This document shows positions 1 to 64,000 of a DNA stretch of 64,000 nucleotides, one piece after another (position 1 is the first letter of the stretch; the number at the start of each line of letters is the position of its first letter). This DNA is from an uncultured Verrucomicrobiae bacterium (lineage in GTDB: Bacteria; Verrucomicrobiota; Verrucomicrobiia; Limisphaerales; AAA164-E04). The stretch spans positions 1-64,000 of the forward strand of contig CALSPN010000004.1 of the NCBI GenBank assembly GCA_943788245.1. Direction: 5' to 3'. The notes below the pieces were generated by a model. It had not been told where the DNA came from. It ran no database searches and worked only from the letters and a program-made list of their open reading frames with translations. Made by a program: the position numbers and the translations under genes.

Positions 1-1206
1 AAAGGCGGGGCAGAGGCCTACTTGTTCGATTTAATCAAGCGTTTAGCAACTCCGGGGTCACGAATGTTATTTAGCATATGCAAAAGAGGCGCCTGATTTT
101 GACATTTCCTCGATCAGATTACCGAGCATAGGTCTGGTATCGGCAATTAATCTTGAGAGGGACTTGGCGTCATTACAAAGTTTTATCAACAAAGTCCGCC
201 CTGACCTGATCCACATTCACGGCGATATGGAATATTCACGTCATCGAGGCGTGCCTCAAGCTCAAACCTTGCCTGATGACAGGCCACGATTATCGATGGT
301 TATGCCCCGATTCCAAATTTTATTGGAAACGAACACAGAGTCCTTGCAGCAGGGCCCCCGGGTGGTTGTGTGCGCCATCTAGTTTAAAACACAAGTGCGT
401 GACTCTTCGGCCGCACCTTCTGACGCGAAACATTCAAAGAATCCAAAGATTCAAACGGCTGATTCCAGAGATTCGAGCGGTCGTGACAGCTAGTCGATAT
501 GTCGCCAACAGATTCAGAGCATCATCCTTTCCTGAAGCAAAAACCCACATCATTCCCTATTATTGCTCATTCAGCCCGCTTGACTCTCCCAGAAAACTCC
601 CCAAGGAGAAATCCATCTCAATCATAGGTAGGACAGCTGATTATAAGGGAATTGATTACTTCCTTTCGGCGCTAGGAAAATTACCCGCAGATGTGCGCGG
701 CTTCATCATGGGAGATATCAACGAAAAAAAAGAAAAATCGATCCTGGAAATGGCGAGAACCGCCCATTGCGAGGGTAGAGTCACTCTTGAAAACTGGTCA
801 GATCGTAAAGGAGTTGCAAGGTTATTGAAAAAGACCTCGATACTTATTTTCCCTTCCATCTGGCCTGAGCCTTTCGGAATCACCGGGATAGAAGCCATGG
901 CCTTTGGGGTTCCTGTCATTGGAAGTGATATTGGAGGAATCCCCGACTGGGTCGATCATGGAGTTACAGGTTATTTGTGCCGCCCCAAATCATCAGAAGA
1001 AATAGCCGCCTACGCCACCAACGCTTTTCAGCGATCAGGATTTGATGATCACCATGGGTGTCGCCGGCCAAGAAAGCATTCGGGATAAATTCATCCCAGA
1101 AATACACCTTAAGAAACTTGAGCAAGTCTATGCCTCCTGCCTCCAAGGTCAAAGTCGCCTTTTATTGCTTTTTTCCCGGTGGAGGAATTGGTCAATACAC
1201 GCATGA
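1..1206 (+). CDS. Glycosyltransferase family 4 (5'-partial, frame-disrupted)
   Basis: This is a GT4-type sugar transferase, presumably adding a sugar to a lipid-linked surface glycan in the cytoplasm. The start lies before the window. The first readable codons give GGAEAYLFDLIKRL, the usual N-terminal motif of GT4 enzymes. The reading then changes frame near 55-62, 240-250 and 1030-1036. Joined together, the pieces run through LIHIHG, the donor-domain start SIIGRTADYKGIDYF and the E-x7-E region EPFGITGIEAMAFGVPVIG, and end with MGVAGQESIRDKF and a stop at 1204-1206. The first break sits in a GGGG run and the third beside a TTTT run, so sequence error is the simplest explanation. The 3' end overlaps the start of the next glycosyltransferase. 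The family is clear; the donor and acceptor are not known. Confidence 0.8.
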
Positions 1207-2301
1207 ACTTCTGTCACAATTGATGTGTCTGGAATCATTGTCCGTCTCACTTTACTGTCCACCCAATTTTGAATGGTTGGACAAAGCAAAATATGAAACT
1301 CACCCTGTTTTATTCCAGATTTCGTCGAGCCAGCCACTCATCCGCAAAATGAAGTTCCTCATGGGGCAGTGGATAAATCCGAATCGATTCCTGCATCATG
1401 CGATTAAATCAAAAGCTCATATCGTTCACTTCAGTAATTTCAACCATTTGACTTATCCCGCCTGGAAAATTTTGGCACGACGCAATGGTCAACTTAAACA
1501 GGCTTGCACTGCTCACGACGTCAAAAGAGCAGTTCCAATTTTAAACCGAAAATGGGAAACCAAACAGCTACGTCAATTCTATAAAGATTGCCGTTTAATA
1601 TTTGTTCACAGTGAGAGCCAAAAAAAAGAATTGGAAGCATTTGCTGGCGAAGGAAATTATCAAACCGTCATTGTCCCCCACGGCCCTTACGACTTTTCCA
1701 AGGGTCGTCATTCGAATCAGATCAAGAGAAAACAAGTAGACACAGTAGTCACCAAAGGTCTATTTTTCGGGAACATCAGGGATGAAAAAAATCTGGATGG
1801 ATTGCTCAAAGCTATCGCTTTGGGATCTGACAATATTCATCTTACCGTGGCAGGTTCGTCTGGTATTTCAGGCCATAAAAATATCGAATACTACAAAGCC
1901 CTGGCGAATTCGCTGGGCCTCACAAAGAACATCACAGTGGATCAATGCCCACGTTCCCGAGGATCAAGTTGCAAATCTATTTCAATCTACTGACTGGGTT
2001 GCCCTTCCCTACAAAGAGCAAGTTCACGTCGCAAAGCGGTGTCTTTAACAGTATTGCAACTCACTATTCGACACCCATGCTGATCACTCCTGCGCCTACC
2101 TTCAAGGAGGTATTTCGCGTCTTATTCATTGGGAGAAATGGCCTGCGACGAAACTCCCGAGCGAAATACAGGTTGCATTGAAAACAATTAGCAAATGGAG
2201 CCAAGATATCAAAGTATGATGGGTTTGCAAATTACCAAAACCATCACACATGGGAAAGGAATGCGTCCATAACCCAAGCTGCCTATCTTGAGGCCATATA
2301 A
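1130..2301 (+). CDS. Glycosyltransferase family 4 (frame-disrupted)
   Basis: This is a second GT4-like transferase. I chose the ATG at 1130 because it is followed by a beta strand and the glycine-rich segment FYCFFPGGGIGQYTHELL, typical of the N-terminal Rossmann fold. The donor domain begins around GLFFGNIRDEKNLDGLLKAI. The frame changes about four times, near 1940, 2032, 2112 and 2182. Three of these fall in AAA, TTT and AAAA runs, where one base added or lost restores the frame. The repaired C-terminus reads VANLFQSTDWVALPYKEQVH, then FNSIATHYSTPMLI, then SYSLGEMACDETPERN and YDGFANYQNHHTWERNA, ending at 2301. It overlaps the preceding gene and is followed 18 bases later by the next transferase. 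Its substrate is unknown. Confidence 0.75.
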
Positions 2302-2319
2302 TGCCTCGTTTAACAGATC

Positions 2320-3483
2320 ATGAAGATTGCTGTGGTAACACCTATCCCTACCCCTTATCGCGATGCCTTTTGGAACGTGGTTGGTGAAGAGCCCGATACA
2401 AATTTGCATGTACTTTATTGTGCCGCGGGCAAAGCAGATCGACCATGGAAGACCAAGTGGCATATGAACTTTCATCATAAGTTTTTGCAAGGTTGGAATT
2501 TATTGGGCTGGAAATCGCGTGAAGCATCTCTTTATTGCAATCCTGAAGTCATCCTACAGTTGAACCATATCCAGCCAGAAAAGGTACTCATCGGTGGATA
2601 TAATCATCTCACCATGTTACTGGCCATGGCATGGTCTGTTATGAATGGTCGTGATTTCTACCTGATGTGCGAAACGAACCATTTACGGAAAAGTAAGGGC
2701 ATTCGAAGTCGTTTGAAGAGGCTGTTCATTGAAGCGATCGGAAGAAAATCTGCGGGAGGATTTCCAACCGGAAAATCTGCTTCAAGATATCTGCAATTTC
2801 ATGGCTGGAAAAAAGATTCGCTGAGTTATCTTCCCAACGTTCCAGACATTAATGGCATCACAAAAAAACTAAAATTACTAAGGGCAGAAGGGGCGCAAAT
2901 ACGGTCAAAATGGAAAATCAAAGACGAGAAAATAATCATCTATGTGGGTAGACTGATCAAAAAGAAGAATGTTGATCATTTAATAAAAGCAATTGCAAAT
3001 ATTGACCCAGAATCTAGGTTAAATTTAGTTGTCATCGGGGATGGTGACCAAGCCCAAGATCTTAAATCGCTTAGTCAAAAACTGGGAACGGAAAAAGTAA
3101 CGCGATTTTTGGGCTTTCTGGAGCCAGAAGCGATATTGGAATGGTTTGCCCTAGCTAGCGTCTTTGTACTTCCTTCCAATGAGACGTGGGGCGTTGCGCC
3201 TATTGAGGCAGCTTCTGCCGGTCTGCACCTGATTTTGTCAGAAAGTGTGGGTTCGGCTTTTGAAATATCCGACCGCTATTCGAAAATCCATATCGTCCAG
3301 GAGGGAAACATCCAGCAATGGCAAACGACAATCCTGAATGCCATTGATTCGAATCATGACTTTGGCGAGAGGCAGCATGCCTCATCTTTATCCCAAAAAT
3401 TGCTGCAAGATTGGAGCTATTCTGCATTAGCATCCAGGATGCTCACTTTTTTGACATCCAAACGAAAGATATCTTTGGTTTAA
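2320..3483 (+). CDS. Glycosyltransferase family 4
   Basis: An intact 387-residue GT4-like protein. The N-terminus MKIAVVTPIPTPYRDAFW is the form seen in transferases whose first Rossmann strand leads to a PTPYR turn. The donor-binding half starts near residue 205 with IIIYVGRLIKKKNVDHLIKA and contains the E-x7-E-like region SNETWGVAPIEAASAGLHLI. It begins with ATG at 2320, shortly after the previous stop, and its stop directly abuts the ATG of the O-antigen ligase gene at 3484, so both are probably on one transcript. It has no signal peptide or membrane helix and should act on the cytoplasmic face of the membrane. Sugar specificity cannot be read from the sequence. Confidence 0.88.
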   Translation: MKIAVVTPIPTPYRDAFWNVVGEEPDTNLHVLYCAAGKADRPWKTKWHMNFHHKFLQGWNLLGWKSREASLYCNPEVILQLNHIQPEKVLIGGYNHLTMLLAMAWSVMNGRDFYLMCETNHLRKSKGIRSRLKRLFIEAIGRKSAGGFPTGKSASRYLQFHGWKKDSLSYLPNVPDINGITKKLKLLRAEGAQIRSKWKIKDEKIIIYVGRLIKKKNVDHLIKAIANIDPESRLNLVVIGDGDQAQDLKSLSQKLGTEKVTRFLGFLEPEAILEWFALASVFVLPSNETWGVAPIEAASAGLHLILSESVGSAFEISDRYSKIHIVQEGNIQQWQTTILNAIDSNHDFGERQHASSLSQKLLQDWSYSALASRMLTFLTSKRKISLV

Positions 3484-4653
3484 ATGACCAATGCTTCCAA
3501 AATATGGGCCATGGGCGCCGCGTTCATTGTCATCGCTCCGCTGTCAACAAGTGGCGGTGCCGTTGGGATTTTGAAATCGTTAAGATTGCTGACAACAGTG
3601 CTGGCCTTCTACTTTTCTGTCTCTAGCACCAAACTTCCAGAGCGCCTGGGAGGAGCAAGGAGCTTGTTTAATTTCGTTTTTTTATTCACGCTTGCCGCTT
3701 TGTGGAGCGATTACCCCGTCATGGGGATGGTCAACAAAGGGATGTTATTTTTTACGGTTATGACTGGTCTGGCAATGAGTTATTCTGCTGTATCGGCTAA
3801 GGATTTATTAAAGAAGTTAAATATGATAGGATACGTTGGCGGAGCCTCTTCGTTGACCCTTGCCTGGGTGTTTATTACTAATAAAGAAGAAAATCTTGTG
3901 GGTGATCGCCTGGCCGTAGCCGGTATGAACGCAAACACGATAGGTGCCGCTGGCGCTCTGCTGTTGTTGTTAGCCGTTTATTTGATATTCAAATCTGAAA
4001 GAACCATTAATAAGTTGTCCATCTTTCAAGTGCCGTCTTCTTATTGGCCATCGTTTTGGGAACCGGAAGCCGGGGGGCACTGCTGATGTGCTGCAGTAGG
4101 TTTATTTTTTGTTCTGAAGCCTATTTTAAGCAAAAATGCCATGTCGATATTTGTGGTGTGCCTGATACCATTCATAGTTTTACAAATATATGGAGCCATT
4201 TCTGCTAACGAAGACACTGTGACCCCGGGAATTGATAGGCTTGCCAATATGAACATGGAAACCGAAAATACAAGGTCAGGCATGTGGAATTGGACCATAA
4301 GAAAGTTTAATGAATCTCCCGTGATTGGAAAGGGATGGCTGAGTTGGGGGGGAACCAGCTTCAGCGAACACCCACAACATCTATCTGCATGTATTGGCGG
4401 AATCCGGGGTCATCGGAGGCGTCGTATTTTTGGGCATGCTATTCCGATTGTTTTCTATCCATAGAGTGAACACCTCTTCCTTGAAGGCAGGAACGGATCC
4501 TTATGAGTTTCACACCTCTGGGTGCAGGCATTTTAGCGTCCGTGCTGTTGCATGGAATGGTTGAGAGCTCAACCATATGCTGGGATCATGCTACCAATGC
4601 TCTTATTTTTGGGGTTCGCCGTCGGGCTTCTTGGACCGGGCCACCCTCCTTGA
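3484..4653 (+). CDS. O-antigen ligase / polymerase (Wzy_C family), frame-disrupted
   Basis: A polytopic membrane protein of the O-antigen ligase/polymerase family. The first piece has successive hydrophobic helices (AAFIVIAPLSTSGGAVGIL, LLLLLAVYLIF). After frame changes near 4040 and 4085 it continues through FLLAIVLGTGSRGALLMC and NAMSIFVVCLIPFIVLQIYG. After a further change near 4372 it gives the family signature HNIYLHVLAESGVIGGVVFL, where the conserved His-Asn-x-Tyr-Leu lies in or near the large periplasmic loop. A last change near 4503 leads to VLLHGMVESSTICWDHATNA and a stop at 4651-4653. The protein would polymerise repeat units or ligate glycan to lipid A core. Four breaks are too many for ordinary gene decay with such well-kept motifs, so indel errors are likely. 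Confidence 0.8.
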
Positions 4654-4753
4654 TCAGTGAGGATCGATCACCATTGAAAGTTGAAAAAGATCACTACCAC
4701 CCGTGGGCCTTTCAACGTGATCAGAATACTGCTAAGAGCCCGCCCACTTTAAA

Positions 4754-5965
4754 TTGAAAATACTTCATGTCATTCATAGTTTGGACCCACGCTCTGGAGG
4801 TCCCAGCCACGCGCTATATGAGCTTTCTCGCGCCCAAGTAGATCAGGGTAACTCCGTGAGCATCATCGCTTCTGACAGACAATCAGGGGAGCAATGGTTT
4901 ACCAGTTCCGATTATCTTAATTTTATCAAGAACTCTCTTCCAGATGGCTTAACAAATTTATCAATAATACCAAGTTATGGTCGCTACAGACCTTGGGTGC
5001 GATATGCGTATTCGCCACAATGCACCTCTTTTGTTTACAAGGCATTGGGTTGTCATTTGCACTCGTCGCCCACAATTGATTTTGTACACGTGCACGGGCT
5101 GTTCAGTCAGATCACTCAAAAAGCCACAGACATTTGCGGCCGATTAAAAATACCCTATGCGGTAAGACCCACGGGCGCACTGGACGCATTGCCTCTCAAA
5201 CGAGGTTTCACATTGTTTAAAAGGATTTTTCTCCGTTATCTTCTTAAAAATTCTTTGGAAAAAGCATCCTTTGTTCATGCAACCTCGGAATCAGAAGCTA
5301 GATCGTTGAAAAAACTAAACTTTGATTTGAGTATAAATTCGGTTCCTCTTGGAGTCACAGTTCCAAACTGGGATCCCAAATATTACCAGTCAGTTTTTCA
5401 CCGCAGATTCCCGGGACTTAAAGGCAAGCGTATCGTTTTGTGTCTTTCGAGAATACACCCAATAAAACGATTGGGATTGGCCTTGGAGGCATTTAAAAAT
5501 TTAAGATTAAATTTGGGAGATTGCCAACTTGTTATTGCCGGCACTCCAACGAAACATCAACAATCCTTGGAAAAGTTGGCGAATGCATTGGGAGTCTCAG
5601 ACCATGTTCACTTTACAGGTTTCTTGAGTAAGGATCTTAAAACTGGAGCCTTCTTCAGCTCGAGCGTATTTTTGCAGACTTCAGAACATGAGAACTTCGG
5701 CCTTGGAGTGATGGAATCAATGGCCCATGGCTTGCGTGTTGTTTGCACCAAGGGAGTTGCAGCCGGCAAGCATGTCGCATCCAGTCAAGGGGGATTGTTC
5801 GTAACTGACACTCCGGAAGCTGTCGCTCACGGCCTCCGTGATGTGATGAATAATCATCCATCCCCCTGTGATTTAAATTTAGCTCGTCGAGTAAGCAACT
5901 CATTTTCATGGGATGCAATCGCAAAGCAATTGGACGTTTACTATCGGCACTCGACTCAAAAATAG
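4754..5965 (+). CDS. Glycosyltransferase family 4
   Basis: An intact 403-residue GT4 transferase that starts with TTG at 4754. The start is supported by the immediate core motif KILHVIHSLDPRSGGPSHA, in which GG-P-S binds near the acceptor site in this subfamily. The donor domain begins around residue 228 with RIVLCLSRIHPIKRLGLALE and carries the E-x7-E-like segment SEHENFGLGVMESMAHGLRVV. No membrane helix is evident. About 100 bases separate it from the ligase gene. Its 3' end overlaps the long reading of the next gene, but the next gene probably starts a little after this stop. The role is addition of one sugar of the repeat unit; which sugar is unknown. Confidence 0.88.
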   Translation: MKILHVIHSLDPRSGGPSHALYELSRAQVDQGNSVSIIASDRQSGEQWFTSSDYLNFIKNSLPDGLTNLSIIPSYGRYRPWVRYAYSPQCTSFVYKALGCHLHSSPTIDFVHVHGLFSQITQKATDICGRLKIPYAVRPTGALDALPLKRGFTLFKRIFLRYLLKNSLEKASFVHATSESEARSLKKLNFDLSINSVPLGVTVPNWDPKYYQSVFHRRFPGLKGKRIVLCLSRIHPIKRLGLALEAFKNLRLNLGDCQLVIAGTPTKHQQSLEKLANALGVSDHVHFTGFLSKDLKTGAFFSSSVFLQTSEHENFGLGVMESMAHGLRVVCTKGVAAGKHVASSQGGLFVTDTPEAVAHGLRDVMNNHPSPCDLNLARRVSNSFSWDAIAKQLDVYYRHSTQK

Positions 5966-6005
5966 CGCATGGATATCTGTTCCATCAATAATTGAAAGCA
6001 ACCAA

Positions 6006-6860
6006 GTGACAGTGACAGTAATCATTGCGACAAAAAACGAAGAACAAAATCTTCGCAACTGTTTGGAAAGCGTAAAATGGGCAGATCAGCTCATTGTGGT
6101 TGATTCAGGAAGCACGGATCGAACCAGAGAGATTGCTGAAGAATCGGGTGCTCATTTTCATGTATTCGAATACGGGGGAGGTTGGCCAAAAAAGAGGAAC
6201 TGGGCAATAAATTCAGGTTTGGCAAAGCATCCTTGGATCCTGATTTTAGACGCCGATGAAAGAGTTTCTGCCTCGCTACGTGATGAAATCCAAGCAGCAG
6301 TCAAGACTGCACACTTTGATGGTTATTACATCAAGTGGAAATTTATTTTTCTAGGTAGATGGATGAAACATTCCTGGAGTCACGGTTGGATGATGCGACT
6401 TTTCAGAAATGGCAAGGGGGAATACGAAAATTTAAACATGACTGACGAAGGCGGATGGGACGCCGAAGTACATGAAAATATTGTTGTAGAGGGTCGATGT
6501 AAAAAGCTATCCAATTGCCTTGATCATGAATCTTCGCATGACTTACACCGATGGACTCAAAAACAAAATGATTTCTCAACTTGGAATGCCAAGCGACGCA
6601 TCAAACAACTGGACTCACCTCTTCCAGCGCTCCATCATTTTTTCTCGGACGATCCAGTAAAACGTCGTAAGTGGATGAAAGCCTTTTTTCTTCGATTACC
6701 GGGAAAGCCATTACTGATATTCTTTTATCTATATTTTTTCAAAATGGGTTTTCTTGACGGGCTTGCTGGCTTTTATTTTTGCAGTCTGAGGGCTTGCCAT
6801 GAATTAAATATCAATGCAAAGGTTTTTGAGAATCAACAGAATGAAGATTCCTCGAATTAG
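6006..6860 (+). CDS. Glycosyltransferase family 2 (WaaE/KdtX-like)
   Basis: A GT2 inverting transferase. The GT-A fold opens with VTVIIATKNEEQNLRNCLES, followed by VVDSGSTDRTREIA and the metal-binding ILDADER (DxD-like). The middle SHGWMMRLFRNGKGEYENL and WDAEVHENIVVEG are typical of the lipopolysaccharide-core WaaE/KdtX group. The C-terminus has hydrophobic stretches (LLIFFYLYFFKMGFLDGL) that could anchor it to the membrane. The frame is open from ATG 5913, but the residues before 6006 do not look like the fold and overlap the previous gene by 53 bases. I therefore favour a GTG start at 6006 or 6012. Its end overlaps the heparinase-like gene by about 20 bases, which suggests translational coupling. 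Confidence 0.85.
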   Translation: MTVTVIIATKNEEQNLRNCLESVKWADQLIVVDSGSTDRTREIAEESGAHFHVFEYGGGWPKKRNWAINSGLAKHPWILILDADERVSASLRDEIQAAVKTAHFDGYYIKWKFIFLGRWMKHSWSHGWMMRLFRNGKGEYENLNMTDEGGWDAEVHENIVVEGRCKKLSNCLDHESSHDLHRWTQKQNDFSTWNAKRRIKQLDSPLPALHHFFSDDPVKRRKWMKAFFLRLPGKPLLIFFYLYFFKMGFLDGLAGFYFCSLRACHELNINAKVFENQQNEDSSN

Positions 6861-8508
6861 TAATCTAAATAGATTGTTTCATACCATTCGACCTTTGCGC
6901 TGGAAGCAGATCTTCTACCGTTTGAATTACAGACTGCGCTTTTGGGCCAAACCAAAGCAGATAAAAGAAACTAATATTGAACCTGATTTGCTGAGTGATT
7001 ACGCAGCGCTCCGTGCATTGAAGGTTCCACTGAAGGCACTATTCAACCGCGAAACCATCCTTGAAGGTCAATTCGAGTTCATAAATCTTAAGGAGCACAT
7101 TGAATTTCCCCCCAATTGGGATTTCAGATCTCCTCACAAGCTATGGCGTTACCAGTTACACTACTTCGAGTGGCTTTTCTGCCTTGATTACATTGAAGCT
7201 CGAAAGTGTGTACTGAGCTGGATTGAAAACTATCATTATGACCGAAACCGGGATGGGTGGGAAGCCTACCCCACCTCACTGAGGCTTATGTCATGGAGTG
7301 CTTATTTCGTAGCCACCCACCGTAGTGAACTTTCAAATGACCCGTCTTTCTCAAGCATATTGAGTCAGAGTATAAAGACTCAAACGACATGGCTGGAAAG
7401 AAATCTCGAATATCATTTGATGGCTAACCACCTTTTGGAGAATGCAGCGGCACTTTTAGTGACAGGTTCTTTATTCAATGGCAACTCAGCACGCAGGTGG
7501 AAGGAAACAGGATCCAAAATTCTCAAACAAGAGATACAAGAACAAATCCTTCCTGACGGCATGCATTTCGAGCGATCACCAATGTATCATTTGAGAATGC
7601 TCAATGTATTGAAGGAAACAAGGCTGTTGCTGAAATCGAACGAAGAAAATCATTTAAAACCGATTCTCCGCTCAATGGAAAAGGCTTTGGATCTAGTCAG
7701 GCACCCGGACGGAGACATTGCACTCCTTAATGACTCAAACCTGGGGGTTTATCCACTCCCCCTCAGCTCTGACAATTCATTCAGCCCAATACCTGGGCCA
7801 TGGAAACTGCCCGATGCAGGTTATTATGGTTACCGTGGATCAAAGGGAGAATATATCATCTTTGATGCCGGACCTATCGGGCCCGACTACAATCCGGGGC
7901 ACTCGCACGGTGACATGTTTTCATATGAGGTCACTTGGAATTACCATAAGATGGTCGTTGATACAGGAAACTTCGATTACGAACCTGGTTTGATGCGTGT
8001 TCATTGTCGGTCAACAAAGGCTCACAATACGGTTCAGGTCAACGAAGAGGATCAATGTGATTTTTGGGGCACTTTCAGGGTTGGAAAAAGGATTCAACCA
8101 GAAGACGTCAAATACGCAGAGAAAGAAAATGGATTTCAGCTTGAAGCAACTCACAGCGGGTATCGCAGATTTCCTGAAAGAGCCGTGCATCGCAGGCTAG
8201 TAGATTTTCATGCTGGAAACCCTCTTCGCATACAGGATTGGATTCAAGCTGAAAAGTCGGTCCATGCGGTTTCCAGAATTCACTTCCATCCCGATTGCAA
8301 ATGTCTGGATATGACGGCTCGGCAACTTGTCATCCGCAACGCCAACGTTGATTGCATCATCGAATGGGATCGAGAATCAAGTGCCAAGCTTGAAGACTCT
8401 TTTTATTGTCCTGAATTCAATACGAAGTTACCAAACAAGGTGCTGGCTTTGACTCAGATCGGAACTGATTTGAGGATTCATTACTCACTTAGATTTACGA
8501 AGGGATGA
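6841..8508 (+). CDS. Heparinase II/III-like protein
   Basis: A protein of about 555 residues with an N-terminal alpha/alpha toroid and a C-terminal heparinase II/III beta-sandwich. Family signs are LWRYQLHYFEWL and WEAYPTSLRLMSW in the toroid, HLLENAAALLVTG, and then NPGHSHGDMFSYEV, VVDTGNFDYEPG and HNTVQVNEEDQCDFW in the lyase-like domain, which keep the histidine and tyrosine pattern. I favour ATG 6841 (MKIPRISNLNRLF) over ATG 6814. No signal peptide is visible. Members of this family inside glycan biosynthesis loci are thought to trim or process the polymer, like alginate lyases in export systems. It overlaps the next gene by ATGA. Enzyme specificity is not predictable here. Confidence 0.85.
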   Translation: MKIPRISNLNRLFHTIRPLRWKQIFYRLNYRLRFWAKPKQIKETNIEPDLLSDYAALRALKVPLKALFNRETILEGQFEFINLKEHIEFPPNWDFRSPHKLWRYQLHYFEWLFCLDYIEARKCVLSWIENYHYDRNRDGWEAYPTSLRLMSWSAYFVATHRSELSNDPSFSSILSQSIKTQTTWLERNLEYHLMANHLLENAAALLVTGSLFNGNSARRWKETGSKILKQEIQEQILPDGMHFERSPMYHLRMLNVLKETRLLLKSNEENHLKPILRSMEKALDLVRHPDGDIALLNDSNLGVYPLPLSSDNSFSPIPGPWKLPDAGYYGYRGSKGEYIIFDAGPIGPDYNPGHSHGDMFSYEVTWNYHKMVVDTGNFDYEPGLMRVHCRSTKAHNTVQVNEEDQCDFWGTFRVGKRIQPEDVKYAEKENGFQLEATHSGYRRFPERAVHRRLVDFHAGNPLRIQDWIQAEKSVHAVSRIHFHPDCKCLDMTARQLVIRNANVDCIIEWDRESSAKLEDSFYCPEFNTKLPNKVLALTQIGTDLRIHYSLRFTKG

Positions 8509-9716
8509 AGATTCTTTTCTTGTCGCATTATTTTCCCCCGGAAGGAAATGCTCCAGCTACCAGAACCTTTGAACATACTCGCCGATGGGCAAACGCGGGT
8601 CACGATATCAAAGTGATTACCTGTGCCCCTAACGTCCCACATGGGCAAGTTTATCCAAATTTCAAAAATTCAATATACAGTCGATCGGTTTTAGAAGGAG
8701 TACGCGTGTTGCGAGTCTGGACATACCTCGCAGCCAACAAAGGAAAAGGTCGTCGTTCACTAAACTATGTATCTTATTTATTCTCATCGGTGGTAGCGGG
8801 TTTATTTTCTTCGAAGCCAGATCTCATGATTGCAACCTCTCCTCAATTTTTTTGTGGATGCGCAGGAGCCATATTAGCAAAACTCAAAAATATACCTTTC
8901 ATACTTGAGATCAGAGACATTTGGCCTGATTCCATCATTGCAGTGAATGCCATCAGCAATCAGAGAGTTTTGAAATGGATGTTCATGCTGGAAAAATGGC
9001 TCTACCGAAGTGCAACGCATATTGTGACGGTAGGCAAAGGCTATAAAAAGGTTCTGGTCGAAAAAGGAGTCCCTCCTGAAAAGATTTCGATCATTACAAA
9101 CGGAGCAGACTTGAAACGGTTTTTGCCAGCAAAGGTTGCTAAAAAGGAAGGCTCCAAATTTATTTGCTCTTTTATCGGGACTTTGGGGATGGCTGCTGGC
9201 TTGGAAGTTGTCATCAGAGCGGCCCAATATCTGGATTCCATAGATGAATCAGATATAGTGTTTCACCTTGTTGGGGATGGGGCTGACTACGAGAACCTTT
9301 TAAAAAAAGTAAGTGATCTCAATATTAGAAGGATTCAATTCACAGGCTTGGTCAAAAAAGAGAATATCTCGGGTTATCTCGAGGAAACAGATGTTTGCCT
9401 GATCCACCTTATTAAATCGGACTTATTCAAAACAGTGATACCCTCTAAATTGTTTGAAGCAATGGCATCAGAGGTTCCAGTTGTCATAGGTGTCCAAGGG
9501 GAAGCAGCTGCCATTGTGGAGGCCGCTCAGTGTGGGCTCTCATTTACTCCCGAAAACCATTTGGAACTTTGCGATCTTCTGATTCAACTCAGTAATGATC
9601 CAATTCTAAGGGCATCCATGGGGGAACAGGGAAGAGTTTATCTTGAGTCCCATTTTTGCCGTGAACAGCTAGCAGATCAATATCTTGAATTGCTGCATAA
9701 GGTATGTCCGGCATGA
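8505..9716 (+). CDS. Glycosyltransferase WbuB-like (GT4)
   Basis: An intact 403-residue GT4 transferase of the WbuB/WcaI-like type. The N-terminal MKILFLSHYFPPEGNAPATR and the linking segment LEIRDIWPDSIIAVNAI are characteristic of this group, which in characterised O-antigen loci transfers deoxy- or N-acetyl-sugars. The donor domain has FICSFIGTLGMAAGLEVVIR and the C-terminal site SKLFEAMASEVPVVIG, with Glu in the usual place. Its ATG overlaps the preceding stop (ATGA), so it is translationally coupled to the heparinase-like gene. About 110 bases separate it from the WecA-type gene. Family assignment is firm; the sugar is an inference only. Confidence 0.88.
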   Translation: MKILFLSHYFPPEGNAPATRTFEHTRRWANAGHDIKVITCAPNVPHGQVYPNFKNSIYSRSVLEGVRVLRVWTYLAANKGKGRRSLNYVSYLFSSVVAGLFSSKPDLMIATSPQFFCGCAGAILAKLKNIPFILEIRDIWPDSIIAVNAISNQRVLKWMFMLEKWLYRSATHIVTVGKGYKKVLVEKGVPPEKISIITNGADLKRFLPAKVAKKEGSKFICSFIGTLGMAAGLEVVIRAAQYLDSIDESDIVFHLVGDGADYENLLKKVSDLNIRRIQFTGLVKKENISGYLEETDVCLIHLIKSDLFKTVIPSKLFEAMASEVPVVIGVQGEAAAIVEAAQCGLSFTPENHLELCDLLIQLSNDPILRASMGEQGRVYLESHFCREQLADQYLELLHKVCPA

Positions 9717-9829
9717 AGAAAATCATTACTTTCGTTTAGTTGACCTATGCTCAAGACTATCTGCACGATTTCCCCAGTGAAGATACAAGCCATAACATAT
9801 GAAAACCTGCCAGCAGAAAGGATTTTAAG

Positions 9830-11314
9830 ATGAGATTCAGCTCAACCATGCTCTTTATCGAAGCGCTTACGATTTGTCTCTTCCTGACACCCTTGATGAG
9901 ATGGGCTGGCACCCGATTGGGCATAGTCGATCAACCGGATGCCTATCGAAAATTCCATGCAGGTGTTATTCCACGTTGCGGTGGTTTGGCAATTTACATC
10001 AGTTTTTTGGTGCCTATTTTTATCTTTTTATTTTTCATTAAGAAAGAAAGTCTGCTTGCAGCTAGTAATCACTATCAAGTGTGGGTAATCGTGATTGGAG
10101 GTGGTATTGCCATGCTAATGGGACTAGCGGATGACATATGGAATATTCGTGTTCGTTGGAAAATCCTGTTCCAGATCATCGCAGCAACAGTCGCCTATTC
10201 TGGTAATTTACGTATTGATAACCTCTCTAATCCATTTGGATCAGCGATTGAATTGGGGTTTTTCTCCTATCCAGCGACACTTTTGTGGTTTTTTGTATGT
10301 ATGAATGCCATCAATATTTTCGATGGGCTTGATGGGCTGGCCGCTGGGGTTTCGCTCTTCGTTACGGTTACTTTGCTTGGTGTCAGTTTGACTTTTGGAA
10401 ATGATACAGGCGTTTTTATCAGTGCCTGTTTATCAGGCGCAATTCTGGGTTTTCTGGTATACAATTTCAGCCCAGCCTCCATATTTATGGGCGATTCAGG
10501 AAGCATGTTCATTGGATTCGGAATTGCAGCGTTGAGTTTGGTTTCCAGTTACAAGGCGGAAACTGCAACTGCCCTTTTGATTCCTATCATCGCACTTTTT
10601 CTTCCGTTTTTTGATCTGATTTCTGCAGCACTCAGGCGGTGGTCTAAGTTTTTACCTTTGACCATGCCGGATGGGAAACATCTTCATCATGTCATGATGT
10701 CCAAAGGATTGAGCGCGAGAAGGACAGTGCTTTATCTCTATATTGTTTGTATTGTTTTGTGCGGTGCCGCTCTGATTATCGTGTTCTCCAGAGCCAGCGC
10801 AACTGCCACTATCGTGTTTATCATCGGAAGTGTTTTCATTGTTGGAAACCATTTCTTGAAGGTGGTGGATGTTAATGAAATACGGAGAAGGATTACTCAT
10901 GACAAACGGAGGCACCAATGGAACAAGGAACACGTTGCGCCGCTCATAAAAGCCACTGATCAAGTGAAGGCCTGCGAAAATTTAGACGATGCATGGCGAT
11001 ACTGTGTCGTTGCTTTCAAAAACCTTGAACTAAGCAGTGCGTCAATAAATGTGTTTGAAAATGGGGAATGGCATAGCCTCCGAGATTGGAAATACAATGA
11101 GTCATACATATCTGAGAACCAAAAAAGCTCCGATCCATCAACTCCGTGGACATGGACTTTAGAATGCCCCATCGAACTTGCGAATGATACAAGGCTGATA
11201 GTACTGAAGTTGAAGGGGAAGAATGAGACTTCAGAGATAAGATCAATAATGCCGCTTTTGAATAACCTTGCAGTCGGTATGAACGAAAAGGATGGTTTAT
11301 GCAAACATGTGTGA
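9830..11314 (+). CDS. WecA/MraY-family polyprenyl-phosphate sugar-1-phosphate transferase with C-terminal extension
   Basis: This enzyme should start glycan assembly by transferring a sugar-1-phosphate to undecaprenyl phosphate at the inner membrane. The first ~340 residues are polytopic and hold the catalytic signatures: DD at 101-102 (GLADDIWN), NIFDGLDG at 162-169, GDSGS at 221-225 and the nucleotide-binding HLHH at 284-287. All key acidic and histidine residues are present. Ordinary WecA proteins end near 360 residues; this one has about 150 further soluble residues (345-494) that begin with a basic stretch NEIRRRITHDKRRHQW and then resemble a small alpha/beta domain with no motif I recognise. 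It is preceded by about 110 non-coding bases, so it may have its own promoter. Confidence 0.9.
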   Translation: MRFSSTMLFIEALTICLFLTPLMRWAGTRLGIVDQPDAYRKFHAGVIPRCGGLAIYISFLVPIFIFLFFIKKESLLAASNHYQVWVIVIGGGIAMLMGLADDIWNIRVRWKILFQIIAATVAYSGNLRIDNLSNPFGSAIELGFFSYPATLLWFFVCMNAINIFDGLDGLAAGVSLFVTVTLLGVSLTFGNDTGVFISACLSGAILGFLVYNFSPASIFMGDSGSMFIGFGIAALSLVSSYKAETATALLIPIIALFLPFFDLISAALRRWSKFLPLTMPDGKHLHHVMMSKGLSARRTVLYLYIVCIVLCGAALIIVFSRASATATIVFIIGSVFIVGNHFLKVVDVNEIRRRITHDKRRHQWNKEHVAPLIKATDQVKACENLDDAWRYCVVAFKNLELSSASINVFENGEWHSLRDWKYNESYISENQKSSDPSTPWTWTLECPIELANDTRLIVLKLKGKNETSEIRSIMPLLNNLAVGMNEKDGLCKHV

Positions 11315-11457
11315 CTCCTACCTTTATCATTGAATTCGGTTCACCATATTAACTTTGTAATGCAAATACGTTTTTCCAAATCATTGCTTGCGCAATTGTT
11401 TCTTCTTCATTTCATGCTGCAGTTCATGTAATACTTGCCCAGAATGACACAAGAAAT

Positions 11458-12012
11458 TTGCCTACAGGGGGAGGCGGTGCTGTGGGGATGGGGGTCCCTA
11501 TTTCTAGAGAAAGGAGCTTAATAAACTTGATTATGCGATCTACTGGCCTGGGTAATAATGCAGACATTACAGGCTCTATTCTTAATCAAAATAAAATAAT
11601 TTCTGATTTACCAATGAATCAGGGGGAAGCAATTAGCTCGAGTTTTTTGCGTCACTACGGGCTTAAAGAACCATTGTCTGGAGATCGGTTCAATAGTACT
11701 TCAAAATATGTGTCTCCTTACTCAAATAGTATACTAAAATTAGAGATGGATACTGAGGACATGGCCAGGAGAAGTGCGACTTGGTTCCAGTTCAAAGGTA
11801 TTGATGCGTTGAAACCTATTGGTCTAGCCGGTCTTTCTTATGACACGAACAGTAGCAATCAAAAGACAACGGTAGTGAGTGATTCAATCATTCAAATCTC
11901 ACGTTTGAATTTTATCTTTAATTATGGAGAAAGGCCGGGATCGTCGACTATTGCTAATCTTTTATATCGACCTAGCTATTTAATGAATATAGCGGGCTCC
12001 AGGGGTAAATGA
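11458..12012 (+). CDS. Hypothetical, possibly secreted protein
   Basis: I do not recognise this protein. The open frame begins at a TTG at 11458 and encodes 184 residues rich in Ser, Asn and Gly (LPTGGGGAVGMGVPISRE near the start). The same frame is open upstream to about 11353 and would add FFQIIACAIVSSSFHAAVHV ahead of ILAQ, which looks like a signal peptide, but there is no ATG in that stretch; an ATG at 11360 lies in another frame. A frame error or an unusual start is therefore possible. The body has short hydrophobic strands (LKLEMDTEDMARRSATWFQF) and no known motif. It sits between the WecA-type gene and a broken asparagine-synthase-like gene. Confidence 0.4.
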   Translation: MPTGGGGAVGMGVPISRERSLINLIMRSTGLGNNADITGSILNQNKIISDLPMNQGEAISSSFLRHYGLKEPLSGDRFNSTSKYVSPYSNSILKLEMDTEDMARRSATWFQFKGIDALKPIGLAGLSYDTNSSNQKTTVVSDSIIQISRLNFIFNYGERPGSSTIANLLYRPSYLMNIAGSRGK

Positions 12013-12140
12013 GTTTGAGCAACAAATCATGTTTCAAGTTGGGCGCGAATTCCATCGCAATGCAATAGCCATGAACAGTCAGACCACAATAACGGCGGCA
12101 CCATTGCGCGAACTACCGGGACGTAGGAAGACCATTTTAA

Positions 12141-13337
12141 ACACACCTTAGCAATGCAATATCCAAACGTGTCAATCAAGAAGCAGTTAGAGGTTTAGCA
12201 CTGAGTGGAGGACTTGATTCTAATGCGATACTATCATGCTGGGATCAGATCAATCAGAAAGGTCAATACAATCACCATTTGTTCTCATTGATTCCTGAAA
12301 AAGAGCATCAAACTGACCCGGAAAGTCGTATGCTCTTGCATCAAAGGGCAAGATTGAAAGGATTTCCTTATCATTGGATTACGCCTTCGAGAGCGCTTGA
12401 TTTAATAGGGCCTGCAGAAATGTTCGTTCGGGAGTTGGAAGATCCATTTGCAGTCTTTTCGCTTTCAGGAACGGCATCTTGTTACAGGGAAGCGTCAGAC
12501 AAGGGAATATCATCGGTTGTTGACGGCATGGACGGAGATATGACAGCCGGCATTCCGTCGATGCATTGGCGGTTTCTCTTGAAGCAAAACCAGTTCATGT
12601 CAAGTTTTGTTGAATGTATTCAACATTATCGTTACGAGAAAGAATCCATCCATGCTGGATACGTTGAGATTACCAAGATGCTTTTGGCTCATTTTCTCCC
12701 TGTTTTCTCAAAATGGAAAAAAAAACTTATTGGTGTTGTTGATGGCAATCATGAAAAGATAGACAGTTGGATGAGGGAGATACCTTTTAGAAAGGACCAA
12801 AATATTGCTGATCATTTACATCATCGCATTCAGCAGCTCAGGAAAAACCACCATCCAATCCCGCCCAATACAATAGAAGAATCAATATTAAACGGGTTGA
12901 AATCTCCCATGTTGGGCGTGGCTATTGACCGCTACAGGCTTTCGGCCGAATCTTGCAACGTAAAATCAATACATCCGCTTTTGGATCGTTCGTTGGTAGA
13001 ATTTTTACTGCAGATTCCATGGAATTACAGAGTCTCAAAAGGCGCTCCCAAAGCTTTGCTGAGACAACATCTGGTCAAATTTGGATACAATAGCATAGCA
13101 AACCAAAGAGATTTAGAACATGTTGGACCTAGATTCACTCATGCATTCATGCGGGACTATTTCAAGCGTCATGCGGAACCAAAAGCGGACTCACTGGAAG
13201 CACTATCTAAATATATTAATATCAAGTCTTACTTAAAAAGCTACCAGCAGGCAGTAAATGTTGATTCGTTTGAAAATTCTGATGAGGATACTTGGAGGAT
13301 CATCATGCTATCCGAATGGTTGTTGAAAAATGGTTAG
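12141..13337 (+). pseudogene. Asparagine-synthase-like amidotransferase, C-terminal domain only
   Basis: The frame is open from just after a stop at 12138-12140 and encodes the ATP-pyrophosphatase (synthetase) half of an asparagine-synthase-like protein. The PP-loop is intact: GLALSGGLDSNAIL near 12200, followed by VVDGMDGDMTAG in the position of the usual aspartate-rich motif. Late in the protein, HPLLDRSLVEFLLQIPWNYR and APKALLRQHL match the conserved C-terminal part. The N-terminal glutaminase domain (a Cys-Gly start and about 200 residues) is absent: only 130 bases separate this from the previous open frame. The first ATG, at 12279, is downstream of the PP-loop, so it cannot be the native start. 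In glycan loci such proteins amidate uronic acids; here the gene is probably truncated or badly disrupted. Confidence 0.65.
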
Positions 13338-13647
13338 TCAATTAAGACGACTAGGAAAGACACTCTTATTTGGTATCTTCTTCTTGACCGCTTAACTGCA
13401 CACTGTTGCTAATTCTGAGTGTGTGGGAATCGCGTTATGAGTATGCTAGATTTTTGAATTAGTTCATGAGAAAGTGAACGAAATAAATCGTTATTCTAGA
13501 AAAAAAATATACCCATGAGTTTAAAAAGCAGGCAGCGCAACTGGTCAATCTAGGGCAATTAATCACCGAAGTCTGTTTTTAACCTATTAATAATACCGTT
13601 TTCCCGAGAAAACACCCAATTCAATAAAAAGAATCCATCCTTATAAT
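13338..13647. other. Intergenic region with IS remnant
   Basis: This 310-base gap is AT-rich and has stop codons in all frames except for one short reading listed separately as an IS3 orfA-like remnant. I see no tRNA, riboswitch or clear rho-independent terminator in it. The last ~50 bases before the ABC exporter gene probably hold that gene's promoter and ribosome binding site, but no convincing hexamers stand out. Confidence 0.5.
13493..13582 (+). pseudogene. IS3-family OrfA-like remnant
   Basis: A 29-codon reading, bounded by a stop at 13580-13582, gives LEKKYTHEFKKQAAQLV and then GQLITEV. This matches the start of IS3/IS911-type OrfA helix-turn-helix proteins, which open with a K-K/R-Y-T-x-E-F-K-x-x-A-V-x-L-V pattern. 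Nothing else of a transposase is visible around it, and no terminal inverted repeats or target duplication could be picked out. It is probably a fossil of an insertion in the gap between the broken asparagine-synthase-like gene and the ABC exporter. The match is short, so the assignment is tentative. Confidence 0.5.
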
Positions 13648-15420
13648 ATGAGCTTGAAAAGGATATTGAATTTTTTACCCAATACCGAACGTAAACGACT
13701 CTTTGGAATGATGTTCCTTATGTTGATTAGCGGGTTTTTGGAGGCCGTATCTGTGATTTCAATAGCTCCTTTTTTGGCACTAGCAGTAAGTCCTGATTGG
13801 ACAGAAAAGAAACCATTATTAAATTTTTTATACATATTTTTTAATTTCAATAATCATAAAGATTTTCTAGCTGCAGTGGGTGCTTTTTTTATATTTATTA
13901 ATTTCTCAAGCAATGCAATTAAAGTTTTACTAAAATCGGCTCTTATTCGTTTCTCATGTGAAACCATATCCAATGTGTCATCTAATATGCATAAAGTTTT
14001 ACTTAATCAACCTTACACATTTTTCCTAACGCATAATTCTGCGAATTTACTGAGACGCGTATTCACAGAGGTGAATTTCGTCGTAAATAACTTTTTAACT
14101 CCGCTGCTTTCTTGCATAGAGTCTTGCATCACTGTGAGCCTTCTGTTGCTTGTTATAATAAAGCAAAACCCAACTGTAGCTTTTATTTCTGGCAGCACTT
14201 TTGGGTGCATTTACATAGCCATTTATTTCGGGTTACGTTTACGCATAAAACATTACGGCACAGAGGCAAAAAATGCTGACAAAATAAGATTCATGATTTT
14301 AAAAGAAGGCTTTGAGTCTATAAAATTCGCCAAGCTTTTAAATCTGGAGTCCTATTTTGCGACTAGCTATGGCATTCATGCATCAAGATCTTCACGTATG
14401 CAGGGAAACAACCACATCACAAATATAGTTCCTCGCTACTGTGTGGATTCGATAGCGATGATTGGAATAGTTGGAATCACTTTATATTTTGTCAGGTCAA
14501 AAGAACAAACTTCAGAAGTACTCCCTATATTAGCAATTTACGGCTTTGCCTTCTACCGACTTATACCGAACATTCAAAATATTTACTCGAATGCAACTAA
14601 AATGCAATTTGCTACACCGCGTGTTGAAACTCTAATTAAAGAAACAACATCTCTTAAGGTTATAGAGGATAAGCTACCTCTTAATAGCACAACTGAGTTT
14701 AAACAAATACACAATAGCCCACAGCTTGAAGTAAGGAACCTAGAATTCAAATATCCAACTTCTTCGAAAAAAATTCTACAAAACATCAATTTTAAAATTC
14801 ATGAGAATCAATGTATAGGGTTCTTGGGAAAAACCGGATCAGGGAAAACGACTCTACTTGATTTAATGTTGGGTTTACTCCCCCCAGACAAAGGCGAAAT
14901 CCTACACAATGGACGAAGCCTAAAAGGCATCAATAAAAAGCTATGGCAACGAAATATCGGATATGTACCGCAGGATATCATCCTATTGGATACATCCGTT
15001 AAAAGGAATATTGCGTTTGGCGTAGAGGAAAAAAAAATAGATATGGAGAAAGTCAAAAGGGCTGCGATCATGGCTAATATAGATAATTTCATAGAGTCAA
15101 ATTTATCAAGTGCTTATGATACTGAAGTTGGGGACCGCGGGATAAGGCTCAGCGGAGGTCAACGCCAAAGAATTGGAATTGCGCGGGCTCTATACAGGGA
15201 GCCTAAAATTTTATTTTTCGATGAAGCCACGAGCAGCTTAGACAATCAAACAGAAAAAGAACTAATGCAAGCGATTGAAAGACTTCATGGAAAATTGACC
15301 ATTGTTATCGTAGCCCACCGATTAAATACTTTGCAGGGTTGTGATTGGCTCATAAATCTATCTAATGGAAGGGTTTCCAAATCTGGCACTTTCAAACATG
15401 TTTTAAAACAATTTAGATAA
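13648..15420 (+). CDS. ABC exporter, fused permease/ATPase (MsbA/PglK-like)
   Basis: A 590-residue half-transporter that should work as a homodimer, moving a lipid-linked glycan or similar substrate across the inner membrane. Residues 15-330 contain about six hydrophobic helices. The ATPase half has Walker A GKTGSGKTT, Q-loop VPQD, signature LSGGQRQRIGIARAL, Walker B ILFFDEATSSLD and the switch histidine in VAHR, so it should be catalytically competent. Its position inside a polysaccharide locus fits a PglK-type flippase. The gene is intact and more AT-rich to the eye than its neighbours. It lies 66 bases after the IS-like remnant. Substrate is inferred from context only. Confidence 0.9.
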   Translation: MSLKRILNFLPNTERKRLFGMMFLMLISGFLEAVSVISIAPFLALAVSPDWTEKKPLLNFLYIFFNFNNHKDFLAAVGAFFIFINFSSNAIKVLLKSALIRFSCETISNVSSNMHKVLLNQPYTFFLTHNSANLLRRVFTEVNFVVNNFLTPLLSCIESCITVSLLLLVIIKQNPTVAFISGSTFGCIYIAIYFGLRLRIKHYGTEAKNADKIRFMILKEGFESIKFAKLLNLESYFATSYGIHASRSSRMQGNNHITNIVPRYCVDSIAMIGIVGITLYFVRSKEQTSEVLPILAIYGFAFYRLIPNIQNIYSNATKMQFATPRVETLIKETTSLKVIEDKLPLNSTTEFKQIHNSPQLEVRNLEFKYPTSSKKILQNINFKIHENQCIGFLGKTGSGKTTLLDLMLGLLPPDKGEILHNGRSLKGINKKLWQRNIGYVPQDIILLDTSVKRNIAFGVEEKKIDMEKVKRAAIMANIDNFIESNLSSAYDTEVGDRGIRLSGGQRQRIGIARALYREPKILFFDEATSSLDNQTEKELMQAIERLHGKLTIVIVAHRLNTLQGCDWLINLSNGRVSKSGTFKHVLKQFR

Positions 15421-15522
15421 ACTTTAATCCTTTGACCACATAAATAATTATATACTTCAAACAGTTTTTACATTATCTTTTACCTTAATATTAGTAAAAT
15501 CTGAAAAATTCTATTTCTAGTA

Positions 15523-16899
15523 ATGCATATTTTGCTTCCCAACTTTTTATTCCCTCCTTTCTGTGGTCCTGGTTCCATGAGGCTGGGGCGATTTGTGAGG
15601 TATTGGGCAGAATTTGGTTCCCATGTTACCGTTGTGACAACATCGCCTGAGGATTATCGAGCAGATTTTCCTCGACATCAAAATCTTGATTGGAAGCTCA
15701 ATGAGAATTTCCCCTGCAGGATAAACATTATCCGCACAAAACCTGTGCATCATTTATGGAACTCAAAAAGCCCACAATTGTCCCAACCAGACAAAACCAT
15801 TGTCTGGAACTCAATTGCGGCCGAAAAATGTAAACTTATACATACCAAAAACCCAGTCGATATTCTTTTTACAAGCTCGAACCCTTTAAGCACTCACTTA
15901 TTAGGGTTGTTACTTAAAAGTCAATTAGGCATTCCATGGATCGCAGAATTTCGGGATCCATGGACAACAAGTCCGTTTCGTGTCTGGAACGACAAACGGC
16001 AGCACCTGTTTGAACGAGAACAACATGAAAAAATTCTTCGAAATGCTGATCATGTCATAGTTAATACGCCAGTAGCCAAAACCGAAACAATCAAGGCTTT
16101 TCCTTTTCTGGGAAGTCAGAAAGTTACGGTGGTTACTAATTTTTTTCACTCAAAATCGATGTCTAGTATTGCAAAAAATTTCTGCCGACACAAAAGCAAC
16201 CGTCTGACAATAGCGCATGTGGGGACCTTAAGAAAAATCGATATTCCTCATGGCTCGGCAAGATTCAGATTGGTTTTAAAAGCGTTTTTGCGGATGATCA
16301 ACAGAGGCAATGGTTACAAGCTGTGTCGCACAAACAAATATGGAAATAGTTTAGCTTATTTTTCCAAAGCCCTTCACCTGCTCGTAAATGAAGATCCTGA
16401 TTGGAAATTTCGTTTACGTCTTGAATTAGCAGGGCGAGTTGGAGTAACTGATGCAAAAAAGGAAATCCAAAATCTGATGAACCGCTATGATATAAACGGA
16501 ATGGTCAGGTATAATGGTCTTGTCTCTCACCAAGATGCGCTTGGTATTCTTTACAACGCAGATGTATTGTTGATCAATCAGGAATATCCTCTCAACGGCA
16601 AAGAATGCTCGGTAGTACCAGCAAAACTGTACGAGTATTTTGGAAGTAAGAAGCCTATTTTAGGTTTACTCCCACCGGGTGACGCTAAGAATTTCCTCAT
16701 TGACTCAGGCATCGGACATGTCAGCGACCCGGCCTCCCCAAAAAAAATTTCCAACCTTATCAAACATATTTACAAGATTCATGCTAACGTAGGTCTCAAA
16801 ACATCGCCGCATAGAAGTTTTACTCGACAATTCGATTCTTCAGTTTTGTCAAAAATCGTATGGGACGAGTTCAAATCGATACTTAAATCCAAAACTTAA
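15523..16899 (+). CDS. Glycosyltransferase family 4 with an internal insertion
   Basis: A 458-residue GT4-like transferase. The N-terminal MHILLPNFLFPPFCGPGSMR and WIAEFRDPWTTSPF (equivalent to the EFRDPW motif of this subgroup) are clear. The donor domain begins at LTIAHVGTLRK and ends with the conserved VPAKLYEYFGSKKPILGLLP. Between the VGTL strand and NSLAYFSKALHLLV there are about 40 extra residues (starting IDIPHGSARFRLV) that I do not expect in this family; they could be a real loop or the result of two compensating indels. About 100 bases separate it from the ABC exporter gene. No membrane helix is seen. Confidence 0.85.
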   Translation: MHILLPNFLFPPFCGPGSMRLGRFVRYWAEFGSHVTVVTTSPEDYRADFPRHQNLDWKLNENFPCRINIIRTKPVHHLWNSKSPQLSQPDKTIVWNSIAAEKCKLIHTKNPVDILFTSSNPLSTHLLGLLLKSQLGIPWIAEFRDPWTTSPFRVWNDKRQHLFEREQHEKILRNADHVIVNTPVAKTETIKAFPFLGSQKVTVVTNFFHSKSMSSIAKNFCRHKSNRLTIAHVGTLRKIDIPHGSARFRLVLKAFLRMINRGNGYKLCRTNKYGNSLAYFSKALHLLVNEDPDWKFRLRLELAGRVGVTDAKKEIQNLMNRYDINGMVRYNGLVSHQDALGILYNADVLLINQEYPLNGKECSVVPAKLYEYFGSKKPILGLLPPGDAKNFLIDSGIGHVSDPASPKKISNLIKHIYKIHANVGLKTSPHRSFTRQFDSSVLSKIVWDEFKSILKSKT

Positions 16900-16922
16900 A
16901 TCAATCAATTCGTTAATAGGTA

Positions 16923-18000
16923 ATGATTTGCTATTTCCTTCGTAAGGTGAAGTCAAAATGCATTCGAGTTAGTAAAAAGCTAATTGCCGTGGCATTTAAT
17001 TTTGCGGCCGTTAATGACATTTTTTGCTCTGTTTATTACTTCATCTTTTCAAAGTCTTTTAATCGCGAACACATCGGTGTGTTAAACGGTATCGCACAAT
17101 TTAGGTCAGTAAGTGGGCTCGAAAATGGGTCCTCAGCATTACTCCGACGCAATATTCACCGATTGGAAAAAGGATTAATCATGCGTCCGAGGAGGGATAT
17201 TTTTGCATTAGCATATATTAGCGAAACATTCGAAGCGTATAAAAGTTGTCTTAGATTGACGGACCATGAAAATAAAGGGGAGCTGAATTGGGCCCGAGAC
17301 GTCTTGTGTGCCTACTTCAAAGCGTGCGCTAAGCACAACCTGATTGATCAATTAAGAACCGAATTCAACAAGCTCCCTGAGCCGAAACCGCTATTAAATC
17401 CCGACCGATCCAGTGCATTCCAACCTTACAAAAGGAATCTTAAAGTGTCATCTGCTGTAAATTACGAAGACCTTTTGTCACTAGCAAAACGTCGTCGATC
17501 GGTTCGATGGTTCCTTCCACAGCAAGTACCCGCGTCATCTTGTTGAAAAAGCCGTCCTTGTTGCAGGACTTTCGCCAAGTGCTTGCAATCGGCAGCCATT
17601 TGAATTTAGATTTTTTGATGATGAAACCATGTTGCGAGTGGTTTCAGAACTTCCAGGTGGCACTGCGGGATATGATCACAATTTCCCTCTCATTGGTGTT
17701 GTAATTGGTAGTCTAGCCCACTTTTTTGATGAACGTGATAGACACCTCATTTATATCGACGGTAGCCTAGCGACGATGAGTCTGGTGTTTGCTCTGGAAT
17801 CTCTTGGATTGAGTTCATGCTGTATTAACTGGCCTGACATGAGAGACCGTGAAGAAAAAGCTCGAAAAGTATTAGGCCTCAAAGAGTATGAAAGACCAGT
17901 GATGTTTCTTGCCATAGGATTCCCTGATCCCGAAGGATTGGTGCCATATTCACAAAAAAAACCTATATCCCAGCTTTGCCGCTGGAACTATACAGGATGA
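16923..18000 (+). CDS. Nitroreductase-family protein (frame-disrupted)
   Basis: A flavin-dependent nitroreductase-fold protein of about 359 residues when one frame change near 17505-17530 is repaired. The first ~175 residues are an N-terminal extension with basic and hydrophobic parts. The nitroreductase domain starts at LAKRRRSVRWF, whose arginines normally bind FMN phosphate, then LVAGLSPSACNRQPFEFRFF after the break, and ALESLGLSSCCINWPDMRDR and RPVMFLAIGFPD near the end, all standard for the fold. Its stop overlaps the ATG of the pyruvyl transferase gene, so the two are coupled. In this setting it may reduce a sugar or cofactor intermediate, but no substrate can be named. Confidence 0.8.
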
Positions 18001-19125
18001 TACTAGAAGTTACAGGAACCGGGACACTTAACAAGGGTGCGGAACTCCTGCTTGTTGCTATTAAAGCCGCCTTGGCCTGCAATAGTGAAATACAACTGGC
18101 AGTCTCTCCGCGTTTTGGCCCATATCATGCGCGTGCAGGGTATGGTTTGCTGCAAAAAGTGAAAATTGACAGACTCGGTAGGTCTAAAGTGGGTTTTTTC
18201 CATACTGCCAGCCTCATTTCGGGCTGCCTATGGCATGGTAACTGAGAATGACATTGACGGGATCATCGATGCATCTGGTTTTGCCTTCGGAGATCAGCTT
18301 CCTGTCTCAACTGCGCAGCATTTCGCAGCAGATTGCATTCGATGGAAAAAGCAAGGAAAACCAATCGTCTTGTTGCCTCAAGCCTTTGGTCCCTTTAAGA
18401 AGAAAGAAGCTCGCCTAGCCTTCCAGTTGATAGCCCAAAATGCCGATTTAATCTTTGCACGTGATAAGGATTCGCTTCAATTTGCTAAAATTGCAGCACC
18501 AGAAGAAGAACAGAAAATACGGCTTGCACCAGATATAACAATAAATGTCGATGGGCCGGTGTTGAAACGAAAGGATGTCAGCGATCAAACTGCGTTGATA
18601 GTGCCAAATGTGCGTATGCTGGATCGCACTAACCCACAAGAATCGCAAGCTTACCTCCCCTTTCTCGCACGATGCGTGAAGTATGTTCGCGAAAAGAAAT
18701 TAGATCCAGTGTTGTTGCTTCATAGCGATAGAGATGACGATAGACTTGTCAACGCAGTTCACGACCAAATAACTTCAAAAATACCAGTCATCCGAGAAAC
18801 TGATCCGATCAAGCTGAAGGGAATCCTTCAGAGTCCTCGTTTGGTAATTGCTTCGCGTTTTCACGCTTTGGTCGCTGCTCTTTCTGGTGGGGTTCCTGCC
18901 ATTGCGGTCGGTTGGAGCCACAAATACAAACACTTACTCAATGACTTTCAATGTCCAGATATGTTTACCTCTGTCAACGCTCCTCCTGACGAGATGTTGA
19001 GGCTCATCACTCAAGTCCAAACTGAGCATGCAATTCGTTCAGAAAGGCTTCGCATAGTAAAAATGAATCTAAGCACGAAAATTGACACTGTTTGGAAAGA
19101 AGCAGGTAAGATATTTTCTTTTTGA
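17997..19125 (+). CDS. Polysaccharide pyruvyl transferase family protein (frame-disrupted)
   Basis: About 375 residues of the PS_pyruv_trans fold, which transfers pyruvate from phosphoenolpyruvate to a sugar as a ketal. The start ATG at 17997 overlaps the previous stop (ATGA). The N-terminus MILEVTGTGTLNKGAELLLV matches the family's GxGxxNKGAE opening. A frame change near 18180-18240 joins it to the rest: IIDASGFAFGDQL, GKPIVLLPQAFGPF, and the C-terminal signature VIASRFHALVAALSGGVPAI followed by VGWSHKYKHLL. Catalytic Arg and His of the SRFH motif are kept. It is paired with the nitroreductase, an arrangement that suggests both modify the same sugar. Confidence 0.85.
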
Positions 19126-19504
19126 AAGTTAAAAAAAGAACACTCGCCAACTAAATCGTGGAAGGACCCAGACCAGTGATTCCGATACACAAGGGGCTTA
19201 ATGTTGCAATATTTCTGATCAACGCCCAACTAGGTTCACTATGAATTGCCAGCAATACGGATGAAATCTCCACTGGAGCCATAAACATAGACATTTGCTG
19301 AATGAGCTTTCTTTGGTTGCAAGCAACAAATGATGCATGTAGAAGCAACTAAATGCCAAGCCTCAGAGTGTTTAACTATTACAACCGGCCCAGAACCGAA
19401 GTTGGATGATCAATTCCATCCGGAAATAGGAACAGGACCCGCAAAGACGCAAACTTGATCAGATGCGGTCCAAAGTCAAAAAGGTATTTGAAATTTCTTA
19501 GCTG
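19126..19504. other. Gap without a supported gene
   Basis: These 379 bases carry stops in all + strand frames. Short readings on either strand (for example MPSLRVFNYYNRPRTEVG at about 19353 on the + strand, which vaguely recalls a GT4 N-terminus) do not extend to a recognisable protein. No RNA gene, repeat or terminator is evident. It may be a decayed gene, or the sequence may be poor here as elsewhere in this locus. Confidence 0.4.
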
Positions 19505-20700
19505 ATGGTAACTTTTAGAAAGAAGAACTCTAAGAAAATTGCACTTGTTCAGTATAGCTCCAATTTCGGAGGCTCAACCATAAGTGGATTACTAATTGCA
19601 AAATGTTTATTGTCTTACAATCACGACGTGCATGTCATATTTGGATTTAGCGGACCCCTTTGAGAAAATTTATCGTGCCGAGGGTTGCACAACTGAAGTC
19701 ATTCCACACAGGAACTGGCTGAGATCGGGTTCCTTGCTTCATGCCTCCAAGAATTGGATTCGGGAGTTTCGAACAAGTCGCTTGTTTGAAAAAACATTTG
19801 CCCGAGCCGGTGTAGATATTGTGTATATTAACAGCCTGGTAAGTGTGTCAGCAGCATTAGCAGCAAAACGTTGCAATCTTGTTACGATATGGCACCTGAG
19901 AGAACTGTTGTCGGATATCGGGGGGGAGATGCATGCTCCACGCTTGATAGGCAGACATTTGATACGATATGTTTTGCGACATTTTTGCACCCAAGTCGTA
20001 TGCATCTCCAAAGCAGTGGAATATAATCTTTTGGGAGATCATCATAGTGCAAATACTCAAATCATTCCAAATGGTGTGGATAGAATTTACTTCGAGAAAA
20101 AGAACAAAAAGGAAGCACGCGAAGCACTCGGGTTACCTGCCAAATTACCCGTTATTGGAATCCCCGGAACTCTGCGTCCATTAAAAGGGGCACGGCTTCC
20201 TTTTCAGATCGGCAAAAAAAGTCCTTAAAGTTCACCCGAGTACGATCATCGCAATCTCGGGGACTCATTCCGACTCCTATGCTGAGTCGGTCATCCAGAA
20301 GGCAAAATCTACCGGTGTAGCTGCGAACTGCAAGTTTCTTGGCAATATCCCAGACATGCGTAACTTTTACGCTGCGAGTGACATTATATGTGTCCCCTCT
20401 AAATCTGAATCTTTCGGTAGAACAGTTATAGAGGCTTTTGCGATGAGCCGACCCGTTGTTGCAAGTGCAGTAGGGGGAATCGTGGAGACCATTAAAGATG
20501 GCGTGAACGGTTTTCTTGTCGAATACAATGATACAGAAAAGTTGGCTGGAGTGCTTATTGAGTTAATAGAAAACAAATCACTGGCAGGCAAAATTTCTGA
20601 GGAAGCAAGAAATTGCGCAGCGCTTGAGTACACGGCGGATATTTGTGGAAACCGTATCAAAGACGTTATAAATGAGGCAGCTGAACAATATGGAAAATAA
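19505..20700 (+). CDS. Glycosyltransferase family 4 (frame-disrupted)
   Basis: A GT4 transferase of about 398 residues. ATG 19505 opens MVTFRKKNSKKIALVQYSSN followed by FGGSTISGLLIAKCLL, where the SNFGGS loop is the usual acceptor-site turn. Frame changes near 19660 and 20195 must be repaired to join DPFEKIYRAEGCTTEVIPH, the donor-domain start VIGIPGTLRPLKG, and the final piece with IPDMRNFYAASDIICVPSKS and ESFGRTVIEAFAMSRPVVAS (the E-x7-E motif). The second break is at GGGGCACGG. The stop overlaps the start of the methyltransferase-kinase gene. Specific sugar unknown. Confidence 0.82.
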
Positions 20701-22691
20701 GGAATTAAATTCGTTTTATGAGGATCTGCGATGCCCTGAATGTCTTGGAAAGATATCTGTAAAAAATGAAAGGCCAAAATGCAAACTGTGTGGAATAGAA
20801 TACCAAATTAAAGAAGGAATACCTGACTTACGTAAAGACAGATCATCTTATTACTGTGAATTTCCAAAGAATGAAATTGAGCAGTTTTTGGCGGATGCAA
20901 AAAAAAATTTAGAAGGAACCGTTCGAAGTTACTTAAAAGATAAACAGCTCCCCCCAAAACTAGGCGAATACTATCATGGGCTCAGGCAGAGCCGGTTGGA
21001 AATATTTATTACCCATATCAGCGAATTCACGAATTCTTGATCTTGGCTGTGGATGGGGAACGCTGGCTTATGGTCTGGCTCACAGTAAATGTGAGGTTGT
21101 GGCATTGGACAGCACACTGGAGCGAATGCGCCTGTTGTTCACCCGTTCAGTCCAGGATGGTTTAAAAAACCTAAGGACTGTTTGTGCTGGAGATGGCAAA
21201 CATCTTCCATTTTCAGATGATACCTTCGATATAGTCATCGTAAATGGCGTGCTTGAGTGGATACCTTCAGGCCTTCCTGGAGACCCTGGGGAATTACAGA
21301 GAGAATTTTTAAAGGAAATCAGGCGAGTGTTGAACCCAAGTGGAGCGCTCTTATTGGGTATTGAGAACAGGTATGCTTGGAAAACTTGGTTTCGAAATCC
21401 GGACGGCCATACGGGCCTAAGATTTGTTCCATGGTTACCTAGATTATTGGCTAATATGTATTCAAAAGTCACAGGGAAAGGTGAGTATCGTAATTGGTTA
21501 TACAGTGAAAAGCAATACGAGCGGTTATTGAGTAACGAGGGTTTTGATTCCAGCAGTTTTGTCGTACCTCTTCCAGGCTATCATCACCCAGTGTGGATGG
21601 TACCATTGACACAGCCAAAAAAAATTGCAAAACGTGTTCGACGCTCAGTACGCAGTCCGGCAAAGAAAACACTTCAGTATGTCAAGGGGCGGTTGACAGC
21701 AATGTTTCCAGATGCTTTTACAATCATTGCTTCGAGTGAAAATGCAAAGCCAAACTTCTTGGATCGACTCCTTGGACACCTTAATGAATTGGATATTTCA
21801 GGATGGGAAGATATACCACAAGAGTGCGCCGAGTATCGTATTAATGGTGAAATGGGTATTGTGACCATTCTTCTTCAGAAGAATGGAAGAGGAAATGTCA
21901 TCAAACTCCCATTACACAACCGAGCTATTATTGAACTTGAACATGAAGTTACCTTTTTCCAGCAATCTCCAAAGCAGCTGAGTAATCTATTGCCAAGGGT
22001 TATAAGTAAGGGAAATTTCGATGCTCAAGAATACTTTGTTTACTCATTCCTACCCGGCTCAAGTGGTGAGGGATTTCGAATCGAAGATTGGCGATTAAGT
22101 AAGGTTTTAAATTCTGCTGTCGATTTACTAGTCGCTTTTGATAATGAAAAAGATTTAACAAATGCCTCAAGTCAACTGGCGAATATTGAGCAAAAGGTTC
22201 TTTCGCTTACCTCCTCTGAGTTACAACGCAATTGTGTCAACTAATGCAGTTAAAAGATGTCAAGGGTTCATGGAAAACCATATCCGATGACGGTTGGGTT
22301 TTGGGACACGGGGATTTCAAGCTGGCTAATTGTATCCTTGCAAAGGATTCATTTTCTATCCAAGGCGTTATAGATTGGGGAGGATGGAGAAAAAAGGAGT
22401 TACCAGGTTACGACTTGGCGTTTCTACTCACGGATATAAAATGGCGATTTGGATCTAGCCTTGAGGAAAGCATCCGTTTGTGGCGCGATAATCTCCCAGC
22501 GGAAAGTTGGGCCATTCAGGCAATCGACCACTTCAACTTGGCCACTAACCGAAATATCGGGGATAAAGAGTGGAAAGCAATCATGGCATGGCAATGGTTT
22601 GAAAAGGCTAGCACCATTAGCAGATTTAGTTGAATGCAAGCGATTTGACTACAAATACTTAAACAGAATGTTCGATGTGTATGCAGATTGA
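20690..22691 (+). CDS. Zinc-ribbon / SAM methyltransferase / APH-like kinase fusion (frame-disrupted)
   Basis: Repaired, this is a single protein of about 667 residues with three parts. Residues 1-50 form a Trm112-like zinc ribbon (CPEC at 15-18 and CKLC at 31-34). From about residue 115 there is a class I methyltransferase with motif I ILDLGCGWGTLAYGLA, the acidic strand end VVALDST and motif IV-like FDIVIVNGVLEWI. The C-terminal third is an aminoglycoside-phosphotransferase-like kinase: the catalytic loop HGDFKLANCIL at about residue 538 and the metal-binding VIDWGGWRKKELPGYDLAFL near 560. Frame changes fall near 21000, 22235 and 22610. Its ATG overlaps the preceding glycosyltransferase stop. 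The layout recalls WbdD, which phosphorylates then methylates the end of an O-polysaccharide to stop growth; a similar terminator role here is inference. Confidence 0.8.
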
Positions 22692-22842
22692 GGAATGTAA
22701 ACGAAACTCATCCCTTAGAATTTGTTACTGGAAAGAGGTAATTTAAGTTTATTGCTACCTTCGATTTTTGTTGGTTTTTTATTCTTTTTTTCATAACACG
22801 TTGATTATGGACTTCAGCACAGGAGCTAATTTTAAAAGTTCA

Positions 22843-25800
22843 TCAACGGTGGAAGATACTAGCTACGATGTGATTCACTTTTTCGCGCGCATCCTCGATC
22901 AAGGTGTAAAACACGGGCACGGCGAGCAATGTGAACAAGGTTGCTGAGGTCATTCCTCCGATGAGCACCAGACCGAAGCTTTTGAAGTTCACTCCCATTT
23001 CAACTGAATTCCCAAAAGTCAAAGGTATCATGCCGCATATCGTGGTCATGGCTGTCATGATAATGGGCCGAAAACGATGTTTGGCCGCTCGCAGAAGCGC
23101 CTCGGTTCGTGTTACGCCTGAGCGACGAAGCCTGTTGGCATAATCAACGAGAACTATACCGTTATTGACCACGATACCGACTAAAAACATTGCCCCTGTG
23201 TAAACCATCTGGTCGATGAAGGTGTTGGACAACTTCAAAGCCAAAACGGCTCCCATGGATGCGAGCGGAATGGTGAGAATAATCGAAAGTGGTATCAACA
23301 TGCTCTCAAAGAAAAAAGCCATGATCATGTATACAAAGACAATGGAAAGAATCAGCATGATGGATCCTTGTTGACGATCTTCATCATCAATTGTTTTTTG
23401 TGGACGATCAAAGGAAACCCCCTCGGGAAGGTTAATATTTTTTTTTGCTTCCTCAATAGCGCGCTTGATCTTCCACCCATCTGGTCCAGGCTTGAGCTTC
23501 ATACCGAAATATTCACTGACTTTTTTATCGCGCCGGGTGATTGCATTATCTTCGTTATTTAGAAAAGCAGTGCGAGTCACCGCTCCCACCGTACTGACAC
23601 GGCCATCTTCTGTTGGAATTTGAAAATTATCGAGGTCAGCCAATTCGGATCGATCTTCCTCATTAAATAACAGATTCATCGGTATTTGGCGCCCTTTGTA
23701 GTTGAACCGCGGAAGGTTTTCTCCTCGAACCGCTGTTCCAATAGTTCCAGCAAGCGTGCTTGGGTTGATACCGATTGAACTGGCTTTTTCACGATCCACG
23801 TAGAGTGCCAGTTCGCTAGGACCATCTTCATCCGTATCTTTGCTTAAAAATGAAACCACACCGGGAATCATCTCAAAGGTCGGCTTCAGGTTTTCAGCAA
23901 CTTCCTTGAGCAGCTCAGGATCATCACCTACAAGACGAACATAATGCATATTCTTTTGATCGTCTTTCTTCTCTGAACCTTCTTTCCCCTTGTATTGCAC
24001 CCGAACCCCGGGTGCCTCCGGGAAATCTTCATAAAGCTTATCAATGGCCTCCTCACGAGTCAGTTCACAGACACGGTCAGGAGCGAAAAAACCAGCGAAG
24101 AGCCCATACCATTTTCCGTAGTGAACCTCATGCGCTTTTAATCCGTAGACCTCTTTATTTTTTTCAACGAGATCCTCGACCTTCTTGAAATAAGCAAGTC
24201 CGCTGATCCATGGTGAATTTTTCTGGAAACTTTACTTGAATCCGAAAATAACGAATAAGGTCAGCCTTCTTATCCGTCATGTTGAGCGTCCCTCCCATCC
24301 ACCATGTTGCAGCCAGTAAAGCAATGAGGATGACCGATAAATCCAAGCGCCTTTTGAGGAAGAATTTCAAGGCAGCGTTGTAACCGTGATTGAATCTCTC
24401 GAAGGTGGCCATATAAACGGTTTTGAAAACTCGCCCAAAGAAACCTGAAAAATGCTTAGTCTGCCCCTCATTCGGTGCGTGCGTTTTTGGAAGTGTAAGG
24501 TAGACACACAGAGGGATAAACATGAGAGCGGTCCCCAGAGACGCAGCAATGGAGGCAATCACGGGAAGTGACATGTTCTGAGCATAGAACCGCATCTCTC
24601 CGTCAATCAACAGAGTGGAGCCAAAGACAATCAGAGTCGTCAATGTGGCAATCGTAATCGCAAACCCGATTTCACTCACGCCCCTCAGGCAGGCATCCAG
24701 TCGCGAAGCTCCATCTTGATGATGTCGATGTATGTTTTCGGCCATGACAACGGAATTATCAACCAGCAATCCCACACAAATCACCAGTCCCATGATAGTA
24801 AGGCTGTTCAAGGTTTGCCCCATGAAAAACATGGCAGCCAATGCAATGAGGAGACAGAGCGGAATAGCCAGCGCAATGATCATGGTCATGCGAAATTGGC
24901 GCAGAAAAAAGAACAGTACAACAGCAGCCATGACGGCACCCAGCTGGCCATTACTGATAAGATGATTCAAGCGCTGCATGATTTCCTCACCTTGGTTGTC
25001 ATAGACACTGAGATCGAACCCCTTCAGTTTGGGATTCGCCTTGATCTCATCAATCGCAGCAACCACACGCTTACTGACCTCCACCGTGTTGGCCTCCCCT
25101 TCCCTTTTGACCTGAATCCCGTTGGCAGGCTGAGAATTGTAACGATACAAGCGCTCGGCTTCTTCAGGTTCATAAACAATCTGGGCGATGTCCTTGAGAA
25201 ACACATCTGGCCGAATTGGAATATTCTTTATCTCTTCAAGTGTGTTGAATTCCGTACTGGATTTGAGTCTGAATTTCTTTCCTCCATCAACGACCGAACC
25301 ACTGGCTAGCGTAAAATTATCAGACCGTAAAAGTTGCCCCAACTGCCGGATATTAATCCCGTGTGCCTCTGCGCGTTGTTTATCGACTTCAATCTTGATG
25401 ATTCGGCGATAGATCCGAAATTCCACGTCCGCCACCCCCATGATGCGCTGAATGGGAGCAATCACATGCTTTTCGATGAGGGTGTAATAGTCGGAGCTGG
25501 GATCGTAACTTATTCGAAACCCGACCACAGGTTCGGCACCCGGCTGATGCTTGTAGATGTATGTCCTGTCAACATCCTCAGGAAACCGAAGTCGAGCGCG
25601 TTCGGCACGATCACGCACTTCGCGGTAAGCAACGTCCATATCAGTACCATGCTTGAAATGTAATTCAACCCGCGAACCCCATTTATAGCCATGTGTCTCG
25701 ATGGACTTGAGACCACGCACTGTACTTAATTCTTCTTCCAGAGGTAAACCGATCTTGTCCATCGTCTCGGGAGGGACACCCACATTCCATCGAACATTGA

Positions 25801-25966
25801 CAGACATGTAATGGCCTTGGAGTCCTCTGGGGTTCATTTCCAAGGGTAATCGCACCGCGGAAATCACTCCGACCGCCACAATAGTCAGGAAAACCACAAA
25901 CATTGTGATACGCCGTTTGATGGAAAAACGGGCGATGCTAAGGACCATATTGTGAGTGTCCATCAT
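22843..25966 (-). CDS. RND efflux pump, inner-membrane subunit (frame-disrupted)
   Basis: An RND-family transporter of about 1040 residues, normal for the AcrB superfamily. The start near 25966 reads MVLSIARFSIKRRITMFVVF, the first helix. The first half has the TM4 acidic motif GLLVDNSVVMAENIHR and the second half VVNNGIVLVDYANRL, both family signatures; the porter domains lie between. One frame change near 24190-24210 interrupts it (around KFTMDQRTCLFQ), after which the frame stays open through VEKNKEVYGLKAHEVHYGKW to the stop. Its ATG overlaps the stop of the upstream RND gene. With the adaptor lipoprotein it would export small molecules by proton antiport. No outer-membrane channel gene is nearby, so a TolC-like partner must be encoded elsewhere. 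Confidence 0.87.
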
Positions 25967-28900
25967 ACTGATTCAGTCGTGTCCGGTGTTTGAAAAAAAC
26001 GTTCCCCAGCGCGTCCAAGAATGTAGTAAATCGTCGGAATGATCAACAGGGTGAGGAGTGTTGATGTCAACAGTCCGCAGATCACGGTAATCGCCATGGG
26101 CGTTCGAATCTCAGCTCCATCTCCCAGGCCCAACGCCATAGGGAAGAGTCCCAGCACTGTGGTTGCCGTTGTCATCAGGATAGGTCGCAAACGGACATGA
26201 CAGGCCTTCACGATAGACGGTTCCAAAGCCATTCCACGTCCGCGCAGCGTATTGGTATAATCTACTAACACGATCGCATTGTTCACCACAATACCAGCCA
26301 GCATGATCAATCCCAAAAAGACCACCACCGAAAGGTTCATATTCAATATTTTCAGACCAACCACTGTTCCGACAAATGCCATCGGGATGGTGAACATGAT
26401 AATGAAGGGCTGGATTAAAGATTCAAACTGAGACGCCATGATCACAAAGACAAGAAAAACACTCAAACCAAGGGCAAGATAAAGACTGGAACGACTGCGT
26501 TTCCATTCCTGATTTTGTCCCGTGATCACAAAGTCCATGTAATCCGGCCAGATCATTTTTTCGTTCAATAAGGATTGCACAGCTGCCACTGAGGCCCCAA
26601 GCGATCCACCACCAATGTTCGCCTGAACCAATGCCACACGCTTTCCATCGATACGGCGAATTTCACTCGGCCCTTCTCCAACGGACATGTCAGCGATGGC
26701 ATTCAGTGGCAATGGTGTTCCTCTTCCTGGATTGATGATCAATTTCCCTATATCCCCGACTTCTTCCCGATCTCCTTCGGAAAGCCTTACCATGATCGGT
26801 ACCCGTCGATCCCGTCGATTCAGACGAGTGGCTTCAGCACCTTTGACCATGTCTCGAACCTGATTGGCAACAGAATTGATGTTGAGTCCATGACGCATGA
26901 TTTGGTGGCGATCATATGAAATCTGCACCTCAGGAGCTCCACTGCGCAAGGTAGGCTCAACGTCCGCAAGTTCTGATGATTTGGACAAAATTAAAGTTGT
27001 TTCATCCGAAAACCCCTTCAACTCATCCAAGTCCTCGCCATTTATTTGAACGACCACTGGCTTCTTGGAACTGAAAAGGACGGGGCGCGTGACACGCATA
27101 TTTAAATCCGGCACCTGTTCAAACAAAGAACGCAGCGCTGCAATCACGCGATTTTCCGTTTCCTTGGGTTTGCCTGAAGGCTGGAGAAGGACTTTGAATT
27201 TGGCCGAATGTTCTCCTTCATCCGAACTTTTCATGTTCGTCGTGTCAAAACCATACATGACAAGCAGGGTTTCAATCTGAAGAGCAGCCTTCCTTTTCAG
27301 TATTTCAGATTCCACACGATCAAGCGCCGCCACTGTTTCATCCAGGGGGGTCCCCACTGGGAGCGCAACTTCAAAAGTAAATTCACTTTGGTGCACCTCG
27401 GGAAGTAATTCAGATTGAAGCCCCCTTCCGACCAGCCAGGTTAAGAAAACGCAAGCCACGGCCAGAAGCAAAATGACTGGAGGATGGGCTAAGGACCATC
27501 GCAGCAGTTTCACGTAAACCGTCTGCTCCTCTTTGATATCGTCTGATTCCTTGGATCGCTCGAACAAGCCCCTCAGTAAATGAATGACTTTGACGGCAAG
27601 ATACGAAATTCCAGCAAATAGCCGCACGGTCCAAATTAAATTAAGGCCTATCAATTCAAGCCCCATCGACAAAGGCAACCTCAGCAATTGGTAAGGCAAC
27701 AAAAGATAAAAGACGAAATTGCGTTGATTGAATGCCTTTTGAAATGCATGTATGGAATACCAGAGCTCAGATAATGTCATACCGACACGTTGGGGTTCTG
27801 ATATGCGTGTTTTTGAAACAGCAATCACCAAGGGAATAAATCCAATCTGCGCCCAGAACGTTGCAACACTCCACATGAGTGAAGAATATTTGATCGCGTT
27901 TTCCGGGTTGGGATCACTACTCCAGTAATTCATCCCCATGGCAGTCAAGCATGCGATGACAGCAGACATGACTAACAAGCCCAGCAAGGGAAGCACAAAT
28001 CGCAGGACAAATGTGGCGGGACTGATTCTTCCCGTCAGATCACTGAGTGGGTGCGATACCATCGTGCTTCCATTCTTGAGTTTGATACCTGAACGGCTTG
28101 CAAGCATGGGAATAAACCATACTGCCACAATGAGAGAAGCAAGCAATGAGGTGACAACAGTCAAACCCAAATCACCGAAAACCTGCCCCGCCATTCCTTC
28201 CACAAAGACCATGGGAAAAAAGACACACACGCTTGTCAGAGTCGAGGCGATAACAGCCCCACGCACTTCTCTTGTGCCACGAATGGCAGCTTCGCGCATG
28301 GAATCTCCCTCTTCCCTGCAGCGGTAGATGGACTCCAAAACCACAATGGAGGAATCCACCAACATTCCAATGCCCATGGCCAGTCCTCCGAGCGACATGA
28401 TGTTCAGTGAAACACCGAGGATATTAAGCGGGGCAAACGTTACAAAAATTGAAATAGGGATACTGACTGCAATGATGGATGTGGTGCGTAAATCACGCAG
28501 AAAAACCAGGAGAACGACAATGGCCAGGAGTCCTCCTGCAATAGCGGTGCTTTTAACTTCATTGATACTGTTGTCAATGAAGATAGAACGGTCAGCAACC
28601 ACCTGAAGCACGACATTCTCTTCTTCAAATAATTTTCCCGCGATACTTTTTCGGCGCCCGTCCTTGATGGAACCGACGGCGGTTTTGATCAATTCAGCAA
28701 CAGCGACCATGTTGGAGTCAGCTTCTTTGTAAACATCGATCTGGACACTTTCCCCACCGTTGGTCTGAGTCAACATTTCACGGTCTCGCTGCCCATAAAC
28801 CACCTGAGCCAAATCTTTTAATCGAATTTCTCGACCGTCCCGGCGATACACAATTGTATCTTTGATCTCTTCAAGGTCTTGATACTCATTGATCGTTCGG

Positions 28901-29649
28901 ATCATGTATTCAGCTTCACCTTCTCGTATTCGTCCACCGGCAGCGTTGATATTTTCCGCACTCAGCCGATTGATTACCTGACTGATGGATAGGTTGGCAC
29001 GCTGCAGTTTTGTAGCATCAATGAGGACGTGGATCTCTTCCTCCAACCCCCCTCGAACACGCGCAGCCGCGACACCTTTAATGGGTTCAAGAGCCCGCTT
29101 TACTTGCAGTTCACCAATCCTGCGCAAACGCCTGGCTGAGGCATTTTCGACCATGGCTTGAACTTCCATGCTGGCTAATTCAGCACTCTCCTCATCCACA
29201 CCTGAGGCAGAAGACAGGCTCAGTTCCATTACAGGATCCAGAGATGGATCATAATGCAGGAGCAAAGGTTTCTCTGCCCCACGCGGCAAGCGCACTGTAT
29301 CCAATTTTTCCAAAGTGTTTTGGATGGCGTCAACCATCGATGTGCCCCACATGAACTCAAGGACAACATCACTCACACCGGCCCGACTGATGCTGCTGAT
29401 TTCATTCAGCCCGCTGACCACTCCAAGCTGTTCTTCAATTTGACGACTGATATCATTCTCCACTTCCTCAGGTGCGGCCCCAGGATATGCAGTGCGAACG
29501 GTGAGTGTCGGATAACTCATTTCAGGCATGAGTGTCACCGGGAGTCGCCCCAAGGAAAAATACCCGAAGACGACCGCTGCCAGAAAAACCATCAGAACAG
29601 CAACTGGTCGATCTGTGGTGAAATTTGGATTTTTATGAGCAGGTTCCAT
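25963..29649 (-). CDS. RND efflux pump with extra membrane insertion
   Basis: An intact RND transporter of 1228 residues, some 190 longer than usual. The first half is standard: TM1 RPVAVLMVFLAAVVFGYFSL, porter domains to about 360, then TM2-6 with the proton-relay aspartate at about 432 in GMLVDSSIVVLES. After WFIPMLASRSG (about 520) comes an insertion of roughly 185 residues with four hydrophobic segments (around 547-570, 590-611, 644-657 and 669-692) before the normal TM7 at about 722-742. The second half contains VVNNAIVLVDYTNTL. Hydrophobicity suggests these helices cross the membrane in pairs, keeping topology. It is the middle gene of the operon, overlapping the second pump by ATGA and starting 19 bases after the adaptor's stop. 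Confidence 0.9.
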   Translation of the reverse strand: MEPAHKNPNFTTDRPVAVLMVFLAAVVFGYFSLGRLPVTLMPEMSYPTLTVRTAYPGAAPEEVENDISRQIEEQLGVVSGLNEISSISRAGVSDVVLEFMWGTSMVDAIQNTLEKLDTVRLPRGAEKPLLLHYDPSLDPVMELSLSSASGVDEESAELASMEVQAMVENASARRLRRIGELQVKRALEPIKGVAAARVRGGLEEEIHVLIDATKLQRANLSISQVINRLSAENINAAGGRIREGEAEYMIRTINEYQDLEEIKDTIVYRRDGREIRLKDLAQVVYGQRDREMLTQTNGGESVQIDVYKEADSNMVAVAELIKTAVGSIKDGRRKSIAGKLFEEENVVLQVVADRSIFIDNSINEVKSTAIAGGLLAIVVLLVFLRDLRTTSIIAVSIPISIFVTFAPLNILGVSLNIMSLGGLAMGIGMLVDSSIVVLESIYRCREEGDSMREAAIRGTREVRGAVIASTLTSVCVFFPMVFVEGMAGQVFGDLGLTVVTSLLASLIVAVWFIPMLASRSGIKLKNGSTMVSHPLSDLTGRISPATFVLRFVLPLLGLLVMSAVIACLTAMGMNYWSSDPNPENAIKYSSLMWSVATFWAQIGFIPLVIAVSKTRISEPQRVGMTLSELWYSIHAFQKAFNQRNFVFYLLLPYQLLRLPLSMGLELIGLNLIWTVRLFAGISYLAVKVIHLLRGLFERSKESDDIKEEQTVYVKLLRWSLAHPPVILLLAVACVFLTWLVGRGLQSELLPEVHQSEFTFEVALPVGTPLDETVAALDRVESEILKRKAALQIETLLVMYGFDTTNMKSSDEGEHSAKFKVLLQPSGKPKETENRVIAALRSLFEQVPDLNMRVTRPVLFSSKKPVVVQINGEDLDELKGFSDETTLILSKSSELADVEPTLRSGAPEVQISYDRHQIMRHGLNINSVANQVRDMVKGAEATRLNRRDRRVPIMVRLSEGDREEVGDIGKLIINPGRGTPLPLNAIADMSVGEGPSEIRRIDGKRVALVQANIGGGSLGASVAAVQSLLNEKMIWPDYMDFVITGQNQEWKRSRSSLYLALGLSVFLVFVIMASQFESLIQPFIIMFTIPMAFVGTVVGLKILNMNLSVVVFLGLIMLAGIVVNNAIVLVDYTNTLRGRGMALEPSIVKACHVRLRPILMTTATTVLGLFPMALGLGDGAEIRTPMAITVICGLLTSTLLTLLIIPTIYYILGRAGERFFQTPDTTESV

Positions 29650-29667
29650 GAGGATTGGAATATTAGC

Positions 29668-30903
29668 CTACTTTCCTGACTTGGGTTTTGAGGGATTCTG
29701 GACGGCAGGACTTGATGCATCAGCGACATTGCCTGACTCCACTGGATCCTGGACTGATTCCAGTTCTGAAAGTTCACGAATCGCAGAATCATCTTTCAAT
29801 CCACCTTGCCCGGCTACGACAATCAAATCACCCTCCTCAAAACCATCGACCGGTTCAATATGCTCTTTATCACTGTTACGAACGACAACGAGCTGCCGCT
29901 TCGCCCGACGCACACCCTCTTCATCGGTATCCACCTTGAAAGCAAAGGTTTGATCAACGGCATAAGTGATGGAACGTTTGGGAATCAATATAGCCTCATC
30001 GTTCTCATCCAACACCAACTCAACTTGAACCCACATCCCCGGGGACAGGGAACCCCGTTCTTTAACTCCCACCACTACCTTGACAGTACCTGCTTCGGCA
30101 TCGACGACAGGAGAAATTCTTTTGACGTAACCTTCAAATACCTGGTTATCCAGTGTCGCGGAGATCAAACGTGCCTGCATGTCCTTCTTTAGTTTGGGCA
30201 GGTATTGCTCCGGGGCGTGCACCACGGCAACGGTAGATTCCAAATTTATGATTTCGAAGATCGAAGTTCCTGTGGTGACCTTATCTCCCACTTTGACGGA
30301 TCGAGCGGTGATAGTTCCTTGGATAGGGGCGCGAACTTCGGTGTAATCAAGGTCACGTTTGGCGGTATCCAACTGCAATCTGGCCTGATCATAGGCGAAT
30401 TTTGCGTTCAGGTATTCGGACTCACTGATCAGGCTCTCTTTGTATAATTTCTCAAGTCGTTCAAATTCAACGCGCGCTTTGTCAAACTGAGTCATTGCCT
30501 GGTCGTAGGCAGTCTTTTGACGGTCACTCTCCAACCGAAGCAGGACTTGATCTTTTTCAACGTGATCCCCTTCTTCAACCAGCAATTCGATCGCTGGATT
30601 TTGAGTGCGGGCCAATACCTGTACCTGTTCTTCCGCTTGAAGTGCTGCCGAGCGTTCCAGAATTTCTTCAATCGTTCCTCGCTTGATTTCCATCAATTCC
30701 ACCAAAACAGGCTTGGATTGAGGGCTGTTCTTGGTTGCCTTGGTCGCAGGGCTATCGTTGCCCTCGCCTGCTGTGTCTTTACCACAACCTTGCAAAGCAA
30801 TGAACGCAATCAGGCAAACAATGATTTGGGTTGAATGAACAAAACTCAAATTAAACTTTAGTAAGCGGATTATCATTTTAAAATAACTCTTCATCGAATA
30901 CAC
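29668..30903 (-). CDS. RND periplasmic adaptor (membrane fusion lipoprotein)
   Basis: A HlyD/AcrA-type adaptor of up to 411 residues that links an RND pump to an outer-membrane channel. The N-terminal IIVCLIAFIALQGCGKD is a lipoprotein signal with Cys at about 40 as the lipidated residue, so it should be inner-membrane anchored. Then come the lipoyl-like half QAEEQVQVLARTQNPAIELL, the coiled-coil hairpin (about 125-185, rich in Lys, Glu and Leu, DKARVEFERLEKLYKESLIS) and the second lipoyl half VRAPIQGTITARSVKVGDKV, followed by beta-barrel and membrane-proximal domains. ATG starts at 30903, 30894 and 30876 are all possible before the signal. It is the first gene of the three-gene efflux operon. 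Confidence 0.92.
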   Translation of the reverse strand: MYSMKSYFKMIIRLLKFNLSFVHSTQIIVCLIAFIALQGCGKDTAGEGNDSPATKATKNSPQSKPVLVELMEIKRGTIEEILERSAALQAEEQVQVLARTQNPAIELLVEEGDHVEKDQVLLRLESDRQKTAYDQAMTQFDKARVEFERLEKLYKESLISESEYLNAKFAYDQARLQLDTAKRDLDYTEVRAPIQGTITARSVKVGDKVTTGTSIFEIINLESTVAVVHAPEQYLPKLKKDMQARLISATLDNQVFEGYVKRISPVVDAEAGTVKVVVGVKERGSLSPGMWVQVELVLDENDEAILIPKRSITYAVDQTFAFKVDTDEEGVRRAKRQLVVVRNSDKEHIEPVDGFEEGDLIVVAGQGGLKDDSAIRELSELESVQDPVESGNVADASSPAVQNPSKPKSGK

Positions 30904-31196
30904 GAATACGCCAAAATTAGTGTATTTTTCTTGAGATGTCAGTAACTCAACAGTCCAAGATGGAATCTCAAATTAAACTGATTCAATTGTCCCTCTGGAA
31001 CGATTGATGTCATGGAGAGGCAACGATCTGAATGGTTATTTACTGACAAATTTTTCTAAAAAGTCTTTGGCAACCAAAAAACAGATAATTGCAAGCAATG
31101 CCCGCCCAAGGCATCGAACACTCTGTTAAATTGAGCTTCCTCCGAGGTTGTGCCTTTCCTTTTGTTTTCGTAATCTCGAGAGGCGTATCAAACAGT

Positions 31197-32186
31197 ATGG
31201 AGTTTTTTCCAGAGGGCATTTATCTAATCAGTTGGTTCGGGGCCATGACTGCCACATTGCTGGCAACTGGCATTTGGATCCCCTGGTGCATTCGGCATGA
31301 CTGGATGGATCAACCCGGCCATCGCAAGATTCACAAGCAGCCAATCGCTTTGGCAGGAGGAATGGCACTTGGAACTGCGCTGTTTACAATTTTCGGGGGT
31401 GCATGGATCCTCGTGGTAGCAAACCTTCTTCCCAGTGAAGCAGTCGCAAGCCTTGAATATGGTTTTCGTCAGCGGGGTTTGCAGATCATTGGCTTAGTGG
31501 GAGGCATGTTCATCATGCTTGGTATTGGCTTATGGGACGACAAACATCTACCTAAACCAGGCCCGAAATTTCTCGCTCAATCACTCGCAGCCCTTCTGGT
31601 TGCCGCCTGTGGCATCAAGGTCACATTGTTTATTGAAAACGTTTTCTTTAGTTATCTGATCACCTGGTTTTGGATTTTACTGGTGGTGAATGCCTGCAAC
31701 TTCGTGGACAATATGAATGGTCTCTGTGCGGGTTTAGCAGCTATCAGCGCCTTATTTTTCGGGATACACTCAGCGTTGAACACACATTATTTAGTGGCAA
31801 GTTTGGCTTTTGCTGTCTGTGGCGCTTTGATGGGGTTTCTTCCTTTCAACTTTCCCAAGGCAAAATCCTTTCTGGGAGATTCAGGAAGTCATTTAACAGG
31901 GTTTTTAATGGCAATTTTATCGATACTTCCCCACTTTTACCATGAGGGCCAACCCAACCCTTTGGCAGTGATAAGCCCTTTGCCGATTCTAGGTATTTTC
32001 CTCATCGATTTTCTGTGGGTGATACTCTACAGACTCAAAATTGGCCAACCTGTTTACCAGGGTGATAACAATCACCTCTCCCACAAGCTGCATCAAAATG
32101 GAAACAGCCAGAGACGCACGGTGGCAATCCTCTGGCTGATTCAAATCTTACTTGGGATATGTTCGCTTGGCCTGGTCAGGTCATGA
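31197..32186 (+). CDS. WecA/MraY-like polyprenyl-phosphate GlcNAc-1-phosphate transferase
   Basis: A second member of the PNPT family in the window, about 329 residues from the ATG at 31197 (the frame is open from 31089, but the extra residues do not match the family). It has around ten hydrophobic helices and the catalytic motifs GIGLWDDKHLPKPGPK, NACNFVDNMNGLCAG, FLGDSGSHLTGFL and the nucleotide-binding DNNHLSHKLHQ, all intact. It would transfer a HexNAc-1-phosphate to undecaprenyl phosphate. Unlike the 9830 homologue it lacks a C-terminal extension. It is separated from the polysaccharide locus by the efflux operon and its end overlaps the convergent DUF1501 gene by about 11 bases. Confidence 0.88.
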   Translation: MEFFPEGIYLISWFGAMTATLLATGIWIPWCIRHDWMDQPGHRKIHKQPIALAGGMALGTALFTIFGGAWILVVANLLPSEAVASLEYGFRQRGLQIIGLVGGMFIMLGIGLWDDKHLPKPGPKFLAQSLAALLVAACGIKVTLFIENVFFSYLITWFWILLVVNACNFVDNMNGLCAGLAAISALFFGIHSALNTHYLVASLAFAVCGALMGFLPFNFPKAKSFLGDSGSHLTGFLMAILSILPHFYHEGQPNPLAVISPLPILGIFLIDFLWVILYRLKIGQPVYQGDNNHLSHKLHQNGNSQRRTVAILWLIQILLGICSLGLVRS

Positions 32187-33660
32187 TCTGATGAATCGGC
32201 TGGGCTCCTTCAACACCTACAAGGCGTTGATCCAGTCCCGCATAGAAATAAGTCAGATCCATCGGGTTCATCCCCATCAGGTTCAGAACAGTTGAGTGAA
32301 GGTGCTTGACCTGAAACCGATTGGTCACTGCTTGACTTCCAAGTTCATCAGTCTCTCCAACGCTGACGCCACCTTTGATACCACCGCCGGCCATCCACAT
32401 CGTAAATCCATAGGCGTTATGATCACGTCCAGTGCCTTGAGCGTATTCAGCTGTTGGCTGGCGTCCAAATTCCCCTCCCCAGATGACAAGCGTCTCATCC
32501 AACATCCCTCGCTGCTTTAGATCCTTGAGCAAACCCGCGATAGGTTTGTCGGTATTACCCGCATGCCAGTCGTGGTTTTTCTTTAGGTCTCCATGAGCAT
32601 CCCAATTCTGGTCATTGTGAGCACCTCCCGAGTAGATTTGAATAAATCGTACACCGCGTTCCACCAAGCGTCGGGCCAAAAGACATTTCTTACCAAAATC
32701 CTCGGTGCGATCGTGGTCGATACCATACATTGTTTTGATGTGTTCTGCCTCCCCTTCCACATCCACTGCTTCAGGCGCGGAGGACTGCATCTTGTAAGCA
32801 AGTTCATAACTTGCTATGCGGGCAGCCAGATTACTGTTATCGACGCGTTCAGACAAATGCCCATGATTAAAATGGCTGAGATGTTTCAGTAACACCTGCT
32901 GCTCATTTGCACTCATGTTCCGAGCATTCTTCAGGTCAAGAATTGGAGTACCTTTCGGACGAAAAACGGTTCCTTGGTAAGAGGCTGGCATATAACCGCT
33001 GGTCCAGTTTTTGGCCCCACTGATCGGACCTCCAGACTGGTCGAGCATCACGACATAGCCTGGCAAGTTCTGGTTCGACGTACCAAGCCCATAGTTCACC
33101 CAAGATCCCATTGAGGGGCGTCCACTCAAGATTTGACCACTATTCATCATTAACATGGCAGAACCATGAATGGGTGATTCAGCCGTCATCGAGTGAATAA
33201 ACGCGATATCGTCGACGTGCTCCCCGACATTGGGAAAAAGGTCGGACACATATTTACCGCTTTGCCCATACTGTTTGAAACCCCATTTAGGACCGACGAC
33301 GCGTCCTTGATTTTTGTGCCCACCGCGCCCGAAGGTCTTCACATCAATTGTCTTTCCATCGAGAGGATACAGGTCGGGCTTGTAATCAAATGTATCCACG
33401 TGTGAGGGACCACCATACATGAACAAAAAGATCACATTCTTGGCCTTTGGAAGGAAATGTGGGGCCTTTGGCTTCATGGGGCTCATCCATTCGGTTTCAC
33501 CATCCGATGCCAAAGTCTGCTGAGAAAGAAATCCATCCTTTGCAAGCATGCCGGTAAGCGCCAGCGATGTAAAACCGCCTCCAATATTGTGGAGAAATTC
33601 TCTACGGGTGCGCCGGCAAAAGCCGCCGCCAGGATTTGAACGATAGGATTGATTTTTCAT
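32176..33660 (-). CDS. DUF1501 protein (secreted, twin-arginine signal)
   Basis: A 494-residue DUF1501 protein, a family related to alkaline phosphatases and sulfatases and common in Planctomycetota and Verrucomicrobiota. The N-terminus carries RRTRREFLHNIGGG, a twin-arginine signal, so it should be exported folded through Tat. Family landmarks are NVIFLFMYGGPSHVDTFDYK, NLPGYVVMLDQSGGP, GVRFIQIYSGGAHNDQNWD and LDETLVIWGGEFGRQPTAEY, which supply the aspartates and histidines of the metal site. It starts 36 bases after the stop of the DUF1553 gene and is probably in an operon with it. The biochemical role of these pairs is not established; carbohydrate or sulfated-glycan use is the usual guess. 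Confidence 0.93.
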   Translation of the reverse strand: MKNQSYRSNPGGGFCRRTRREFLHNIGGGFTSLALTGMLAKDGFLSQQTLASDGETEWMSPMKPKAPHFLPKAKNVIFLFMYGGPSHVDTFDYKPDLYPLDGKTIDVKTFGRGGHKNQGRVVGPKWGFKQYGQSGKYVSDLFPNVGEHVDDIAFIHSMTAESPIHGSAMLMMNSGQILSGRPSMGSWVNYGLGTSNQNLPGYVVMLDQSGGPISGAKNWTSGYMPASYQGTVFRPKGTPILDLKNARNMSANEQQVLLKHLSHFNHGHLSERVDNSNLAARIASYELAYKMQSSAPEAVDVEGEAEHIKTMYGIDHDRTEDFGKKCLLARRLVERGVRFIQIYSGGAHNDQNWDAHGDLKKNHDWHAGNTDKPIAGLLKDLKQRGMLDETLVIWGGEFGRQPTAEYAQGTGRDHNAYGFTMWMAGGGIKGGVSVGETDELGSQAVTNRFQVKHLHSTVLNLMGMNPMDLTYFYAGLDQRLVGVEGAQPIHQIMT

Positions 33661-33695
33661 GCGGCAGTGTGGAAATAATGCGTCAAAAAAGTTGT

Positions 33696-36260
33696 TTAAT
33701 CAAGGTAGACAAATTCATTCATATTGAGGACCAGCAAACAAAACCTTTGCATTGCCTGATGTTCAGTGACTTTTAGCTGCGTCATGAGTTCTTCAATCAT
33801 TGCTAGTCCTTGATCGATTTCATTCAATTCTGGCTCACGGGAGGTCGAAAGGCGCAGGGCTTGGGCAATTTGCTCTCGAGTTGTTTTAGCGTCCGCTTCG
33901 ATTCGGTTGGCAAAAGCTTCGGCCTGGTCACTGAGGAACTCGCTGTTGAGCATGGTCAGAGCCTGAGTTGGTACCGTGGTCGTGAACCGAACCGCACAGG
34001 CAGAATCCGTATCTGCCATATCAAAGGTCTTCAATAGTGGTTCGTGCAATGAGCGCTTGATATATACGTAGACACTGCGCCGGTTCTGCTGATCTTCCGG
34101 TGAATGCCCCCAGGCTGCATGGGGACGTGACGCTGTTGCCAGAATAACCTCGGGCACGGGGGTGTAAATACTTGGACCTCTCATTTGCAGGTTCAGTTTT
34201 CCCGTCAAGTTCAGTATCGAATCGCGGATCTCTTCCGCTGCAAGCCGGCGCATGTCAAACCTCCAGAAAAAATTATTTTCAGGATCGATTTCTAAGGCAT
34301 TGTCCTGTCCACGCGATGACATTTGATATGCCTCGGACAACATGATTTGCTTATGCAGCTTCTTGAGACTCCATCCATTGTCCATCAAATAAGTGGCCAA
34401 CCAATCGAGCAGTAGCGGGTGAGTAGGTTTTTCACCGTTTTGTCCAAAATTACTGGGTGTACGACAGATGCCTCTACCAAAGTGAAATTGCCACACACGG
34501 TTGGAAATCACGCGTGCAGTCAATGGATTGTCCTTTCGGGTCAACCAATCAGCCAAGATCTTGCGACGTCCACTACTTCTGGCTCCTTCAACGGGTTCAG
34601 GAATGACTGGATCAGGGAATCCTAAAATCTGCGGAAACCCAGGTTTAACTTCCACTCCCTTGGAGTGCGCATTCCCTCGTAACAAAACATGCGTCATCGG
34701 AGCAGTCGGACCGTTTTCCTGCATGGAAAGAGCTCGTGCCAGTTGAGGTAACTTTTGTTTTCGCAATTCTTTGAGCTCTTCCTCAATGGCCAGATAATCC
34801 TGCAATTGCTCCTTATCCAGAAGCTCAGCACGCTTTTCAGCGATCAAGGTTCGTCGAGTCCGCTTATCCTTGGCGTCTTCCTTCTCGGGGTTGGAAAAAG
34901 TCGCAACAACGACCTTTTCATATTCAGCAATCCTGACTTCCAGATGCTTGATTTGTGCCTCAAGGGTTTTCTTGAGTTGATCGTGCTTTCGAATTTCCTC
35001 CTGTGAGGCAATGATGGTTGTTGTGTTGAGGGAATAGGGTGATTTTTTGTATTTGCCCTGGCGAATATTATTGTAGGTATTGCTGAAAAAGGCCAGCAGG
35101 CGATAATAATCCTCGTGCGGCATGGGATCGATCTTGTGCGCATGACACCTGGCACACCCAACCGTCAGTCCCATGAACGCCTGTCCAGTTGTGGATAATA
35201 CGTCATCTAATCCATCAAAAAACGCCTGATCCGCGTCAACCGGTTCGTCGTCCCATATTCCAAGGCGTTGAAAACCAGTTGCCACGATGGAGTCTACAGT
35301 AGCGTCTTCAATTTCATCCCCAGCGATCTGTTCTGTTACGAATCGATCGTAAGGTTTATCTTCATTGAAGCTTTTGATCACATAATCACGGTAGCGCCAT
35401 GCATCAGGCTTGGGGTTATCTCTTTCATAGCCGTTAGTTTCAGCATAGCGCACCAAATCCAACCAGTGTCGCCCCCACTTTTCTCCGTAATGCTGCGAGG
35501 CAAGTAAGTGATCGATCACTTTTTCGTAGGCCTTGGCAGACCGATCGTTTTCAAAGGCCACAACATCCTCAGGCGAAGGAGGGAGGCCGGTTAAATCATA
35601 GTAGGCTCGTCGAATCCATGTTTGGCGCGTAGCTGGTGGGTTAGGGCTCAAGTTATTATTTTCAAGGCGATCAAAAAGGAAAGCATCGATGGGATTCCGG
35701 TTCCATTGAGTAGATGAGACATCGGGGACTTGGGGTGTTTTTATCGCGCGAAATGCCCACCAGTTACGCGTATTTTCGTTGATTGAGTTATCGTAGGAGG
35801 AACTATCTGACTGAGTCTCCTCCAAAGCATGCTGAGCAGCTTCAGCCTCAAACGGCAGACCGTTTTCAATCCATTGCGCCAAAGCCTTGATGGATGAGGG
35901 TGAGAGCTTTCCTTTGTTCGGTGGCATCTCATGGTCGGAATCCTTGTAAGATACCATCTCAAGCAGGTAGCTCTCTTGAGGATTTTGCAAATTGACCACA
36001 GGCCCTGAATCACCGCCTTGAAGAACAGCTTCTCGGGAGGTCAAATTCAAACCGCCTTTAATTTCGTCTTCAGCACCGTGGCATTTGAAACAGTGTTCAT
36101 TGAGCACAGGAAGGACGATGTCGGTAAAATGAACATCCAGAGCTTCGTCTGATGTCACATTTGAGACCAAGAGGAGGCTAGCGGTCAGCAATAGATAGAT
36201 TTGGCGCGGAAACATACTGCCGACGATCGATTGATAAAGTCTGTTATGTTCAAGCATCAA
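33696..36260 (-). CDS. PSCyt1-DUF1549-DUF1553 protein (planctomycete-type cytochrome-like)
   Basis: An 854-residue exported protein. The signal sequence is IYLLLTASLLLVSNVTS; starts at 36260 and about 36215 (MFPRQIY) are both possible. Residues ~45-120 are a PSCyt1 domain with a haem-binding-type CFKCH. The DUF1549 domain (about 190-400) has a second CxxCH, VGCARCHAHKIDPM. Residues ~425-490 are a charged, helical, probably coiled-coil linker. The C-terminal DUF1553 domain (~590-850) includes NPLTARVISNRVWQFHFGRG. Such proteins are almost always next to DUF1501 proteins, as here. Both haem motifs are intact, so a periplasmic redox function is plausible, but not proved. Confidence 0.92.
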   Translation of the reverse strand: MMLEHNRLYQSIVGSMFPRQIYLLLTASLLLVSNVTSDEALDVHFTDIVLPVLNEHCFKCHGAEDEIKGGLNLTSREAVLQGGDSGPVVNLQNPQESYLLEMVSYKDSDHEMPPNKGKLSPSSIKALAQWIENGLPFEAEAAQHALEETQSDSSSYDNSINENTRNWWAFRAIKTPQVPDVSSTQWNRNPIDAFLFDRLENNNLSPNPPATRQTWIRRAYYDLTGLPPSPEDVVAFENDRSAKAYEKVIDHLLASQHYGEKWGRHWLDLVRYAETNGYERDNPKPDAWRYRDYVIKSFNEDKPYDRFVTEQIAGDEIEDATVDSIVATGFQRLGIWDDEPVDADQAFFDGLDDVLSTTGQAFMGLTVGCARCHAHKIDPMPHEDYYRLLAFFSNTYNNIRQGKYKKSPYSLNTTTIIASQEEIRKHDQLKKTLEAQIKHLEVRIAEYEKVVVATFSNPEKEDAKDKRTRRTLIAEKRAELLDKEQLQDYLAIEEELKELRKQKLPQLARALSMQENGPTAPMTHVLLRGNAHSKGVEVKPGFPQILGFPDPVIPEPVEGARSSGRRKILADWLTRKDNPLTARVISNRVWQFHFGRGICRTPSNFGQNGEKPTHPLLLDWLATYLMDNGWSLKKLHKQIMLSEAYQMSSRGQDNALEIDPENNFFWRFDMRRLAAEEIRDSILNLTGKLNLQMRGPSIYTPVPEVILATASRPHAAWGHSPEDQQNRRSVYVYIKRSLHEPLLKTFDMADTDSACAVRFTTTVPTQALTMLNSEFLSDQAEAFANRIEADAKTTREQIAQALRLSTSREPELNEIDQGLAMIEELMTQLKVTEHQAMQRFCLLVLNMNEFVYLD

Positions 36261-36284
36261 CTCAATATTACACAGTTAAGAGCA

Positions 36285-36309
36285 AAGATTCAACTGTCCT
36301 TTGAATCTT
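36285..36309. promoter_or_regulatory. Inverted repeat in divergent promoter region
   Basis: A perfect 9-base inverted repeat, AAGATTCAA then seven bases then TTGAATCTT, lies between the divergent DUF1553 gene (start 36260, - strand) and the DUF6807 gene (start 36344, + strand). Neither arm is followed by a run of T, so it is unlikely to be a terminator. Its place suggests an operator for a dimeric regulator. No regulator gene is adjacent. Confidence 0.4.
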
Positions 36310-36343
36310 GTGCAAAATATCCAAGGCCTTTATGGTGTGAAAT

Positions 36344-37282
36344 ATGGTTATTAACCGTCACGGGAGCCTGAAAGTCAAATCTGTGATGATCTTGTGGACT
36401 CTGTTGGCGGCAAGCTCAGCTAGTCTGCAAGCTGAAAATGCATTCGAGATACGAAAAAAAGGTCAAAAAGAATTAGTTATCCAAATGGAGGGTAAAGCAG
36501 TCGGCAAGTATATGTTCGAGCATGATGCATCCTCAAAGGAAACCTATCACGACACTTACAAACCTTTTTTGCACATCATTGATCCAGAGTCGGGGATTAC
36601 TCTCACTAAAGGTCCAGGAGGCCAATTCACGCATCACAGGGGGATTTTTCTGGGGTGGAACCGACTCACAACGAGTGAGGGGAGCTTTGATCTTTGGCAT
36701 ATGAACAAAGGTACCCAGATTCATCAGGCGTTTACCAGCAAGAGACTGACACCTCATGATGCCTCATTTACTTCCAATATTCACTGGCTTATTCCTGATG
36801 AGAAAATCGTCATGACTGAACTTCGAAAGATGACATTCAGCCACGATGGGAGAAAAAACACCATTGCGGTTGTTGACTTGACTACAAGATTGACACCCAG
36901 GGTAGATTTGGAGCTCAAAGGCGACCCAGAACATGCAGGGGTTCAATATCGACCTGCAAACGAAGTAAACAAAAAAGCAACTGCTTACCTTTTCCCTGAA
37001 GAAAAACAGAATCCTCGAAAAGACTTCGATTTACCATGGGTCAATCAATACTATGAACTGAACGGCAAGGGGTATTCGGTCACACACATGAACCATCCGG
37101 GTAACCCTCGGCCAACGCGTTATTCCGCTTACCGCGATTACGGGCGGTTCGGAGCTTTTTTTACGACGTCACTTGAAGAGGGGGAATCCTTAATCCTCCA
37201 TTACCGTTTCGTGATCCGCAGAGGTAAACCAGGGACTAGGGAGAGTATTCAAAACGAATTCGAAAATTGGATCCAACACTGA
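36344..37282 (+). CDS. DUF6807 (PmoA-like) family secreted protein
   Basis: A 312-residue protein with an N-terminal signal peptide (VMILWTLLAASSASLQA) and a beta-rich body. The sequence HHRGIFLGWNRL, PGGQFTHHRG and the conserved C-terminal GRFGAFFTTSLEEGESLILH fit the DUF6807 family, often misnamed methane oxygenase PmoA and found in Planctomycetota and Verrucomicrobiota with DUF1501/DUF1553 genes and sugar-catabolism operons. It is not a methane mono-oxygenase subunit: it has no membrane helices beyond the signal. It is divergent from the DUF1553 gene and ends six bases before the convergent ClC gene. Function unknown; carbohydrate binding is a guess. Confidence 0.87.
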   Translation: MVINRHGSLKVKSVMILWTLLAASSASLQAENAFEIRKKGQKELVIQMEGKAVGKYMFEHDASSKETYHDTYKPFLHIIDPESGITLTKGPGGQFTHHRGIFLGWNRLTTSEGSFDLWHMNKGTQIHQAFTSKRLTPHDASFTSNIHWLIPDEKIVMTELRKMTFSHDGRKNTIAVVDLTTRLTPRVDLELKGDPEHAGVQYRPANEVNKKATAYLFPEEKQNPRKDFDLPWVNQYYELNGKGYSVTHMNHPGNPRPTRYSAYRDYGRFGAFFTTSLEEGESLILHYRFVIRRGKPGTRESIQNEFENWIQH

Positions 37283-37287
37283 ACATA

Positions 37288-39034
37288 CTAAACATCATCA
37301 GTATATTCCTTGGTGATCGCAACCTCCCTTCGCAGGAGATCGTGGAGAGTGACGATACCAATGAGGCGCTTGGCCCCGGGGTCCACCAGGCCCACCAGGC
37401 CTGTGGCGGATTCAATGAGTGAGTATTGCAATTCGCGAATACTTTGTGAGGGAGCGCATATGATCAGAGGCGTGAGCTCAGGTTCACGTTGCTCATCCAA
37501 TGCTTCTTTGGCCTCTTCGCGGGTGATGACTCCTTTGATCTCCTTGTTCACAACTACCGGAAAACGCAGGTAAGGGTGAGCTTCCAATGCCTCCGACAAA
37601 ACCTCAGGTGAGAGATCCTTGATGATCACAGGCGAAAAATTGGCAATAGCCGAAACCGGCAACTGCTGCCAGCTTTTCAGGTCACGTGGAGGAATCACGT
37701 GTTCTAATTGATGCCCATCTTGCTCAAGAAGCTCTTCATAAAAGTTGCATTTACAAAATTTACGACTTACTGCGCTACTTATCAACGCCCCAAGCATCAA
37801 AGCAGGAACCAGATAAAACTCATTGGTCATTTCAAAAACAATCAGGATACCAGTGACCGGTGCCCTGACAACCGCTCCCAGACATGAGCTCATTCCTACC
37901 ACAGCCAGGGTAATCTGAGCTTCTGGGGTGAGATCAACAAACAGACCAAATAAACCTGAGAGGAGCACGCCAGTCATCCCCCCCAGAAATAAAGTTGGGG
38001 AAAAGATGCCACCACAACCTCCCATCCCATAGCAGGCGACCGTGGCTATCAATTTACCAATGAGCAATAAACCCGCAACCTTCCAGCTGAACGAGCTCGT
38101 TAATGCAGCATTCAAATCTTCGTAACCAACCCCAAAGACACCCAGGTGACCTTGTCCCGTTTCAGCTTTGGTAAACAGGAAAATCCAAACCGCAATACCC
38201 CAGGCAATGAAGGCACCCATAGCTGGCCGTATCCAGACGGGAATCCGATTCATTTTCCTGGTTGTCGCCCTCAGGCCAATGCTGGTCTTCTGAAACAACA
38301 CACCGACCAATGCAGCGGCGGCAGCAACCACGGGAGTTAGCAGATAAATGAGCCAATCCGGCGATCCAACCGCTGATATTTCCAGAGCAGGATTTTTTTC
38401 AGAAAGCGCGTGCACAGCAAAGGCTCCCAGAACCGAAGCCAGAAGCACACTGCCAAGAAACCTGCTGTTGAGGTCCTGCACGATTTCTTCGAGTACAAAT
38501 GTAATGGCAGCCAGAGGAGTGTTGAAAGCAGCAGCCAATCCCGCGGCAGCGCCGGAAGATGCCGCATGCCTGCGGTTCTGCTTGGGCTCTCCAAGTAATC
38601 CTGCCAAGTTGGAGGCTACTCCGCTTGCCAGTTGAACGCTGGGCCCCTCGCGCCCAAGACTACATCCTCCGCCAATGCTCAAAATACCCGCTATAAACTT
38701 GACCCAAAGTTACCTTCCATGGGACGTGGCCAAAATCACTCCAGAAAGCCAGCTTAAGCTGTGGAATTCCACTCCCGGCTGCATCCTTGCAATAATTCGA
38801 CAGTAAGAGGCCAACGATGAGAGAGGAACCAATGATGGTACAGAAACTGCCTATTAAAAAGGTTCGGGTGGAAAAGGTTGAGAAATGCTCAATCGTATGC
38901 CCAAAGACAAACTGAATTGACTTGTGGAAAGCAACCGCAGCGATGCCAGCTGTGATCCCATAGAGACAAGTCAACACGATGGATCGTGTTTTCTTTGGCA
39001 GCTTTCGCAGATAGCGCGCGAGTGTTTCCGTCAT
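37288..39034 (-). CDS. ClC-type chloride channel/transporter with CBS domains (frame-disrupted)
   Basis: A ClC-family membrane protein of about 580 residues. The N-terminal piece holds the selectivity motif GSGIPQ at 87-92. A frame change near 38670-38685 joins it to GGCSLGREGPSVQLASGV, where GREGP carries the gating glutamate. Several hydrophobic helices follow, and the second anion-binding region around ACYGMGGCGGIFSPTLFLGG is well kept. The C-terminal ~150 residues are a CBS pair (YLRFPVVVNKEIKGVITRE and GLVGLVDPGAKRLIGIVTLH), likely a ligand-sensing module. It probably moves chloride, in exchange for protons or as a channel; a mechanism cannot be assigned from the sequence alone. It is convergent with DUF6807. 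Confidence 0.88.
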
Positions 39035-39151
39035 TTCAGGCTCCCCATCATGACTAATCTTCCTGAGGATATCAAGACTGTGCGGTGCAGAAACTGCAAA
39101 TCCTTCATTGATGGCTGATACCGCAGTTGTAACACAAGAAAGAGACCCGCT

Positions 39152-40414
39152 TCACTCCTTGGATTGGGGGATGATTAGCTCAATCGCTGCATCCATCGTC
39201 AGTTGCTGGGTTTCTCTGAATTTCAGATCCTTCAGTTCCAGCATACCTCCCCCAAGCAAGGTGATGGTGTATCGAGCTCCAAGTTCAAGAGCATTTTTGA
39301 ATTGTTTGTTACCACCACTCGCCGTCATGGGCCACTCGACAGCAATGCCATTATCGCGCATTGTCTGAATGTGTGGAATGGACTCAAGGCGCAGATCTTC
39401 GTTCAATATTTGGAAATAGACATCAACCGCAGGATTCGGTTTTGGAAAGAGCCCTTTGTCTCTCAACATATCCGCCAGAACAACATCTCCCATTCCAAAA
39501 CCAAGCGAGGGCAGATCAGTTTTGTTTCCTGAGATGAGCTTGATGAGGTGATCATAACGACCTCCACCCGCAATAGCACGAAACTGCCCCTTGCGATCAA
39601 AGGCCTCGAACACGACCCCGGTGTAGTAGGCCAGACCGCGAATCACTCCATAGTCTATTTTCACGTAATCACCCAGGCCACGAGCTTCTAGCTGTTGAAG
39701 GATTATTTGCAAGTCCTCTGTTGGCTGAGCCTTCTGAATGAATGCAGTCACTTCGTCGTAGGAAATACCTATTTGCCCTAACTTTTCAGCACTGATTTCT
39801 GGTGTCTCACGTTCCAATTTGTCGACTATTTGATAAAAAGAATAGGATTTCTCTGGCTCGTCACAACGCGCTTCAAAAAAGCTTTGCCATGCATCTCGGC
39901 TACTCAGTCGAATGACGAAATCTTCATGATCCATCCCAAACGCTCGAAGAACATCAATGACAAGAGCAATCAACTCAGCATCTGCGGCTTTGTTAGCATC
40001 TCCGATGATGTCTGCATTTAATTGGAAGTGCTCACGCAAACGGCCTTTCTGCTGTCGTTCGTAACGGAATAGCTGGGGCACGGAAAACCACTTCATGGGT
40101 TTTTTGTAATTGCGCTGATGGCATGACACCATGCGCGCAAGGGTAGGAGTCATTTCAGGGCGCATAGCAATCTCCCTGTCCCCTTTGTCTGTGAAATGAT
40201 AAAGCTGATGAACAATTTCATCACCACTCTTGGCCTTGTAAAGTTCAAGTGATTCGAGTGGTGGACCGTCATACTCACGAAATCCATACCTCCGAGCAAC
40301 CTGTCTCCAGATCTCGAAAATATACTGACGTTCCGCCATCCTTCCTAAATCTGGATTCGGAACTGGATCTGGAAAAAAATCCCTGAATCCGGGCAAGCGT
40401 TCGATTTGCTTCAT
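39152..40414 (-). CDS. hisS: Histidyl-tRNA synthetase
   Basis: This enzyme charges tRNA-His in the cytoplasm. I start it at 40414, where MKQIERLPGFRDFFP matches the usual N-terminus; the upstream extension to 40501 has no family counterpart. The class II catalytic core has AMRPEMTPTLARMV, the motif 2 region WFSVPQLFRYERQQKGRLRE, the histidine-specific VIRGLAYYTGVVFEAF and GGGRYDHLI. The C-terminal anticodon-binding domain follows from about residue 330. At about 420 residues it has the usual length. It lies 112 bases from the HU-like gene and 117 from the ClC gene, all on the - strand. Confidence 0.95.
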   Translation of the reverse strand: MKQIERLPGFRDFFPDPVPNPDLGRMAERQYIFEIWRQVARRYGFREYDGPPLESLELYKAKSGDEIVHQLYHFTDKGDREIAMRPEMTPTLARMVSCHQRNYKKPMKWFSVPQLFRYERQQKGRLREHFQLNADIIGDANKAADAELIALVIDVLRAFGMDHEDFVIRLSSRDAWQSFFEARCDEPEKSYSFYQIVDKLERETPEISAEKLGQIGISYDEVTAFIQKAQPTEDLQIILQQLEARGLGDYVKIDYGVIRGLAYYTGVVFEAFDRKGQFRAIAGGGRYDHLIKLISGNKTDLPSLGFGMGDVVLADMLRDKGLFPKPNPAVDVYFQILNEDLRLESIPHIQTMRDNGIAVEWPMTASGGNKQFKNALELGARYTITLLGGGMLELKDLKFRETQQLTMDAAIELIIPQSKE

Positions 40415-40526
40415 CGGGTAAAAAAGATCCGCTTGCAATGCTGAATCTTGGGGGAACCAGCAAGCAAGCGGATCGTAGAATTTATGGGGGGTGATTACCA
40501 ACCTGAAAACCAGGCTGTAAGTTGCT

Positions 40527-40820
40527 TTAAGCAGATGGTGTAAGCTGTATCACCGATTCTTTCATCTCTTTGCCAGGCTTGAACTTGACCACGGCACGAG
40601 GGGGGATACGCACGTCTTTTTCAGGTTTATTGGGATTGCGGCCAACCCGTGCTTTACGGACTTTTACTTCGAATACGCCGAAGTTTCGCAGTTCTACGGT
40701 TTCACCTTTCGCGACGGCCTCTGAAATATAATCCAGAGTCCGTTGGACGACGGCAAGGACATCCTGTTGGATAAGTCCTGTTTCATTACTTATTCGGACA
40801 ACTAGGTCGCGTTTTGTCAT
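40527..40820 (-). CDS. HU/IHF-family DNA-binding protein
   Basis: A 97-residue nucleoid protein. The start MTKRDLVVRISNETGLIQQD at 40820 is the standard beginning, and the upstream extension in frame is not used. The beta-arm region FGVFEVKVRKARVGRNPNKP contains the conserved RNP triplet whose proline intercalates into DNA, and the C-terminal ends with the amphipathic helix KPGKEMKESV. It acts as a dimer bending DNA. The chain has IHF-like residues but the sequence alone does not settle HU versus IHF. A putative promoter and a 16-base palindrome lie upstream. Confidence 0.93.
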   Translation of the reverse strand: MTKRDLVVRISNETGLIQQDVLAVVQRTLDYISEAVAKGETVELRNFGVFEVKVRKARVGRNPNKPEKDVRIPPRAVVKFKPGKEMKESVIQLTPSA

Positions 40821-40873
40821 ATGTATGCTCTTGGTTGCTTGGTTGGGTTGCGTGCAGATTAACCTGCGTATAC

Positions 40874-40902
40874 ACGTTAAAACCAAGAAGTTGCATGGTC
40901 AA
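40874..40902 (-). promoter_or_regulatory. Possible sigma-70-like promoter for the HU/IHF gene
   Basis: On the - strand, a TTGACC hexamer (40897-40902) is followed 17 bases later by TAACGT (40874-40879), about 55 bases before the HU start codon. Spacing is ideal; the -10 is only moderate. This is a pattern match, with no other support. Confidence 0.35.
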
Positions 40903-40926
40903 GGTGGTAAATTTAATAATTTTTGT

Positions 40927-40942
40927 GGGTATAATTATACCC
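40927..40942. repeat. Perfect 16-base palindrome
   Basis: GGGTATAATTATACCC lies three bases beyond the stop of the NIL gene and about 107 bases upstream of the HU gene. Both strands contain TATAAT, the perfect -10 hexamer. It could fold into a 6-bp stem with an AATT loop, but no T run follows on the - strand; on the + strand four T follow. It may be an operator or promoter element rather than a terminator. Confidence 0.5.
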
Positions 40943-40944
40943 TT

Positions 40945-41286
40945 TTAACTTTCTATCACGTTGATTTCCACCGGTTCTACACTAATACCTAGTTTACTCA
41001 TCCACTTGATGGCTGCTTTTACCTGTTCACGAGCACCAGTCAATTCAAGGCAAACAATGCCAATTTCTTCCGTCACGCTGGCCTGCCTCACATTCGGCAC
41101 TACTTTGAACTTGTGGCCCAGTTCATGAATGATGGGACGCGTGATGAACCTTGGAGGATACATCAACCACAGCCGTGACTGCTCCTCCTGGCCTTTCCTT
41201 CCCTTGAGGGCTGTCTTTTTTTTAGCGTTGCTTGAAGCTTTCTTTTTAGACTTTGCCGCGGTTTTTGCTTTTTTGGGAATTGGCAT
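40945..41286 (-). CDS. NIL-domain protein with lysine-rich N-terminal tail
   Basis: A 113-residue protein. Residues 1-35 are a low-complexity basic tail of Lys, Ala and Ser (KKAKTAAKSKKKASSNAKKK). Residues 38-113 fit the NIL domain: RLWLMYPPRFITRPIIHELG, NVRQASVTEEIGIVCLELTG and the closing ISVEPVEI. NIL domains occur at the C-terminus of the MetN methionine-importer ATPase, where they sense methionine, and in some ferredoxins of sulfur metabolism. The gene follows the MoaD-like gene by 17 bases and is the third gene of the SAM-riboswitch operon. The tail looks like those of histone-like proteins and could bind nucleic acid or RNA, which is speculation. Confidence 0.82.
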   Translation of the reverse strand: MPIPKKAKTAAKSKKKASSNAKKKTALKGRKGQEEQSRLWLMYPPRFITRPIIHELGHKFKVVPNVRQASVTEEIGIVCLELTGAREQVKAAIKWMSKLGISVEPVEINVIES

Positions 41287-41303
41287 AAGAGATCTCTGTT
41301 GAT

Positions 41304-41579
41304 TTACCCTCCCGCAATAGCAGGAATGATACTGATTTCATCGTTGTCCTTGAGGGGTGTGTCCTTATTTTGAAGAAAACGAATATCTTCTTCATTAACG
41401 TAGACATTGACGAAACGGCGAATTTCACCCGATTCGTCGACGAGGCGCTCCTGGATACCGGGGTAACGTGCCTGGAGCTCTGCAATGGCTTCTCCAACCG
41501 TTGCGGCGGATATCTCAACCAATTCTTCATTGTTGGTGAGTTTCCGCAAAGGAGTGGGTATTCTAACTTTGGTTGACAT
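41304..41579 (-). CDS. MoaD/ThiS-like small sulfur carrier
   Basis: A 91-residue beta-grasp protein of the MoaD/ThiS superfamily. It opens MSTKVRIPTPLRKLTNNEEL and ends DEISIIPAIAGG, with the C-terminal Gly-Gly that is adenylated and thiocarboxylated in sulfur carriers. The internal VGEAIAELQARYPGIQERLV and FVNVYVNEEDIRFLQ match MoaD/CysO-like sequences. It lies 43 bases downstream of the PLP enzyme and 17 upstream of the NIL gene on the same strand. No MoeB/ThiF-type activating enzyme and no JAMM peptidase is in the window. In Mycobacterium, CysO donates sulfur to the PLP enzyme CysM; an analogous partnership here is inferred from position. Confidence 0.9.
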   Translation of the reverse strand: MSTKVRIPTPLRKLTNNEELVEISAATVGEAIAELQARYPGIQERLVDESGEIRRFVNVYVNEEDIRFLQNKDTPLKDNDEISIIPAIAGG

Positions 41580-41622
41580 AGTTTTGTAGTGTTTTTCAGC
41601 GTAATGAAACTTTAGATCTTTC

Positions 41623-42863
41623 TCAATTACTGAGCAGCGCTTCGAATTCTCGGAGGCTGGGTCGAATTTCTTTTGCTCGACCTACATGGTCAGCAACTGC
41701 GTCCAGGGTCTTCAAACCATTGCCAGTGATACAAAGAACGGCAGAATCATCTTTGGGAATTTGACCGTTGGCAATGAGTTTTTTGGCAACACCCACGGTG
41801 ACACCACCCGCAGTTTCCGCGAAAATACCCTCGCATTCCGCAAGGAGGCGAATGCCTTCTCGAATCTCATCGTCGGTTACATCGTCTCCATGACCTGCTG
41901 TTTCCCGCATGACCTTCAAAGCATAGAAACCGTCCGCAGGTGTACCGATAGCCAGCGATTTCGCAATCGTGTCAGGTTTAACAGGCTTGAAGAAATCCAG
42001 AGATGATTTGTGAGCAGCCGTGATAGGGGAACACCCTGTCGCTTGAGCTCCATGAATGTGGTATTTGGAGTCATCGACAATCCCCAGCTTGGAGAATTCC
42101 TGGTAACTTTTGTGAATCTTGGTCAGAAGCGAACCAGAGGCCATGCAGACAATTGTGTGCTTGGGGATTTCCCATCCTAATTGCTCCATGATTTCAAATC
42201 CCATGCTTTTCGACCCCCTCGGCATAATAGGGCCTCATGTTGACATTAACGAAGGCCCAACTGTATTTTGCCGGCAATTTCCGCACATAGACGATTGACT
42301 TCATCATAATGACCTTTGATGCTGATGACTTCTGGTCCATAGACGAGCGAGTTGACAATCTTTCCTTGCTCGAGATCAGCAGGAATAAAAACGAAGGCCC
42401 GAAGACCGGCTGAGGCCGCATTGGCAGCCACAGAGTTGGCTAGATTACCGGTTGAAGCACAAGCAACGGTATCAAAGCCAAGTTCTTTCGACCGACTCAA
42501 AGCAACACTGACAACGCGGTCCTTGAAGGATAAGGTCGGGTAGTTGACAGTATCGTTCTTAATCCATAATTCGCGAATACCCAGGCGCTTAGCCAAGCGG
42601 TCAGCCTTGACAAGTGGAGTGTAGCCAACTTGAAGTCCAACTGTGGGTTCTTTTGCCACTGGGAGGAGCTCACGATAGCGCCACATGCTGTTGGAACGTC
42701 GACTGATGACTTCGCGATTCAAACTATTGCGAATCAAGTCGTAATCATACGCCACTTCCAATGGGCCAAAATCAAATTCACAGACATGATTGGCTGTCAA
42801 GGGATACTCCCTACCACACTCTCGGCACTTAAGTGCCTTCATATAACCATTTTCTTCACTCAT
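41623..42863 (-). CDS. thrC: Threonine-synthase-like PLP enzyme (frame-disrupted)
   Basis: A fold-type II PLP enzyme of about 413 residues, most like threonine synthase, which converts O-phosphohomoserine to threonine. The N-terminal MKALKCRECGREYPL has a Cys-x2-Cys zinc-ribbon-like start seen in this group. PLP binding is at TLSFKDRVVSVAL (catalytic Lys), with the phosphate loop STGNLANSVAANA. Late parts include CMASGSLLTKIHKSY and AVLCITGNGLKTLDAV. The frame changes twice between 42190 and 42260, around AEIAGKYSWAFVNVNMRPYY. The start at 42863 follows a weak AGGA ribosome site. A SAM-I riboswitch lies upstream, which ties the operon to methionine rather than threonine supply. Other possibilities are a cysteate-synthase-like or thiocarboxylate-using enzyme. 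Confidence 0.82.
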
Positions 42864-42931
42864 AAGTCCTAAAAGTTGTTTGAAAACGAGTTGGGGTGCG
42901 GGGAAGAAGGTAGAAGAATCATGCCGCATCT

Positions 42932-42957
42932 GAGCCATTTCGGGCGTCAAATGGCTC
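42932..42957 (-). promoter_or_regulatory. Hairpin downstream of the riboswitch (expression platform)
   Basis: On the - strand, GAGCCATTT, an eight-base loop and AAATGGCTC form a perfect 9-bp stem between the riboswitch and the start codon. It is followed by a mixed pyrimidine-rich stretch (GATTCTTCTACCTTCTTCC after a few bases) rather than a clean U tract. This is the likely expression platform, either as a non-canonical terminator or as a switch partner; mechanism is inferred. Confidence 0.55.
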
Positions 42958-42980
42958 CACTTGGAGGGAGGCAATCAACA

Positions 42981-43108
42981 TCTCATCTTTCCCAAACCTT
43001 AACAGGTTTAAGCTGGAATTGGCACCTTGACATCGAGCAAATTGAGGTATTGTTCAATCGGTTGCCGTGGTTTCCTAGGGCCAGTTCCCTCAACCACTCT
43101 GAATGAGA
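42981..43108 (-). ncRNA. SAM-I (S-box) riboswitch
   Basis: Read on the - strand, this 128-base stretch matches the S-box consensus throughout. The P1 stem pairs TCTCATT at the 5' end (43102-43108) with ATGAGA at the 3' end (42981-42986). Between them come CAGAG, GAGGGAACTGGCCC, GAAACC, CGGCAACC (the J1/2 kink-turn and SAM-binding core) and AAGGTGCCAATTCC with AGC (P3 and J3/4), and finally AAAGATGAGA. All conserved blocks are in the right order. It precedes the thrC-like/MoaD/NIL operon by about 118 bases, so high SAM is expected to lower expression of that operon. Confidence 0.94.
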
Positions 43109-43134
43109 CCGTCTTATCAACGGATCGGGATACA

Positions 43135-43160
43135 ATGATAACTAGTCTTATTTATGTCAA
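43135..43160 (-). promoter_or_regulatory. Possible promoter of the SAM-regulated operon
   Basis: On the - strand, a perfect -35 hexamer TTGACA (43155-43160) lies upstream of the riboswitch. A TATCAT (43135-43140) is only 14 bases away, which is short for a -10; CATTGT at 17 bases is poor. The -35 is good and the position is right, but the -10 is unsure. Confidence 0.35.
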
Positions 43161-43225
43161 CTCGTTTTGTAAACAATCTTGGCTTTTTGGACAAAGCAAA
43201 GCAGGATTTGATTACTCGCTGAATT

Positions 43226-44236
43226 ATGAGCACCTACCAGATCAAAACCCAAGTTGTTGGCAGTTACCCCGTGCCCCTCGTGGTTAAGGGCCTACCCCCA
43301 CTACACCAAATTTACATGATGCCATGTTAGCGGTGGTGAAGACCCAGGAGCTGGCCGGTATCGATATCATTTCTGATGGTGAATTATCTCGATTTGACGT
43401 CAATCACCCAGAGGACAAATGGCATGATTGAATATTTCATCAGGCCTATGGGGAGGCATGAGTGACCAGGTAAGCCGCGAAGACTGGCAACAATATCAAC
43501 AAGCAACTGGCATGCAATTTCGTTCCAAGCCTCCGGGTATGGTCACCAGCTCCATCCATGAGGGCACTTTAAACCTTCCTCAAGCTTGGAAATCCATCAA
43601 ATCATTAAGTGCCTCCTCGATGATGTTCACGTTAACTTCACCTTACATGTTAGCCAAAACACTCCATGATCGTCATTATGGTGACATCAAGACACTGACG
43701 AATGCAATCGCTCGGGTGTTGGCTAATCAAGTTGCTGGCATAGACGCCCCCATGGTTCAGATCGATGAAGCAAATTTACCCGGCAATGTAGAGGATGCGA
43801 GTTGGGCACACGAACCCATTAATCTGGTTTTGAATGCTATTCAAGGTGAGAGGGCATTGCATCTTTGCTTTGGGAATTACGGAGGTCAATCTATTCAAAA
43901 AGGGTTTTTGGGCACATCTGATCAAGTTTTTTCAATCAGCTTGATGTCAATCATCTTGTGTTGGAATTTGCGCGCAGGGGATACGATGAACTGGAGGCTT
44001 TCAATGATCTCAGGCCAGATATCAAACTTGGGATTGGGGTCGTGGACATCAAAGACAATGAAGTTGAAAGTCAGGATCTGATTGCAAAACGAGTGGATCA
44101 CGCGACAAGGATACTTGGTCCTGAACGTATCGGGTGGATCCATCCTGATTGCGGGTTTTGGATGCTTCCCCGAACCGTGGCAGATGAAAAAATGAAGCGT
44201 CTTGTTCTTGGAAGAAACCTTGTCGAAGACAAGTAG
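43226..44236 (+). CDS. Core-type methionine synthase (MetE C-terminal family), frame-disrupted
   Basis: About 336 residues when several frame changes (near 43275, 43420 and 43915) are repaired. It has the opening MSTYQIKTQVVGSYPVP and then NLHDAMLAVVKTQELAG, IDIISDGELSRFD and YFIRPMGGMSD, all typical of the C-terminal catalytic half of cobalamin-independent methionine synthase. The zinc site residues are in HLCFGNYGG, LEFARRGYDELEAF and HPDCGFWMLPR. Full MetE is about 750 residues; this core form lacks the N-terminal half and so presumably does not bind long polyglutamyl folates in the usual way. Characterised core-MetE proteins take methyl groups from corrinoid proteins. It is divergent from the SAM-riboswitch operon. 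Confidence 0.82.
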
Positions 44237-44277
44237 CGAACGCCGCCCATTACCACTTTCTTTCAGCTAACCATTTC

Positions 44278-45539
44278 ATGTCAAAAACCGAAGGTCATTC
44301 ACACAAGATTCGAAGAAGCCATTTGCTTGTTTTACTGGCTGCATTCCTCGGATGGTTATTTGACGGATTTGAGATGGGACTCTTCCCCATAGTTGCCCGC
44401 CCTGCCCTAACGGATATGTACACGGGCTCAGACAATGTGGACGCGTTTGTCGGTCAATGGATGGGGTGGATTACCCGCTGTATTTTTATTGGGAGCAGCT
44501 GCTGGTGGCTTTATTTTCGGATGGTTCGGGGATCGTTTCGGCCGCGTCAAAGCAATGTCAGCCAGTATTCTAACCTATTCCATTTTTACGGGATTAGGAT
44601 TTTTTGCCCAGGAGCCGTGGCACCTTGCATTATTCCGTTTTCTTGCAGCGCTTGGCATGGGAGGGGAATGGTCTCTGGGTGTTGCATTGGTTATGGAATG
44701 CTGGCCTGAACGACTCAGACCGCTCATGGCCGGCATTATCGGGGCCGCTGCTAACTTCGGTTTTTTACTGATTGCAGCCGTTAGTAAAGCCAAAGAGGTC
44801 ACAACGGATTCATGGCGATGGATGTGGCTGGTTGGGATCTTACCTGCATTGCTTGTCTTTTTCATTAGGCTCTTCGTACCTGAATCCGAGCGATGGAAAG
44901 CCTCGATCTCCAAGAACAAAAACAATCACCCACTCAAAGAAGTATTCTCCAAGAAACTGATTAAAAACACCTGTCTTGCTATTTGCTTTTCCTCTATTGC
45001 ATTGATAGGGACATGGGGATCGGTGCAATGGATTCCAGTGTGGGTTGATCAAATGGTTGGCGACACCCTGCCAACAGCAAAATCAGATGTGGGCATGTTG
45101 AGTGCAATGGGTGCGATTATCGGGTGCCTCGCCGGCCCTTTGATCGGAGGAGGTATTGGAAGGCGCCCAGCCTTTTTCATGCTCTGTTTATCCTCTTTGC
45201 TTGTTTGCGGGCGCTCTTTATCGCAGTGGAATAGAATATGGAGCGGCATTCAAATTCCTTGTTTTTTTGACAGGAATGACGACTGCCGCATTTTATGGTT
45301 GGTTTCCGCTCTATTTACCTGAATTATTTCCCACCCGATCCCGTGCTACAGGGCAAGGGGTAGGATATAATTCAGGAAGGATCTTTGCGGCTTTCGGAGC
45401 CATTGCAGGAGGGCAGCTCGTAGCTGCATTTGGTGGCGATTATGCACGGATGGGCAGTATGATTACATTGATTTATCTGGCAGGTATGCTGATGATCTGG
45501 GTGGCTCCAGAAACCAAAGGCAGACCCTTGCCTGAGTGA
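44278..45539 (+). CDS. MFS transporter, sugar/aromatic-acid:proton symporter type (frame-disrupted)
   Basis: A 12-helix major-facilitator protein of about 418 residues. MSKTEGHSHKIRRSHLLVLL leads to TM1 with LGWLFDGFEMGLFP, which carries the acidic pair found in aromatic-acid and sugar-acid MFS proteins. MFS motif A reads GWFGDRFGRVKAM; PESERWKASI replaces the usual PESPRW at the middle; the second copy of motif A-like GPLIGGGIGRRPAF precedes TM8. Frame changes are near 44470 and 45205. It ends VAPETKGRPLPE, the classical PET-G motif. It lies 41 bases downstream of the methionine synthase gene on the same strand. Substrate not predictable. Confidence 0.85.
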
Positions 45540-45597
45540 ACCGACCGAGGAGTGTCCGTGCCGCTTTACATAACATTGACAATGAGCTTACAGGCAG

Positions 45598-46560
45598 ATG
45601 ACTAGAGCTTTTTTAAACATAGCCATGAATGGATTCATGGAACTCATTCGCCAGCCCATTTATTTGGTAATCATGGTAAGCTCCAATGTATTCATGTTGT
45701 TTCTTGCCAGCCTTTATTATGCAGGCGCAGGGGAGGATACATCCATGGTCCAAGGAGGCATACTGGCTACGATATTTCTATCTGGAATTTTCACTGCAGT
45801 ATTGGGGGCTTCTCTCTCTATCGGGGAGGAAATCGAATCTGGCACCGCTCTGACAGTGCTCTCGAAGCCAGTGGGGCGAGTAACTTTCATACTTGCTAAA
45901 TTCGCGGCACTGGCATCCTCACTTGTACTGCAATGCTTCACTGGATGCCTTGCCGCCTTGTTATCCTCAAGAATGGCATTTGATGTCTATGGGGCACCAG
46001 ACTACCCAGCCATTGTCATTTACGGGGCAGGCATTGCGCTTGCCTGTATTATCGGGCTGTGCTTCAACTTTTTTGCCATGAAACCGTTTGTGGGCCCCAC
46101 TGTCATCAGTATGTTTTTTTGTATGACTGTCGCCTTCATCACCGCGAACTACGTGGACCGGGATTGGAGCCCACAATCTTTTGGTAAAGATGTCGACTGG
46201 CGCATGATACAGGCTGTCTTGTTGCTTTTATTTGCCTTGTGCTCTCTGGCAGGTTTTGCCATTGCCTGCAGCGCACGTGTATCGCTCATACCCACACTGA
46301 TTCTTTGCCTGGCTGTATTCTTGGGCGGTCTGGTCTCGGACCACTTCCTTGGCACGCGCGCAGAAGAAGGTATTTTCTGGGCAAAATGTCTATATGCAAT
46401 CACTCCTAATTGGCAACTTTTCTGGATGAGTGACGCTCTAGCCAATGACAAATCCATACCACTGGCCTACGTCTTGAGATGCGGCCAATACGCCGTAGGA
46501 ACTCTTGCAATCAGCCTTGGCATGGCTGTTCTTTTGTTTGAAGACCGTGAATTGAGTTAA
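45598..46560 (+). CDS. ABC-2-type permease, six-helix
   Basis: A 320-residue membrane protein with about six hydrophobic helices. The loop GASLSIGEEIESGTALTVLS followed by KPVGRVTFILAKFAAL is the signature of ABC-2/NatB-like permeases that pair with a separate ATP-binding subunit. It starts at ATG 45598 and is followed five bases after its stop by the next permease gene. No ATPase gene is present in the window for either permease. It could export a small molecule or membrane component; the substrate is not known. Confidence 0.83.
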   Translation: MTRAFLNIAMNGFMELIRQPIYLVIMVSSNVFMLFLASLYYAGAGEDTSMVQGGILATIFLSGIFTAVLGASLSIGEEIESGTALTVLSKPVGRVTFILAKFAALASSLVLQCFTGCLAALLSSRMAFDVYGAPDYPAIVIYGAGIALACIIGLCFNFFAMKPFVGPTVISMFFCMTVAFITANYVDRDWSPQSFGKDVDWRMIQAVLLLLFALCSLAGFAIACSARVSLIPTLILCLAVFLGGLVSDHFLGTRAEEGIFWAKCLYAITPNWQLFWMSDALANDKSIPLAYVLRCGQYAVGTLAISLGMAVLLFEDRELS

Positions 46561-46565
46561 AAAGC

Positions 46566-47960
46566 ATGACCGCCTTTAAACCTTCAGCTACGGCTCTTTG
46601 CGTCCAACGATTACACGCAGTTGCTGCCCTAACGATCAAAGCAGCTTTTCGATTCAAGCTTATCCCATGGTTGTTACTGATTCTAATAACATCCGTCTTT
46701 TCTATTCCTTATCTGGTGACCCATAACGGCAGCGCGGAGATGTTCGCTCAGGTTCAACTGACCTATTCGCTGATGGCCGCCAGCATCCTCATTGGAGCCT
46801 CCACCATCTGGCTGGCATGTGGTGTCATGTCTCAGGATTTCCAGCGTAATCACATTGTTTTATTGGCTAGCAAACCTTTGGCACGCTGGGAAATTTGGGT
46901 AGGTAAATGGCTGGGAATTTCATTTCTGAATGCAAACCTTTTGGTGATCACTGGCATTTGCATATATGGATTACTCGCATTCCATGCCCGGGATTTGTCC
47001 CCAGAAGAACAAAAAAGGCTTCAAGCCTCCACACTTACTTCCAGGGCAAGTGTCAAGGAGGCAGCTCCTGATGTGGAACTGGAGGTTGAGCAACTTTATG
47101 CCAGACGTATTCAGGATCCCGACATCGCTGAGATGGATCCAGCCTATGTGCGCGGCATGCTTCGAGAGGAAGTCCAGTGGATGAATCAACTCGTGAAGCC
47201 CATGCATCGCAGAATTTGGAACTTGAATGCGGGAAGTCAAGCCAAAGGTGCCCCCAACGCACTTATTCAGATGCGCGTGAAATTTTATGCATCCTGGATT
47301 GAAGACACAAAAGACCAACCAACACTGTGGGTTGTTGGCGATCCTAACTCGCCCTCAAAATGGGAAAAGGAACTCAATTTAAGTCCGATGGTTACTCATG
47401 AGTGGTCCGTTCCTGCAAGCTTGATTGACGATAATGGCAATCTCCATGTCGAGTGCCACAACTATACCGAGTCAAGCCTTGTTTTCAAAGTGGAGGACGG
47501 ATTGGAAGTCTTGATAAAAGATGGGAATTTCACTTTGAATTATTTCAAATGCTTGCTCGTTCTATTTGCGTGGATGACGTTGCTTTCGGCCTTGGGGTTG
47601 TGGGCTACCACTTTCACCTCCCTTCCTGTTGCTACTTTCCTTATCTTGACCATCATCTTAATTGCAAGTTCCGATCAACTATTCAAATCCATTGTCAGCG
47701 AGGGGACGATCTCGACAGTGGAAGAAAATGGAGAAGCTAGTTGGGCTTACCTTGACTGGATCCTTGTGCCCATTTTTACCGTGCTACACTATTTCACTGA
47801 AAGTCTGCGCTCTATCTCCCCCATTGAAAGCCTGATCACAGGCCGCAATATCCAGACCATAGCAATGCTCAAATACCTCGGGATCCTATGTGGCGTGCTG
47901 AGCGGTCTTCTGGCGGGATGGGGGATTTATATTTTTGAAAAGAAGGAAATTGCCAAGTGA
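46566..47960 (+). CDS. ABC-2-type permease with large extracytoplasmic domain
   Basis: A 464-residue membrane protein. The N-terminal helices and the motif CGVMSQDFQRNHIVLLASKP followed by LARWEIWVGKWLG match the ABC-2 permease fold and parallel the preceding protein. Residues about 140-335 form a charged, soluble extracytoplasmic loop (VKEAAPDVELEVEQLYARRI) before further hydrophobic helices to the C-terminus. It is coupled to both neighbours: it starts five bases after the first permease and ends overlapping the GTG start of the next gene. The two permeases probably form a heterodimer with an unlinked ATPase. Confidence 0.82.
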   Translation: MTAFKPSATALCVQRLHAVAALTIKAAFRFKLIPWLLLILITSVFSIPYLVTHNGSAEMFAQVQLTYSLMAASILIGASTIWLACGVMSQDFQRNHIVLLASKPLARWEIWVGKWLGISFLNANLLVITGICIYGLLAFHARDLSPEEQKRLQASTLTSRASVKEAAPDVELEVEQLYARRIQDPDIAEMDPAYVRGMLREEVQWMNQLVKPMHRRIWNLNAGSQAKGAPNALIQMRVKFYASWIEDTKDQPTLWVVGDPNSPSKWEKELNLSPMVTHEWSVPASLIDDNGNLHVECHNYTESSLVFKVEDGLEVLIKDGNFTLNYFKCLLVLFAWMTLLSALGLWATTFTSLPVATFLILTIILIASSDQLFKSIVSEGTISTVEENGEASWAYLDWILVPIFTVLHYFTESLRSISPIESLITGRNIQTIAMLKYLGILCGVLSGLLAGWGIYIFEKKEIAK

Positions 47961-49390
47961 GCTCAAATTTAAAACTCAATAAATTGACTCATCGTTTTTT
48001 AATCCTGGCTATGTTTCTAGTTGCCATTTTCTCCAATCACTTTACTCAGAAAAGGCTGAACAGGGATCGCCAGAGGCTGGGATTAACCCGTATGGAACCA
48101 CTCAAGAATGCACCTCCATTGCTGGCTTTTTCAAGTGTTGCTTTGGGCGGTTTTCGAGGACTGATGGCAAACGCTCTGTGGTTTCGCGTCACTCGATTAC
48201 AAGATGAAGGCAGATTCTTCGAGGCACTGTCACTCGCAGATTGGATCACCAAATTACAACCAACCTTCTCTTCCGTCTGGACCTTCCAATCCTGGAACAT
48301 GACTTATAACATTTCCAAACAGTTCGAATCCCCAAATGAACGGTGGAGGTGGATTCAGAGCGGAATCAAACTATTGAGAGATGAGGCGTTGAATTACAAT
48401 GCTCAGTCATCGGAAATTTATCGTGAACTTGCCTGGATCTTTCAGGACAAGATCGGAGGGACGTTTGACACTCAACATGCTTATTACAAAGGTCGCTGGG
48501 CTACCGACATGCGGCGTATTCTTGGAGATCACCCTGACTTGGAAGCTATTGAAGCTTCTACCGACCCTCAGGTAATCGCAAAGCGTGATATATTGTTGAA
48601 GAACTATGGACTGGACATAACGCGCATGCGGTTAATTCAGGATAACCTTGGGCAATACGATTGGCGCTTACCAGAAACTCATGCAATTTACTGGGCTTGG
48701 GCCGGACTTGAAAATGCCAGCGAAGGTAAACTTAACTTTCTGCGACGAGTCATTTGGCAGTCCATGAGTTTGGCTTTCGAACGCGGTCGCCTGATTGAGA
48801 ACAAGGTAGACCAAAAGCTGGATTACGCACCAAACCTTGAACTAGCGCCATACACACATGCTATGTTTCTGAAAGTTCGAGACGAAGAGGAAGACACCAA
48901 CTACTACAGCACCATCGACAGAGCTCATAAGGAGTTTCTGCAAAATGCATCCTACTATTTTTTCCTGCACCATCGACTCGCGGAATCATCCGAATGGTTC
49001 GGTGAACTTAAATCGCGCTTTCCCGACTCTTTGCCAAAAGGAATCAGTCTGGAAGAATTTGCCCTCAATCGATTCGAATCAAACCTTGTCAAAGCCAACA
49101 TGAACGAGGCGCGCGTGATCATCAACGGATTGATCAGACAATTTCTTTATTTCCTCGCAATAGGGGATGAGGATCAAGCTCTGGGTTATCGCAACATGTC
49201 AGAAATTGCATGGAAGAATTACCATAAACCGGCTCAGCGCTCAACCGAGAGGCTCGCACTTCCCCCATACGGAAAGTTACTTAGGAACATGCTGCAGCGT
49301 ATTAATCAAGGTGAGGAAGGGTTCAGTGAAGGAATGATCGCTGCCTTGAAAACGCGAGTTGAGATTTCACCAGAGACGAAAATCGAATAA
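47957..49390 (+). CDS. Hypothetical membrane-anchored, TPR-like protein
   Basis: A 477-residue protein starting at GTG 47957, which overlaps the preceding stop (GTGA). It has one N-terminal anchor (RFLILAMFLVAIFSNHFTQ), then a mainly helical body with repeated aromatic-rich helix pairs (RLQDEGRFFEALSLADWITK, WTFQSWNMTYNISKQ, SEIYRELAWIFQDKIGG) that look like divergent TPR repeats. I do not recognise a known family. Its coupling with the two permeases suggests it is their accessory or substrate-binding partner in the periplasm, but this is inference. Confidence 0.75.
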   Translation: MSSNLKLNKLTHRFLILAMFLVAIFSNHFTQKRLNRDRQRLGLTRMEPLKNAPPLLAFSSVALGGFRGLMANALWFRVTRLQDEGRFFEALSLADWITKLQPTFSSVWTFQSWNMTYNISKQFESPNERWRWIQSGIKLLRDEALNYNAQSSEIYRELAWIFQDKIGGTFDTQHAYYKGRWATDMRRILGDHPDLEAIEASTDPQVIAKRDILLKNYGLDITRMRLIQDNLGQYDWRLPETHAIYWAWAGLENASEGKLNFLRRVIWQSMSLAFERGRLIENKVDQKLDYAPNLELAPYTHAMFLKVRDEEEDTNYYSTIDRAHKEFLQNASYYFFLHHRLAESSEWFGELKSRFPDSLPKGISLEEFALNRFESNLVKANMNEARVIINGLIRQFLYFLAIGDEDQALGYRNMSEIAWKNYHKPAQRSTERLALPPYGKLLRNMLQRINQGEEGFSEGMIAALKTRVEISPETKIE

Positions 49391-49424
49391 ATCTGAATTT
49401 CCTGCGCTTGATGGCCACTCATAC

Positions 49425-50166
49425 TTACCACCATTTGAAAGATGGATCTGGTCTAGGGGCATTCCCATAATTCCATTCGTAAGCTTCCAACGGAAATTGA
49501 AAAAATTCAGTGTGAGAATCTCCAAACAATACATTGAAACGATACTCTCCTTTGAAATTATGCCACTGACTTTCTCTATCGTTTTTATTTCGATCTGCCC
49601 ACCATGGCCAATCTCCGGTAACCAGTTTATTGGATGGGCCCTTGATTAAGGCAGAACCTTTCATGGGTGTGGCCTGCGGAGTGCCTTTTGCAGCCCTGGA
49701 ATCACCTGTTACATGCTGAATCCTCAGCGTTTCTACGGCCCAAACCGTTAAGTAACTATTACCCCATGCGTCGAAACATGTTTTGGTACCCTTTGGAAAG
49801 TTACTAATCCAAAGTGAATCCCCTTTATCTGATGGACAATGGTAAGCTTCATCCGCGGGAACGTAGGCATTGAGCGGTCTTCTCTCTCTTGGCACATTCC
49901 CTCCATGTAAGGTCATCGTACCTGTGTTCCCCCCCAGTACTCCCCCACTGCTCGTAGGCAGGATAGAAGTCATTATTATCATCAATATACATGGCAAAGC
50001 CCAGACCATGCTGACGCATGTTGTTGTTACACTTGATCGTTCTAGCCTTTTCTTTGGCCCGCGACAAAGCGGGAAGAAGCATACCGGCAAGAATGGCGAT
50101 GATAGCGATGACCACCAACAATTCAATGAGAGTAAATGCGAGCATGCCCGTCTGGCTTTTTTTCAT
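49425..50166 (-). CDS. Prepilin-leader protein, H-X9-DG type (frame-disrupted)
   Basis: A secreted pseudopilin-like protein of about 245 residues. It begins [20 protein letters not shown], a type IV prepilin leader with the cleavage Gly-Met and the conserved Glu (FTLIE). The body has [15 protein letters not shown] and the C-terminal FGDSHTEFF, equivalent to the DG-H motif of this family. One frame change near 49925 lies between two C-runs, consistent with an indel error. These proteins occur in many paralogues in Verrucomicrobiota and Lentisphaerota and are thought to be exported by type II secretion or pilus-like machinery; the role is unknown. It lies next to a second paralogue. Confidence 0.85.
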
Positions 50167-50225
50167 GGATTCAAAGTGTCTTGAGTGGATTAGATGAACA
50201 AGTGCTTATACTCTTTTTTTTCAAT

Positions 50226-50984
50226 TCAACGCGGTGTGACCTGCTGAACGGCATTGGGATTTTTCTCTTCTCTAAAGAGGTTCGTGACCACTTTCGTTGC
50301 AGGAAGAAACTCAGCATGACCATCCAAAAACACGTAATTGGCCCCCTGATTGTGTCGTTGAGCAGCCAGGCGACGTTCATTGCTGAGTCGGCTGGTTTGC
50401 TGGTTATAGGGTAGATGACTGGGTTTCCAGACATCATTGAGATTAGTAATGGCATCTCGAATACCAGTCACAATTGGCCGCCATGAACCTGCTGCGTTAT
50501 CTCCAATATGAATACTGTTGGAGGGTTCCTGAAATGCTGTAATTTTCGATGGACCAATTTGCTCAGTACCAATCATATCCTCCTTGTTTCTAAACTTCCA
50601 TGCATTGATCGAATAGGTAATGATCTGCTTCTCCTTGGGATTTCGGTTAGGATAACTAGGGCACTTGTATATGCGAATGCCGCTGAAGTTCTCCTCGGTC
50701 CCGCCTTCTGGCATGTAATCCATATAAACTAGAAACCATGGATGCCCATTGCCGCGAGGAATGGAACCCTCATTTTCGTCTGAATACAAAATCATCGCCA
50801 GTCCGGTTTGCTTGAGATTATTGATGCAGGATATTGCTTTCGCTTTCGCCTTTGCCTTGCCGAGGGCCGGTAACAACATCCCTGCGAGAATTGCAATAAT
50901 TGCAATGACAACCAACAACTCAATGAGTGTGAAACCCTTGCGATTTCTCAAGGCGTCAACAGATAAAGGAAAAGATATCTTCAT
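50226..50984 (-). CDS. Prepilin-leader protein, H-X9-DG type
   Basis: An intact 252-residue paralogue of the neighbouring gene. It starts at 50984 and carries the prepilin leader [20 protein letters not shown] with the cleavage Gly and FTLIE. The body shows [20 protein letters not shown], then [13 protein letters not shown] and the defining [16 protein letters not shown], the H-X9-DG-H signature. It is 60 bases upstream of the other prepilin gene on the same strand and may be cotranscribed with it. Function is not known; a structural or matrix role is suggested by the family. Confidence 0.9.
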
Positions 50985-51133
50985 AGACTTTGCTTACTGA
51001 CGGCAAGATGTCATTATCTCGTCGCACTTGGTTTTGGGATTTGTTATTCTTTAGCTGTTTTGAGCACTCAACAAGAGCAAAAAATAATATTTTTTGCTTT
51101 CTGGATTTTCAAACAGATCGACATTTTATTCCG

Positions 51134-54100
51134 CTAATTCAATGGTTTGACAACCATGACCCGGAAAAACAACATGGACGATTCGCGCTCTCTTTGAATC
51201 TGGAAAGTCAATTCCCCTTCATCAGCGAGCTTGGATTCCAGCAGTTTCCAGGAACGATCCGTGAGATTCGCTTTGGATTGTAAAATATAGGCTCTTCCCG
51301 GAACTGTGCTTAATTCCAGTTGCAAATTCATTGCGTTATCAAGAGTAACCGAAGTGATTTTTGTCACACTATTGAACTCACGAGGATCCGTCCCTGCTTC
51401 AAATTCATCACGGTTGACATGACCATCTGAATCAGGGTCTGCGTTTTCTCCACTGACCTTAGAATCTGCCCGTTCGCTCAAGGTAAAGAAACCGACCAAC
51501 CAGTCTTCATAGCTGACTGAGATTCCTTCCTCTCGAACCCCCACGTTGAGTTGTCTTGTGGTCGTTAAATCACCATCGGTCACGTGAACCTGAAGCAAGT
51601 AATCGCCAGTAAAAGGAAAGCGGACCATCGTGGGTATGAGGGAATCATTTTGGAAGGAAACCCCGCCAGGACCAGATACTTGCTCCCATTGAACCTCAGT
51701 AAGCCCGGGCTGCAATGGCAAGCCATCATCGCTCCATTCACCTTCCAGGGCTACCCATGTTTTTGGTTCGACCCACATTTCGGAAACCAATTGCACTTCA
51801 GGCGCCCGGTTGTCAGGGGACGATTCAGCGTTTATCTGCATGTCAAAGCTGATGTCACTGCTTGTGGCATTGGCTTGATGTATTTCCACGGCAATCACAT
51901 TCTGCCCTTCAACGAGCAGATTCGGATCTATAGAAGATTCAAAAAAAGTATTTTCATCATCCCCACCCACTACAGCCAGGGCAAATGTCTGATGAGACAC
52001 ATCACCTTCAGACAGATTATGGCGGAGGATTTCCTGCCCATTCAAATAAACGATCGCGCCATCATCGCGAATCAGGCCAAGTTTCATGCTCTGCACACTC
52101 GATGGCCGAGCTATCTGGATAAATTTACGGAAATAATAAGTGACCGCTTTATCGGACGCGTTTCCTCCGAATGATATCACGGTTCTCTCATCCCCGTCTC
52201 CATACCCAAACTGAGCACTTCCCGATTTCCAATCGGCATCGCTGAAATCCAAATGAACCCATTGATCAGGCTGAGGCATGTCATCATCCATGTATTTCCA
52301 GGCAGAGCCTGATGCGATCAGAGTTTGATTGCCTACCTGCCTTTCAACGGTAAGCTTCAGCTGTGAGGTTGAAATCAAGGCCCCATCGGATACGGATAAT
52401 TCAACAAGCCAGTCCCCCACCCCGGGAGCAGACACTCGAGTTTGCGCAAGACCTGAGTCTTCAAAATACAAAACACCCGGTCCAGAAATCTGTTTCCAGT
52501 GAACGCTCAAGTTTTCGGAAGATTCAGGCAATCCATCATCCTGAGCTTTCCCATTGAGTTCGAACACAGCTGGTAAGCTCAGCACGGTAATTGCCTGATC
52601 TATTCCAGCAATTGCAATAGGAGCTTTGTTGCCATCATTTTCGCCCCCCGGAGAAGGTTGATCCTGGCTCGACCGCCAATTGATGGGATCATTCCCATAG
52701 GACCGGGCATCTAGGCGCTCAATGGAAGCTCCAGAACTCAAGCTCAAGTCAGGCCATGGCAGTGTGCTATCATACCGCACCTCATCCACAGCGATCATAG
52801 GAACAACTTCCCCATCAGTTGTAACATTTGGTGTATCTGGGCGCATCAATCGTATGCGTTCACCGTTGGCCTGCAGATTACCCTCAAAGGGCCCAAAAAC
52901 CCTAACATTTCCTGGAATGGCAAAGGCAGAACGGAACTGATCCGGACTCACATTCACAATCAGCATGATTTCATCGGGATCCATCGAAACGCCAACAGGA
53001 AAGGAAAACCCGATGCCCTCCACTTTCCATGTATTGGATGGAGCCTCCAAATCAAAAAGAGTGATGCGTTGATTGGAAATATTTTTGATTTCCAGAAATT
53101 CCGGTTTACCTCCGTCCGGTGCATAGCCGATTTCATTGATCACCACAGGCCCCACCAATGGCTCAGCATTCGACGCACCCAAGGTCAATTGGGTTTGTGG
53201 AGGGTAGTGCACCTGACCGCTGCTGGTGTAATATTGACCAAAGGAAACACCGTTTGCAGAGGCACCAAAGTCAAAACCATGACTGTAACCCGTGAGTTCG
53301 CCTTGAGCGTCAGCAGAAAATAGAAAAACGGATTCTCCAATAGAGCTGAATGTAAAACTGGGATCGATACCGGGTATTGAATTGAAATCAGACTCCGTCA
53401 CCACCAGATAAGCACCAGAAGGAATCCGCGTTCCCTGCGGAAAGACATATTTGGCCGGTGTATTTTTATCATCTGTTAGATACCACCCTCCGATGTCGGC
53501 CTCTTGCTCGCCCGGATTAAAGAACTCTACGGAGTCCAATTGAGGCAAGTCCGTGTGGGCTAGCATTTCGGTGATGAGGACACGCGCGAGTCCGGCCTTG
53601 ATATCCTCTCTACCCGGGCTCCCCCATCGCTGACTGGATGCGCGCCACGAGGATGCCTGCGATTGATCCTGTAATTGGGACGTTTGCAATGGCACTAGAG
53701 AAAACCCACCTCCATCGGGTGTCAAAGGCCACGGCTGAACATCATCATACTCCAGTGAAAAAATAATTCCCCCTGCGGCATGCACAAGTGTCAGTCGTTC
53801 TCCACCATTATTCAAACTACCAGTATAGCTACCGGCAAGCGGCACGGAGGGATAGCGACTTCGGAATTTTGTTTCGTTTTTTGCCAAAACCAGATGAGCT
53901 CCTGATTCGATGACATAACCGTTCGGGAACGTGAAATCAATGCCGTCAGTAAAAGACACACCACTTAGATCGAGTGAAGTGGAGGCCACATTCTTGAGTT
54001 CAATAAACTCATAAACATCTTCATCCTCCCCCGTATCATCTGCATGTGGATGATACATGATTTCAGTCACCAGTAGTTCATTAAAGGAGCGTGCAACAAT

Positions 54101-57100
54101 AAAATCTGTTTGAGCAAGAGCACTCCACTCACCATTGCTCACCGATCGTGCCGCGAATTGCACATGCTCATTTATCGTGATCGATCCCTGATAAAGTCGT
54201 GCACCTGGGGCGAAGCCACCTCCTGCCAATCTTGGATCGCTTCCATCCAGTGTGAAATAAACCCGATTCGCATTCCCCTTATTCACTTCCAATGGAAACC
54301 CATCCTGCACAATCCCACCGAACTGGTTCAAGACGGGTGCATTAACATCCGGGTATAGATCATCTCGCTGTAATTGACTGAAAACAATATCGGCTCTGCG
54401 CCGTATGAAATTGTTGACCACGTTGTTGATCGTACGGATCCAGTTATTGTCTCTTGTGAATGGATCCGACCTTTTGGAATCACCCCAGCGTGCCGATTCT
54501 GCAACCACGGCCCGGTCTATTTCCTCTTTGCGTTTCAGAAAAAGCTCCGTAGCCCGTTCGCGAGTCAAGACACCACCGTTGAACATGTGTTTGTGAATAT
54601 GGTCGGCGACCTTCAAACGGAACTCATCATTATCCTGCAGTTTCTGCCATAAATATTGCGGATTAAAATATTGAAAACTACTCCCCGCACTGTAGGGCCC
54701 TGTCCGATCCTGATTCACATTCAACAAAGTATGCTCCGCATCATGCACAAAATGCTGGAAGCCAAAATCACCCAGGCGATTGCGTATCGAATAAAAATTA
54801 TTTGGCCGGGTGTTGCCCAGAAAGTTAGAGATTGGAGCGTCCAGGTTTCCGCCATAGAGGATGATCAGCATGTAATCGATTAAGTTGGGCACATCCACCA
54901 ACACGGGATATTCAGGATTGCGCGTCCCATCAGGATTATTCCCCAAGACACGCTGATAAGCGGCATCACTTGAAAATCCTGCCCGTGCCGCATCAAAAAG
55001 AGTGCGCCAGTCTTCGAGGTTGCCATCCGTTGCGTTGATCGTGTAGGGACCCGCTTCTACCTTGACGACATCATAATCGTCTTTATCGCCTCCATAATAT
55101 GATTCTCCATATGACGCCTCGGGGCGCTCCACGGTGTTATACAGGCCCCAGTACATGCCATTAATGTAGAGATGCACATACTCGCCACGCTCAGCGTTGT
55201 GTCCCATGGCCAATTGAAGATCCCGATTGTATTGATCTCTGAGAAAGATACCACGACTGTCTCCCTGAAAACTCCAGGAGTAGTTTTGAAATGTCCTGAG
55301 GTCAAATCCATCAAAGGATTGAGCTGCATCTTCGCCAAAGACTGGATAATTTAATTTGGGTTCGCCGTATTCATTTCGGAAAAAGAGACGCAGGGCATGT
55401 TTGGGATTGTTCGTACTCCGGCTAAAACCACCTCTTACCCGAATCCCGGCATTGATTTGAAAACCATCCTTTCCGTCCGGATAAATGAGCTCGACCGAAC
55501 AAGGACGCTCCCATTGACGGCCATCTCGCGAGGGGTTGGCATAGATTCCGTTTGAAGAACCAAACATGTCATCCAGATCCATTACGATGGAATAGGAGGG
55601 AATCGTCTGCATGTCCTCGATGATGGTGTCACGATAATCAGGATGATTGACCACCTCAGGATCCATTCCGTAATCAACCGTATTACTTCCCCATTGTGCC
55701 GGCCACCCTTCCGGAGCCCGTCCATTGGAGGCCTGTTGAATCACATCCTCGAGAAAGATGTAGGTCTGGGTATCTGTATTGGAAGGTTCGTATCCTTCGC
55801 GAAATGCTCTGGCCCTTACAGTTGTTGTTTGATTGATGGTGATAGGGTCACCAAAGGTCCGGCCATTGGAGGGGGACGGTTCCGTACCATCCAGTGTATA
55901 GCGGATCACCGCAAACTCCGTTGAGGTCAAGATGGTCAGTTCAAATGGACTCGCGTAAAACCCGCGATCCTGATTAAATTTCGTGTCTGCCACAAAGGCC
56001 AAAGATCCTTCTGCATTGAGTTCTCCCGGTGTTGCCTCAGCGAAATAGTGATTGGCTTTTTCCTCTACCTTGTATTCCGAGAGAGAGGCATCCAGAAAAA
56101 CATCCGCATCATCGGCTGCAGCATTGAGCACCTGAACAGCCAGCAAATTTGAACCTGACTTCAATTCAGACATGAAGCGAGTGATGGCAAAACTCTCCCA
56201 TTGAGAAGCACCGTGTATGCCTGTCGCATTGCTGTTCCACGCAGCATTGCTTGGCGCCTTGTCCCGCGCCACTTCTACTCCGTTCAGAAAAGCAACGAAA
56301 CCATCGTCATACTTCAACTTCAAGGTCATTGATTCCAATTGCGCAGGATCATCAATGCTGAAGGGAATCCGTGTGTAGAAGGACGCGTGCTTTTCGTGCA
56401 TCTGACTGATAATGTCCGTTTGAAGTGCCGAGTTCACTCCGCCTGCGCGGCCTGTGGTCTGAACTTCGAGGCCGCCACTGGCTACATCACCAACCAATCG
56501 AAATTTACTTCCATCAAAGCGGCGAAACCGACCCTGTGCCGCAAAGAGCTCGAGACCGGCTCCCCCTCCCCGTTCATAGAACACAAGACGCAGTGGATAT
56601 GCCCCGGCTTTGGCAAATTGCATGATAGCCACAGTGTCAGCAGGCGCTCTGGGGTTTGGAAAAGACATACTTTGGTCTCCCACCTCAAGACTGAATCCAT
56701 CATCGCTATTGACACCGAAAGACCAGTAACCGTCTTCGGGAATGATCACGGTTCCGATTGCCAGAACCACAAAATCATCTTGATTAACCCCGATACTCAC
56801 ACCAGGAAAAGGTGCATCATCACCATAATTGCCAGCACCTCCTGTATCAAAAAAGTTGAGAACAGGAGCCAACTCGGTAACAGAACCCACTTGTAAAGAA
56901 GGAGATTTGATCACTGACTCCGCTGTGGTAATATGCACGACAGGCGACCGAGCGTCTATTTTTTGAACGGTAAAACCCGGAGTGAAGGCCTGATACCCAA
57001 TGCCAGCCTTTCCCGTAGACCAATGAGCATCAGAAAATCCACTTTGATACCACTGCGTTGATTCAGCAGGACCATCCGCAATACGAAACTTCAAGTCAGC

Positions 57101-57589
57101 CCCGGAATTCAACAGGATCGATTCACTGACAACCTGCCCCTGCCCATAAGACACATCGCGGTATTGCGTTGGATAAGGATTGAACGCTGTTGCAAGAGTC
57201 ACTCCATCAGAATGTATTAATGCCAGAAATTCTCCGTCGGAGCTAAGCTTGAAATTGGTATGCAACGGTTTGTCCGGATTTTTTCGATCCTTACCCGACG
57301 CCCACACTATCAACAATTCTTTGGGGGCCAATATGGTCGATGGAAATTGCCATTCAGTGAGATTGTCCGCATCGTTGCTCAGAAACCAACCTGTTAAATC
57401 GACGGTTACATTGGAGGGATTGTAGAGCTCAATCCAATCTGAACTGCCTCCATCTTCATCTTGAGCAGTGAGCCCATTGCTTGCCATGAACTCGGAAATC
57501 ACTACCTGACCTTTCGATTGGGCGGAAAACGAGAAAATCAAGCACAGGATCACACACATTTGGAGAAACCATTTGTTTCGCATGGTCAA
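51134..57589 (-). CDS. Giant secreted LTD / CotH protein
   Basis: An intact 2151-residue secreted protein. A signal peptide (MCVILCLIFSFSAQSKG) leads into a lamin-tail domain (VVISEFMASNG, SSDWIELYNPSN), then PA14-like beta regions (GYWSFGVNSDDGFSLEVGD), a chitobiase-like C-terminal domain (AVIRYTLDGTEPSPSNG) and a CotH kinase-like domain (about 660-1060) with GIRVRGGFSRSTNNPKHALR and FQHFVHDAEHTLLN. A second chitobiase-like module, three more lamin-tail domains (LLVTEIMYHP, VLITEMLAHTD, VVINEIGYAPDGG), PKD-like domains (GIDQAITVLSLP, WKQISGPG) and a C-terminal NRDEFEAGTDP calcium-loop motif follow. No sorting motif was found. It is probably cell-surface or extracellular, and its large size and mixed domains suggest attachment or polymer binding. 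Confidence 0.9.
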   Translation of the reverse strand: MTMRNKWFLQMCVILCLIFSFSAQSKGQVVISEFMASNGLTAQDEDGGSSDWIELYNPSNVTVDLTGWFLSNDADNLTEWQFPSTILAPKELLIVWASGKDRKNPDKPLHTNFKLSSDGEFLALIHSDGVTLATAFNPYPTQYRDVSYGQGQVVSESILLNSGADLKFRIADGPAESTQWYQSGFSDAHWSTGKAGIGYQAFTPGFTVQKIDARSPVVHITTAESVIKSPSLQVGSVTELAPVLNFFDTGGAGNYGDDAPFPGVSIGVNQDDFVVLAIGTVIIPEDGYWSFGVNSDDGFSLEVGDQSMSFPNPRAPADTVAIMQFAKAGAYPLRLVFYERGGGAGLELFAAQGRFRRFDGSKFRLVGDVASGGLEVQTTGRAGGVNSALQTDIISQMHEKHASFYTRIPFSIDDPAQLESMTLKLKYDDGFVAFLNGVEVARDKAPSNAAWNSNATGIHGASQWESFAITRFMSELKSGSNLLAVQVLNAAADDADVFLDASLSEYKVEEKANHYFAEATPGELNAEGSLAFVADTKFNQDRGFYASPFELTILTSTEFAVIRYTLDGTEPSPSNGRTFGDPITINQTTTVRARAFREGYEPSNTDTQTYIFLEDVIQQASNGRAPEGWPAQWGSNTVDYGMDPEVVNHPDYRDTIIEDMQTIPSYSIVMDLDDMFGSSNGIYANPSRDGRQWERPCSVELIYPDGKDGFQINAGIRVRGGFSRSTNNPKHALRLFFRNEYGEPKLNYPVFGEDAAQSFDGFDLRTFQNYSWSFQGDSRGIFLRDQYNRDLQLAMGHNAERGEYVHLYINGMYWGLYNTVERPEASYGESYYGGDKDDYDVVKVEAGPYTINATDGNLEDWRTLFDAARAGFSSDAAYQRVLGNNPDGTRNPEYPVLVDVPNLIDYMLIILYGGNLDAPISNFLGNTRPNNFYSIRNRLGDFGFQHFVHDAEHTLLNVNQDRTGPYSAGSSFQYFNPQYLWQKLQDNDEFRLKVADHIHKHMFNGGVLTRERATELFLKRKEEIDRAVVAESARWGDSKRSDPFTRDNNWIRTINNVVNNFIRRRADIVFSQLQRDDLYPDVNAPVLNQFGGIVQDGFPLEVNKGNANRVYFTLDGSDPRLAGGGFAPGARLYQGSITINEHVQFAARSVSNGEWSALAQTDFIVARSFNELLVTEIMYHPHADDTGEDEDVYEFIELKNVASTSLDLSGVSFTDGIDFTFPNGYVIESGAHLVLAKNETKFRSRYPSVPLAGSYTGSLNNGGERLTLVHAAGGIIFSLEYDDVQPWPLTPDGGGFSLVPLQTSQLQDQSQASSWRASSQRWGSPGREDIKAGLARVLITEMLAHTDLPQLDSVEFFNPGEQEADIGGWYLTDDKNTPAKYVFPQGTRIPSGAYLVVTESDFNSIPGIDPSFTFSSIGESVFLFSADAQGELTGYSHGFDFGASANGVSFGQYYTSSGQVHYPPQTQLTLGASNAEPLVGPVVINEIGYAPDGGKPEFLEIKNISNQRITLFDLEAPSNTWKVEGIGFSFPVGVSMDPDEIMLIVNVSPDQFRSAFAIPGNVRVFGPFEGNLQANGERIRLMRPDTPNVTTDGEVVPMIAVDEVRYDSTLPWPDLSLSSGASIERLDARSYGNDPINWRSSQDQPSPGGENDGNKAPIAIAGIDQAITVLSLPAVFELNGKAQDDGLPESSENLSVHWKQISGPGVLYFEDSGLAQTRVSAPGVGDWLVELSVSDGALISTSQLKLTVERQVGNQTLIASGSAWKYMDDDMPQPDQWVHLDFSDADWKSGSAQFGYGDGDERTVISFGGNASDKAVTYYFRKFIQIARPSSVQSMKLGLIRDDGAIVYLNGQEILRHNLSEGDVSHQTFALAVVGGDDENTFFESSIDPNLLVEGQNVIAVEIHQANATSSDISFDMQINAESSPDNRAPEVQLVSEMWVEPKTWVALEGEWSDDGLPLQPGLTEVQWEQVSGPGGVSFQNDSLIPTMVRFPFTGDYLLQVHVTDGDLTTTRQLNVGVREEGISVSYEDWLVGFFTLSERADSKVSGENADPDSDGHVNRDEFEAGTDPREFNSVTKITSVTLDNAMNLQLELSTVPGRAYILQSKANLTDRSWKLLESKLADEGELTFQIQRERESSMLFFRVMVVKPLN

Positions 57590-57673
57590 ATTCAGAGCAA
57601 AATTCAGGCCATTTCAAAATACTAAATCGTTTTCAAAAACAGAACATTGTAATCAGGTTCATCAGGGAGCAAA

Positions 57674-59260
57674 ATGATCTCACTCATGGATCATGACACA
57701 CCACAGGTAAACATCCTCCTAACGCTCGAAGAAAGTGAATCTAAAGACGCGTGGAAACATGCATGTGCCGATGCTTTGGGTGTGCCTTTGGAGCGGATAA
57801 AAGAGGTTCGACTGCGAAAACGATCCATCGATGCACGCCAGAGAACAATCAAAGTTCAACTCCGACTTGATGTGGGGCTGGATGCTTCGCTGCCAGAATT
57901 AGAATCTCCCGCAAACAGTTACCTGAAAATCTCTGAAAAAGCCCGTAAGGTGATCATTGTGGGCAGTGGTCCAGCCGGATTGTTTGCCGCACTGCAAGTC
58001 ATTTCGCTTGGAATGCAACCCATTGTATTGGAGCGTGGAAAGGATGTTTCTTCCCGTCGATTCGACTTGGCCCCTCTGTTAAGAGAAGGGGTAGTAAACG
58101 AAGAATCGAACTATTGTTTCGGGGAGGGTGGTGCAGGAACTTTTTCGGATGGAAAACTTTACACACGAGCCAAAAAGCGGGGGCCGGTTGCGGACATTTA
58201 CCGCACTCTAGTTGCGCACGGGGCCCCGGAGAACATTCTCATCGAATCACATCCTCACATTGGCTCAAATTTATTGCCCAATGTGGTTCGAAAGATGCGT
58301 GAATCGGTAATCGCTGCCGGTGGCGAAGTGCATTTTCAAACTAAGGTCACGGACTTGATCCTCTCGAAGGATCGTATCACTGGAGTAGTATGCAATGAAA
58401 ACAAATCCTTTGAAGCAAAAGCGGTGATTCTCGCAACGGGGCATTCGGCACGCGATATTTATCAGTTGCTAAATGACAAAAAGATCCTTCTTGAATCAAA
58501 ACCCTTTGCGATAGGAGTTCGCATCGAACATTCCCAATCTTTCGTCGACCTTCATCAGTATCACCTGCAATCAGGGGAGCAACGGCCAAATGCACTCCCT
58601 GCGGCAAGTTATCGATTGGCTACAAAAATTGATCATCGCGGGGTCCATTCCTTTTGCATGTGCCCCGGAGGCTTCATTGTTCCAGCAGCCACTTCCAATT
58701 CCGAAATCGTGGTGAATGGCATGAGCTTATCCAGAAGAGATTCTGCTTTTGCCAACAGTGGTATGGTCGTCACTGTCGAACCAGAAGATACCTCACATTA
58801 CGAAAAAGAGCACGGGCCGCTGGCTGGCATTATTTATCAACAAAAAATCGAGCACGCCGCCAAGCAAGCTGGTGGCGGAGGTCAGGTTGCACCTGCTCAG
58901 CGAGTCACCGATTTCCTCAAAGGAGCAGTTTCGTCGACATTACCCAAAACCAGCTATTTTCCTGGCACTGAATCGGTTGACCTGAATGAATTATTGCCCG
59001 CCGAAATCACTCGAAGACTGAAGCAAGGCTTCACACTCTTTGGCAATCAGATGCCAGGCTACATTACTGATTCGGCCATCCTTATTGGTTTCGAAACTCG
59101 AACCAGTTCGCCCGTAAGAATCCCAAGAGATCCCGATACTCTCGAACACCCCATGGTCAAAGGCTTATATCCTTGCGGTGAAGGAGCAGGCTATGCAGGC
59201 GGTATTGTCAGTGCTGCTTTAGACGGATTGAGGTGTGCTCAGGCAATCAAGAACGCCTGA
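57674..59260 (+). CDS. FAD-dependent dehydrogenase (COG2509-type)
   Basis: A 528-residue flavoprotein. An N-terminal ~100-residue domain (ALGVPLERIKEVRLRKRSID) precedes the FAD-binding Rossmann motif VIIVGSGPAGLFAALQVISL at about residues 99-118. FAD-ribose contacts follow (LERGKDVSSRRFDL) and the conserved EGGAGTFSDGKLYTR. The C-terminal part has KGLYPCGEGAGYAGGIVSAA, the second GG region. It matches the NAD(FAD)-utilising dehydrogenase family whose substrate is unknown. It is divergent from the giant LTD/CotH gene with about 85 bases between them, and starts at ATG 57674 or at the ATG four codons later (MDHDTP). Confidence 0.92.
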   Translation: MISLMDHDTPQVNILLTLEESESKDAWKHACADALGVPLERIKEVRLRKRSIDARQRTIKVQLRLDVGLDASLPELESPANSYLKISEKARKVIIVGSGPAGLFAALQVISLGMQPIVLERGKDVSSRRFDLAPLLREGVVNEESNYCFGEGGAGTFSDGKLYTRAKKRGPVADIYRTLVAHGAPENILIESHPHIGSNLLPNVVRKMRESVIAAGGEVHFQTKVTDLILSKDRITGVVCNENKSFEAKAVILATGHSARDIYQLLNDKKILLESKPFAIGVRIEHSQSFVDLHQYHLQSGEQRPNALPAASYRLATKIDHRGVHSFCMCPGGFIVPAATSNSEIVVNGMSLSRRDSAFANSGMVVTVEPEDTSHYEKEHGPLAGIIYQQKIEHAAKQAGGGGQVAPAQRVTDFLKGAVSSTLPKTSYFPGTESVDLNELLPAEITRRLKQGFTLFGNQMPGYITDSAILIGFETRTSSPVRIPRDPDTLEHPMVKGLYPCGEGAGYAGGIVSAALDGLRCAQAIKNA

Positions 59261-59499
59261 CACATTTCGCGCTAATTGAGGTGTCCACTTCAAGACCGAT
59301 GCGCGTTTAAGGCCAAAAAATCAGACCGATGGCTGCAAGCCATAACGTCGAGTCCTTCCCCTCGGGAGCCATAGAGTATAGCCTCCACTCACGCCGTAAC
59401 CGGACTCCAAAGAGCTCAAAAAATGTCACACGCATCGAATGAGACATGGTTCACCCTTGAAAATATATGGAGAACAACATATGATTTGAATCATGACAC

Positions 59500-59985
59500 A
59501 TGAAAATGTTATTCGTCACTTTCGTTTTAGTTAGCTTATCGGGCTCAATACAGATTTCACTGGCTCAGGGCTTTTACGCCGTCTCGAGGCCAACCATCAT
59601 GCATCCTGCACGAGGCGTGTTTTTTGGACCTGTGCTTGCTCGTCCACAAATAGTGCAAGGAGGAGGAGCGCAAACATTCGCTCAACAGAAGCAAAGCCCA
59701 AAAGCAATCACTCCGTGGGCTCAAAGCGATTCCAAAGCAGTTTCAAGAGATCAAATTCTATCCCGTATAGAGCGATTGTGGGGTCAGGTCCGACGTGGAC
59801 AAACTCAGGCGATGTATGCATTGGCAAAAATTTATGAGAAAGGGAATCCATTAGAACCACAACCCGCCATGAGTCACAGACTTCTCGTTATGGCAGCCCA
59901 AAAGGGCCACAAACGAGCCCTTGCTGATTTACGCAAGCAATCCAGCAAGGGCACAGACAGCAAAACGGCTAAATTGGAGAAATGA
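59500..59985 (+). CDS. Small secreted Sel1/TPR-like protein
   Basis: A 161-residue protein with a signal peptide (MKMLFVTFVLVSLSGSIQIS, cleaved after SLAQ). The middle is Gln- and Pro-rich. The C-terminal half has an AMYALAKIYEKGNP and SHRLLVMAAQKGHKRALADL pair that resembles a Sel1/TPR repeat. It is convergent with the MauE gene, nine bases apart. No known family beyond the repeat; a protein-binding role in the periplasm is possible. Confidence 0.7.
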   Translation: MKMLFVTFVLVSLSGSIQISLAQGFYAVSRPTIMHPARGVFFGPVLARPQIVQGGGAQTFAQQKQSPKAITPWAQSDSKAVSRDQILSRIERLWGQVRRGQTQAMYALAKIYEKGNPLEPQPAMSHRLLVMAAQKGHKRALADLRKQSSKGTDSKTAKLEK

Positions 59986-59993
59986 GCAATTCA

Positions 59994-60473
59994 TTACCTT
60001 CCTGATTGAAACGAAAACCGGATTGCTGGCAATAAACCGAATTTGTGGCTTTTGATGCATGCTATCCAAAAAGAAAGGAAAATGAGCACCACATTTTGAA
60101 TGAGTTTGTGGCAGACGATTACCTCTCCAGTACCGCATCCACAGTCGAATTGGATATCACAAAACGCAATACCACCAGCGGAATATAAGTCCAGAGCACG
60201 CCATGAAACCATGCTTGTAAACGCAACCAGAAGTGCACCTAAACTGAATGCACTCGCCCTGACTCCAACGCCCAGCATCAGCAATAAACCGCACCAGACT
60301 TCAAACCAGGGCAACCAAGCTGCGACGACGTTCATTTGCCAGGGGGCTTGAAGAATATCAAATTCGCGGATACTCTTGAGAAAAGTCACCGGGTCCAGCG
60401 TCTTGGTCCAGCCAAGGTAGATGAACATTCCCCCAATGAATACGCGAATCAAAAAAGCAGCAGTGTCCTTCAT
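59994..60473 (-). CDS. MauE/DoxX-like membrane protein
   Basis: A 159-residue inner-membrane protein with four hydrophobic helices, beginning KDTAAFLIRVFIGGMFIYLG. The pattern WTKTLDPVTFLKSIREFDIL and FDCGCGTGEVIVCHKLIQN, with paired cysteines, fits the MauE/DoxX family. MauE is required to form disulfides in methylamine dehydrogenase; in this phylum such proteins occur with rhodanese and DUF1573 genes. The start ATG overlaps the stop of the rhodanese gene (ATGA). The Cys-rich loop suggests a thiol or disulfide function in the membrane. Confidence 0.85.
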   Translation of the reverse strand: MKDTAAFLIRVFIGGMFIYLGWTKTLDPVTFLKSIREFDILQAPWQMNVVAAWLPWFEVWCGLLLMLGVGVRASAFSLGALLVAFTSMVSWRALDLYSAGGIAFCDIQFDCGCGTGEVIVCHKLIQNVVLIFLSFWIACIKSHKFGLLPAIRFSFQSGR

Positions 60474-61150
60474 GGTGTCTCTTGGGCCTGCTGCATGGAA
60501 TGCAGTTCTTCAAAATCATCAAACCGATCTCCCATGGCGATTGGATAGGCTCCCCCGTTCCATCCGCGCATGCCTGCTGCATAGATAAAAAGTTTGTCCT
60601 GTGAGACGCCCAATTGTTGGAGATCTGTTGCGGTGAATTCGCTGTCTTCACAATGACCGCCACTGCAATAAACGATCACCTGTTCAGCGATCTGACACAT
60701 CGGCAGTACCAGGTCAATGTATTGGTCTATTTTATAATGATCCAGTAGATAGGCGCCGGGAATGTGTCGCTCTTGAAAAAGGGTTTCATTTCGAGCGTCA
60801 ATGAGAACAACTTCACCAGATTCCAAACGTGGATCTTCCATCAGCGCGACAACTTCAGCAGTACTTTTGGGCTGAAACCCTTTCTGCATAAGCCGTTCAA
60901 TCGATTGCTGAACTTCCGTTTCGAATGAGTGATCAGAAGAATGCTGCCTCCCTGAGTTGGAATCTTTTAATGAAATTGTCTCGGAAGTGAGAAAGTAATC
61001 ACGAGTCACATCCAGACCATTGCTCGAATGATGGTTCAAAATTACTGACAAGGCAGTTCCGAGTCCAAGCACAAACAACCATTCAGGCCAGCTACTGTTA
61101 AGATCTTTGGATGAAGCCACAAATATCCCTTGCGATAAGAGCTGTAACAC
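60470..61150 (-). CDS. Membrane-anchored rhodanese-domain protein
   Basis: A 226-residue protein with one N-terminal hydrophobic anchor (WLFVLGLGTALSVILN), a ~90-residue linker and a C-terminal rhodanese domain. The domain runs from EVVLIDARNETLFQERHIPG to the active-site loop VIVYCSGGHCEDS, where the Cys in YCSGGHC sits in the sulfurtransferase loop, and ends with AAGMRGWNGG. It is translationally coupled to the MauE gene downstream and separated by only three bases from the DUF1573 gene upstream. A periplasmic sulfur- or redox-handling role is inferred. Confidence 0.88.
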   Translation of the reverse strand: MLQLLSQGIFVASSKDLNSSWPEWLFVLGLGTALSVILNHHSSNGLDVTRDYFLTSETISLKDSNSGRQHSSDHSFETEVQQSIERLMQKGFQPKSTAEVVALMEDPRLESGEVVLIDARNETLFQERHIPGAYLLDHYKIDQYIDLVLPMCQIAEQVIVYCSGGHCEDSEFTATDLQQLGVSQDKLFIYAAGMRGWNGGAYPIAMGDRFDDFEELHSMQQAQETP

Positions 61151-61153
61151 CCA

Positions 61154-62164
61154 TTATTTTTTCAATTTCCGATAGGAACCCACGGGCACCTCGAAATCAC
61201 TGAATTCTTCGTGGTTAGTCTTGAGTGTGAGCTTCGCATCCTTCAGCTCGTCCACGTTGAGTCCCGCGGGAAATGTCAGAGTCATACGATGATGTTTTCC
61301 ATTGTTGAGAATATTCGTGTCGATCTTGACACCTTCAACAGACATTTTCACATCAGATAATTCCAGAGGCGTGTCTTGGTAAGAGAGTACTGTCAGATAC
61401 TTTTTCATGGGCTTCGCGAGCACTCCCTCCTTGAGTAAAATCCGATTGGGAACAACTTGAACGGGAGCCATGACGTAGGCAGTAGCCGAGATCTGGTGAT
61501 TGCGTGCATCTGGGATATTGGTTTCAAAACGGATTGTCCCACGATTCGAACCGTAGACCAGAGGGGGAACCGTTGTGATCTCGATTTGGTATTCCTTGCC
61601 CTCGGTGATCGTCTTGAGAACTGCCTTGAATCGCTCACCTTCGACTCTGAGATTTTTGATTTGCATCTGCGTTTCGACCTGGTTGGTCACTTTGATGATT
61701 GAAGTTTTCTCGCCCGTGAGAGACTTGAGCGCAGGGAATGCGGCGACCTGCGGATCCACGACAACTGGCATCCAGACTTTACCTTTGATCTGCAGGAAGG
61801 AGGTTGGATGCTTTGGATCATTGCTGGTAACAGTAACCGATTTACTTAAGGGGCCCTTGAATCTGGTTGTACTAAGTTTGATCGGAATAATTCCAGAACG
61901 CCCTGGCTCAATGGACTTGGAGAACTCTCCTGCAGTCGTACAACCACAACCGGGCCTTACACTCTTGATTTTGAGGACTTGGTTGCCTCTATTGAAGAAC
62001 TTGAAGTCGTAACGAATTTCCTCGCCTTGCTGCACGGTACCGAATTGGTAGACAGGTGTTTCAAATTCAATGACAGGAAAGGCTTCAACTTGATTATCCT
62101 GAGCCTTCGCAAGGGTCAGACCGACCAGAAAAAAACAGGCAGCAAATTTCGATAAAATATTCAT
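61154..62164 (-). CDS. DUF1573 domain protein
   Basis: A 336-residue secreted protein. A signal peptide (KFAACFFLVGLTLAKAQ) precedes a DUF1573 (Ig-like) domain with FGTVQQGEEIRYDFKFFNRG and the marker SVRPGCGCTTAGEFSKSIEP, the conserved GCGCT loop. More Ig-like beta strands fill the C-terminus (PVQVVPNRILLKEGVLAKP). It is first in the rhodanese/MauE operon. The Cys-containing loop and the partners suggest a role in extracytoplasmic protein or cofactor maturation; function not established. Confidence 0.9.
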   Translation of the reverse strand: MNILSKFAACFFLVGLTLAKAQDNQVEAFPVIEFETPVYQFGTVQQGEEIRYDFKFFNRGNQVLKIKSVRPGCGCTTAGEFSKSIEPGRSGIIPIKLSTTRFKGPLSKSVTVTSNDPKHPTSFLQIKGKVWMPVVVDPQVAAFPALKSLTGEKTSIIKVTNQVETQMQIKNLRVEGERFKAVLKTITEGKEYQIEITTVPPLVYGSNRGTIRFETNIPDARNHQISATAYVMAPVQVVPNRILLKEGVLAKPMKKYLTVLSYQDTPLELSDVKMSVEGVKIDTNILNNGKHHRMTLTFPAGLNVDELKDAKLTLKTNHEEFSDFEVPVGSYRKLKK

Positions 62165-62244
62165 TTTTGCATTAAAAAAGGTTGATTCATGCTCGTGTTG
62201 GCGGAATAACGCAGCTGAAACAGCATTAAGGTTAATTCCAACAC

Positions 62245-63057
62245 TTACTCACTGTCGGCGATGATCGGTGAAATTGCAATGCCTGAATCGATGCGTCTGC
62301 GAGCTTTCATAGCCAAGTAAGGAGGCACATATTCGCAGCGATGAGCAAAACTTCCAGGCAAAGCGTCTGCTTTCCCATGCCAGGGCTCACGAAGATCTTC
62401 AATGACGAAGCCATGCCTGCACAAGCCACCAACAAGAGCTTCCAATGTGTGAAGGAATTCCATGGCCCCCGATTCCCGGTGCTCACTACCATCGATGGGA
62501 GGTAACTTTCCCTGATATCTTGCGGAAACCTCCACCGCATACTTACCGCACTCCGGTTTGGGTGTGGTCTGCAGACTGAAAGGTTGCTTGTGCTGAACAA
62601 TGTATAACCCTCCTGGTTTGAGCACCCTAGCAACTTCTCGATGCAGGCCTTCGATGTTCTGGATGTAACAACTACTCACGGGTTGCATGATCAGATCAAA
62701 CTCTTTTTCCATCAAACCATGAAGATCCGTCATGCAGCGCTGAAGTCTCCGTATGCGAAAATCATATCGTTCGGCCATGATCCGATCCTTTTCCAGCATC
62801 GCTTCAGAAATATCCACGACAGTCACGTCTGCTCCCGCAGCTGCATATAGAGGAGCATGCTTACCACCTCCTGCCCCCAGACAAAGCACACGACGTCCTT
62901 GAACTCCTTTTGGCAACCATTGATAAATATTTATGTAGGGCAAAGGATTATTGAGAGCGCGCGCAGAGACAGTAGCTGTAAATCCACTCTTCATGGCAAC
63001 CAATTTGTCCCATATCTCAGCATTGTGCTGAGAAGCTTTTCTCGATAAATCTTCCAT
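62245..63057 (-). CDS. Class I SAM-dependent methyltransferase
   Basis: A 270-residue class I methyltransferase. Motif I is VLCLGAGGGKHAPLYAAAGA, followed by the acidic strand DVTVVDISEAMLE, motif IV FDLIMQPVSSCYIQNI and motif V/VI LKPGGLYIVQHKQPF. No membrane segment or signal is seen, and the substrate is unknown. It lies 80 bases upstream of the DUF1573 gene on the same strand, with a divergent LRR gene behind it. It is probably intact with the start at 63057. Confidence 0.88.
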   Translation of the reverse strand: MEDLSRKASQHNAEIWDKLVAMKSGFTATVSARALNNPLPYINIYQWLPKGVQGRRVLCLGAGGGKHAPLYAAAGADVTVVDISEAMLEKDRIMAERYDFRIRRLQRCMTDLHGLMEKEFDLIMQPVSSCYIQNIEGLHREVARVLKPGGLYIVQHKQPFSLQTTPKPECGKYAVEVSARYQGKLPPIDGSEHRESGAMEFLHTLEALVGGLCRHGFVIEDLREPWHGKADALPGSFAHRCEYVPPYLAMKARRRIDSGIAISPIIADSE

Positions 63058-63321
63058 CGTATGACTCGTTTATTTCGTAATTGTGAGTTTTATGATGGCC
63101 TGATTTAAGAACCCTACCCAAAGAAAACGCAATAAAAACTAGTCTCAAGACCACTTTTCAGCATTTTCCTGATCAATGACATGAGACAATCGGCACTATA
63201 AACCTGAAAAAAGCCCTTTTTTGGCGATTAAAGAAAACAACTTGTAGGATCATGCACCCTTGGCTTGACCGACAATGAAAAATCCGATTGGATAAACACA
63301 CCAAGCCACAATATTAGGAAT
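63058..63321. other. Divergent intergenic region
   Basis: These 264 bases separate the methyltransferase gene (- strand) from the LRR gene (+ strand). I see no clear promoter, riboswitch or RNA gene. A short A-rich/T-rich inverted repeat near 63210-63230 (AAAAAAG then CTTTTTT) has too short a loop to be trusted as a terminator. Confidence 0.35.
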
Positions 63322-64000
63322 ATGAACAAATTAATTGTCATTTTACTCGGATGCCTTGCGACAGGATGGATTGCCGGGTTACAAGCGGATGAACAATCTG
63401 CCATCGCAACGGTTGAATCATACGGAGGCCAGGTGCTGGGTATCGCCAAAGACGTCGAAGGCGTGCGTGTATTGATTCCCCCCAAGACTTTTGAAGGACG
63501 CGTTCTTACAGACGCTGATCTCGAAGTCTTGAAAGAAATCCCGGGGATCATGGAATTAGATATCAAAAATGCAGGCATCGGAGATGCGGGTGTTGCCCAT
63601 CTGAGCAATCTCGCAAGTCTGGAACGTTTGCATCTTGAAAAAACCAAAATCACTGACGCAGGCCTCAAGCACCTTACAGGGCTGTCCAACCTCGTTTATC
63701 TCAACCTGTATGGTACCGAGGTAAGCGCGAGCGGTATGGATGCTTTGAAAACGTTGAAGAAACTGAAAAATCTTTATTTATGGCAGACAAAGGTAAGCGA
63801 AGATGCGGCAAAATCTTTTCAAGCAGCCATGGAGAAATCCGGCAATGACGCTCTGGAGATTAACCTGGGATGGGAGAAGGAACTCTTGAGCAAAGCCCGT
63901 CTGGCAGCTTTGAAAACTCAGCGCGAAGCTCTTGAAAGCAGCGCAACTGAAGAATCGACTGAATTGGTGGTTGCCGAAGACCCAGACTTCGCCACGCACA
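63322..64000 (+). CDS. Secreted leucine-rich-repeat protein (3'-partial)
   Basis: A protein that starts at ATG 63322 and runs off the window after 226 codons. It has a signal peptide (KLIVILLGCLATGWIAGLQA), a short segment (ATVESYGGQVLGIAKDVEG), then leucine-rich repeats of the planctomycete/verrucomicrobial type (IGDAGVAHLSNLASLERLHL, ITDAGLKHLTGLSNLVYLNL). A charged helical segment (KEL and KARLAALKTQREALES) follows. In this phylum such proteins often go on to c-type cytochrome or other periplasmic domains; the missing end would tell. It has no overlapping neighbour. Confidence 0.8.
   Translation, partial: MNKLIVILLGCLATGWIAGLQADEQSAIATVESYGGQVLGIAKDVEGVRVLIPPKTFEGRVLTDADLEVLKEIPGIMELDIKNAGIGDAGVAHLSNLASLERLHLEKTKITDAGLKHLTGLSNLVYLNLYGTEVSASGMDALKTLKKLKNLYLWQTKVSEDAAKSFQAAMEKSGNDALEINLGWEKELLSKARLAALKTQREALESSATEESTELVVAEDPDFATH

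Follow-up and report, generated by a model that had tools for sequence, protein, structure and literature searches.

A zinc-ribbon, methyltransferase and APH-like kinase fusion beside flippase genes: a candidate methyl-phosphate capping enzyme for lipid-linked glycans

Background

What would an enzyme do that joins a zinc ribbon, a SAM-dependent methyltransferase and an APH-like kinase in one chain and is encoded at the end of a glycosyltransferase cluster? The question is raised by a locus in a 64,000-nucleotide stretch of DNA (the window) from contig C4 of a draft genome (3.64 Mb, 79.5% complete) of an uncultured Verrucomicrobiae bacterium, which a preliminary description, made from the sequence alone, had read as a possible WbdD-like chain terminator.

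According to the published work, WbdD has a length-setting role (PMC3482155; PMC11127046), and its kinase is described as Src/PknB-like by its authors (PMC3482155). In vitro, ORF6 of Klebsiella pneumoniae O7 puts a phosphate on position 3 of the terminal rhamnose and adds a methyl group to that phosphate; the protein is arranged in the order of methyltransferase, APH-like kinase, carbohydrate-binding module (CBM), coiled coil and two GT2 modules, its SAM-site residues are Y28, Y66, G91, G93, E112 and Y158, its catalytic kinase Asp is D441, and CgnL is given as the closest structure of its methyltransferase (PMC11231755). The methyl-phosphate ends described in these sources come from ABC (Wzm/Wzt) pathways, in which they set chain length (PMC11231755, PMC3482155). 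The Lcin_0519 kinase-methyltransferase family comprises 871 homologues, with Wzt and glycosyltransferase homologues in 27% of the neighbourhoods (PMC9758233); judged by taxa and Wzt neighbourhood, it is possibly the same family as ORF6-O7.

Results

The fusion gene and its cluster

The gene and its parts in the window are as follows.

20690..22691, plus strand: zinc-ribbon, methyltransferase and APH-like kinase gene, interrupted in the window assembly by frame changes, with motifs read directly; one frame in eight fused relatives
20732..20791, plus strand: putative Trm112-like zinc ribbon with the CxxC...CxxC pattern, CPEC at 20732-20743 and CKLC at 20780-20791
20930..21740 (limits approximate), plus strand: class I SAM methyltransferase domain, from Pfam and family alignments, with the extent taken from the AlphaFold model of relative L031
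Methyltransferase motifs, plus strand: DLGCGWG 21039-21059, NGVLEW 21243-21260, IENR 21360-21371, His 21408-21410, PGY 21573-21581
21850..22660 (limits approximate), plus strand: APH-type kinase domain, APH (PF01636) on the window piece
Kinase motifs, plus strand: HGDFKLAN 22307-22330, VIDWGG 22367-22384

The ribbon, SAM and kinase motifs named in the preliminary description (CPEC/CKLC, DLGCGWG, HGDFKLAN, VIDWGG) were all found in their places, in order and in plus-strand frames. Its APH-like assignment of the kinase is borne out by Pfam, in which the window pieces matched Methyltransf_11 (E 4e-16) and APH (E 3e-6) and the intact relatives matched the same two families (E 2e-12 to 3e-19 and E 3e-7 to 5e-16, respectively); the zinc-ribbon matches of the window's ribbon piece were all below threshold.

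The fusion stands, as previously described, at the end of a glycosyltransferase cluster, with these members upstream.

19596..20700, plus strand: GT4-type glycosyltransferase (Pfam), immediately upstream of the fusion and itself split
17976..19125, plus strand: polysaccharide pyruvyl transferase, two overlapping ORFs (PS_pyruv_trans E 1e-28 for 18166-19122)
16923..18000, plus strand: nitroreductase-like gene, split (PF00881 E 7e-9 on 17629-17997)
15523..16899, plus strand: GT4-type glycosyltransferase (Pfam)
13648..15420, plus strand: PglK-like ABC flippase, aligned over 4-577 of 590 residues with PglK/WlaB (6hrc, 5c73), E about 1e-63
9830..11314, plus strand: WecA/MraY-like initiating sugar-phosphate transferase (Glycos_transf_4 E 4e-38)
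3484..4480, plus strand: Wzy-like polymerase or ligase, broken; Wzy_C match below cut-off at C4:4286-4432 with stops inside, and a match above cut-off in the same region of the G003 contig

In all, the cluster encodes several GT4 and GT2 proteins, along with a heparinase-like protein. The PglK-like ABC protein, several genes distant from the fusion, is its likely export partner. Searches of the window's assembly (79.5% complete) gave no match to Wzt_C (PF14524) or ABC2_membrane (PF01061); ABC2_membrane was also absent from genomes G002, G003 and G480, and some matches occur elsewhere in G001, G009, G010 and G312. By its gene content, in an assembly that is incomplete, the window cluster looks like a flippase-type pathway.

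The glycosyltransferase-fusion pair recurs in G003, G002, G010 and G009, and a glycosyltransferase fragment precedes the fusion in G001. In G009 the trio of glycosyltransferase, fusion and PglK-like ABC protein (L028 8041-13384) lies outside any larger polysaccharide cluster. The expectation that homologues would be confined to polysaccharide loci was borne out for most of them; the lone G009 trio and planctomycete L034, which has no obvious polysaccharide neighbours, depart from it. The G003 sister cluster also holds Wza-like and Wzc-like proteins. Within that polysaccharide cluster lies a lasso-peptide-like gene set (L024 4390-11021), made up of PqqD, a transglutaminase-like protein, Asn synthase, an NTP_transf_5 nucleotidyltransferase, a second ABC protein and an AAA/kinase-like protein; at the corresponding place the window retains an Asn-synthase fragment only, and roughly 10 kb is missing, including the Wza- and Wzc-like genes.

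Intact relatives and the broken frame

Eight fused relatives at other loci each encode ribbon, methyltransferase and kinase in a single open frame of 620-694 residues.

Genus, family or phylum of the window: G003, 665 aa; G002, 671 aa; G010, 663 aa; G312, 694 aa; G480, 620 aa
Named collections: Burkholderiales MAG, 670 aa; Planctomycetes MAG, 629 aa; the archaeon Halomontanus rarus, 637 aa

The three-part layout sought elsewhere is thus present, the pieces of the window gene are rejoined in its relatives instead of falling apart into unrelated genes, and the earlier reading of one three-part enzyme stands. The existence of these homologues excludes a chance origin of the layout.

Frame breakage in the window copy was noted correctly, although the three changes counted then are four single-base length differences when the copy is aligned with the 95%-identical sister gene of G003: one by the ribbon/methyltransferase junction, a closely spaced pair within the kinase, and one near the C terminus. 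The in-frame middle segment gave dN 0.036 and dS 0.185 against G003 (dN/dS about 0.2), and it follows that the protein was under purifying selection until recently. Is the gene of the window strain then a recent pseudogene, which would be compatible with any function proposed for the relatives? Four single-base differences in 2 kb are denser than in the 15 kb beyond, and the gene is intact in three of the six carrier genomes of the window's family, the copies of G000, G001 and G009 containing a stop or frame change (a stop each in the last two). Weighing against decay are the low dN/dS and the state of the upstream glycosyltransferase and an RND gene, which are broken in similar fashion in the same assembly. 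Because of these similarly broken genes, sequencing or assembly error seems the likelier cause, and we regard a pseudogene as fairly unlikely.

Distribution

The sampling comprised 823 genome searches, nearly all within a single phylum, plus one capped scan, and the family proved patchy. With a nine-row profile (E 1e-20), 8 of 320 genomes of the order matched, the window's own included; six belong to the window's family and two hold methyltransferase-only copies. With a five-row profile, 7 of 387 genomes of the phylum sample matched, again counting the window's own. No relative was found among the viral contigs searched. Among 80 loci from named collections, we counted L031-L036 and L039 as members of the family, five weak matches served as outgroup and the remaining 68 weak matches were set aside; the GVLE motif was sought only in the ORFs of L037-L051.

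Methyltransferase-only relatives without ribbon or kinase occur at L009/L120 and L121 (G083, G571). Since the sole recognised neighbour of the G083 copy is a sigma-factor-like ORF, the methyltransferase family may be used in other settings too.

The zinc ribbon

Ribbons and Trm112 parts stabilise methyltransferases elsewhere, and by analogy the N-terminal ribbon would stabilise or dock the methyltransferase here, stabilisation being the probable role. The CxxC...CxxC pattern is present in 11 of 11 N-termini examined, a set selected as ribbon type. Trm112p matches (E 8e-4 in L015, 0.013 in L031) are both under the Pfam cut-off, the best scoring 19.7 bits against a cut-off of 22. The AlphaFold model of L031 aligned with RlmA(I) (1p91) over residues 6-344, through the ribbon (Z 16.9, rmsd 3.6, 215 aligned; VIA), and with the Trm112-partnered methyltransferase 6f5z (Z 17.7, rmsd 6.8, 212 aligned; VIA).

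Kinship with the O7 methyl-phosphate terminator

In the alignments, the family methyltransferases have in common GVLE[WY], IEN, a later His and PxY. The positions that never vary across the 19 rows include an arginine ahead of the SAM motif and two SAM-motif glycines; IEN and the His are kept in all but the archaeal row (18 of 19). In this haloarchaeal fusion (L113 4956-6869) the kinase motif is kept, and as IEN and the conserved His are lost its methyltransferase domain may be inactive. The tree separated the family, with ribbon and ORF6-type proteins jointly grouped, from five other methyltransferases at 95/95; the ribbon rows do not form one supported clade (3 label changes), and L030 and L034 pair. 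A PADLOC mad2 match was dropped, as it covers only a generic methyltransferase stretch.

As a stand-in for the ORF6-O7 sequence we used a 1457-aa Pseudomonas asturiensis plasmid protein, which carries Tyr28, Tyr66, Gly91, Gly93, Glu112 and Tyr158 at the ORF6-O7 numbers (6/6); the D441 equivalent is not at the same number. On this resemblance the non-ribbon kind was taken to be the ORF6-O7 type. In tblastn searches, L031 matched this Wzm-Wzt-linked protein at E 7e-15 and a Citrobacter protein at 3e-10, and L007 matched the Pseudomonas protein at 1e-6. Kinase profiles of the ribbon and non-ribbon kinds aligned with an HHalign probability of 95.8 (E 8e-9). The comparisons indicate that the methyltransferase and kinase of the window type are distant kin of the ORF6-O7 methyl-phosphate terminator. 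Methyltransferase identity across the subtypes is only about 25-35%, and since the arginine of IENR is a glutamine in the ORF6-type plasmid proteins, the predicted active sites are not identical.

Structure models

The L031 model has a mean pLDDT of 62.5, with the ribbon and methyltransferase mostly at 70-95 and the kinase mostly under 60; the L034 kinase modelled alone reached a mean of 41. Many methyltransferases tied at Z 16-18 (VIA), RlmA(I) and CgnL (Z 16.6, rmsd 3.5, 211 aligned) among them. Foldseek matched the model to WbdD (4azs, 4ax8, 4azt, 4uw0; E 2.5e-9 to 7e-9) over 552-641 alignment columns that span both domains, with low TM-scores (0.25-0.31 by target); because the kinase models are poor, the kinase part of this alignment is weak. 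By sequence the window-type kinase matches APH; WbdD is matched by fold, with a weak kinase model. WbdD did not appear in the best 60 of 344 and of 230 sequence-profile matches, nor AmiN among the matches listed, and both absences are uninformative. The ribbon proteins end 105-144 residues past the start of the HGD motif, a length within the needs of a kinase C-lobe, so that a coiled-coil ruler would have no room after the kinase.

Transporter neighbourhood

Ribbon members adjoin Wzx in G312 and in the Burkholderiales and Zixibacteria MAGs, and an annotated flippase in Halomontanus; a PglK-like ABC protein accompanies them in the window, G003, G002 and G009. The Zixibacteria member (L032) is a ribbon-methyltransferase without kinase, and a Wzy-like protein is also present in G312 and the window cluster. 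No Wzm/Wzt was found near any ribbon-type gene examined. In the non-ribbon members an APH-like kinase follows or is fused, with these neighbours.

L018-L020, three loci in the window's class: Wzt, methyltransferase, kinase
L035 (archaeal) and L039 (Paenibacillus): Wzm and Wzt present
Citrobacter and Pseudomonas plasmids: Wzm, Wzt, methyltransferase-kinase
L036, planctomycete, 7842-12167, 1442 aa: methyltransferase-kinase-GT2-GT2, the O7 ORF6 layout, beside a Wzx-like ORF and not Wzm/Wzt (Wzx assigned by an in-house profile only)
L033, Tritonobacter: Wzx, methyltransferase and kinase as separate adjacent genes

Counted by lineage, the ribbon kind has five flippases and no Wzm/Wzt, and the non-ribbon kind two flippases and four Wzm/Wzt or Wzt (Fisher, one-sided 0.045, two-sided 0.061; one-sided 0.21 if the two transporter-less ribbon rows, L030 and L034, are counted against). 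The five of five covers only lineages in which a transporter was seen: the loci of G001 and G010 run to contig ends, those of G480 and the Planctomycetes have no transporter in reach, and accordingly L026 and L027 (contig ends) and L030 and L034 (no transporter) stand outside it, as L009, L017 and the other methyltransferase-only rows stand outside the transport count. The transporter profiles were built partly from the same proteins, and Pfam agrees for those scanned. With few lineages, the split between flippase and Wzm/Wzt is no more than suggestive.

Discussion

Proposed function

We propose that the gene encodes one cytoplasmic enzyme, some 665 residues long, in which an APH-fold sugar kinase follows a Trm112-like zinc ribbon and a SAM methyltransferase, and which would act on a polyprenyl-linked glycan assembled by the glycosyltransferases encoded beside it. 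The kinase would first phosphorylate a sugar hydroxyl of this glycan, the methyltransferase would then place a methyl ester on that phosphate, and the PglK-like ABC protein, or Wzx in other lineages, would flip the methyl-phosphate glycan. The observations are the domain composition, the intact relatives, the flippase neighbours and the homology of both catalytic domains to those of the ORF6-O7 type; the substrate and the methyl-phosphate product are inferred, and so is the order of the reactions, from the ORF6-O7 homology, by which the two enzymes likely carry out the same two reactions. Taken as a whole, we give this explanation about an even chance of being right.

A true WbdD-like terminator, which would cap a growing cytoplasmic polymer, set its length and license its export, has the methyltransferase-kinase order of WbdD and ORF6-O7 and the WbdD fold match across both domains on its side, and export of a capped polymer through this type of flippase is conceivable, given that the PglK-like Wzk is needed to display O antigen in Helicobacter and moves a variety of glycans in E. 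coli (PMC2841628). The length-setting role that the preliminary description proposed is nevertheless decidedly unlikely: there is no room for a ruler, the window's assembly (79.5% complete) yielded neither the Wzt carbohydrate-binding domain (Wzt_C) nor ABC2_membrane, and the ribbon lineages stand beside Wzx/PglK-type flippases, joined by a Wzy-like protein in G312 and in the window cluster. A better match is a cap or decoration that the lipid-linked glycan would receive ahead of flipping. What stands of the WbdD comparison is that an APH-like kinase joined with a methyltransferase does solve the WbdD task in a different way; this solution is not new, having been published for K. pneumoniae O7 ORF6 (PMC11231755).

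The two domains might also make separate decorations, the methyltransferase O-methylating a sugar hydroxyl and the kinase acting at another position, for example on every repeat unit. The kinase-less ribbon-methyltransferase beside Wzx (L032) agrees with this, as does the O8-type WbdD, which methylates hydroxyls without a kinase (PMC3482155), and we consider it rather unlikely, for the domains are fused in eight intact relatives, are split but adjacent in L033, and have ORF6 kin that act sequentially on one site (PMC11231755). That the substrate is a small molecule or peptide, such as a lasso-like product in G003, or that the kinase is of the aminoglycoside-resistance type, would suit the APH family match and the PqqD, transglutaminase, Asn synthase and nucleotidyltransferase genes in the same G003 region. 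It seems very unlikely when G009 retains the glycosyltransferase, fusion and ABC trio with no lasso-like genes around it and the partner common to the sister loci is a glycosyltransferase.

Meaning of the ribbon type

The general methyltransferase plus APH-like kinase architecture is already known from the papers cited (PMC11231755, PMC9758233); the novelty of the window type lies in its ribbon, its lack of a coiled-coil ruler and the pathway. In the portions of the literature searched, no report of the ribbon type was found (zinc ribbon or Trm112 with methyltransferase, phosphotransferase or O-antigen), nor of a methyl-phosphate enzyme in a flippase pathway. Beside flippases, a homologue without a ruler would either extend capping to flippase pathways or use the same chemistry as plain decoration. 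We put forward tentatively, as possible but doubtful, that a ruler-less zinc-ribbon branch of methyl-phosphate cappers serves Wzx/PglK pathways in bacteria, and also in a haloarchaeon whose methyltransferase would have decayed, capping the finished lipid-linked oligosaccharide before it is flipped. If so, terminal methyl-phosphate would occur outside Wzm/Wzt pathways as well. The lineages concerned are that of the window, Planctomycetes, Burkholderiales, Zixibacteria and Halobacteria, and with the intact relatives the idea is testable on one purified protein. Proteins whose annotation is just 'phosphotransferase' or 'class I SAM-dependent methyltransferase' gain a function hypothesis as well.

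Comparison with known systems

In RlmA(I) and the Trm112-partnered methyltransferases, as in the window type, a class I methyltransferase is combined with a zinc ribbon or with a ribbon partner; unlike the window type, they have no kinase and are not known as glycan enzymes. APH(2'')-Id and the macrolide 2'-phosphotransferases belong to the same kinase family by sequence, but are stand-alone antibiotic kinases. WbdD of E. coli O9a and K. pneumoniae O3 shares the arrangement of methyltransferase then kinase in one protein, whereas the coiled-coil ruler and a Wzt with CBM are WbdD features (PMC3482155). In ORF6-O7 a homologous methyltransferase with GVLE[WY], IEN, His and PxY is likewise followed by an APH-like kinase; the window type adds an N-terminal zinc ribbon, is without the CBM, coiled-coil and GT2 modules, and is accompanied by PglK or Wzx, not Wzm/Wzt.

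Follow-up and report, generated by a model that had tools for sequence, protein, structure and literature searches.

The window, that is the whole stretch of 64,000 nucleotides from a Verrucomicrobiota MAG that was analysed, was scanned over its full 64 kb with cmscan against all 4227 families of Rfam 15. The only match reaching the gathering score was the SAM riboswitch family RF00162, on the minus strand at 43109-42980, which scored 80.6 bits (E 2.2e-17) where 44.4 is the gathering score, with the aptamer covered in full length (1-108/108). The sequence-only reading had placed a SAM-I riboswitch on the minus strand at 42981-43108 on the basis of its S-box motifs and had proposed a search with the RF00162 covariance model. 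The search confirmed the element, the motif list was correct and the coordinates were correct to within one base. It was the only SAM-I riboswitch found in the 3.64-Mb assembly, which is 79% complete. The closest relatives of the MoaD-like protein encoded downstream came from MAGs of Verrucomicrobia subdivision 3, Limisphaerales and Pedosphaera. The locus comprises the following features:

42980..43109, minus strand: SAM-I (S-box) riboswitch aptamer, RF00162, 80.6 bits, nearly invariant in five congeners
42864..42979, minus strand: leader between the aptamer and the start codon, with a hairpin GAGCCATTT...AAATGGCTC that lacks a U-run
41623..42863, minus strand: MetM-like PLP enzyme, annotated as threonine synthase (thrC-like), with PALP/thrC matches and in a clade of its own (100/100)
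41304..41579, minus strand: MetO/CysO-like sulfur carrier ending in AIAGG, ThiS PF02597, nearest solved relatives CysO 3dwg and 4n6e
40945..41286, minus strand: NIL-domain protein (PF09383) with a lysine-rich N-terminal tail, conserved beside the carrier
43226..44236, plus strand: divergent, indel-broken core-MetE (PF01717) methionine synthase-like gene, a neighbour outside the control of the switch

The genes 3' of the switch were arranged on the same strand in the order PALP/thrC-like, ThiS/MoaD-family (91 aa), NIL (113 aa), IHF/HU and hisS, in agreement with the thrC-like, MoaD and NIL genes named in the sequence-only reading. Compared with two congeners in which the gene is intact, L009 and L012, the thrC-like ORF carries two single-nucleotide homopolymer insertions (AAAA vs AAA and GGGGG vs GGGG) that split it, at roughly 42268 and 42217 (near alignment A1 columns 852 and 903). 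As both indels fall in homopolymers and the congeners carry intact genes, the frameshifts in the window are probably sequencing errors, and the possibility of a real pseudogene was rejected on the same grounds. The likely start codon is the ATG at 42863 (MSEENGYMKALKC...), conserved in the relatives; the longer in-frame start, TTG at 42974, was discarded, since the stretch from this TTG to the gene contains a 1-nt indel in L009. Single-base indels seem to break several genes at 42200-42270 and 43226-45540, namely metM, core metE and an MFS transporter gene. The window assembly probably carries residual sequencing errors, the metM indels being homopolymer insertions. Parts of core metE were noticed at the same divergent position in L009, L012, L035 and L047.

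The locus was then compared across the order in a sample of 78 genomes, 50 of which carried SAM-I. Of 51 switches detected, 50 led into a MetM-like gene: 49 were located 247-427 nt upstream of its profile start, and one, lying at a contig end (L016), led into the conserved N-terminus. The carrier and the NIL gene followed the enzyme gene in nearly all loci on a long enough contig. The single exception (G033:C57) was a second SAM-I of that genome, at L155:3990-4103 on the minus strand, preceding genes for an AAA/MoxR ATPase, a vWA-like protein and metK; it possibly comes from another organism in the bin.

Directly 3' of the aptamer, 42 of the 49 leaders examined contained a GC-rich hairpin with a U-run behind it. 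In most cases the 5' arm of this hairpin is complementary to P1, namely to its 3' strand (CUCUUCUCAU vs AUGAGAAGAG). In these 42 leaders this is, as predicted from base pairing, the usual S-box terminator/antiterminator arrangement. No intrinsic terminator was found in the window leader (42864..42979), nor in any of the five members of the window's genus within the set of 49. Compared with the RF00162 class, the window thus retains the full aptamer and most relatives have the classic terminator/antiterminator platform, whereas the window's genus lacks this platform. Across the five congeners the aptamer hardly varies, whereas the leader past P1 has diverged, which suggests that selection in this genus acts on ligand binding. 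An alternative, concerning control only, is that the switch became a relic in the window's genus, with the terminator lost, metXY present and the operon no longer regulated by SAM. The absence of the terminator from 5/5 genus members against its presence in 42/49 leaders overall is consistent with such decay, as is the finding that four of the five genus members encode both MetX and a protein of the MetY/MetB/MetC family (PF01053). We consider it unlikely, since the aptamer has stayed nearly unchanged next to a diverging leader and a Rho-dependent or translational read-out would work without a terminator. In this genus the switch may act through Rho or through translation, or it may not act at all.

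The role of the operon was approached through the distribution of the homocysteine routes. Among 48 high-quality genomes (32 with the switch and 16 without), MetX was present in 1/32 switch-bearing and 13/16 switch-less genomes (Fisher 3.7e-8) and PF01053 in 4/32 and 13/16, respectively (Fisher 4.9e-6), both Fisher values being given without formal tree correction. The genomes are mostly of different families, and hence the pattern does not represent one clade counted repeatedly. Neither MetA nor DUF39 (PF01837) was detected in any of the 78 genomes of the order, and the latter result sets the operon apart from the DUF39 pathway. MetH-family matches were present in 75/78 genomes and CysE-family matches in 77/78. 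Switch-bearing genomes thus consume homocysteine, and the other known routes to it that were covered are mostly missing from them. Two observations count against the homocysteine reading. In seven genomes of the order the switch, MetX and PF01053 are all missing, and the window's own genome is an exception in which both routes are present (metY-metX at G000:C8:49907-52320), so that the operon is not its sole homocysteine route.

A ThrC-family gene distinct from the MetM-like one is present in genomes of the order; for the window's genome this is a canonical ThrC at G000:C6:3056-4015 (327.8 bits). In the maximum-likelihood tree the SAM-I-linked enzymes formed one clade (100/100). The MetM-like enzymes retain K61, the lysine that binds PLP, together with the STGN loop and T317, and residues T88, N154, S155, N157, R160, Q164 and N188 are replaced in 84/84 MetM-like relatives (T. 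thermophilus numbering throughout). These seven positions are invariant in the canonical, the E. coli-type and the third ThrC type of the order as well as in four solved ThrCs; we take some of them to contact the substrate phosphate. The set T88, N154, S155, R160 and N188, used to recognize a canonical threonine synthase, was found in none of the 84 enzymes. Other ThrC-like paralogue groups (grp3 and grp5) are also devoid of most canonical residues. The substitutions thus argue against threonine synthase but prove no product, and the absence of residues alone was rejected as a definition of MetM. A ThrC-like paralogue group with the motif SRLPTGSFK[AS]RGMA, in which most canonical residues are missing, was also observed in the order (L163-L167, L171).

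According to PMC12172450, which cites Hasebe et al. 2024 for this, MetM of Streptomyces albulus converts O-phosphohomoserine to homocysteine, metO belongs to the sulfur carrier family and a SAM riboswitch is located upstream; MetM is reported in the same text to work with a sulfur-carrier partner. A search of a plasmid collection revealed a record of Nonomuraea gerenzanensis with SAM-I (68.7 bits), the enzyme and the carrier in tandem. The Nonomuraea enzyme is 52% identical to the window enzyme, has nearly all of the same residue swaps and falls within the clade of the window enzyme (100/100), and the carrier shows 55% identity to the window carrier and has a GG end. No NIL gene was seen at the Nonomuraea locus. 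Given this layout and the common clade, the window operon is best read from its sequence as MetM-MetO plus NIL, a Verrucomicrobiota member of an already known kind. It combines a ThrC-like enzyme from a clade shared with an actinomycete (Nonomuraea) enzyme, an adjacent carrier ending in GG and a SAM riboswitch upstream, and its orthology to S. albulus MetM rests on the Nonomuraea locus and the common layout. Compared through that locus, and with the S. albulus system as described in PMC12172450, the two are alike in the ThrC-like PLP enzyme, the adjacent sulfur carrier, the upstream SAM riboswitch and the methionine role; they differ in phylum, in the NIL gene that in most cases comes after the carrier on the Verrucomicrobiota side and in the lack of an intrinsic terminator in the window's genus.

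Altogether, we assign a probability of about 0.87 to the reading that the SAM-I riboswitch controls a MetM-MetO-NIL operon making homocysteine from O-phosphohomoserine. The sequence-only reading had found a thrC-like target odd for a SAM switch and had pointed to a methionine-side role. The role was borne out by the separate canonical ThrC, the replacement of MetX and MetY/MetB/MetC, the CysO-type carrier, the loss of canonical residues and the clade shared with the Nonomuraea SAM-I/enzyme/carrier locus; the oddity was not, as the target represents a known, recently described kind. By analogy, the same chemistry would operate in Verrucomicrobiota. MetM, which belongs to the fold-type II PLP enzymes and is a relative of threonine synthase, would take O-phosphohomoserine and replace its phosphate by sulfur brought by the carrier MetO, probably as a C-terminal thiocarboxylate, and the resulting homocysteine would then be methylated by methionine synthase. 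With SAM plentiful, the aptamer would fold and the operon would be turned off. A protein thiocarboxylate, predicted here for the window carrier, reportedly also provides the sulfur for homocysteine in the HcyS/MetY route of Wolinella succinogenes, said to have been described by Krishnamoorthy and Begley in 2011. The Wolinella enzyme is MetY (PF01053), absent from most genomes analysed here.

An ordinary threonine synthase placed under SAM control, e.g., saving O-phosphohomoserine for other uses, would agree with the annotation and the profile matches of the gene, both of which give thrC. It would also agree with a Microcystis homologue, 51.6% identical to MetM, for which PMC12172450 describes activity both as a threonine synthase and as a threonine deaminase, with methionine not increased; that result suggests that the substrate range may vary across the MetM family. 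We nevertheless regard it as very improbable, because canonical ThrC is present as well, all 84 enzymes have substitutions at residues that do not vary among canonical ThrCs, a sulfur carrier adjoins the gene and the occurrence of the operon tracks methionine genes, not threonine genes.

The nearest solved relatives of the carrier are M. tuberculosis CysO (3dwg, 1.7e-21) and a ThiS/MoaD protein (4n6e, 2.5e-20), and elsewhere among bacteria cysteine genes, too, are under the control of SAM-I switches. Both facts would suit a cysteine synthase of the CysM/CysO type using O-phosphoserine, and the window operon indeed shares with CysM-CysO of Mycobacterium tuberculosis a PLP fold-type II enzyme and a CysO-type carrier with a GG end. 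However, the window enzyme is ThrC-like, not CysM-like, and SAM-controlled, the genes that the operon replaces are those of the methionine pathway, and the CysE family occurs in nearly all genomes of the order regardless of the operon, which makes this activity hardly credible. Least credible of all, a cystathionine gamma-synthase-like reaction that couples cysteine with O-phosphohomoserine, as plants do, and a subsequent cystathionine lyase that escaped recognition would account equally well for the SAM control and for the lack of MetX and PF01053, but this leaves the carrier with its GG end unexplained, and MetM acts with a sulfur-carrier partner in the account given in PMC12172450.

In the putative MetM-MetO operon, the carrier of the window (41579-41304) already ends in GG, as do, exactly at the end, 85 closed relative ORFs; a JAMM processing step was therefore rejected. 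The NIL protein has a single Cys, which is 94% conserved in the order and replaced by Gly in a Methylacidiphilum-like genome. As no Cys is invariant across the phylum, sulfur carriage on this residue is unlikely, and a role in ligand binding or docking is likelier than sulfur transfer. A NIL-domain protein also takes part in the DUF39/NIL-ferredoxin homocysteine pathway of methanogens and Desulfovibrio; in contrast to that pathway, DUF39 is missing from the order (0/78) and the window NIL protein has no ferredoxin domain in the Pfam scan. Tentatively, and with more doubt than confidence, NIL might be necessary, e.g., as a methionine-binding regulator or a docking factor of MetM-MetO, with methionine exerting control on the protein and SAM on the RNA, and with the switch of the window's genus working without an intrinsic terminator. 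If this were true, the Verrucomicrobiota form would be a three-component variant with control at both the protein and RNA levels.

The scan of the phylum identified the enzyme, at 63-72% identity, in nine genomes outside the order. The carrier was adjacent in 9/9 of them, NIL was present in 6/9 (L197, L200, L202-L205) and SAM-I was confirmed in 6/9. All nine had a separate ThrC, and none had a PF01053 match above about 31 bits. The enzyme and the carrier occurred together in putative Methylacidiphilum-like and Xiphinematobacter-like genomes. A genome-scale flux model of Methylacidiphilum fumariolicum found no genomic evidence for L-homocysteine synthesis (PMC12341988), and for the nematode symbiont Xiphinematobacter methionine was named as the exception among the essential amino acids made (PMC4607532). 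The presence of the enzyme and carrier in the two kinds of genomes makes the pair a candidate for the homocysteine gap, and the MetM-MetO operon probably fills the one stated for M. fumariolicum. The MetM route, published in 2024 for Streptomyces, would hereby be extended to Verrucomicrobiota. Many Verrucomicrobiota proteins annotated as threonine synthase are probably homocysteine synthases, and renaming them would correct auxotrophy predictions. Price et al. 2018 (PMC5764234) remarked that one or more routes to homocysteine had yet to be discovered, and MetM-MetO may account for part of this.

In some relatives, inserted DNA separates the enzyme gene from the carrier gene. In the two such loci that were read completely, it contained genes for a PDZ-like lipoprotein and PIN-like genes (identified by eye), and no E1 or JAMM protease genes. 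In the loci L076, L081, L082, L084, L091, L100 and L101, an additional MoaD-like gene of greater divergence (49-58% identity) is situated between the enzyme and the main carrier, as if duplicated.
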